DNA of 33,914 nt from Alphaproteobacteria bacterium MarineAlpha3_Bin7 (GCA_002937995.1 PTLG01000009.1:1-33914); one strand, 5' to 3'; shown: positions 1-33,914, counted from the stretch's first letter. The notes: generated from the letters alone by a model not told the origin. Made by a program: numbers and translations.

Positions 1-1158
1 GTCCCCAGAATTTTTCACATATGCAACTCGGTCACTATTGGTATTACCGTCTAATAGCGCCCTATGAAGCCAATCAATAACATATTGATGACAATCTAGG
101 CCTCCTAGATTTGGAAGTCCCCATAGCGGATGAAACTGATCCTCTATAACCCACATCTCCTTGTTGCATGTAAGGTCCTGGTACACTTCAATAGCATCTT
201 CAAGAGGGCACAAGGGATCAAACTCTCCTGTCACCAATAATGTTGGGCAAGTGATCTTGTCAGCATAACCCTTCACCGTCATGTCCTTAGCCATTTTATC
301 AAACTCGTCTTCATCTTCCATACCAGCCATGTACATAAACACCTGCTTAAATCTTGGAGAAGACTGAGAAAAAATAGTGTTATTAGGATTAAAGCATGCG
401 ACACCGCTTGCTAAAGCAGCTGCGCGATGATCATAACTAGCTAATCTCAGGGACCAATAACTCCCCATACTAATACCATAAACACCTATCTTCTCGCTAT
501 CTACCTCTTCGCGGTCCTGCAAATAATCCATGACGGCGGCACCTGCTCTTTCATAATTATCTCCCACCGCTCTAATCTTCTGTATATTAGAGTTACCTTG
601 CCCTGGTCCGTCCATCGACAATATATGCATACCCCTTGCAATAGCTGGGTTGTTCACGGCTTTTGGGAAGGCCTCTTTACTTTGATCCATTCCTGGCACG
701 TATATAACACAGGGTGCTTTTCTGCGGTCAGGCAATAGATGCAAAAGGCATGAAATAGTCTTTCCGTCATCAAAGGGAACCTCAACGCGCTCTATCGGAT
801 ATGAGGCAACTTCGCTTCTTCTATCAACCATTTCTGACAATTTATTATATGTTGAAATTTTTACCGGGTTATCATCATAAAATATTGGGTGCTGAGCCAT
901 TCTATAACCCTCTATAGCATGGTCATAATGCTCAGTTGCTGTGGTGTTAAAACCCTGCTTTTGCGCTTGTTTTGCCAAATTTTCATCATGCTCAGCTTTT
1001 TCCCTCCACATCTTTGGCAGCATTCTATAATTGTGAGCTCTTTTAGGAGTTTCCCAATCATCTCTCTCAAAGTTTTGAACTCTCCCCCTCATATTGAGTG
1101 CGAGATCAAGCATCCACTGCTGGTTATCTCTTCGGGTCCTTAGATCTTTAACTGGCAT
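1..1158 (-). CDS. Alpha/beta hydrolase, FrsA/DUF1100-like (C-terminus cut by window edge)
   Basis: The open frame runs from ATG at 1158 (GGAGG ribosome site just upstream) to the window edge without a stop, giving 386 visible residues; the true C-terminus lies outside. The catalytic core is an alpha/beta hydrolase: nucleophile elbow GISMG with Ser230, oxyanion-type segment YVPGMDQS near 153-160, acid candidate Asp314 in GEFDPLC and general base His343 in QFHPLWG. A helical N-terminal cap of about 120 residues precedes the core. This layout resembles the FrsA/DUF1100 group, which includes the C-C bond hydrolase of pyridine catabolism (2,6-dihydroxypseudooxynicotine hydrolase). It is the last visible gene of the minus-strand operon starting at 8634, so a hydrolytic step in the same catabolic route is inferred. 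The substrate cannot be told from sequence; an ordinary esterase is the alternative. Confidence 0.85.
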   Translation of the reverse strand, partial: MPVKDLRTRRDNQQWMLDLALNMRGRVQNFERDDWETPKRAHNYRMLPKMWREKAEHDENLAKQAQKQGFNTTATEHYDHAIEGYRMAQHPIFYDDNPVKISTYNKLSEMVDRRSEVASYPIERVEVPFDDGKTISCLLHLLPDRRKAPCVIYVPGMDQSKEAFPKAVNNPAIARGMHILSMDGPGQGNSNIQKIRAVGDNYERAGAAVMDYLQDREEVDSEKIGVYGISMGSYWSLRLASYDHRAAALASGVACFNPNNTIFSQSSPRFKQVFMYMAGMEDEDEFDKMAKDMTVKGYADKITCPTLLVTGEFDPLCPLEDAIEVYQDLTCNKEMWVIEDQFHPLWGLPNLGGLDCHQYVIDWLHRALLDGNTNSDRVAYVKNSGD

Positions 1159-1223
1159 TTACTCCTCCATAAAACTTCTTTGTTAGTATCCTAATTAAAA
1201 TGATATATTTACTATTGGGAAAA

Positions 1224-1706
1224 TCAGTCATTCCAATCTTTTTGTGGGCTATCTGGATTTGAGAAAAGACCAACAGACTTTATTCCCATAATTGCACAAT
1301 ATTCATCCCTATTTGATGTGTCCCCGCTGATCCCAACAGAACCAATGGCCTCTTCGTTATCATTACAAATCAGAACACCTCCCGGCACTGGTATGAACCT
1401 GCCACCAGACGCTGCAGACAATGCGCCCTGAAACGCAACCCGGTCCTTTAATCTCTCTGCTGTTCGACGACTTGGAGCACCCATTCCCAATGCACCCCAT
1501 GCCTTTCCTATAGCTATGTCAGCTCTCAAAATTCCGGAACCGTCTTCTCTTTGAAATGATACCAGATGCCCACCAGCATCTAATACTGCAATCGTAAGGG
1601 GCTGCATTTCGTACGATCTCGCTTCGTGTAAAGCCTGAACAATTATTCCATTAGCTTTTTCTAAAGGCAATGTTACAATTAGAGAATTCTTATTTTTACT
1701 CGCCAC
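1224..1706 (-). CDS. GlcG/HbpS family protein (heme-degrading / PduO C-terminal-like fold)
   Basis: A 160-residue single-domain protein, starting at GTG 1706 with GAGG seven bases upstream. The family signature is clear: AVLDAGGHLVSFQREDG near 40-56, then RADIAIGKAWGALGMG, the PVPGG stretch and a GSVGISG segment. Members include GlcG, the heme-binding HbpS and the C-terminal domain of the corrinoid adenosyltransferase PduO; biochemical roles are mostly unclear, with heme (and reportedly cobalamin) binding shown for a few. No signal peptide is visible, so it should be cytoplasmic. It sits in the operon of a corrinoid-type reductive dehalogenase, so tetrapyrrole or corrinoid handling is an attractive but unproven inference. 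Family membership is secure; function is not. Confidence 0.85.
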   Translation of the reverse strand: MASKNKNSLIVTLPLEKANGIIVQALHEARSYEMQPLTIAVLDAGGHLVSFQREDGSGILRADIAIGKAWGALGMGAPSRRTAERLKDRVAFQGALSAASGGRFIPVPGGVLICNDNEEAIGSVGISGDTSNRDEYCAIMGIKSVGLFSNPDSPQKDWND

Positions 1707-1797
1707 TCAAACACCTCAGATTAATTGAACAATTTTTAGTTTAACAACAAAATACATGACGACAATGTTATCAAGTCCCTTTTTAACAAAATTTTTT

Positions 1798-2928
1798 CTA
1801 CTTGGAAAATTCCTCACGAACAATCCGTGTATGCTCCCCACAATATGGCACCCCCTTAAGCTTATTTTTAGAACCCAGCACCTTGTATGGTGGCGAAGGT
1901 ATTCTAACTGGCCCACTTTCCGTGTTGACTGTAGTTCTACGGAGATCGGAATGCTTTGACAGGCCCTCTACATTATTCAGGTAGCCATAGGCAATATCAT
2001 TTTGTCTCAGGAGTTTGGATAATTGAACCGAAGTTTTACTTAAAAAATATGAGCCAATCTTTTTCTCAAGAGACTTTCTGTTCTTAACTCTTGAAATATT
2101 TGATGAAAACCTTTTATCCTCCAATAATTCTGGTGTTCTCAAAACCCTTACAACAAATTTATTCCACTCTCTATCATTTTGAATTGATATTACGATAACC
2201 TTATCGTCCTTGGTAACAAAAGAAGAGTATGGGGCTATGGATGGATGCCTAAGACCCATCCGCTTCGGAGATTTTCCGCCATAATCGAAATGAAGAAGCG
2301 GTACAGCCATCCATTCTGCCATACTATCAAATAGAGAGCATGTAATAGCCTGACCCTTTCCACTAATCTTTCTTTCTATTATTGCATTTAATATTGCAGC
2401 ATGTGCATTCATTCCAGCCGCTATGTCACATACAGAAACCCCCACCCTACTAGGTTCCCTAGAAGAACCCGTTACTGATGATAGGCCAGTTTCCGCCTGA
2501 ACGAGCATATCATACGCCTTCATTTCCCTTGACGGACCGTCACTGGAATATCCGGAAATATCACAGGTAATTAACCGCGGGTATTTTTTTCTCAGCTTTT
2601 TAGAATCAAACCCGGCTCTTTTGGCAGCACCAGGGCCCAAATTTTGTAAAAAAACATCGGCTTTAGAAATAATGCTTTCTAAAAGCCTTTTGTCTTCGCC
2701 CTCTTTGATATCAAGAACAACTGACTCCTTGCCCCGATTAAGCCAGACAAAATATGCACTTTGTCCATTTACCACATCATCATAACCCCTTGCGAAATCT
2801 CCTTCCTTTCTCTCTATCTTTATTACTCTAGCACCTGCATCTGCTAGTCTAGACGAACAATATGGGGCGGCGACTGCTTGTTCTAAAGCAACCACTAAAA
2901 TATCCGATAGGGGCTTATTGCTTGCCAT
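1798..2928 (-). CDS. CaiB/BaiF class III CoA-transferase
   Basis: Class III CoA-transferases move CoA between carboxylic acids through an enzyme-aspartyl intermediate. The N-terminal segment ALEQAVAAPYCSSRLADAGA, the ARVIKIERKEGDFARG CoA-binding region and the NRGKESVVLD motif are typical. The catalytic Asp lies in KAYDMLVQAETG, about residue 140. I prefer the ATG at 2928 because a GGA ribosome site lies upstream at suitable distance; a GTG at 2940 would add four residues. The protein is about 376 residues, slightly short of the usual 390-430 but with no obvious deletion. It follows the indolepyruvate oxidoreductase stop by about 20 bases, so cotranscription is likely. It may activate the acid product or substrate of this pathway; the exact acid is unknown. 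Confidence 0.9.
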   Translation of the reverse strand: MASNKPLSDILVVALEQAVAAPYCSSRLADAGARVIKIERKEGDFARGYDDVVNGQSAYFVWLNRGKESVVLDIKEGEDKRLLESIISKADVFLQNLGPGAAKRAGFDSKKLRKKYPRLITCDISGYSSDGPSREMKAYDMLVQAETGLSSVTGSSREPSRVGVSVCDIAAGMNAHAAILNAIIERKISGKGQAITCSLFDSMAEWMAVPLLHFDYGGKSPKRMGLRHPSIAPYSSFVTKDDKVIVISIQNDREWNKFVVRVLRTPELLEDKRFSSNISRVKNRKSLEKKIGSYFLSKTSVQLSKLLRQNDIAYGYLNNVEGLSKHSDLRRTTVNTESGPVRIPSPPYKVLGSKNKLKGVPYCGEHTRIVREEFSK

Positions 2929-2949
2929 TTTGATTTCCACTTAATTACT

Positions 2950-5900
2950 TTATTCAGCTGCCTGAACGTTTTTTTGGTTGTTACGAAATAGCTCAGCCAA
3001 ATCATTTTTCTCTTGATCAAAATCGTTTAAGGAATCTGATTTTACGTGACCATATCCCCTTACTTTCTGGGGTAGATTTAATAGACTAAGGGCCACATCA
3101 AAATTAACAGAATTAAGATCACTCAATACCATTGTTAAAATTTCTTTATATTGTCTAAGAAATTTTCTTTCTATTTGTCGATCTCGATGGTAACCAAAAA
3201 CATCCAGCTTTGACGCTCTTAAAAACCTTAATCTTGAGATTATTTTTAATACAGGTGTCATCCACCAACCTTTAAACTCTATCTTTCTTGGGTTTCCAGT
3301 AATTGGATCAATACGCGCAAATAGTGGGGGAGCAAAGTTATACGATATACTGTAGTTACCATCAAATTGCTCAGTAAGGGCTCTCATAAACTTTGATGAT
3401 GTAAACAACCGAGCCACCTCATACTCATCCTTATAAGCCATAACTTTGAACAAGTTTCTTGCGGCCGCTTCTTCCAGCTCTCGGCTATTTGGCCTGATAG
3501 ACTTTTCACTAAGTTTAACTCTTTCAAGCCAGCTAATGTATTGGTCAGCATAACCTTGATCTTGGTAAAGAGTTAAATCATCAACACGCTCTGCAACAAA
3601 TTCATCAAGTGAAAATTTAGTTTTGTTTATCTCTAAGCTAGTGTCTTCTACCTTGGGAAGTTTTTCTCTGTCAGTTGCTGCCACCCTTCCCCAGGAAAAG
3701 GCTTCCAAATTATCTTCTACTGAAACCCCATTAAGTTTTATTGCCGACGCTATTGCGGCTGCCGAAAGAGGAATTAATCCTCTCTGAAAAGCAAACCCCA
3801 TAAGAAATATATTAGCACAAATACTATCACCCATTACCTTTGCAGATAGCTCAGTTGAATTGATTTTTTCAAGGTTTTCCTCACCAATCCTTGCAACTAT
3901 AACATTTTTGTAACCTTCGGATGACAGCGGCATATCGGGCTTTTCAGCAAAGGCCGCAATCGGCACAAGATGATCGTTGATTATTGCAGACGTTCGTTCA
4001 TTACTCATGCAGCTCACTGCTTCCGCCCCGGCAGCAACAATCATGTCAAAACCAAGTAGCAAGTCAGCCATGCCTGTTCCTACTCGCGTTCCAAATGTTC
4101 TATTTTGATCATTTGAAAGCCTTATATGGCTCATAACAGCTCCATTTTTCTGAGATAACCCTGTTTGATCTAGAACTGAGCACCCGACTTTATCGATGCT
4201 AGCTGCTGTTCCCAGGATTGCTGCAGTTGTAATCACGCCAGTACCGCCAATTCCGGTTAAAAGAATATTGTAGGACTCGGATATATTCTTGGAGATAGGA
4301 TCTGCAAGCTCACTAAACAGATCAATTTTTGGCCTATTTGGTTTTTCGAAACGCCGAATTTCTCCGCCATGAACTGTAACAAAACTAGGGCAAAAACCAT
4401 CCAGGCATGAAAAATCTTTATTACAAGAAGACTGATCAATTATTCTTTTACGACCAAGCTCTGTTTCTTTTGGCTGGACAGACACACAGTTAGAGGCTGA
4501 ATTACAATCGCCGCAGCCTTCGCAAACACTTTCATTAATAAAAACTCTTTTTGGAGGATCTATTAATATTCCTCTTTTCCTGCGCCTGCGCTTTTCAGCG
4601 GCACAAGTCTGGTCAAATATAATAGCGGTAACACCGGTGATTTCCCTTAACTCTATTTGTATTCTCTCTAATTCCTTTCGGTGATATACCTTACAATCTT
4701 GTGGCCAATTTATGCCCCTAGGGTATTTATCTGGCTCGTCTGAAAGAACTACTATCTTACCTAATCCTTCAGAGCGAAGTTGCTGCGCTATATCCCACGG
4801 GAGCAATTCTCCATCCATAGGCTGCCCACCTGTGAGAGCCACGGCGTCATTGTATAAAATCTTGTAGGTTATATTTACCCCAGAGGCTACCGCAGCCCGG
4901 ATGGCCAGCAACCCAGAATGAAAGTAGGTGCCATCTCCAATATTTTGAAAGACATGTTTTTCACTCGTAAAAGGCGCCTGACCAATCCAAGTCCCTCCCT
5001 CAGCGCCCATATGAGTATATGCATCAGTATTCCGATCCATAAAAACTGCCATGGTGTGGCAACCAATTCCAGCGAGAGCCCGGCTCCCTTCCGGAACCTT
5101 GGTAGAACTATTATGGGGACACCCCGAGCAAAACCAGTAGGATCTCTCAGGTGGTGATGTTGGCAAATTCGAACTATCAGTTTTTGCGTTAAGTTTAGCG
5201 ATGGCAGCATTTAAACAATTTTGACCTCCTTCCTCTAAATATCTACCTGCTATTATCTGAGCTACCTTTGTACCCGATAACTCACCATACTCAGGCACTA
5301 TAGGAACACCGTTCTCATCAAATTTACCCGTAATTTTTGGTCGAATATTATTGGGCAACTTATAAAGTATTTTTGCGGCCTGCTCTTCGATAAGTGACCT
5401 CATCTCTTCAATTATTAGTAATTCATCAAAGCCTGATGCCCACTCAATAAGACTATTTGGCTCTAAGGGCCAGGGCATAGAAACTTTAAAGACACTGATC
5501 CCCAACTGTTCGCGCTCAGTATCCGACATTTGAAGTTCTTCAAACGCCTGGCAAACATCCAGCCAAGATTTCCCAGCTGCTATTATTCCCAGTCGCTTTT
5601 TTTCAGATTTATGCGTAACAATATTTAATTGGTTTATTTTGACAAATGCCTCAACGGCTTTCAATTTTATCGATATAAGTCTTTTTTCTTGCTCAACGGG
5701 CTTGTCCGGCCAACGAATGTGAACACCCTCCTCCGGCAATGGAAAATCCGGAAGAGAGGGCTCAAAACCTAGGGTGTCCAGCGACACATTTGCTGAACCC
5801 TCTACAATATCTCCTACACACTTAATGCCCACCCATGCGCCCGAAAATCTTGAGAGCTCAAAACCATATAGCCCATAATCCAAATATTCCTGAACCGATG

Positions 5901-6342
5901 AGGGATAAAATATTGGGATCATGGCTGCAATTAAAGCCTGCTCAGATTGATGAGCTGTAGTTGAAGATTTGGCACCGTGATCGTCACCAGCTAAAACTAA
6001 AACCCCACCATTCTGTGAAGTCCCCGCCATATTTCCATGCTTCAAGGCATCCCCTGAACGATCAACACCCGGACCTTTTCCATACCAAATCGAGAACACA
6101 CCGTCATATTGCGCACCGGGTCGAAGACCTACTTGCTGCGTCCCCCAACATGCCGTAGCTGCTAAATCCTCGTTCACTCCAGGCTGAAACTTTATCTTAT
6201 AAGTATCTAAATGGGATTTAGCTCGCCATAAGGCTGTATCATATCCACCTAAAGGTGAGCCTCGATAGCCAGAAATATAGCCTGCTGTATTCAATCCCCT
6301 TTTAACGTCTAGCCTCCTCTGAAGCATAGGTAATCTAACCAA
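2950..6342 (-). CDS. Indolepyruvate:ferredoxin oxidoreductase, fused long form
   Basis: This enzyme decarboxylates aryl-2-oxoacids to aryl-acyl-CoA and reduces ferredoxin. The chain (1130 residues from the TTG at 6342) has, in order, a pyrimidine-binding half with GYRGSPLGGYD near 25-35, a thiamine-diphosphate half with GDGTYFHSG near 469-477 and NDAVALTGGQP, an Fe-S segment (Cys607, Cys610, Cys613, Cys619, then Cys640, Cys646, Cys651), and a C-terminal gamma-type domain beginning LLTGIGGTGVITTAA near 694. This is the fused arrangement common in proteobacteria. The TTG is only the first canonical start in frame: family-like sequence (DTGRAFLSGTQA) continues upstream to about 6426, so the real N-terminus is probably about 28 residues longer and uses a non-standard codon. 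It lies directly downstream of the reductive dehalogenase and may share electrons or substrate with it. Confidence 0.93.
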   Translation of the reverse strand: MVRLPMLQRRLDVKRGLNTAGYISGYRGSPLGGYDTALWRAKSHLDTYKIKFQPGVNEDLAATACWGTQQVGLRPGAQYDGVFSIWYGKGPGVDRSGDALKHGNMAGTSQNGGVLVLAGDDHGAKSSTTAHQSEQALIAAMIPIFYPSSVQEYLDYGLYGFELSRFSGAWVGIKCVGDIVEGSANVSLDTLGFEPSLPDFPLPEEGVHIRWPDKPVEQEKRLISIKLKAVEAFVKINQLNIVTHKSEKKRLGIIAAGKSWLDVCQAFEELQMSDTEREQLGISVFKVSMPWPLEPNSLIEWASGFDELLIIEEMRSLIEEQAAKILYKLPNNIRPKITGKFDENGVPIVPEYGELSGTKVAQIIAGRYLEEGGQNCLNAAIAKLNAKTDSSNLPTSPPERSYWFCSGCPHNSSTKVPEGSRALAGIGCHTMAVFMDRNTDAYTHMGAEGGTWIGQAPFTSEKHVFQNIGDGTYFHSGLLAIRAAVASGVNITYKILYNDAVALTGGQPMDGELLPWDIAQQLRSEGLGKIVVLSDEPDKYPRGINWPQDCKVYHRKELERIQIELREITGVTAIIFDQTCAAEKRRRRKRGILIDPPKRVFINESVCEGCGDCNSASNCVSVQPKETELGRKRIIDQSSCNKDFSCLDGFCPSFVTVHGGEIRRFEKPNRPKIDLFSELADPISKNISESYNILLTGIGGTGVITTAAILGTAASIDKVGCSVLDQTGLSQKNGAVMSHIRLSNDQNRTFGTRVGTGMADLLLGFDMIVAAGAEAVSCMSNERTSAIINDHLVPIAAFAEKPDMPLSSEGYKNVIVARIGEENLEKINSTELSAKVMGDSICANIFLMGFAFQRGLIPLSAAAIASAIKLNGVSVEDNLEAFSWGRVAATDREKLPKVEDTSLEINKTKFSLDEFVAERVDDLTLYQDQGYADQYISWLERVKLSEKSIRPNSRELEEAAARNLFKVMAYKDEYEVARLFTSSKFMRALTEQFDGNYSISYNFAPPLFARIDPITGNPRKIEFKGWWMTPVLKIISRLRFLRASKLDVFGYHRDRQIERKFLRQYKEILTMVLSDLNSVNFDVALSLLNLPQKVRGYGHVKSDSLNDFDQEKNDLAELFRNNQKNVQAAE

Positions 6343-6441
6343 TGCCTGGGTACCGGACAGGAATGCTCGACCGGTATCTGATACATATTTTGTATCAAGG
6401 GTTAACGTTTTATCATCCTCAAGGATCTCTATTACTCCAAT
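6343..6441 (-). other. Conserved N-terminal extension of the indolepyruvate oxidoreductase without ATG/GTG/TTG start
   Basis: The frame stays open from 6342 back to a TAA at 6454-6456. It encodes residues typical of the family N-terminus (LDTKYVSDTGRAFLSGTQA) but has no ATG, GTG or TTG. A GGAG at 6438-6435 sits eight bases before an in-frame ATC at 6426, and in-frame ATA (6432) and ATT (6441) also exist. The one nearby ATG (6446) is in another frame and stops after four codons. The possibilities are a rare Ile-codon start, a sequencing or assembly error, or coupling to the upstream gene ending at 6463. Confidence 0.6.
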
Positions 6442-6462
6442 TCCATTATAATCTTACCTTAC

Positions 6463-8634
6463 TCAAATACGCCTAGATGATTTATAGTTTGGTTTATATT
6501 CTTTTGGGGGCTTACCACCGGCAGCTCGCCTAGCTAAGGCTTCATGCACAGTTTCTGCATTTTCAGCAAATTTAAGGCCCTGTCTACGGTCCGTCGGTGA
6601 AACTTCCATCAAATCAGGTGGAGGTAATGTTGAAGCAGGAAAATATGCAATACTATCCTTTTCTCTTTTTTTCTTACCTGGTTTTATTTTAGGCCGGTTA
6701 GCGTCCTTCGCTTTAACTACTATATTTTCTGGATCATATTTGAAAGATCGCTTACCCTTCACCTCCAAATCTAGCCACCATTTTTTCTCATCTAGCGGAT
6801 TACCATAACCAAGAAAATCATCTAACCAAACGGCAATAGGTACTAATACCGGCTTTAACCACATTGCATTGATGCCAAGCCAACTGCCCACTTGGTGTAA
6901 GATCGGACCATCCAGGGTTGTATCCTTGCTTAAGGGACAAACCTTAACACACCTGCCACATGCAGATCCCTTTAGATTAGTTGCTCTATAAATGGTGCAC
7001 CGCTCGCTATCTGGCTTCCATGTCTCATAACCATTAAATATTACCTTCTCACCATAAGGTATTGCGTTACAAGGGCACTCCCGAGCACATTTCTGACATT
7101 TTGAGCAAAATGTCTGCACTCCAAAATCGATAGGCTTATCAGGCTTTAACGGCATATCTGTCGTTAGAACAGCCGTCTTAAAACGCATTCCTAAAAATGG
7201 GTTAATTGCACTCTCTCCAATCCTACTTTGCTCCCCCAGTCCAGCATGAATTACCAGAGGAACATGTAGAACGTGACTATCCAGATTAGAGTGTGATCTT
7301 GCTGAAAAGCCCATCTGCCTTATCATTTCAGCCATGACACCAACTATCTCCGCTCCTCTCAGATAAGCCCTCATCGATTGCGAGCCAGATATCCAATCGT
7401 TACCAGTGGCACCAAGGAAAGTCTCGTAGCCCTGGTCAATAAGTACTACTAATGCGTATTTATGATAGGGCTCTATTTCCCTGCCTCGCTTGTCGTGCGA
7501 ATACCAGCAATAGTCCGGGATTTCACAAATACCACTAATGGAAGACCCCATATAATAGCTAAGCGCTTTTAAAGCATTGGTATTTTCTTCAGGATTGCCG
7601 TTACTAATAGAATTATCCTCCGCTACAGTTCCATCCTGCAATGGCTTTATAGCCCAACTAGGGCGAACAATCCCTTGGGAAACCGGATGCTTCTGAGACC
7701 AGCGGTCTGCCTCCATTCGCGTTTTTTCGCCAATGTCACCCAAAGCAGTCCGCATATACATATTTGCTCTACTAGGCACCCGTGGAACCTCATCTGAAAA
7801 AATATGCGTAGTGGGCTTTTCCACTCTCTTTAATTTTTCCACAGGATAAGGCCCTAAGTGAGACGATCTTTTTTTTCTTCTCCACCTCTCAATCCCGGAT
7901 ACTCCGCCAGAAAGCCCAAAAAAGTAATCGAGGTCTCGTCCACTTCTTATTGACCCACTTAATGGTAAATCTATTTGCAAAGGATAGTTTGTTGTTACTA
8001 CGGCAATAGAAAACCGGTTATCAAAATAAGGATTAAAAATATTTGATTTGTCTCTTATAGCTAAACCGGATAGGACCGCCGCCTTTTCCAAATCAACATC
8101 TGCAGCTCCCTGCCAATGTGTGCAGCTGAGAAAGCCCATAGATGAAATTTGACCACCAAGATTTATTGCAATTTCTGCTGCTCTCAAGGTTGAGATAAGA
8201 CCCTCTATTCCTTGCACCCACTCTGAAGCTTTATTATCTATATCAATAGGATCTGAGTGCTCTACAACAATTACCACGGCATGAGTGTGCAAAAATGTTC
8301 TGCCAACCCAAAGGGTTTCAGGAATTTCACAAATCCCTATTTGACTAGCATCCAAAAAGTAACCTGCCCCTTTGATATCTCTTGTTCTCAAAGATAAGTC
8401 ATCCGGAACAGGTGCCAAATCCTTAAAGGGCTCAGCCTCTCTCAACTCCTCGTATGCTGATAAATGTTTATTTATTGCTAAAATCAAAGGAGTTAAGTGG
8501 GAAATCTCTGTGTCACTGTGTACACCATGCTTTGCTGCAGCTTCAGATTTGATGATAGTTGCATCTCGCTTTAGCCGCTCAGCAGGAAACGGTCCCAATT
8601 CCACAGGCCGCTTGGATCTATTAATTCCGAACAT
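6463..8634 (-). CDS. Cytoplasmic reductive dehalogenase (NpRdhA-like, corrinoid and two [4Fe-4S])
   Basis: A 723-residue protein from ATG 8634, with no Tat or Sec signal, so soluble and catabolic rather than respiratory. It contains two tandem copies of one domain: LGPFPAERLKR (13-23) with GICEIPETLW (100-109), and LGPYPVEKLKR (260-270) with GICEIPDYCW (368-377). The second copy runs into two [4Fe-4S] motifs: Cys510, Cys513, Cys516, Cys520-Pro, and Cys546, Cys559, Cys562, Cys566-Pro. Tyr424, Lys486 and Arg550 have the same spacing (62 and 64) as the catalytic Tyr426, Lys488 and Arg552 that I recall for the ortho-dibromophenol dehalogenase NpRdhA. The first copy has Thr149 and Ser209 at the Tyr and Lys positions and no clusters, so it looks catalytically dead. 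No reductase domain is fused, so electrons must come from a separate ferredoxin or flavodoxin system. It heads the minus-strand operon. Confidence 0.85.
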   Translation of the reverse strand: MFGINRSKRPVELGPFPAERLKRDATIIKSEAAAKHGVHSDTEISHLTPLILAINKHLSAYEELREAEPFKDLAPVPDDLSLRTRDIKGAGYFLDASQIGICEIPETLWVGRTFLHTHAVVIVVEHSDPIDIDNKASEWVQGIEGLISTLRAAEIAINLGGQISSMGFLSCTHWQGAADVDLEKAAVLSGLAIRDKSNIFNPYFDNRFSIAVVTTNYPLQIDLPLSGSIRSGRDLDYFFGLSGGVSGIERWRRKKRSSHLGPYPVEKLKRVEKPTTHIFSDEVPRVPSRANMYMRTALGDIGEKTRMEADRWSQKHPVSQGIVRPSWAIKPLQDGTVAEDNSISNGNPEENTNALKALSYYMGSSISGICEIPDYCWYSHDKRGREIEPYHKYALVVLIDQGYETFLGATGNDWISGSQSMRAYLRGAEIVGVMAEMIRQMGFSARSHSNLDSHVLHVPLVIHAGLGEQSRIGESAINPFLGMRFKTAVLTTDMPLKPDKPIDFGVQTFCSKCQKCARECPCNAIPYGEKVIFNGYETWKPDSERCTIYRATNLKGSACGRCVKVCPLSKDTTLDGPILHQVGSWLGINAMWLKPVLVPIAVWLDDFLGYGNPLDEKKWWLDLEVKGKRSFKYDPENIVVKAKDANRPKIKPGKKKREKDSIAYFPASTLPPPDLMEVSPTDRRQGLKFAENAETVHEALARRAAGGKPPKEYKPNYKSSRRI

Positions 8635-8746
8635 TAAACTTACCCTATTATATAACAGCCCATTCTTATTTGAAGCTTATCATAACAATTTTAATCTTAA
8701 AATAATTAGGTTAATCTCTATAAATCAAACTATTGGGTAGAGTTAA

Positions 8747-10285
8747 ATGCACACTCCGAGTGTTAGTAAACAGAATTCCGATGAAAAACCAGAAACCATT
8801 GTCCATGCATTGATCCACGCAACAAAAGCTAATCCGAAAAAAATTGCTGTTTATTGTGGGAACAAATTCGAAACTTATGAAGAGGTAAATAAGAAAGCCA
8901 CCGGTGTTGCTGCCTCACTAAAAGATCTGGATATTTGCCGGGGTGACCGTGTCGCTGTAATCCTACCCCCGTCTTCAGCTATTTTTTCTTTATTTTTTGG
9001 AGTAATGGCATGTGGGGCCCAATTAACATTGATTAACCCTCGGTTGCCAAAAGCTGAGCTAGAAATACTAGTTGAAATTAGCAAGCCTTCATTAATCATA
9101 TGTGATACAAACCTGACGAATCTTCTCACAGACTTTTCTAAAAAAATGGAAACTAAACTCATATCCTGCAAGGAAGATCTAATACAAGTCAATGAGGACA
9201 AATTAGATTCTTTAGAGATTCCATCTGCTAATGATATAGCTTTAATACTTTTTACCGGAGGTACAACCGGATCTCCAAAGGGGGTTCCTCACACGCATAA
9301 ACAAGTTATAAGTGCGATAACAGCAATTGAAGATAGATGGACATCGAGGAATGGTCAGGAGATATTTTTAAATATTCCACCATTATTTCATATTGTTGGT
9401 TTGTTTCATGGATGCTTTCAACCAGTTCTCTCTAATTCGACATCGGTCCTACTAGAGAGCTTTGACCCGTCTATAGTATTTAAGCTTTTTGAAGAATTGA
9501 AAGTTACCATTTGTGTTGCTGGCGCACCCTCTTCTTATATAGCTATGCTTAATCATCCTGAATTTTCAAAAATAGATTTCAATAATCTACGTTTTTTTTG
9601 TGGGGGTGGAGCACCCTTGGCTAGCGAGACGCTAAAGGAGTGGGAGGATATAACTGGCGTACCTGTGCTGGAAGGTTATGGAATGACTGAAGGCGCCCCA
9701 ACTTGTAATAATCCATTGAACGGAACGCGAAAACTTCTCTCGGTTGGAAAGCCAGTTTTAGGAATAGAGTTAGAAATTGTGGATATCGAAACAGGGAAAA
9801 AATTAATGCCACCTAAAGAACCAGGTGAAATAAGGGTAAGGGGTAGTCATATTACCGCGGGTTATCTCGATAATATTGAAGAGACAAATAATACATTTCG
9901 CAACGGATGGCTGTATACTGGCGATATAGCCTACGTTGATGAAGAAAATTACGTTTTCATCATTGATAGGGTAAAGGAGATGGCAATTATCAGCGGATTT
10001 AATGTTTTTCCAAGAGAGATTGATGAAGCGTTGATGACCCATCCTGAAATAAGTGAGGCTGCAACTATCGCTCTTCCTCATAAATCAAAGGGTGAAATAA
10101 TAAAATCCTTCTTAAAATTAGTGAGTAGTTCAGAGATAACTGAAAATGAAATCAAGGATTACTGTCGGGAAAGATTGATAAGTTATAAAATACCTTCGGA
10201 GATAGAGTTTTGCGCCAACCTCCCAAAAACGCCTATAGGGAAAATAGATAAAAAGTTGTTGAAGAAAAATTCAATTAATAAATAA
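8747..10285 (+). CDS. AMP-forming acyl/aryl-CoA ligase (ANL superfamily)
   Basis: Activates a carboxylic acid to its CoA thioester via an acyl-adenylate. At 512 residues it has the family's normal length. The phosphate-binding motif FTGGTTGSPKG lies near 169-179, followed by the GYGMTEGAP motif, YTGDIAYVDEENYVFIIDR and the C-terminal catalytic lysine motif PKTPIGKIDKK. It resembles 4-coumarate and medium/long-chain CoA ligases, but the acid is not predictable. It starts 112 bases from, and divergent to, the reductive dehalogenase, so a shared regulatory region and a linked role in activating an aromatic acid are plausible. The ribosome site is weak (GTAGAG). No motif is missing. Confidence 0.92.
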   Translation: MHTPSVSKQNSDEKPETIVHALIHATKANPKKIAVYCGNKFETYEEVNKKATGVAASLKDLDICRGDRVAVILPPSSAIFSLFFGVMACGAQLTLINPRLPKAELEILVEISKPSLIICDTNLTNLLTDFSKKMETKLISCKEDLIQVNEDKLDSLEIPSANDIALILFTGGTTGSPKGVPHTHKQVISAITAIEDRWTSRNGQEIFLNIPPLFHIVGLFHGCFQPVLSNSTSVLLESFDPSIVFKLFEELKVTICVAGAPSSYIAMLNHPEFSKIDFNNLRFFCGGGAPLASETLKEWEDITGVPVLEGYGMTEGAPTCNNPLNGTRKLLSVGKPVLGIELEIVDIETGKKLMPPKEPGEIRVRGSHITAGYLDNIEETNNTFRNGWLYTGDIAYVDEENYVFIIDRVKEMAIISGFNVFPREIDEALMTHPEISEAATIALPHKSKGEIIKSFLKLVSSSEITENEIKDYCRERLISYKIPSEIEFCANLPKTPIGKIDKKLLKKNSINK

Positions 10286-10367
10286 TAATAACTACAAACC
10301 AGTTACTGGACATTGCTACAAGTATCATTGCTAGTAAATAAATTTCGAGTTTGTTGGAGGATAAAAC

Positions 10368-11192
10368 ATGGGACTAGAATATCCACTAATAGATGTAAAT
10401 AATATTTCCGAATCTGAAAATAGGCTAGGCGCTGAACTCAAACTTGCCATTTCGGAGGACGAGGGTAGTAGCACGATAGCACATCACATGACCCTTAAAC
10501 CTGGACTTGAAACTCTTCATCATCAGAGCGACAACTGCACAGAAATCTTGGTATGTATATCTGGAAAAGGAAAGGTGACAATAGGGAGTAAAGATATAGA
10601 TATACGTACTGGGCATAGTATTCATCTTCCTGTCAAAACTCCTTTTAAATTAAAAAATGAAACTGATAGCCCTGTCGAGTTTGTTGGCTTCTGCATTAAT
10701 GCTGGTTCGCTAGAAAATCTTGCTTTCTCTGAAGCCAGAGAAATATCAGATTCAGTTTTATCAGATGAGTTGGTTATCCACTGGGATAATGTTAATCCAG
10801 AAAATATGAAAAAAAATGATGGTTGGCATATTAACGACTTTAGACTTCCCTTTGGTAATCATACTAACAGCTCTACTACACTATTTAGAGCACTATTTTT
10901 TCCTGGAGCAGTGCACAAAAAACACTCTCATCAGAACTGTGAGGAAATTTACTATATAATTAGTGGACATGGGCTTGCCGGTGCTGGGCCTGATAGAGTA
11001 GAAGTAACAGCAGGTCAGTTTCATTACATACCGGCAGGCGTAGAGCATTGGCTTTATAATCTAAGTGAAACTGATCCCATACATGTCGTTGGAGTCTATA
11101 TTAACGCAGGTAGTGTGGAAGAGACCGGTTATATTTATCATGGAGATGTGACACCCAAAGATATTAAGTCCCGAACAATTTTAGATGATTAG
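10368..11192 (+). CDS. Two-domain cupin (bicupin) protein
   Basis: Two cupin barrels lie in tandem in 274 residues. The first (about 35-115) has LHHQSDNCTEI with His51/His52 and Glu59, but lacks the usual last His. The second (about 170-250) has HKKHSHQNCEEIYY with His186, His188 and Glu192, then IPAGVEHW with His227, a complete metal site. Each barrel ends in a similar strand containing INAGS, which supports internal duplication. Bicupins include dioxygenases, isomerases and decarboxylases, so the reaction is unknown; the second barrel is the likely active one. A GGAGG ribosome site precedes the ATG. The next gene, a Gfo/Idh/MocA dehydrogenase, begins 11 bases downstream, so the two are probably cotranscribed and may act on one sugar-like or hydroxy-acid substrate. 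Confidence 0.8.
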   Translation: MGLEYPLIDVNNISESENRLGAELKLAISEDEGSSTIAHHMTLKPGLETLHHQSDNCTEILVCISGKGKVTIGSKDIDIRTGHSIHLPVKTPFKLKNETDSPVEFVGFCINAGSLENLAFSEAREISDSVLSDELVIHWDNVNPENMKKNDGWHINDFRLPFGNHTNSSTTLFRALFFPGAVHKKHSHQNCEEIYYIISGHGLAGAGPDRVEVTAGQFHYIPAGVEHWLYNLSETDPIHVVGVYINAGSVEETGYIYHGDVTPKDIKSRTILDD

Positions 11193-11203
11193 GATATCAC
11201 AAT

Positions 11204-12205
11204 ATGTTAAATGCAGCTGTTATAGGACTTGGTTGGTGGGGAAAACATATCATTTCCTGCTTAGAGGATAGTGACCGTATAAATATTTCCATGGCGATGG
11301 ATATAAGCTCAAATGAGGGCAAAAATTTTGCCAGTCAATCGGGCCTTAAATTTACTGATAACTTTGATGAAGTATTGAAAAGTAAGGATATCGATGCCGT
11401 AATTATCGTAACGCCTCATAGTCTTCATGAAGAACAAGTGATCAAAGCTGCCGACGCAGGAAAACAAATTTTTTGCGAAAAACCCTTCTCGCTGACTTCT
11501 GAGTCTGCAAAGAGAATGTTATCTGCCTGCCAAGAGCATAATTTAGTTGTTGGAATAGGCCATGAAAGACGGTTCGAATATGGATTAATCGAAATGAAGA
11601 AAATGGTTGATGAAGGGGAAATAGGTAAATTGCTTCATATGGAATTTAATGCCTCCTATAATTTATTTGCCGGAAGCCCGGCATCGGGGTGGAGACAAGA
11701 TCCTAAACAGGCTCCCGCGGGTACTATGACAGCACTTGGTATTCACCAAACCGACTACATACAGACAATAGGAGGGCCAATTAAATCTGTTTATGCCAGA
11801 ATGGCCCATAGGTCAGATAACTACCCTACAGAAGATATTATTGCTATCCAGTTCGTTTTTGAAAGCGGTATGCTTGGGTCCTTTTGCTCCTTAGCTACGA
11901 CACCCTTTTATACTCGCATGAGTGTGTTCGGTGATAAGGGCTGGGCAGAACTTCGCGATTTGGACAATGTAGACAAGCCAACACCGACACTTCTAACTTG
12001 GAGAGGAATAGATGAGGAAGTCCATACCCGAACCTATAAAAAACGAAACAGAGAAACAGTAATTGCTAACTTTCATGAATGGGCGGACGCCGTTATGAAA
12101 AAAGGTACTTATCGATTTAGCCAAGAACAAATCCTTCACAACGTACAAATACTTGATGCAATAGTTAGATCAGCAGCGAGCAAGGAAGTGATCGAAATAG
12201 TTTAA
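11204..12205 (+). CDS. Gfo/Idh/MocA family NAD(P)-dependent oxidoreductase
   Basis: The N-terminal Rossmann fold has AVIGLGWWGKH (residues 5-15) and the family's signature EKP at 92-94 in FCEKPFSL. The C-terminal alpha/beta domain begins near residue 125 and contains GIHQTDYIQTIGGP, whose His-Asp pair is typical of the catalytic region. The length (333 residues) is normal. Members oxidise or reduce sugars, inositols, pseudo-sugars and some aromatic diols such as dihydrodiols and phthalate intermediates. It follows the bicupin closely and is convergent with the CoA ligase ending at 12225. Substrate is unknown; either a polyol or a cis-diol is conceivable. Confidence 0.88.
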   Translation: MLNAAVIGLGWWGKHIISCLEDSDRINISMAMDISSNEGKNFASQSGLKFTDNFDEVLKSKDIDAVIIVTPHSLHEEQVIKAADAGKQIFCEKPFSLTSESAKRMLSACQEHNLVVGIGHERRFEYGLIEMKKMVDEGEIGKLLHMEFNASYNLFAGSPASGWRQDPKQAPAGTMTALGIHQTDYIQTIGGPIKSVYARMAHRSDNYPTEDIIAIQFVFESGMLGSFCSLATTPFYTRMSVFGDKGWAELRDLDNVDKPTPTLLTWRGIDEEVHTRTYKKRNRETVIANFHEWADAVMKKGTYRFSQEQILHNVQILDAIVRSAASKEVIEIV

Positions 12206-12224
12206 AACAGTGTACTCTAATAAG

Positions 12225-13868
12225 CTAAAATTTTTCCGCCTCTTTTCGCAATAAAAATTTCTGTATTTTCCCCGTAGATGTTTTTGGAAGAGGACCAAAT
12301 ACAACATTCTTTGGGCATTTAAAGTGAGCCATATTATTTCTGCAATAATCAATTATTTCATCCTCTGTAATAGTTGCAGCTCCCTCCCTAAGCTCTACGA
12401 ATGCACAGGGCGTCTCCCCCCACTTTTCATCTGATTTTGCGACCACGGCCGCACCAATTATCTGTGGGTGGCTATACAAAGTGTTTTCTATCTCAATTGA
12501 AGAAATATTTTCCCCCCCAGAGATAATTATATCTTTAGATCTATCTTTTAACTCGATATACCCATTAGGATGCATAACACCAAGATCGCCACTATGAAAA
12601 TAACCTCCGGTAAATGCCTCCTCTGTTGCCTCGTTATTTTTTAAATAACCCTTCATGACGTTATTTCCTCGCATCATAACCTCACCCATGGTTAAGCCAT
12701 CTGAAGGAACTGGCTCCATAGTTTCTGGATTTCGCACACTGAGAGACTCGAGTACTGGATACTCGACCCCCTGCCTTGCCTTTAGTACAGCCTGCTCTTC
12801 AATACTTTGCTCACTCCACTCATCTCTCCAAGCACATACCGTCGAAGGGCCATAAGTCTCAGTAAGACCATATGTATGTGTAATATTAAATCCGCTACTT
12901 TCCATACCCTGAATAATGGATGCAGGAGGTGGCGCTCCTGCTGTCATTATTTTTACTATATGGGAAAAACTATTCTTCTCGTCGTCAGGGGCATTTAGAA
13001 TCATACCTAATACAATTGGTGCGCCACACATGTGATCTACGCGATAGAGGTCAATAGCCTCATAAATTTCTTTGGCATTAATATTGCGCAGACAGATATT
13101 TGTTCCCCCCATTGCCGCAATTACCCAGGGAAAACACCAGCCGTTGCAATGAAACATAGGCAATGTCCACAGGTAAATAGGGCTTTGAGACATATTCCAA
13201 GAGAGAATGTCTCCAATGGCATTCATGTATGCACCTCTATGGTGGTAAACGACACCCTTTGGATTCCCAGTAGTTCCCGATGTATAATTCAAAGATATCG
13301 CATTCCACTCATCTGAAGGCATAGCCCAGTTATAGTCTGACGCTCCAGTGTCAATAAATGCCTCATAATCATATTTCCCCAATAAATCTCCCGGAGGAGC
13401 CAATACATCATCTACGTCAATTACGGTAGGTTTTACACTGGCAATATTGAGAGCATCTTTTATTGTCTTCGAGAACTCTCTGTCTGTAAAAAGTACCTTC
13501 GCCTCGCCATGGTCTAAAATATAAGCAATAGTTTTGGCATCTAAACGAATATTTAGTGCATTCAGAACCGCACCAGACATGGGAACACCAAAATGAGCTT
13601 CATATAATTCTGGCGTATTTGAACCCATGAATGCAACTGTATCACCTTCACCTATCCCAATTTTGTTGAGCGCTGAAGCCAGCTTCTTAGACCGATTATA
13701 TGTCTCTAGCCATGTATACTCTCTGTCACCATGGATAACGGCCGTCTTGTCCCCGTAAACTTTTGCTGCTCTGGAGATAAAACTTAGCGGAGTGAGCGGA
13801 GAGTAATTTGCCTTCTGTTTTTCAAGACTCTCCTCATAAATATTATTTTTATCACTTTTCTTATTCAT
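12225..13868 (-). CDS. Acyl-CoA ligase, DmdB / short-medium-chain type
   Basis: An AMP-forming ligase of 547 residues with YTSGTTGNPKGVVYHH at 195-210, MFHCNGWCFPW, HTYGLTETYGP, HSGDLGVMHPNGYIELKDR and PKTSTGKIQKF at the C-terminus. The HCNGW and TETYGP variants are typical of the branch that includes 3-methylmercaptopropionyl-CoA ligase (DmdB) and related short/medium-chain acyl-CoA synthetases. Specific dimethylsulfoniopropionate use is not claimed, as no other dmd gene is present. A GGGAG ribosome site precedes ATG 13868. The thiolase gene ends 27 bases upstream, so ligase and thiolase probably form one unit for beta-oxidation-type degradation of an acid. Confidence 0.9.
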   Translation of the reverse strand: MNKKSDKNNIYEESLEKQKANYSPLTPLSFISRAAKVYGDKTAVIHGDREYTWLETYNRSKKLASALNKIGIGEGDTVAFMGSNTPELYEAHFGVPMSGAVLNALNIRLDAKTIAYILDHGEAKVLFTDREFSKTIKDALNIASVKPTVIDVDDVLAPPGDLLGKYDYEAFIDTGASDYNWAMPSDEWNAISLNYTSGTTGNPKGVVYHHRGAYMNAIGDILSWNMSQSPIYLWTLPMFHCNGWCFPWVIAAMGGTNICLRNINAKEIYEAIDLYRVDHMCGAPIVLGMILNAPDDEKNSFSHIVKIMTAGAPPPASIIQGMESSGFNITHTYGLTETYGPSTVCAWRDEWSEQSIEEQAVLKARQGVEYPVLESLSVRNPETMEPVPSDGLTMGEVMMRGNNVMKGYLKNNEATEEAFTGGYFHSGDLGVMHPNGYIELKDRSKDIIISGGENISSIEIENTLYSHPQIIGAAVVAKSDEKWGETPCAFVELREGAATITEDEIIDYCRNNMAHFKCPKNVVFGPLPKTSTGKIQKFLLRKEAEKF

Positions 13869-13895
13869 TAACGGCTCCCTACCTAAATCTCTTAA

Positions 13896-15077
13896 CTAAA
13901 GTACCTCAAACAAACCGGCAGCGCCCATGCCCCCACCCACACACATAGTAACAACAACATATTTGGATCCACGTCTCTTTCCTTCGATGAGGATATGACC
14001 GGAAAGCCTATTTCCTGTCATGCCATAAGGATGCCCGACAGAAATTGAGCCTCCATTTACATTATATTTTTGAGGATCTATTCCTAACTGGTCCCGACAG
14101 TAAAGAGCCTGCACCGCAAATGCTTCATTGAGCTCCCAAAGGTCAATATCATCGACAGTTAGCCCATTTCTCTCCAATAGCCGAGGTACAGCAAACACCG
14201 GGCCAATTCCCATCTCATCTGGCTCACAACCATGGACGGCCAAACCCCTGAAAATGCCGATGGGTTCTAGTCCTTTTTGTTCCGCCAACTTGCCATCCAT
14301 CAACACGCAGGCTGCCGCTCCATCTGATAGCTGACTTGCATTACCGGGCGTAATAGAACCTTTTTCCACCACAGCTGATAAACCTGCTAACCCCTTCATA
14401 TCAGTATCTGCCCTATTACACTCATCTTTTTCCAATAACACTGTTTTATCGCTAAATTCTCCAGAGGACTTATCTTTTACTTTCATCACAGACTCTAGGG
14501 GTACTATTTCGTCGTCAAACTTTCCGTCACGTTGCGCCTCTGCAGTTCTCTCTTGGGATGTAAGGGCGTACTCATCCTGTGCTTCCCTACTAATATTATA
14601 CCTGTCTGCAACTGTCTCGGCTGTATCAAGCATGACCATATAGATTTCTGGCTTAGCCTTTCTTACTGTTTGTTCTTCCAACTCGTCCGGTTCCTGATGA
14701 TTAGTTGGCAGCATACTTATTGACTCCACACCCGCTGCGACAACAACTGGTACTTTATCCATGACTATTCTCTGGGCGGCAATTGCTATGGTTTGTAGCC
14801 CGGAAGAACAAAATCGGTTTACCGTAGCTGCTGCTGCTGTGACGGGTATCCCTGCTCCTATCGAAGCATGTCTGGCAATATTCTGTCCTTGCGCTCCTTC
14901 AGGAAAACCACACCCCATCCAGACATCTTCTATCTCTGCTGGGTCAACCTTAGCTCGATCCACCGCGTGTTTAATGGCATGACTGGCGAGGGTTACTGGC
15001 GAAGTATTATTAAAGGCACCCCTATACGCTTTACCTATTGGGGTACGGGCGGTTGATACTATAACAGCTTCCGGCAT
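13896..15077 (-). CDS. Acetyl-CoA acyltransferase (thiolase)
   Basis: Degradative thiolases cleave 3-oxoacyl-CoA with CoA. The nucleophile is Cys90 in NRFCSSGLQ, and the general bases His349 in VGHPYGMTG and Cys379 in [10 protein letters not shown] are all present in a 393-residue chain of normal length. I start at ATG 15077, which has GGAGGAA at ideal distance; the TTG at 15092 overlaps that ribosome site and is not a credible start. The gene lies between an EamA transporter and a DmdB-like ligase on the same strand, which suggests final thiolysis of a CoA-activated acid. Acetyl- versus 3-oxoadipyl-type specificity cannot be decided. Confidence 0.94.
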
Positions 15078-15107
15078 GGTTTGTTCCTCCAAATGACCAA
15101 TTTTATA

Positions 15108-15998
15108 TTATTGTCCTGGGCGTTTTAATTCAACCTGATCTTTAGAGGCAAAGGAAACCGCAAGAATCACTAGTGCTGCACCCATAAGCTCAATTGGTGA
15201 GAGAAATTGATCCAATATGATCATCCCAAAAAAAACACTCGAAACTGGTTCTAAATTCATGAACAAGGATGTCTTTATGGCTCCTATCTTTGACAACCCA
15301 ATAAACATTCCAATTATAGAAAATGCGTAAAACAAACCAGATAAAATAAAAGCAACAACCCCTATATTATCGCTTGGAAGAGGGAATTCTCCGACAACAA
15401 TATCAAGTAATAGGAAACAAACTGAAGCTGAAGAGGTCGTATAAATACTTATAGACTTGGCATCTTGGCCTTTTAAAATTGAATTAGTTATAAGTAATAC
15501 GAAGGTAATTCCAACTGCTGCCGTTAATGCTAAGCAAAAACCAATCAGGTTTAAACTAGAACCTCCTCCTAAGGTAATAGATAGACCAAAAAATGCTACA
15601 ATGATACAGACCCATAACTTTAGAGTCATTTTTTCCTGTCCTAAAATCCAGGCACCAAGGCTCGTAAAGACGGGATACAGATAAAATATAAGTACCGCCA
15701 ACGCTACAGGAATATGTTCTATTGAAGCCATTAATCCGTATGAATAGGTAGCGAGTAAAACTCCGACAAGAATGGAAACTAGAGCAATTTTGGGGGGCAA
15801 CAATATGGAGGAATTAGAAATCTTTTGAATGACTAGAACTGCGATGGCAGCCAAAATGGTTCTGTATGTTAAAACTGACAGCGGTGATGCCCCGTAGTCG
15901 TAAGATAGCTTACCCAAGGTTGAATTTGCCGCAAAGCTTATTGCAACTATAATAATTAGAATAGTACCTGAGATTTGATTTGAAGAGACAGACGACAC
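15108..15998 (-). CDS. EamA-family drug/metabolite transporter
   Basis: A very hydrophobic 296-residue protein with about ten predicted membrane helices in two EamA repeats: the first from about 10 to 140, the second from about 150 to 285, with the family's LxxxEPVxSxxxGxxxLxExxxxxxxxG-like pattern in SLFMNLEPVSSVFFGMI. DMT exporters of this kind expel amino acids or metabolites. The start is GTG at 15998 with an AGAGGG ribosome site close upstream. The gene ends 30 bases before the thiolase start, so it may be first in an EamA-thiolase-ligase transcript. It is divergent from the carboxymuconolactone-decarboxylase gene across 158 bases. Substrate is unknown. Confidence 0.9.
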   Translation of the reverse strand: MSSVSSNQISGTILIIIVAISFAANSTLGKLSYDYGASPLSVLTYRTILAAIAVLVIQKISNSSILLPPKIALVSILVGVLLATYSYGLMASIEHIPVALAVLIFYLYPVFTSLGAWILGQEKMTLKLWVCIIVAFFGLSITLGGGSSLNLIGFCLALTAAVGITFVLLITNSILKGQDAKSISIYTTSSASVCFLLLDIVVGEFPLPSDNIGVVAFILSGLFYAFSIIGMFIGLSKIGAIKTSLFMNLEPVSSVFFGMIILDQFLSPIELMGAALVILAVSFASKDQVELKRPGQ

Positions 15999-16156
15999 AG
16001 ACCCTCTGATCCCTCTAGTTTTTTAAAAGCAACAGAACTAGATCAATCTTATCTTGGCATTGTTCCCTTCTCAATCTATTTATTTTGTTTTCATATGAGG
16101 ATTTTGCTGGCTACAATTCTGGCTTTATTAAACCTGAACCAAATTAGAGGAATAAA

Positions 16157-16708
16157 ATGACTCGTCTCGAAGAATTAGAATACGAAAAGATGGACCCTGC
16201 TCAGAAAGCTCTTCATGATGAGATATTATCTGGCCCTAGATCTAGAATTGGCGGTCCTATGAATGGCTGGTTTAGAAACCCTGAACTCGGCTCCCTTTTG
16301 CAAAAAGTAGGAGCCTATTGCCGATATCATACAAGTTTAGAATCTAAATTGTCAGAACTCGCAATAATAGTGGTAGCTAGAGCATGGAACCAGACGATTG
16401 AGTGGCACGCACACCAACCTTTGGCATTAAAAGCTGGTTTAAACCCCGAAATAGCCAATTCTATCGAAAATCGTAAATTACCAAATTTTGACGATGAAAG
16501 AGAGGAGGTAGTTTATCAAGTTGCCCATGAAATAACTGAGACTAGGGGCTTAAGTGAAACCACTTATGATCACGCACTAAACATTTTAGGTGAAAAAACG
16601 TTATTCGAGTTAACAGCAATCATTGGCTACTATACCAGTATAGCAATACAGATGAATTGTTTTGACGTGAAAATAAAAGAAGGCGATGAACCTCATTTGA
16701 AAGAATAA
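16157..16708 (+). CDS. Carboxymuconolactone decarboxylase-family protein (no CxxC)
   Basis: A 183-residue all-helical protein with the CMD-family segment SELAIIVVARAWNQTIEWHAHQPLALKAG broken around residues 66-95; Glu82, His84 and His86 sit where the family places its active-site acid and His. The peroxidase CxxC of AhpD is absent, so an alkylhydroperoxidase role is unlikely. A typical AGAGGA ribosome site precedes the ATG. It opens a plus-strand operon with a MaoC hydratase, an extradiol dioxygenase and a TRAP system, so a decarboxylase or lactone-handling step in aromatic catabolism is a fair inference. True 4-carboxymuconolactone decarboxylases are usually shorter (about 130 residues), so the exact reaction is open. 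Confidence 0.85.
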   Translation: MTRLEELEYEKMDPAQKALHDEILSGPRSRIGGPMNGWFRNPELGSLLQKVGAYCRYHTSLESKLSELAIIVVARAWNQTIEWHAHQPLALKAGLNPEIANSIENRKLPNFDDEREEVVYQVAHEITETRGLSETTYDHALNILGEKTLFELTAIIGYYTSIAIQMNCFDVKIKEGDEPHLKE

Positions 16709-16711
16709 AAA

Positions 16712-17179
16712 ATGACCAATACCACATATAATGATTTTTATTTTGAAGATCTGGATGGTTATACAGACAGATCCTTTGGTGAATATGAATTAGTAAAAGA
16801 AGAAATTATAGAGTTTGCTAAAAAGTGGGATCCTATGATTTTCCACACTGATGAAGAAGTAGCAAAAACAACTCCTCACGGAGGTTTAATAGCACCAGGT
16901 ACATTCCTTTTGGCTATTCGGATACGGCTTTTACATTCCGGGGGTGTTAATCGTAAGGTCTTGGCTTCAGTTGGGTTTGAAGATGTAAGGTTCTTAAAAC
17001 CAGCTTTTGTAGGCCAAAAATTGACCCTCAATATTACTTTCCAAAACAAGAGAATTTCCAAGTCTAGACCCCAATATGGACTAGCAAAATTTTATATGGA
17101 ATTGGTAAATCAAGATAAGGAGGCGGTCTTGAGTATGATTGATACTATCATGATTGAGAGAGACCCTGACAAATTGTAG
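16712..17179 (+). CDS. MaoC-like hotdog hydratase
   Basis: A 155-residue single-hotdog protein. The hydratase motif is visible: Asp40 and His45 in KWDPMIFHTDEEVAKT, followed by HGGLIAPG, matching the catalytic Asp/His of (R)-specific enoyl-CoA hydratases. Such enzymes hydrate enoyl-CoA or act on related unsaturated acyl groups. It begins three bases after the preceding stop, so translation is coupled, although the ribosome site (GAAAG) is weak. In this operon it may hydrate a ring-cleavage-derived unsaturated intermediate. A thioesterase-like role is possible but less likely given the intact hydratase residues. Confidence 0.87.
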   Translation: MTNTTYNDFYFEDLDGYTDRSFGEYELVKEEIIEFAKKWDPMIFHTDEEVAKTTPHGGLIAPGTFLLAIRIRLLHSGGVNRKVLASVGFEDVRFLKPAFVGQKLTLNITFQNKRISKSRPQYGLAKFYMELVNQDKEAVLSMIDTIMIERDPDKL

Positions 17180-17229
17180 CCACAAAGGAATTATCATTAA
17201 ACCAAATTAATATTATTAGGCTGTAAAAA

Positions 17230-18150
17230 ATGATTAAAGTACTAGACGTAGCTTATGCCCGATTTCAGGCGCCTGATCTAGATTTGATGGAACAATTTTT
17301 AGGCGACTTTGGCTTAACAACGTCAGAAAAAACAGAAAATGCATTGTATATGCGATGTTCTGATGAAAATCACCATACTCATGTAACTGAATTAGGTGAT
17401 GCAAAATTTGTGGGTTTTGCTTTCAATGCAGCATCTTTGGAAGACCTCAATACTATTGCTAAAGTGGAGGGAGCATCAAAAATTGAAGAAATGGACGAAC
17501 CGGGCGGAGGATATCGGGTTTGCATCAATGACCCTGACAACTTTCAAATTGAAGTTGTTTATGGAATAAAAACCTTGCCTAACCTAACTAAACAAAATGT
17601 ATTCGGTGCAAATTTTGGGGATCAAAGAAAACGCGAAGGTGAATTTGTACGTCTAAAAGCTGGGCCGTCACAATGCAAGCGCCTTGGCCATATTGTAATA
17701 AATGTAACCGACTTTGAAAAAACCAACAAATTTTATAAATCCAACTTCGGGCTGATAAGTTCTGATGAATGCGTTGACGAAAATGGAAAAACTTGCCTCG
17801 CGTTTAATAGGGTCGATCAGGGGAAAAAATTTGTCGATCATCATTGCCTTTTAACTGTACCAACTGATACGGCAGGCCTCGGCCACATAGCTTTTGAGGT
17901 ACATGATGTAAACAATATTTTTTTAGGTCATGAATATTTAAAAAACAAAAAATATAAACACTCCTGGGGTATTGGCAGACATGTTCTTGGTTCACAAATA
18001 TTTGACTATTGGTTCGATCCCTATGGATTTCGCGTAGAACACTGGACAGATGGAGATCTTCTTAATATTGATACACCTGTTGGAATCACGTCTATAGCAG
18101 AAGCTCTGGAAGTACAATGGGGCGTAGACAGCAAAGATAGAAAGACCTAA
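17230..18150 (+). CDS. Type I extradiol ring-cleavage dioxygenase (VOC fold, BphC/catechol 2,3-dioxygenase-like)
   Basis: Two-domain vicinal-oxygen-chelate protein of 306 residues, the usual size. The C-terminal domain has the full iron site: His154 (RLGHIVINV), His219 (GLGHIAFEV) and Glu270 (GFRVEHWTDGD). The second-sphere residues His205, His251 and Tyr260 match the catalytic positions of BphC-type enzymes, so it should be active. The N-terminal domain (about 1-115) is the non-metal copy. It would cleave a catecholic ring meta to the hydroxyls, using Fe(II) and O2. Its neighbours are a MaoC hydratase and CMD-like protein upstream and a TRAP transporter downstream; no classical meta-pathway partner (XylF, XylE-type hydrolase, 4-oxalocrotonate enzymes) is in the operon. 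The substrate is unknown. Confidence 0.92.
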   Translation: MIKVLDVAYARFQAPDLDLMEQFLGDFGLTTSEKTENALYMRCSDENHHTHVTELGDAKFVGFAFNAASLEDLNTIAKVEGASKIEEMDEPGGGYRVCINDPDNFQIEVVYGIKTLPNLTKQNVFGANFGDQRKREGEFVRLKAGPSQCKRLGHIVINVTDFEKTNKFYKSNFGLISSDECVDENGKTCLAFNRVDQGKKFVDHHCLLTVPTDTAGLGHIAFEVHDVNNIFLGHEYLKNKKYKHSWGIGRHVLGSQIFDYWFDPYGFRVEHWTDGDLLNIDTPVGITSIAEALEVQWGVDSKDRKT

Positions 18151-18188
18151 AACCATTTATTAAATTTGTATACAGGGAAATCAATTCT

Positions 18189-20075
18189 ATGAACAAAGCT
18201 AGCACTATAATTATTTGGGTTTTAAGTACGGGTATCGCCCTAGTTGCAATTTATACTGCTGCCTTTGGAATCATTGATGAAATATACCAGCGTAGTCTTA
18301 CTGTCGCAGTATCCCTCATTGTTGCAATTTTTGGATCCTCTCTAGCTAGAGTGTATCAAACAGAAAATAATAAAATAAAAATGGGCCAATGGGCTATTGA
18401 TTTTGTTTTGATTTTCTTGGTCGTCTTATCAATCTTTTGGTTTTCTTCCGTTTATGACGAGCTTGAGAGCGGGTTATATAGTTTTTTGCCCGATGACCTG
18501 GTAGTTGGCTGCGGAGGACTACTAGTCGTTATTGAGATGACCCGGCGTTGTTTTGGCTGGCCGTTAGCAACGTTCGCAATTCTTACCATTGCCTATGCAT
18601 TACTAGGAGCTGAACTCCCATGGATCTTTGCGCATGGCGGCTACGATCTTGAAGAAGTGATGCGAACTGTTTGGTATAGTTTTGATGGTGTATTTGGCTT
18701 TATTGTAATTATCGTAATCTCGCTCATATTTATATTTATTGTTTTTGGCGCAATGCTCGAAGCAACTGGGGCCGGCAGTACTCTGTTAAAAATATCCATT
18801 AGCCTAACTGGTGCCTTGAGGGGAGGCCCAGCCCATGCAGCCATAGCAGCCAGCGGTTTTTTTGGCACGATTTCTGGAGCCGTAACGGCAAATGTTGTTG
18901 GAACTGGTGTATTTACAATACCCATGATTAAAGCAAGAGGATTTAAAAACTCTTTTGCTGGTGGTGTTGAGGCGGCTGCTTCTTCGGGCGGCCAATTTAT
19001 GCCCCCGGTAATGGGAGCTGTTGCATTTGTAATGGCTGACTTTACTGGCATTCCTTATGTAATAATTATTTTAGCGGCCTTAATGCCAGCATTGTTTTAT
19101 TACGGTGGCTTATTTATTGCCGTTTGGGTGGAAGCAGGCCGTTTAGGAATTAAATCGATACCAAAAAGCGAGCGTGAAATTTTAACAAGGGAAGATTGGA
19201 TCAAATCCCTCATGTTTTTTGTCCCGGTAATAGTTATTATTGCTGTTTTGGTTAGCGGTCGTTCTCCGGCTGCCGCAGGTTTATGGGCAACGGTTGCAGG
19301 CGTTATTATGGGTTTCATTAATCCGGAAGTTCGAAAGAAACCACAGATATTTATTAATGCGTTATCTAAAGGCGGGGAGCAATGCGCTCGCATCATGGTA
19401 GCCGTTGCGGCCATTGGAATAATTGTTGGTATCATGAATTTAACCGGACTAGGTATTCGTTTCTCAAACATGGTTCTCGCTTTTGCCGGCACCAATTTAT
19501 TCTTTGCTCTAGTTCTAATGGCACTAGCGAGCTTGGTTCTGGGTATGGGCCTACCCACAATTCCTGCCTATGTGATTATTGTTATTATTATGGGGGGGGC
19601 TATCGAGAAACTAGGGGTGCCTAAAATGCTGGTTCACCTTTTTGTGGTTTACTTTGGTGTGTTATCTGCAATTACGCCACCGGTGGCTATTGCTGCATAT
19701 GCGGCAGCTCCAATTGCAAAAGCAAATCCTATGAATACGGCTATTCAAGCTCTAAAACTCTCTTCAGTCGGATTTATGATTCCCTTTGTTTTGATCTATA
19801 ATCCGTCTCTATCACTAGTTTATGAATTTGAAATTTTTGCATTTCTATCCGTGATCTTCCGCCTGGCTCTGGCAATTTGGCTAGTAACTACCGCCATGGG
19901 TGGTGTTGATCGCGCACCTCTTCCAGCTTACTCAAGAGTTTTACGTATTGCGCTAGGTATTACGGTACTACTCACTTATGTAGAAGCACAGATAGGAGGT
20001 ATTATTGCTGCGTTAATTCTGCTTTATGTGGACTCTAAACGGAAAAAATTAATACCCAGTAATACATCACCTTAA
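18189..20075 (+). CDS. TRAP transporter permease, fused 4TM/12TM (DctQM-type, TAXI system)
   Basis: A 628-residue integral membrane protein combining the small (about 4-helix, residues 1-150) and large (about 12-helix, residues 160-590) TRAP permease subunits. The large domain shows AAAASGG-like and GQFMPPVMGAVAFV segments and GMGLPTIPAYV followed by AITPPVAIAAYAAA, typical of fused TAXI-type permeases. It would import an organic acid with Na+ or H+ using the binding protein encoded 67 bases downstream. Its position behind a ring-cleavage dioxygenase implies that the cargo is the aromatic or related acid degraded by this operon; that is inference. The short GGGA ribosome site at about 18175 is weak. 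Confidence 0.95.
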   Translation: MNKASTIIIWVLSTGIALVAIYTAAFGIIDEIYQRSLTVAVSLIVAIFGSSLARVYQTENNKIKMGQWAIDFVLIFLVVLSIFWFSSVYDELESGLYSFLPDDLVVGCGGLLVVIEMTRRCFGWPLATFAILTIAYALLGAELPWIFAHGGYDLEEVMRTVWYSFDGVFGFIVIIVISLIFIFIVFGAMLEATGAGSTLLKISISLTGALRGGPAHAAIAASGFFGTISGAVTANVVGTGVFTIPMIKARGFKNSFAGGVEAAASSGGQFMPPVMGAVAFVMADFTGIPYVIIILAALMPALFYYGGLFIAVWVEAGRLGIKSIPKSEREILTREDWIKSLMFFVPVIVIIAVLVSGRSPAAAGLWATVAGVIMGFINPEVRKKPQIFINALSKGGEQCARIMVAVAAIGIIVGIMNLTGLGIRFSNMVLAFAGTNLFFALVLMALASLVLGMGLPTIPAYVIIVIIMGGAIEKLGVPKMLVHLFVVYFGVLSAITPPVAIAAYAAAPIAKANPMNTAIQALKLSSVGFMIPFVLIYNPSLSLVYEFEIFAFLSVIFRLALAIWLVTTAMGGVDRAPLPAYSRVLRIALGITVLLTYVEAQIGGIIAALILLYVDSKRKKLIPSNTSP

Positions 20076-20142
20076 TTTGATTTGTTTTCAAATTATGTCT
20101 ATTATCCACCCAATCGAAGATTGAACCAACAAGGAGGTCAAT

Positions 20143-21156
20143 GTGTTACTATTTGGAATGAAATCAAGAATTATTGCAGGAGCTGCTGCGGCCGTTATAT
20201 GCATCAGTAGCGCTAATGCAAAAGACTATAAAATGTCTACAATTAGTCTGCCGACACCTTTCGCTTTGAATACGACATTTGCTAAAATTGTGCAGAAATA
20301 TAATAAGGACATTAAAATTCAAATTAATGCTACTGGAGCTGCACCACGCCATGCTTTAGACGCTGCTAATGGAAAAACGGACCTATTTTTTGGTGCCCCT
20401 TCACTAATGTTTTTAATGTCTAAAGGTAAGGCAATGTTCAAGAAGGTAAAAAATGCTCCGGAGCTTGCTAACAATTTAAGGCCAATTTTCCATTATAGGA
20501 TTGGGGTGTACAGTTTCGGCGTCTATGATGACTCAGGAATGAAGAAATTAGCAGATATCAAGGGAAAACGGGTGTTTATCGGACCACCTACTGGTGTGCA
20601 AAAAGTTGTTTCAGCCGGTTTTATTAAGGCTGTTTCTGGTTTGGAAATGAATAAGGATTACACTGCTGTTAAGCTAGGCTTCAGCCCAGCAATGCAGGCA
20701 TTTCAGGACAGACAAATTGATATGATGACAGGTGCATCCAATCATCCCGACTCATTTTTCTCGCAAATAGCACTCACCAACAAAATCAGATTCCTTGGAG
20801 CTGGTGATGTAGATCTAAATGCACCAAAAATGAAAAAACTTTTTAAAATTCCTGGCCGTACACCTGGTGCAATTAAACCTGATGTTTATGGGAAAAACCA
20901 AACCAATACGAAGCCTATTAAAACAATTGCCGCGTATACCGGTCTTTACTGCCGTACAGGTCTATCTGAGGAAGTCGTCTATAGAATGACTAAAACTTTC
21001 TGGGAGCACATTGATGAAATGTGGTCTACGACAGCATGGGCCAAGGGTGCAATCAATAAAGAAAATATATTTAGGGAAGCAAATTGGAAATTTCATCCTG
21101 GAGCTCTTAAATATTACAGAGAAATCGGGCTCAAAATTCCAGCAGTAGCAAAATAA
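20143..21156 (+). CDS. TAXI-family TRAP transporter solute-binding protein
   Basis: Periplasmic binding protein of 337 residues that delivers the substrate to the fused TRAP permease encoded just upstream. A signal peptide is clear: a basic start (MKSR), a hydrophobic core of alanines and isoleucines, and a likely cleavage after SSANA at residue 26. The mature part has TAXI features such as NATGAAPRHALDAANGKTDLFFG near residues 66-88 and a PPTGVQKV segment. I keep GTG 20143 because AAGGAGGT lies five bases upstream; ATG 20158 would be too far from it but would also preserve the signal peptide. The substrate is not predictable from sequence. Confidence 0.93.
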   Translation: MLLFGMKSRIIAGAAAAVICISSANAKDYKMSTISLPTPFALNTTFAKIVQKYNKDIKIQINATGAAPRHALDAANGKTDLFFGAPSLMFLMSKGKAMFKKVKNAPELANNLRPIFHYRIGVYSFGVYDDSGMKKLADIKGKRVFIGPPTGVQKVVSAGFIKAVSGLEMNKDYTAVKLGFSPAMQAFQDRQIDMMTGASNHPDSFFSQIALTNKIRFLGAGDVDLNAPKMKKLFKIPGRTPGAIKPDVYGKNQTNTKPIKTIAAYTGLYCRTGLSEEVVYRMTKTFWEHIDEMWSTTAWAKGAINKENIFREANWKFHPGALKYYREIGLKIPAVAK

Positions 21157-21192
21157 ATAGGCCCATTAAAGGAATATAATTTTTAATGACTT

Positions 21193-21243
21193 AATATATC
21201 TATGTGATGAAGAATTAACTTTTTTCGATCACATAGATATATT
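21193..21243. terminator. Perfect 16-bp inverted repeat between convergent genes
   Basis: Arms AATATATCTATGTGAT (21193-21208) and ATCACATAGATATATT (21228-21243) are exact reverse complements with a 19-base loop. The right arm lies inside the last codons of the minus-strand aldo/keto reductase gene, whose stop is at 21215-21217, and the structure sits 36 bases after the TAXI gene stop. A bidirectional terminator or mRNA 3'-end stabiliser is likely. The stem is AT-rich and neither side has a clean T-run, so classical Rho-independent termination is uncertain. Confidence 0.55.
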
Positions 21244-22414
21244 CATTTCCACTAACCTTACTATCCAAAAGTCTATTGCCAGAATTATCACAGTATTCGA
21301 TAAAGTCAGTAGCTGAACTCGGATCTGTAGAAACTACCCTGAGCACTTGCTGATTTTCCATCCCTCTCAACTCTTTTTTAGCCTTCAGCACTGGCAAAGG
21401 GCACTTCAATCCTGAAGTATCCAACTCTACGTCAACTTCTCGATGGTCTACTTTTGGACCAGACCCACCTGGGTACTCAAGGCCTACTCCTTCTAGATGG
21501 CTGAATAATTCCCTTAACTTGCGTTGATCTGTTTCCGGCAATGGATCTGAATTAATAGATTTTACATTGGACCTTAAATGATCCTCAGAGCCGGTACCGA
21601 ATAATATAACATCACTACCTGAGTGATGCCTAACAAACCTATAACAAGCATCAATAATGCTTGATGCTCCATTTTCGCTGATCAGAAACGATAGCGGGTC
21701 ATCATTATTAGACAGACTATCCGGCAATTTTCCCTGTTCGACCAATGTGTCAATTGCTGCTTTATAATAATCTACATTTGTGAAAATACGCCTGACCGCA
21801 AACATAATAAGCGTACCGACTTTTTTTTCCTGAGATTGCGGAAATACTAATTGTTCCGCATTCTGGTTCAGCATGTGGTATGCAACCATCACTACATCGA
21901 ATAAATTTTCCTCAATAGCCTTGATAAGCGTCTCATGCCTGTGATCACCAGGAGCATTCTCGGTAACACCAAGATACTTAAACTTACCCTTGTCTCTTTC
22001 CTCTAAAAGCTTGGGAACAATATTATCTAAAACATGTCCATACCACTTAGGGTAAAGCCCATGCAGATGAAAAACATCAACATATTCTACACCCAGAGTT
22101 TTTAAAGAATTTTCCAAGCCATTTATGATTTCCTCTGGGGTGACTACTACGCCTGCCCATGCCGGGTGAAACTTAGTGGATAATACTACATCGTCCCTAT
22201 TAATGTCAGCTATCGCCTTTCCCACTGCAGGTTCCGTCCCATAACTACTAGCTGTGTCTATAAAATTTACACCTAAATCTATGGCCTTTCTTATTAAATC
22301 AACAGCAGCATCCTCTGTGCCACCGTTGGACAAACCCAGTTTAGATCCTCCCCCGCAACCGAGTCCAGCTACGCTTACCTTTAGCCCTGTTCTTCCTAAA
22401 ATTGTATATTCCAT
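21215..22414 (-). CDS. Aldo/keto reductase with C-terminal TusA-like sulfur-carrier domain
   Basis: The N-terminal part (residues 1 to about 315 from ATG 22414) is an aldo/keto reductase: LGRTGLKVS, then Asp53 and Tyr58 in NFIDTASSYG, Lys81 in STKFHP and His116/His118 in VFHLHGL, giving the catalytic tetrad of NADPH-dependent reductases. Residues about 325-398 form a TusA/SirA-like domain with DTSGLKCPLPVLKAKKEL, including the CPxP motif (Cys338) that carries persulfide sulfur in TusA. No frameshift or stop separates them, so this is a true fusion; I know of no well-studied example. Longer upstream frames (to 22495, TTG) lack a good ribosome site and add no family sequence; the AKR fold starts at MEYTILG. 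It is divergent from an FAH-family gene. Confidence 0.88.
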   Translation of the reverse strand: MEYTILGRTGLKVSVAGLGCGGGSKLGLSNGGTEDAAVDLIRKAIDLGVNFIDTASSYGTEPAVGKAIADINRDDVVLSTKFHPAWAGVVVTPEEIINGLENSLKTLGVEYVDVFHLHGLYPKWYGHVLDNIVPKLLEERDKGKFKYLGVTENAPGDHRHETLIKAIEENLFDVVMVAYHMLNQNAEQLVFPQSQEKKVGTLIMFAVRRIFTNVDYYKAAIDTLVEQGKLPDSLSNNDDPLSFLISENGASSIIDACYRFVRHHSGSDVILFGTGSEDHLRSNVKSINSDPLPETDQRKLRELFSHLEGVGLEYPGGSGPKVDHREVDVELDTSGLKCPLPVLKAKKELRGMENQQVLRVVSTDPSSATDFIEYCDNSGNRLLDSKVSGNEYIYVIEKS

Positions 22415-22550
22415 AAAATGACCATCAATTAGTGTAACTTTTAAGTCTTGTTTATAACCGGCCATAGAAATACAGTTTATATGTCTTGGGCACAAGGCTG
22501 GTTAAAGTCAATACACTCAATAGAGCATTGATTAATGCAGGGGGAAGTAA

Positions 22551-23546
22551 ATGAAACTGGTAACATTTGAAGAGAGCGACTCCGCAACTTTAGTACCTGG
22601 CGTACTGACTGAAAACGAAAGTGGTGTAATTAATTTACCCAAGGCTTATGAAATACTGGAAGGGCCCAGTAAGAGTAACCACTTCTCTTCACTATTAGAT
22701 ATAATTGAAGGTGGCGATAGCGCCCTTGATAAAATAAGAGATATACTGAGACAAGAACCGAACGAGGCTATAATAGATATTAAGGAAATAACTCTCAAAA
22801 CACCTATACCTAATCCCCCACAAATTAGAGATTGTTTATGTTTTGAAGAGCACCTAATACAGGCTTTCAATATTTTACGAAAAGTGAAGGCCCAAGAAGA
22901 ACCAGATCCGGAATTAGCATTAAAAGAATTTGAGAAAAAAGGGCTATTTCGTATCCCAGAAGTTTGGTATGAGCGGCCACTGTATTATAAGGCAAACCGG
23001 TTTTCCGTAATAGGAACAGATGAAAATATAATATGGCCTTCCTACGCTAATCTTCTGGATTATGAAATGGAATTTGGTTTTTTTGTAGGACGCCGGGGAA
23101 CTAACGTTGAAAGAAAAGATGCTAAAAACTATATTTTCGGTTTTTCCATCTTTAATGATGTGAGCGCCAGAGATACCCAAACAATAGAAATGCCTGGAGG
23201 TCTAGGGCCCTCTAAAAGTAAGGACTTTGATACAGGAAATGTTATTGGACCTTGTATTGTTACTGCAGATGAAATCGATCCGTACAATCTAGATATGATT
23301 GTACGAATTAATGGCAAAGAAGTGTCTCGTGGCTCATCCAGCACCATTCATTGGGAATTTGAACAATTAATTGAGCATATCACTCAATCTGAAACTATTG
23401 TACCTGGTGAATTCATTGCATCGGGTACTGTAGGTGGCGGAAGTGGATTAGAGCTGGAACAATATCTAAAACCCGATGATCTAATTGAATTAGAAGTTGA
23501 AGGTATTGGTATTTTAAAGAATAGAATAATTAAGAATACACCGTAA
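22551..23546 (+). CDS. Fumarylacetoacetate hydrolase (FAH) family protein
   Basis: A 331-residue FAH-fold enzyme with an extra N-terminal domain (about 1-85). The metal site is intact: Glu172 and Glu174 in DYEMEFGFFVG and Asp203 in FNDVSARDTQ. The SSSTIHW and VPGEFIASGTVGGG segments are typical of the C-terminal part. Such enzymes hydrolyse C-C bonds of diketo acids, decarboxylate oxaloacetate-like compounds or hydrate ring-cleavage products. A strong GGGGA ribosome site precedes the ATG. A cupin gene follows after 22 bases, so the two form an operon. It could process a product of the extradiol dioxygenase upstream, but that link is inferred from distance only. Confidence 0.9.
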   Translation: MKLVTFEESDSATLVPGVLTENESGVINLPKAYEILEGPSKSNHFSSLLDIIEGGDSALDKIRDILRQEPNEAIIDIKEITLKTPIPNPPQIRDCLCFEEHLIQAFNILRKVKAQEEPDPELALKEFEKKGLFRIPEVWYERPLYYKANRFSVIGTDENIIWPSYANLLDYEMEFGFFVGRRGTNVERKDAKNYIFGFSIFNDVSARDTQTIEMPGGLGPSKSKDFDTGNVIGPCIVTADEIDPYNLDMIVRINGKEVSRGSSSTIHWEFEQLIEHITQSETIVPGEFIASGTVGGGSGLELEQYLKPDDLIELEVEGIGILKNRIIKNTP

Positions 23547-23568
23547 GATTTATTATAGGGAGGCAATA

Positions 23569-24099
23569 ATGGTAAAGCAGATTAGGCGCGTAGTAACCGC
23601 ACAGAACTCAGATGGAAAGTCCGAATTTATAATTGACGAAATGGCCACCTCTGTAAAAGAAATGGAATCGATGCCAGGACTAGCACTAACGGATATCTGG
23701 GTTACTAACGGGTCGCCTGCAAACAACGAGGGTTCTGATGATACAGCGGATAGGCCGATCGTCCTAGAGCCCCCCAAAAATGGAACAATATTTAGGGTAG
23801 TAGAATTCCCTCCTGACTCCGCCTGGAGAGACTCGGCTGATGCCCAAGAAGCTTTTGACTCCATAGGTGCTGGTCACGCTAGTGATAAAAAGTCTTCAGA
23901 TCCAATGATGCATAAAACCTCTACAGTAGATTACTTGATTGTCCTACAGGGAGAAATTTGGGCAATTCTTGATGATAGCGAAGTGTGTCTAAAGGCGGGT
24001 GATGTTATGGTTCAAAGGGGTACAACCCACTCTTGGAGTGTTAGAACCGACGAACCATGTTTACTAGTCGCTATTTTGGTTGATGCTGAACCAATTTAA
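23569..24099 (+). CDS. Single-domain cupin protein
   Basis: A 176-residue protein with one cupin barrel in residues about 72-172. The metal-type positions are His115 in MMHKTST, Asp121 in VDYLIVLQGE and His154 in RGTTHSW; the usual Glu is replaced by Asp121, so metal binding is plausible but not certain. The N-terminal 70 residues form an unrecognised extension. Its strong GGGAGG ribosome site and 22-base gap from the FAH-family gene show that they are cotranscribed. Such DUF-like cupins are often found in catabolic operons, where they may act on a small acid or as a regulator-like sensor; no specific function can be assigned. Confidence 0.85.
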   Translation: MVKQIRRVVTAQNSDGKSEFIIDEMATSVKEMESMPGLALTDIWVTNGSPANNEGSDDTADRPIVLEPPKNGTIFRVVEFPPDSAWRDSADAQEAFDSIGAGHASDKKSSDPMMHKTSTVDYLIVLQGEIWAILDDSEVCLKAGDVMVQRGTTHSWSVRTDEPCLLVAILVDAEPI

Positions 24100-24189
24100 T
24101 TTTTTTTAAAAGACTCAGACTTTGTTAACGACTCCAGGTGTAGCCTTAAAGTACCCAAATTAAAACAGGCTAATACCCAGGAGCCTAAA

Positions 24190-24363
24190 ATGAAAATTGA
24201 CTATTGGTGGAACCCATCCGTTGGTGCGTGGGTGGTTGTGGAGTGTGCATCAAACCAAATATTGTCTGTACATTGGCATAAGTACGACGCAATAAATTTC
24301 ATAAATAACATTGAAGTGAAGAAAGAGCCGTCTACCTATCCCCCCAGTAGGTGGCGTAGCTAA
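24190..24363 (+). CDS. Small hypothetical protein, 57 residues
   Basis: ATG at 24190 is preceded by CCAGGAG at good distance, and the frame runs 57 codons to TAA 24361-24363. The peptide (starting MKIDYWWNPSVGAWVV) is rich in Trp and Tyr, basic near the C-terminus, and has no signal peptide or membrane segment. A strong hairpin follows 12 bases after its stop, which supports a real transcription unit ending here. I do not recognise a family. It lies 90 bases after the cupin gene and may be the last cistron of that operon. Confidence 0.6.
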   Translation: MKIDYWWNPSVGAWVVVECASNQILSVHWHKYDAINFINNIEVKKEPSTYPPSRWRS

Positions 24364-24375
24364 TCACTTCAAGTA

Positions 24376-24425
24376 GCGGCTAACTTTGTAATCCCCCATA
24401 GACCCTCCTAAGCAAAGTTAGCCGC
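24376..24425. terminator. Hairpin terminator between convergent genes
   Basis: Arms GCGGCTAACTTTG (24376-24388) and CAAAGTTAGCCGC (24413-24425) are perfect 13-base complements around a 24-base loop. On the plus strand the right arm is followed by a T-rich stretch (CTCCTCTTTAATTCTTT), which suits termination of the small-protein operon. It lies 15 bases past the end of the minus-strand dehydrogenase gene and may also act for that gene. Confidence 0.65.
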
Positions 24426-24440
24426 CTCCTCTTTAATTCT

Positions 24441-25727
24441 TTAACCCTCGTTTATTCCAGCATATCTACGAAGTCTAATGTCTGCCTGTTCCTTATGACC
24501 CGCAAATCCCTCTAATGCGCAAAGGCGGGAACAATATTTCCCAATTTCTACCGATGCCTCTTCTGTTATCCTCTGGTAAGTGTGGGTTTTAATAAACTTT
24601 CCTACCCATAAGCCACCAGTATACCGGCCAGCAGTCCTGGTAGGTAAAGTATGGTTGGTTCCTATAACTTTATCGCCATACGAAACATTGGTTTCAGGAC
24701 CCAAAAACAAGGCACCATAATTTGTCATATTATCTAAAAAGTAAGAGGGATCTTTTGTCATTACCTGTACGTGTTCAGAAGCAATTTCTTCCGCAACTGA
24801 AAGCATCTCCTCATAATTATCACACACAATAACCTGTCCATATCGCTCCCATGCCTCACTCGCAACAGATGCGGTAGCTAGCGTCTCCAACTGACGATCC
24901 ACCTCCTTAATTGTTTCCTCTCCAAGTTTTTTAGAATTAGTTACAAGTATAGCCGGACTTGTCGGGCCATGCTCCGCCTGACCCAAAAGATCTGCCGCGC
25001 ACAATTCACCGTCTACAGTATCGTCAGCAATCAAGAGTGTCTCAGTTGGACCTGCTAGCAAATCGATACCTACCTTGCCAAACAACTGTCTCTTGGCCTC
25101 GGCAACATATGCATTACCAGGACCCACAAGCATATCAACTGATGCAATTTGCTCAGTTCCCAATGCCATTGCTCCCATTGCCTGCACACCACCGATACAA
25201 TATATTTCGTCAGCCCCTGCTAGATCTTGGGCAACAATGATTGCTGCCGCTGGCTCTCCCTCATAAGGGGGGGCACAAGCTATTATTCTTTTAACCCCAG
25301 CCACTTTAGCAGTCACCACACTCATGTGGGCAGAAGCTACCATAGGATACTTTCCACCTGGAACATAACATCCCACTGAATTAACGGGGATATTTTTATG
25401 TCCAAGAATAACACCGGGAAAGGTCTCTTCTTCGACATCTTGGAGTGCCGCCTTTTGAATTTCAGCAAATTTACGAATTTGTGCCTGGGCAAACTTAATA
25501 TCCTCAATATTCTGTTCAGTAACTCTTGAATAACACTCGTCTATTTCCTCACTAGACAGTCTAAATTTAGCTGGCTTCCAACTATCAAACTTTTGGGAGT
25601 ATTCAAGGAGCGCTTCATCTCCCCTCGACTTAATGTCACTTAGAATATCTTCGACAGTAGTCTTGACCTGTGCGTCTGCTTCCTCTCTTTCCACTTCAGT
25701 GATACCTTCTTTTAACCAACTTGCCAT
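24441..25727 (-). CDS. HisD-family dehydrogenase, possibly sulfopropanediol 3-dehydrogenase-like (HpsN)
   Basis: A 428-residue member of the histidinol dehydrogenase family, NAD- and Zn-dependent four-electron oxidoreductases. Zn ligands Gln250 and His253 (GQAEHGP), Asp352 ([10 protein letters not shown]) and His411 are present, as are the catalytic Glu318-His319 (SEHVQVMT). The start is ATG 25727 with GGAGAG seven bases upstream; the TTG at 25742 overlaps that site. No other histidine-biosynthesis gene is nearby, and family members in catabolic settings include HpsN, which oxidises 2,3-dihydroxypropane-1-sulfonate to sulfolactate. The divergent SDR (25959) could be the partner alcohol dehydrogenase. 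The sulfonate role is a hypothesis; another polyol or amino alcohol is equally possible. Confidence 0.85.
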
Positions 25728-25828
25728 AACTAATCTCTCCAAAATTTATTTAATCATCATAAAATATAAGGTAATCCTTAAACTCCACATTTCCATGATG
25801 GTAATTACAAAAATATAATTATTTTCCC

Positions 25829-25853
25829 ATTTTTCTTCTATCAGAAGAAAAAT
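25829..25853. promoter_or_regulatory. Perfect 11-bp inverted repeat in divergent promoter region
   Basis: ATTTTTCTTCT (25829-25839) and AGAAGAAAAAT (25843-25853) are exact complements with a three-base centre ATC. It sits in the 231-base region between the HisD-like gene (start 25727, minus) and the SDR gene (start 25959, plus), about 105 bases from each start. Placement and symmetry suggest a regulator-binding site; a hairpin acting on a transcript is the alternative. A TATAAT at 25930-25935 could be the -10 box of the SDR promoter, without a convincing -35. Confidence 0.5.
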
Positions 25854-25958
25854 ACTTTATTGCCTTTTACTATCACCCTAAGATTGGGACAAATAATCAT
25901 AATTAAAACGAGCTCTTTTGACTAACTTGTATAATAGTTTAATTGGGGGGAACCAGCA

Positions 25959-26723
25959 ATGACCAGTGAAGCAGACATAAATAAAATACATGAAATTCCA
26001 AATTTTTCTGGAAAACTAGCGGTAGTTACGGGAGCCGGCAAAGGACTGGGGCGAGCATCTGCTTTATCTCTAGCTGAGGCTGGGGCAAATGTAATAGCGA
26101 TTTCTCGAACCGAGGAAGATTTGAAAAGCCTTCAGTCAATATACCCTGACAATATAGAATATTGGGTGGAGGATGTACTAGGCGACGAGCTCTACCAGAG
26201 AATTGAGACTCTCAAATCATTGGATATTTTTGTAGGCTGTGCAGGTGCCAACAAACCTCTACCTATAACTGATCTAGATTTAGATGATATCAGATGGCTG
26301 ATTGATCTTAATGTCACAGCTATTTTTAGAGGTGCCCAGAGCGCTTCTAAGACAATGCTAAAAAATAACTCTGGTGTTATCATAATAATGTCCTCGCAAA
26401 TGGGGCATGTTGGGGCGCCTAATCGAACATTATATTGCACTACGAAACATGCGGTTGAAGGACTCACAAAAGCGCTTGCTGTTGAATTGGCTCCAAAGGG
26501 TATTAGGGTAAACTCTGTCGCTCCTACGTTTGTAGACACCCCTATGCAAAGGGAGTCCCTAAAAAATCCTGAATTTAACAAGACAGTGATGACTAATATT
26601 GCGATGGGTAGACTGGGAACCATAGAAGATGTAGCCTCTGCAGTAATGTTTTTGTGTTCAAATAATGCTTCAATAATTACGGGTCACAGCCTTAAAGTAG
26701 ATGGTGGTTGGACTGCATGGTAA
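25959..26723 (+). CDS. SDR family oxidoreductase
   Basis: A classical short-chain dehydrogenase/reductase of 254 residues. The cofactor motif TGAGKGLG (24-31) and catalytic Asn118, Ser145/146, Tyr159 and Lys163 (YCTTK) are in place, so it should be active. The acidic/basic residue after the second strand (AISRTEED) suggests an NADP preference. Substrate is undetermined; relatives act on gluconate, glycerol-like polyols and 3-oxoacyl groups. Ribosome site GGGGGGAA precedes the ATG. The GhrA-like gene starts 34 bases downstream and is probably cotranscribed, and the HisD-like gene is divergent, giving three dehydrogenases around one regulatory region. Confidence 0.92.
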   Translation: MTSEADINKIHEIPNFSGKLAVVTGAGKGLGRASALSLAEAGANVIAISRTEEDLKSLQSIYPDNIEYWVEDVLGDELYQRIETLKSLDIFVGCAGANKPLPITDLDLDDIRWLIDLNVTAIFRGAQSASKTMLKNNSGVIIIMSSQMGHVGAPNRTLYCTTKHAVEGLTKALAVELAPKGIRVNSVAPTFVDTPMQRESLKNPEFNKTVMTNIAMGRLGTIEDVASAVMFLCSNNASIITGHSLKVDGGWTAW

Positions 26724-26757
26724 GTTTCATGATTAATCTCAAAAAGGCTAGATCCTA

Positions 26758-27687
26758 ATGACATTACTAATAGTAGATATAATGACCGGCACTGAATCGG
26801 ACTGGAAAAATGTAATAGCAAAAGAATTACCCGACCTGGAAGTACGTTTTTGGCCCGATATTAAGGATCCAAAAGATATTAAATATTTAGCTTTTGGCCG
26901 ACCAAACTTTGATGAATTACCTGACCTTCCTAACTTGGGTTTCATGATGACCAGACAGGCCGGAGTAGACTCTTGGATCAACCATCCCAAAATACCAAAA
27001 GTACCTCTGACCAAACTTGAGCCAGAAACTGGTGACCCGATGATGACAGAGTATGTAGTACTCCACGTTCTTAATTTGCACCGCAACCTGCTACAATACA
27101 AAAAACAGCAAAACAATAAAATATGGGAGCCAATATCTCAAGTCAGGCCTGAAGATAGAAAAATTGGGTTTCTCGGCTTGGGACAACTAGCCCTACCCCC
27201 AGCTAAAATTTTAGTAGAGCTAGGTTTTCCAGTATCAGCTTGGACCAGAAGGCCCAAAAAACAACCTGGCATTGAAACAAGTTTTGGTCCAGAAAACCTG
27301 GAAGGTTTCATGAAGAAAACTAATATATTAGTCTGTTTTCTTCCACTTACTAAAGAAACAGTAAATATAATAAATCATAAAACGCTCGCGCTCATGCCAA
27401 GAGGTTCCATGATTTTTAATGTAGGACGAGGGGAACATGTTGCAGAGGCTGATCTTCTGGAAGCTCTAGACTCCGGCCATATTGCCGCAGCAACGCTAGA
27501 CACCACATATCCCGAACCATTGCCTGCAGACAGCAAACTTTGGACCCACCCCAATGTAACAATCATGCCCCATGTAGCACGAAGACCTCCGGTAAAGCAG
27601 TTAGCACCACAAATTATTGAGAACATCCAAAGGTTTGAGGCAGGAAAAGGGTTAAGCCAACCCGTAGATACTGAAGCGGGTTACTGA
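26758..27687 (+). CDS. D-2-hydroxyacid dehydrogenase, GhrA (glyoxylate/hydroxypyruvate reductase) type
   Basis: A 309-residue D-isomer-specific 2-hydroxyacid dehydrogenase. It has the Rossmann motif GFLGLGQLA (137-145) and the basic TRRPK after the second strand, favouring NADPH. The catalytic Arg224 (NVGRGEH), Glu253 (YPEPLP) and His272 (MPHVARR) are intact. The GhrA group reduces glyoxylate, hydroxypyruvate and similar 2-oxoacids. It follows the SDR gene closely. If the neighbouring HisD-like enzyme acts on a dihydroxypropane compound, this protein could interconvert the resulting 2-hydroxy/2-oxoacid; this is inference from context. Confidence 0.9.
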   Translation: MTLLIVDIMTGTESDWKNVIAKELPDLEVRFWPDIKDPKDIKYLAFGRPNFDELPDLPNLGFMMTRQAGVDSWINHPKIPKVPLTKLEPETGDPMMTEYVVLHVLNLHRNLLQYKKQQNNKIWEPISQVRPEDRKIGFLGLGQLALPPAKILVELGFPVSAWTRRPKKQPGIETSFGPENLEGFMKKTNILVCFLPLTKETVNIINHKTLALMPRGSMIFNVGRGEHVAEADLLEALDSGHIAAATLDTTYPEPLPADSKLWTHPNVTIMPHVARRPPVKQLAPQIIENIQRFEAGKGLSQPVDTEAGY

Positions 27688-27713
27688 TAAATAGTCCAAT
27701 ACTAAGAATATTT

Positions 27714-28439
27714 TTAATTAGGACTTAGATTTTCCATAGCAGCCAAGCAAAGGCTATTTGGCTCCATCCCTGCCTCTATAGCGCAAAGTCCCCAACTTAG
27801 TTTTACTGGCAATCTACGGCCCTCCCACAATAAATTGCTACGAGATATTTTACTAACCATTCTCTCAGTAACTGGCTTTACTTGATCCGTAGTCATTATA
27901 TTACAGATTATGGCAAAACACCCATGATCCAAATATCCCACAAAGCCTGATTTGGGCGCGAGTTTATTAATCAGTTTGCTAATTTCAATGAGATAGTTTT
28001 GGCTAGCAAGTGGACCGTAATATAACCACACTTCTTCTACCGAGAGGGACCTTACTAATACTAAAGTACTTAGATCATCACTTTGACGGGCTCTTTTTGA
28101 AATTTTAGCTAAATTTTTGTAAATAAAATTAGAACTGTATACTGGTAGAATTATGTGACGGTCATTTTTTCTTTCTAAAACATCTAATTTATTTTGACTA
28201 ATTTCCAAGTCCCTTCGACCCGTTTCTATATCGTGAAAAATAGACGCAAATGCCTCCTGGACACTGGGTGTATATTCTTTTTGAGGAATTCCAAGTATAT
28301 TGGCTGCATCTTTTATATTTCGTGGACTTGAATTTTGTACCCGTTTTTTTATTTTATCCTTATTTTTTTTTGAGCCCGTTTCTTGACGTTGTCTCTCAAC
28401 ACCGTCTCTATATTTTTGTACTTCGTTAATATCTTTCAT
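27714..28439 (-). CDS. Protein with degenerate GGDEF-like domain
   Basis: A 241-residue soluble protein that I place only by pattern. Residues 1-50 are highly charged and probably disordered. From about 98 to 240 the order of elements follows a GGDEF domain: LVLVRS strand near 126-131, a helix with LIEISKLINKL, GYLDHGCFAI at 168-177 where GG(D/E)EF would be, then VKLSWGLCAIEAG and a final helix. The signature is lost (YLDHG), so diguanylate cyclase activity is not expected; a sensory or scaffold role is possible. There is no membrane segment. It lies 43 bases downstream of the CoA ligase on the same strand, and its ribosome site is weak. Confidence 0.6.
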   Translation of the reverse strand: MKDINEVQKYRDGVERQRQETGSKKNKDKIKKRVQNSSPRNIKDAANILGIPQKEYTPSVQEAFASIFHDIETGRRDLEISQNKLDVLERKNDRHIILPVYSSNFIYKNLAKISKRARQSDDLSTLVLVRSLSVEEVWLYYGPLASQNYLIEISKLINKLAPKSGFVGYLDHGCFAIICNIMTTDQVKPVTERMVSKISRSNLLWEGRRLPVKLSWGLCAIEAGMEPNSLCLAAMENLSPN

Positions 28440-28482
28440 ATCTCAACCAAATGATTTTCGATATTTAATTTATAATCACTTT

Positions 28483-30009
28483 TCAAGGCCAATATTCATC
28501 ACGGATTATATTTTTTTGAATCTTTCCAACTGCTGATTTTGGCAGTTTTTCAACAAATTTTATTAGCCGTGGCCTTTTGTGCCTAGCCATATTTTCAATA
28601 CAATATTTGTCTATTTCTTCAACTGTCGGCTGTTTACCTTTCTCTAAAACTATGTGAGCTGCCGGAAGTTCCCCCCAGTGGTCATCCGGCACGCCAAATA
28701 CTGCACACTCGTTTATAGATGGATGGTTGTATAAAACCTCCTCTATTTCCGTTGGAAAAATATTTTCTCCTCCAGATATTATCATATCTTTGGATCTATC
28801 AACTAAAAATAGAAATCCATCTTCATCCAGGTAACCCATATCCCCAGTCTTTAGCCAACCCTCTCCAATAAATACCTCCTTAGTCTTTTCGGGTTCCCGG
28901 TAGTAACCCAGCATTACATGGTCACCCCTTGTAACAACTTCTCCCACCTCTCCATTAGCAACCTTATTATTATCCGATCCAAATATTTGTAATTCCAGAT
29001 CCGAATAGGGCTTACCGACACTCGCTGATTTAGATAAATTGAATTCGGTGGGCCTCACGGTCAAATTTCCGGCCTCAGATTGACCATATTGTTCTTGCCA
29101 AATCACTGACGGAAGCACCTCTAACTGCTTCTCTAACTGCGCCCTGGAAGTAGGGGCAGCTCCATAATTCACATATCTTAGAGATTTTAATTTATCGCTA
29201 TCAAGCATAGTGCTTGTGATTATACTATTAATTTGAGTTGGAACTAAAAAAGCTGCCGTTATTTTCTGTTTTTCAACCAAGTCTATAAATGCCTCTGGGT
29301 CCCACGCGGGCATTAATACAGCAGTAAGGCCCATTAAGACGCCTGTCTGAAACCAGATAAATAAGCCTGCTATATGAAATAATGGAGATGAACAACATAT
29401 GATATCGTTTTTAGATATATCCATTTCCCTTTGAGCACGAATTGATCCAATAATTCTTGAACGGTGACTGACAACAACACCCTTAGGGAATCCAGTAGTT
29501 CCTCCAGTATAAGTAATACCAAATGCATCATCTGTATTTAGTTTAATACTAACGGGAGTTGATTGAGCTCCGATTAAGAACTCTTCCAAATGCATAACAT
29601 TGGTTGGGTAAGTTTTTTTATTTCCAAAAACAATTATTTTTTCTAAGCCTGTTAATTTAACCGCCAGCCTAAGTATCGTCTCTAAAAATTTTTCATGAAC
29701 GAAAAGTGCCTTTACATCACTAGAAGTAATAACGTTACATAGCTCATTGTCCGTGAACCTCGTAGACATATGGGCCAAAATACAACCAGCCTTTGCACAA
29801 CCAAAAAAAATCCCAGGATATTCAAATTGGTTAGTTGAAAGTATACCTAAAACACTGCCCCTGCCCAAACCTGACCGAATTATCCCATTTGCAACACGAT
29901 TTGATATCTCCTCTAAATCTGAGAAACTGCAAATATCTTTTCCGCAAATAACCGCTTGCTTATCAGGAAACTTATTGGCTGTATTTGATAAAATCTCACC
30001 TATTAACAT
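28483..30009 (-). CDS. AMP-forming acyl-CoA ligase (ANL superfamily)
   Basis: A complete 508-residue ligase: YTGGTTGFPKGVVVSH around 167-182, QEQYGQSEAG, KTGDMGYLDEDGFLFLVDR, SGGENIFPTEIEE and PKSAVGKIQKN with the C-terminal lysine. The QYGQSEA variant fits the fatty-acid or aromatic CoA ligase branch rather than acetyl-CoA synthetase. A GGGGG run directly before ATG 30009 serves as ribosome site. It is divergent from the SDR-diiron-FAH operon across 164 bases containing several inverted repeats, so it may activate that operon's acid substrate. The acid is unknown. Confidence 0.92.
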   Translation of the reverse strand: MLIGEILSNTANKFPDKQAVICGKDICSFSDLEEISNRVANGIIRSGLGRGSVLGILSTNQFEYPGIFFGCAKAGCILAHMSTRFTDNELCNVITSSDVKALFVHEKFLETILRLAVKLTGLEKIIVFGNKKTYPTNVMHLEEFLIGAQSTPVSIKLNTDDAFGITYTGGTTGFPKGVVVSHRSRIIGSIRAQREMDISKNDIICCSSPLFHIAGLFIWFQTGVLMGLTAVLMPAWDPEAFIDLVEKQKITAAFLVPTQINSIITSTMLDSDKLKSLRYVNYGAAPTSRAQLEKQLEVLPSVIWQEQYGQSEAGNLTVRPTEFNLSKSASVGKPYSDLELQIFGSDNNKVANGEVGEVVTRGDHVMLGYYREPEKTKEVFIGEGWLKTGDMGYLDEDGFLFLVDRSKDMIISGGENIFPTEIEEVLYNHPSINECAVFGVPDDHWGELPAAHIVLEKGKQPTVEEIDKYCIENMARHKRPRLIKFVEKLPKSAVGKIQKNIIRDEYWP

Positions 30010-30077
30010 GATCCCCCCACGTAAAATTATACAACTAAGTGTTAAAAGTCGCTAGATCTAATCAAATCTAAAGAACT

Positions 30078-30154
30078 ACAATAGATCTTGGATTTTTTGT
30101 TCACTTGTTATAGATCGTAAGAGTTTGATATAAATGATCTATTGTTCCCAATAG
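30078..30154. promoter_or_regulatory. Operator-like inverted repeats in divergent region
   Basis: ACAATAGATC (30078-30087) is repeated in inverse orientation as GATCTATTGT (30136-30145), 48 bases apart. A second, shorter dyad CTATTG-TTCC-CAATAG (30139-30154) overlaps it, ending 19 bases before ATG 30174. Further TAGATC copies lie near 30053 and 30111. The spacing and position suggest binding of a dimeric regulator with DNA looping or cooperative binding between the CoA ligase and the SDR operon. No regulator gene is adjacent in the window. Confidence 0.45.
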
Positions 30155-30173
30155 TATTGATAGGAGAACAAAA

Positions 30174-31118
30174 ATGAGTAGACAAATGCTTCAAGACCGA
30201 GTGGCCATAGTAACTGGTGGCGCTCGGGGTATTGGTAAGGAAATATGTAAAACTCTGTTAGATAATGGTGCATCCGTTGTTTGTGCTGACAATGGCGTAA
30301 ATATTGACGGGACAGCCGAGGACCCCTCTATAACTAAAACTTTTTGCAAAGACTATCCTGATAAGGCCCTAGCCTTTACTGATGACGTCTCTTCATCGAC
30401 AGCTAGTAAAAAGTTAGTAAACCTCGCACAGGAAAGTTTTGGCGGGATAGATATAGTAGTTAATTGTGCCGCTATATTACGAGATGGTTTGGTTTTTAAG
30501 GGATCACCAGAAAATTGGGATATGGTTTTAAAAAATAATTTGTCTGCAACATTTTATTTAATTAATGCTGCAACACAAATAATGAGAGAACAATTTAAGA
30601 ATGGCAGAGGACCCGCAGAAACCTACTCTTGGGGCAGAATAGTAAATATTGGCTCTACTGCCGGTCTATATGGGAATTTTGGACAAGCAAACTATGGTAG
30701 TGCAAAAGCAGGACTTTTTGGCCTTACCAGAATTACTGCGATGGAAATGGTTAGATCTAATGTAACCTGTAATTATCTGGCACCCTTTGCACACTCAAGG
30801 GTTACAGATATGATAGAACCAGCAAATGAGGAACAGGCGGAGTACAAAAACAGGGCATTAAAAGTAAAGCCTCATCATGTGGCCAGGTTTGTATCATACT
30901 TGTGCTCCGATTATGCAAAAGATATTACCGGTCAGGTTTTTGGTGTTAGAGGCCGGGAAATATTTCTCTTTAGCCAACCGCGGCCTATATCAACCATTAT
31001 ATCTGATGAAAATTGGGATGATAGGGAGTTAGGTGAAAATATCTTGCGTGAGTTTGATGAATACTTTAGTGACTTAAAAACAGATTTAGAAGCCTTTAAT
31101 TCCGATCCTATAATTTAA
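30174..31118 (+). CDS. SDR family oxidoreductase (hydroxyacyl-CoA dehydrogenase-like)
   Basis: A 314-residue SDR with TGGARGIG (14-21), NCAA and the catalytic Ser161, Tyr174 and Lys178 (YGSAK). The long loop before the serine (residues 140-152) and the extended C-terminus (about 240-314) resemble the dehydrogenase unit of peroxisomal-type multifunctional 3-hydroxyacyl-CoA enzymes, so a CoA-thioester substrate is plausible. GGAGAAC lies six bases before the ATG. Its stop is directly followed by the ATG of the diiron gene (TAA ATG), so the two are tightly coupled. It is divergent from a CoA ligase. Confidence 0.9.
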   Translation: MSRQMLQDRVAIVTGGARGIGKEICKTLLDNGASVVCADNGVNIDGTAEDPSITKTFCKDYPDKALAFTDDVSSSTASKKLVNLAQESFGGIDIVVNCAAILRDGLVFKGSPENWDMVLKNNLSATFYLINAATQIMREQFKNGRGPAETYSWGRIVNIGSTAGLYGNFGQANYGSAKAGLFGLTRITAMEMVRSNVTCNYLAPFAHSRVTDMIEPANEEQAEYKNRALKVKPHHVARFVSYLCSDYAKDITGQVFGVRGREIFLFSQPRPISTIISDENWDDRELGENILREFDEYFSDLKTDLEAFNSDPII

Positions 31119-31847
31119 ATGGGGCTTAACATGAGTACAAATGTTCAAGTAGAAACCGTCGCCAAGTGGGAAAAACAACCTGAGGAATATAAACAAGCGT
31201 GCCGAAAACTTGTCATTAGCCATGCTATAAATGAGCTTTATGGCTCCCAGGTCTATGACGAACCGGCAATAGCTTTAGCGCCAAATCCATACGCAAAGTG
31301 GTTAACCTGCAGAGTGGTGATGGAAGAATATGGACATCACTATAAATTCTTCGAGCTCGGTAAAAAAATGGGGATTGATGACCATATTATGGTTCCTCAG
31401 TCAGCAGAGAAATCGCCCTTAAGCATTATGCTTTTGGAACTGACTACTTGGGAAGAGTTTTGTGTAATAAAGATGCTAGGAGATCTAGGAGAGTTGGTGC
31501 TGGTGGAGGATTTGCTAAAGTGTAGCTTTCACCCTTTGAGATCTCTAGCAAAAAAGACAATGCCAGAGGAAAAATTTCATAGCGAATTTGGTACTAAATT
31601 TTGTACTGAAATTTCAGCAAACAAAGAGGGGCGTAAAACTATTCAGGATGCAATAAACTTTATATATCCTCATGTCCCCTATTTTTTTGGTCGCACTAAA
31701 TCAAAAAATAATGAGATTTACCGGAAATGGGGATTGAAAGAGCGTACAAACCAAGAAATACGAGAGGACTATATTAAAAGAGCAGCAGGCGTGGTTTCTA
31801 AATTGGGTCTTACTCTACCGGAAATAAACCTGAAGGATTACGATTAG
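31119..31847 (+). CDS. PaaA-like ferritin-type diiron protein (phenylacetyl-CoA oxygenase family)
   Basis: A 242-residue helical protein with the paired diiron pattern of the PaaA/PaaC (PF05138-type) family: Glu39 in helix A (NELYGSQV), Glu70 and His73 in EEYGHH, Glu112/113 in TWEEF, and Glu151 with His154 in EEKFHSE. All six ligand positions are filled, so it should bind two irons and activate O2 for epoxidation or hydroxylation. PaaA normally needs partners (PaaB, PaaC, reductase PaaE); none is in this window, so this may be a stand-alone relative. ATG 31119 abuts the SDR stop; ATG 31131 is an alternative start. Its substrate is inferred to be a CoA thioester or aromatic acid from the adjacent ligase. 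Confidence 0.8.
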   Translation: MGLNMSTNVQVETVAKWEKQPEEYKQACRKLVISHAINELYGSQVYDEPAIALAPNPYAKWLTCRVVMEEYGHHYKFFELGKKMGIDDHIMVPQSAEKSPLSIMLLELTTWEEFCVIKMLGDLGELVLVEDLLKCSFHPLRSLAKKTMPEEKFHSEFGTKFCTEISANKEGRKTIQDAINFIYPHVPYFFGRTKSKNNEIYRKWGLKERTNQEIREDYIKRAAGVVSKLGLTLPEINLKDYD

Positions 31848-31882
31848 TATAGTTAGAAGTTTGATATTGTTAAGGAAAACTC

Positions 31883-32737
31883 ATGAAGATTTGCAGATAT
31901 AATGATGACCGTATAGGACTAGTATTGGATGCGGAAAGGCTAATTGATGTTTCCGATGCCTTAGATACACTGCCAGATATTAAATGGCCCGCACCGCTCG
32001 GCGATCATTTTATCGCTAACCTCGAGACGATGTGTTCAAAAATAGAAGTTCTGTCTAAGTCTGGAAAACCTATACCACTCGCCGACGTAACACTTAATAG
32101 CCCTGTTGCTAATCCCTCAAAAATTATGGGGGCCCCTATCAATTATCAAAAACATATTGAAGAGTCCGAAGCTGATGACGGAATAGTATCATCTCGCCCC
32201 ATTAGCCATATATCTGATTGGGGAATGTTTCTAAAGGCAAACAGCGCCTTGGTTGGATGTGGAGATGGAATAAAATTAAGATTTACCGATAACCGTAATG
32301 ATCATGAGATGGAGTTGGCTGTAATCATTGGAAAGAAAGGTTCCAATATACCAATATCAGAAGCAAAAGAGTTTATAGCTGGTTATGCCATAGGTCTGGA
32401 TATGACCACGAGGGGGAAGGAACTGCAGAGTTTTCGGAAGTCAGCAGATACCTATGCCGTACTCGGGCCCTGGCTTGTAACGGCTGATGAAATTGTGGAA
32501 CCTAATAATTTAAACCTAGAGCTTTCTGTGAATGGAAACATTCGCCAAAAATCTAATACGTCGGAACTTGTCTATAATGTAGAGAAATTAATTCAGTACA
32601 CGAGTGAACGTTACACACTTTACCCTGGGGACATAATAATGACTGGTACGCCTGACGGTGTTGGACCAGTAGAACCTGGAGATATAATTGACTGTTCTCT
32701 CGAGAACGTAGGAAGTATGACCGTAAAGATTAGCTAA
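31883..32737 (+). CDS. Fumarylacetoacetate hydrolase (FAH) family protein
   Basis: A 284-residue FAH-fold enzyme, shorter than the one at 22551. Metal ligands Glu142 and Glu144 in DHEMELAVIIG and Asp173 in GLDMTTRG are intact; the YPGDIIMTGTPDGVGP loop is typical. Members hydrolyse or decarboxylate 2,4-dioxo acids from ring cleavage. A good ribosome site AAGGA lies eight bases before the ATG. It is the third gene of the SDR-diiron-FAH operon, so it would act last, on a cleaved ring product. The gene is convergent with the following dehydrogenase, two bases apart. Confidence 0.92.
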   Translation: MKICRYNDDRIGLVLDAERLIDVSDALDTLPDIKWPAPLGDHFIANLETMCSKIEVLSKSGKPIPLADVTLNSPVANPSKIMGAPINYQKHIEESEADDGIVSSRPISHISDWGMFLKANSALVGCGDGIKLRFTDNRNDHEMELAVIIGKKGSNIPISEAKEFIAGYAIGLDMTTRGKELQSFRKSADTYAVLGPWLVTADEIVEPNNLNLELSVNGNIRQKSNTSELVYNVEKLIQYTSERYTLYPGDIIMTGTPDGVGPVEPGDIIDCSLENVGSMTVKIS

Positions 32738-32739
32738 AG

Positions 32740-33675
32740 CTATAGTCCTGTTCCAACATCTACATCCTCTGACTTTATATCTAAACCCGAATTTGCAGCC
32801 TGCTGAAGAATTAAGGCTGCGAAGTCACAATCAACATGCCCATTTCCTATAATACTTTGCACACATTCTCTCGCCGCCGCAGTAACGGGCATTGGCACAC
32901 CAAGGTTTCTCGCCGCAGACAAACCTAAATCCATATCTTTTCTTAATAATACTGGAGTAAATGTCGGTGTCATGTCGAGATTAACATATGCTGGGGTTTT
33001 ATATTGTGAGAAAGGTGACCCCATAACACTATTGTTAATGAAGTCTAAAAAAGCATGTCTATTTACTCCACCTTTTTCAGCTAAAACTGTTATTTCTGCC
33101 AATGTTTGAGCCATTATCCCCAATAAAACATTATGGCAAATCTTTACCATACGGGCGACCTCTCCAGGTCCAACATAACTAACCCCTTGGCCTAACATTT
33201 CCAAGAGGAGTTTAACGCTCTCAAATGCCTTCTGATCGCCAGAGGCTACTATGCTGAGCTTACCTGAAACAACTACCTTTGCATTACCACTTACTGGGGC
33301 GTCTATCATCTTTGTCCCGACATTGCTTGCGTAGTCCCTTACCTGTCTAGATGCCTCTTCGGAAATTGTCGTACAATCGACCAGTATATCCGGGGTCTTG
33401 CCTCCATGAGAAAGAATACCATTTTCACCAATAGTAACCTCGATAAAATCATCGGGGCCACCAACCATAGTAAATACAATGTCACAGTCGGACAGTTCCA
33501 CCACAGAATCTACAATTTTTGCCCCTTTTTCTACTAAAGGCTCTGCTTTTTCACGTGTCCGATTCCAAACGGTGACGTTGACCCCAGCGTTTAATAACCT
33601 CTCAGCCATCGCAAAGCCCATACGCCCAGTTCCGATCCAGCCTACGTGCAAATTAGTAATAATTTCTTCGGACAT
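32740..33675 (-). CDS. 3-hydroxyisobutyrate dehydrogenase-family oxidoreductase
   Basis: A 311-residue beta-hydroxyacid dehydrogenase. The Rossmann motif GWIGTGRMG (12-20), the NRTREK that suggests NADP, the substrate motif DAPVSGN (125-131) and the catalytic Lys178 with Asn182 in MVKICHN are all present. Family members oxidise 3-hydroxyisobutyrate, tartronate semialdehyde, or 2-hydroxymethylglutarate. GGAGGAA precedes ATG 33675. It lies 42 bases downstream of a dihydrolipoamide acyltransferase gene on the same strand, so both may belong to branched-chain or related 2-oxoacid metabolism. Confidence 0.92.
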   Translation of the reverse strand: MSEEIITNLHVGWIGTGRMGFAMAERLLNAGVNVTVWNRTREKAEPLVEKGAKIVDSVVELSDCDIVFTMVGGPDDFIEVTIGENGILSHGGKTPDILVDCTTISEEASRQVRDYASNVGTKMIDAPVSGNAKVVVSGKLSIVASGDQKAFESVKLLLEMLGQGVSYVGPGEVARMVKICHNVLLGIMAQTLAEITVLAEKGGVNRHAFLDFINNSVMGSPFSQYKTPAYVNLDMTPTFTPVLLRKDMDLGLSAARNLGVPMPVTAAARECVQSIIGNGHVDCDFAALILQQAANSGLDIKSEDVDVGTGL

Positions 33676-33717
33676 AATTAAGTTCCTCCAAATATATTTA
33701 AAATTTTCATTAGACGA

Positions 33718-33914
33718 TTATGATAACAACGAGGTCCAGTCATGATTTTCGATAATATCTTTTAATCGCTTTAGGAAAGCAGCACTGTAAGCACCATCGA
33801 TTGCCCTATGATCAAAAGCCTGCGTAATTACCCCTATTGGTCTAACCACTATATTATCCTCGCCATCGCGATCCACCACTATGGGCCTTTTGGCAACGCC
33901 ATCTATAGACAGAA
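33718..33914 (-). CDS. 2-oxoacid dehydrogenase E2 (dihydrolipoamide acyltransferase), C-terminal fragment
   Basis: Only the last 65 codons are in the window; the stop TAA is at 33718-33720 and the frame is open to the edge. The visible part contains the acyltransferase active-site motif FDHRAIDGAYSAAFL (His and Asp-Gly as in E2 proteins) preceded by RPIGVITQ. E2 proteins transfer acyl groups from lipoyl to CoA in pyruvate, 2-oxoglutarate or branched-chain dehydrogenase complexes. The specific complex cannot be told, but the downstream 3-hydroxyisobutyrate dehydrogenase homologue fits branched-chain use. Confidence 0.88.
   Translation of the reverse strand, partial: LSIDGVAKRPIVVDRDGEDNIVVRPIGVITQAFDHRAIDGAYSAAFLKRLKDIIENHDWTSLLS

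Follow-up and report, generated by a model that had tools for sequence, protein, structure and literature searches.

A reductive dehalogenase and its recurrent genomic partner, an indolepyruvate:ferredoxin oxidoreductase, in a marine alphaproteobacterial family

NpRdhA of Nitratireductor pacificus pht-3B (PDB 4RAS, 6ZXU) is a soluble, tandem-domain reductive dehalogenase (RDH) that carries B12 and two [4Fe-4S] clusters, and has no reductase fused to it. BhbA and JtRdhA, in contrast, are self-sufficient, with a fused PDOR-type reductase run by NAD(P)H. Reductase-less catabolic RdhAs need an external electron donor; for NpRdhA, the cognate route could not be reconstituted, and the products of its own gene neighbours failed to drive the enzyme in vitro (PMC10463259). 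Regarding substrates, JtRdhA accepts 3-bromo-4-hydroxyphenylacetate at a level close to that of the brominated compound it uses best (PMC10463259).

Here we describe an RDH that lies next to a long-form indolepyruvate:ferredoxin oxidoreductase (IOR). The window, meaning the whole stretch of 33,914 nucleotides that was analysed, is one contig of the draft genome of Alphaproteobacteria bacterium MarineAlpha3_Bin7 (2.58 Mb, 92% complete). On its minus strand, RDH, IOR and a CaiB-type CoA-transferase form a co-directional cluster, which continues with an HbpS-like protein and a hydrolase. From position 8747, three genes run in the opposite direction. The features are, in this order:

6463..8634, minus strand: NpRdhA-type RDH, 723 amino acids (TIGR02486, match to 4ras, invariant residues)
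2950..6432 (start approximate; tool ORF 2950-6342), minus strand: long-form (fused) IOR (NF009589, POR, TPP and DUF6537 domains, N-terminal comparison)
1798..2940, minus strand: CoA-transferase family III, CaiB type (PF02515, 326.7 bits; synteny)
1224..1706, minus strand: HbpS-like protein (PF03928, 102.6 bits; also present in G294)
1..1158, minus strand, reaching the contig end: FrsA-like alpha/beta hydrolase (PF06500)
8647..8674, minus strand: sigma-70-like promoter match 5' of the RDH (10/12, a consensus match and no proof of function)
8747..10285, plus strand: acyl-CoA ligase (ACS1), transcribed away from the RDH (PF00501/PF13193)
10368..11192, plus strand: bicupin, next after ACS1, syntenic in G294 and G295 (PF07883)
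11204..12205, plus strand: Gfo/Idh/MocA oxidoreductase, syntenic in G294 and G295 (76%; PF01408)

The initial annotation had placed an RDH and a complete IOR side by side, and domains and profiles confirm both identities at these positions. It had also considered the two genes probably translationally coupled, which is not supported. RDH and IOR do not overlap, the true gap being about 30 bp, and in G294 and G295 a gene for a 307-aa EamA transporter stands between them, so that coupling of these genes is not conserved. The spacing from IOR to CaiB is 9 bp, and by synteny CaiB is a conserved neighbour of the IOR clade of the window. Synteny likewise shows ACS1 kept in G294, G295 and G308; in G296 and G305 it lies close to the IOR. 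A sequence scan, which is weak evidence, showed no terminator-like site between RDH and IOR. Neither a ferredoxin nor an aminotransferase gene is present in the window cluster.

Several other features of the window were recorded. Its own EamA gene (15108-15998) was considered as the relocated conserved EamA; this was not supported, because it does not cluster with the conserved EamA proteins. The FrsA-like hydrolase is 90% identical to the copy in G294, compared with 55-70% for IOR, RDH, CaiB, ACS1 and bicupin and 76% for the Gfo/Idh protein, reflecting either an unusually strong conservation or a recent exchange. One frame (21215-22495) joins an aldo-keto reductase match (residues 28-226) with a TusA-type sulfur carrier (352-425). 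Between 17230 and 25742, genes for an extradiol dioxygenase, an aldo-keto reductase and a HisD-like dehydrogenase form a second conserved catabolic block, which is also grouped near an RDH in G289 (L105), where HisD is 81% identical to that of the window.

The window RDH scores 185.8 bits against TIGR02486 (curated cut-off 160.35) and matches NpRdhA (4ras) over its full length (residues 8-703, E 7e-156 with phmmer, ~523 bits), an alignment which reveals the duplicated domain, one vestigial and N-terminal, the other catalytic. The catalytic residues Y424, K486 and R550 are present and correspond, with S420 and M421, to Y426, K488, R552, S422 and M423 of NpRdhA, whose roles have been described (PMC7565698). 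Eight cysteines (C510, C513, C516, C520, C546, C559, C562 and C566), invariant in an alignment of eight relatives, account for two [4Fe-4S] clusters. In the pocket, the NpRdhA residues F290, F291, F310, P311 and A419 correspond to M, Y, W, S and G in the window RDH, whose substrate therefore need not match that of NpRdhA. The catalytic module and, as a prediction for the window enzyme, ortho-halophenol chemistry are shared with BhbA and JtRdhA. As the initial annotation had noted, the fused reductase of these two enzymes is missing: Pfam and NCBIfam scans found no C-terminal FMN/2Fe-2S domain. The N-terminus MFGINRSKRPVELG lacks a twin-arginine (TAT) signal, and the gaps on its two sides, ~30 and 112 bp, are too short for an rdhB anchor gene, which argues against a respiratory RdhA. 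The PF13486 profile gave no match in the window genome, nor in any control, and is therefore uninformative. Judged from its sequence, the protein is predicted to be a soluble, reductase-less, NpRdhA-type catabolic dehalogenase. The genome also encodes at least one further complete RDH (759 aa; L078 9604-11883), and a partial RDH gene stands at the end of a contig (L079 16944-17495).

The IOR scores 1494 bits against NF009589 (cut-off 816) and shares the domain order of proteobacterial long-form IORs, with TPP (PF02775), POR (PF01558) and C-terminal DUF6537 (PF20169) domains. Its [4Fe-4S] cysteine motifs, CEGCGDCN..NC..SCNKDFSC..GFC, are conserved in the clade. The initial annotation was right about the complete set of domains. 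The TTG listed as the start, at 6342, is internal and truncates the N-terminus. In relatives, the protein opens with DG..LTLD(S/T)KY; the window frame has the counterpart, EDDKTLTLDTKY, further upstream, and homology runs in frame to ~6432. Since only ATA, ATT or ATC, and no ATG, GTG or TTG, is found there, the gene either starts at a rare codon or contains a sequence error. The missing start codon, together with a protein composition that departs from that of the alignment and a long terminal branch within the clade, would fit a non-functional copy, either decaying or wrongly assembled. We consider this very improbable, because the frame is intact over 1130+ codons with all domains and cluster cysteines, CaiB follows closely downstream, and no other long IOR than the ORF at 2950 was found in the window genome. 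The protein is a full-domain long-form IOR, for which an arylpyruvate substrate is predicted.

RDHs and IORs were mapped over 317 genomes of the order Rhodospirillales. The IORs of the window's family form one clade (56-67% identical), separate from all others (46-54%) and found in this family only among the genomes searched. The clade is often linked to RDH and CaiB: in 11 of the 15 genomes that carry it (G000, G294, G295, G304, G307, G308, G310, G289, G298, G299 and G300), an RDH lies within ~6 kb on the same contig, compared with ~0.7 genomes expected by chance if six RDHs per genome are assumed. The unlinked genomes are G292, G293, G305 and G296, the latter with a short contig. Counted by genera, the linkage occurs in five of seven (P about 5e-6, an approximate value with phylogeny not fully modelled). 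The adjacency across the family is therefore beyond chance, real and non-random.

Furthermore, the RDH at this spot belongs to at least three or four different lineages. These are the type of the window, G294 and G295; a 735-aa type (~50%) in G289 and G298-G300; a single-domain type (449-455 aa) in G304, G307 and G308; and a 500-aa type in G304 and G310. The arrangement can also be reversed. G298-G300 carry the orthologue of the window RDH away from the IOR (L083, L085 and L090) and another RDH near it, while in the window genome it is the other RDH whose orthologue lies elsewhere, on contig C216. The 500-aa proteins (L069 11678-13186; L067 16595-18097) score very highly against TIGR02486 and show no obvious TAT signal. 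In G298-G300, a gene of the BhcC-like 3-hydroxyaspartate aldolase family (below cut-off; L071 15802-16962) lies beside the IOR-linked RDH. A pair of SAICAR synthetase-like and xylose isomerase-like TIM barrel genes recurs, near an RDH in G289 (L070 15579-17535) and near the IOR in G305 (L077 992-2853).

A second case was found outside the family. In two species of the alphaproteobacterial genus g283 (G600, loci L148 and L216; G508, locus L212), a split IorA-IorB pair is located directly upstream of an RDH. The genes for IorA (715 aa) and IorB (523 aa) share 4 nt, and the reductase-less RDH (711 aa) follows IorB after ~30 bp in L148 (31 bp in one of the species). As in the window, an IOR-type enzyme adjoins a reductase-less RDH, but this IOR is split, non-orthologous and only ~24% identical to that of the window, the gene order is opposite, and the neighbourhood is different, lacking the core genes of the window-type (f1) IOR. 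Because the loci are syntenic between the two species, we counted them as one event. In the sister genus g565, the orthologues of IorA and RDH are on different contigs.

The initial annotation had asked whether such neighbours are more frequent than chance and had named restriction to one genome as a result that would speak against it. The family-wide counts and the g283 operon answer both points in favour of the association. They also bear on the idea of a catabolic island, in which RDH and IOR became neighbours by chance and were kept so by common descent in one family. The window is indeed rich in genes for aromatic catabolism, and the linkage is limited to one family and one genus. Against this stand the excess over expectation in both genomes and genera, the changing lineage of the RDH at the spot, and an independent operon with opposite gene order. 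We regard such regional clustering as improbable, and as the sole explanation it is already unlikely.

The pairing also has clear limits. Among 134 distinct RDH places examined, an IOR is nearby in only two lineages; RDHs were searched for by tblastn here, since antisense ORFs mask some of them in an ORF-based scan. The nearest relatives of the window RDH (69-72%) have neither an IOR nor ferredoxin-reductase genes nearby, and family members without a long IOR still carry RDHs. A dedicated, obligate donor role of the IOR was thus ruled out by the close RDH relatives that lack it; the IOR is a recurrent, not a required, partner. Ferredoxin-reductase genes are absent beside most of the reductase-less RDHs examined, which speaks for electron supply by the IOR; when the surroundings of ~95 RDH and IOR loci were searched for genes of FNR/PDOR or small ferredoxins, there were only three matches, all weak and FNR-like. 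A plasmid search returned RDH relatives of only ~34-38%.

These limits give weight to a rival explanation, a shared pathway. RDH and IOR would catalyse consecutive steps in the breakdown of one halogenated aromatic: the halogen might go first, followed by oxidative decarboxylation of the side chain and CoA transfer, and the RDH would draw electrons from the general ferredoxin pool. The core of IOR, CaiB and EamA, together with a RipC-like lyase, a hydrolase and a CoA ligase, is kept with or without an RDH. In G305 (L077), it has no RDH nearby, which suggests that the IOR has a function in catabolism apart from dehalogenation and makes a shared substrate pathway a serious rival. Related RDHs without a neighbouring IOR, and the activity of the homologous JtRdhA on a side-chain acid that resembles an IOR product (PMC10463259), fit this explanation as well. 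A shared pathway alone does not explain why split IOR genes and an RDH form an operon in g283, without the f1 core genes. We consider it quite possible, though not our first choice. From linkage alone, a common electron flow and a common substrate cannot be told apart.

The reading we favour, plausible and close to an even call, is that the IOR supplies the RDH with electrons through ferredoxin, within an operon that would serve the catabolism of halogenated aromatic acids. In the established chemistry of these families, each oxoacid gives an IOR two electrons for ferredoxin, and each halogen costs an RDH two. In the window genome, a two-cluster ferredoxin (111 aa) is encoded elsewhere. The IOR would oxidatively decarboxylate an aryl-2-oxoacid to aryl-acyl-CoA and CO2, thereby reducing soluble ferredoxin, and the CoA-transferase would recycle the CoA. 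Reduced ferredoxin could then serve as low-potential donor to the adjoining B12/[4Fe-4S] enzyme, which would take off a halogen ortho to the phenol hydroxyl. In this scheme, each oxoacid oxidised would provide the two electrons for one halogen removed. Electron supply is favoured because of the electron stoichiometry of the enzyme families, the ferredoxin in the genome, the substrate of JtRdhA and the unproven donor of NpRdhA (PMC10463259). It is speculative that the oxoacid and the halogenated ring belong to a single molecule.

The initial annotation went further and proposed a self-sufficient dehalogenation module. The recurrent association agrees with that proposal, while its strict form is weakened by the closest RDH relatives without an IOR. 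The pairing in the family and in another lineage nonetheless suggests a natural power source for such dehalogenases. In its broadest form, IOR-type enzymes would be the physiological ferredoxin-reducing partners of reductase-less RDHs, assembled at least two times with unrelated IORs and possibly powered by the substrate's own side chain, for example that of a halotyrosine-derived arylpyruvate; this we hold to be rather unlikely. Searches of the open-access literature found no described RDH-IOR pairing and, among the papers listed, no link of reductive dehalogenases to halotyrosines.

The window RDH is thus a variant of a familiar enzyme type, and the IOR is a new sort of genomic neighbour for it. 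The natural electron source of reductase-less catabolic dehalogenases is unsettled, and a recurrent ferredoxin-reducing partner is a specific candidate which makes this question testable. If the proposed electron supply is true, halogen cycling in common marine bacteria would be tied to catabolism of the amino-acid type.
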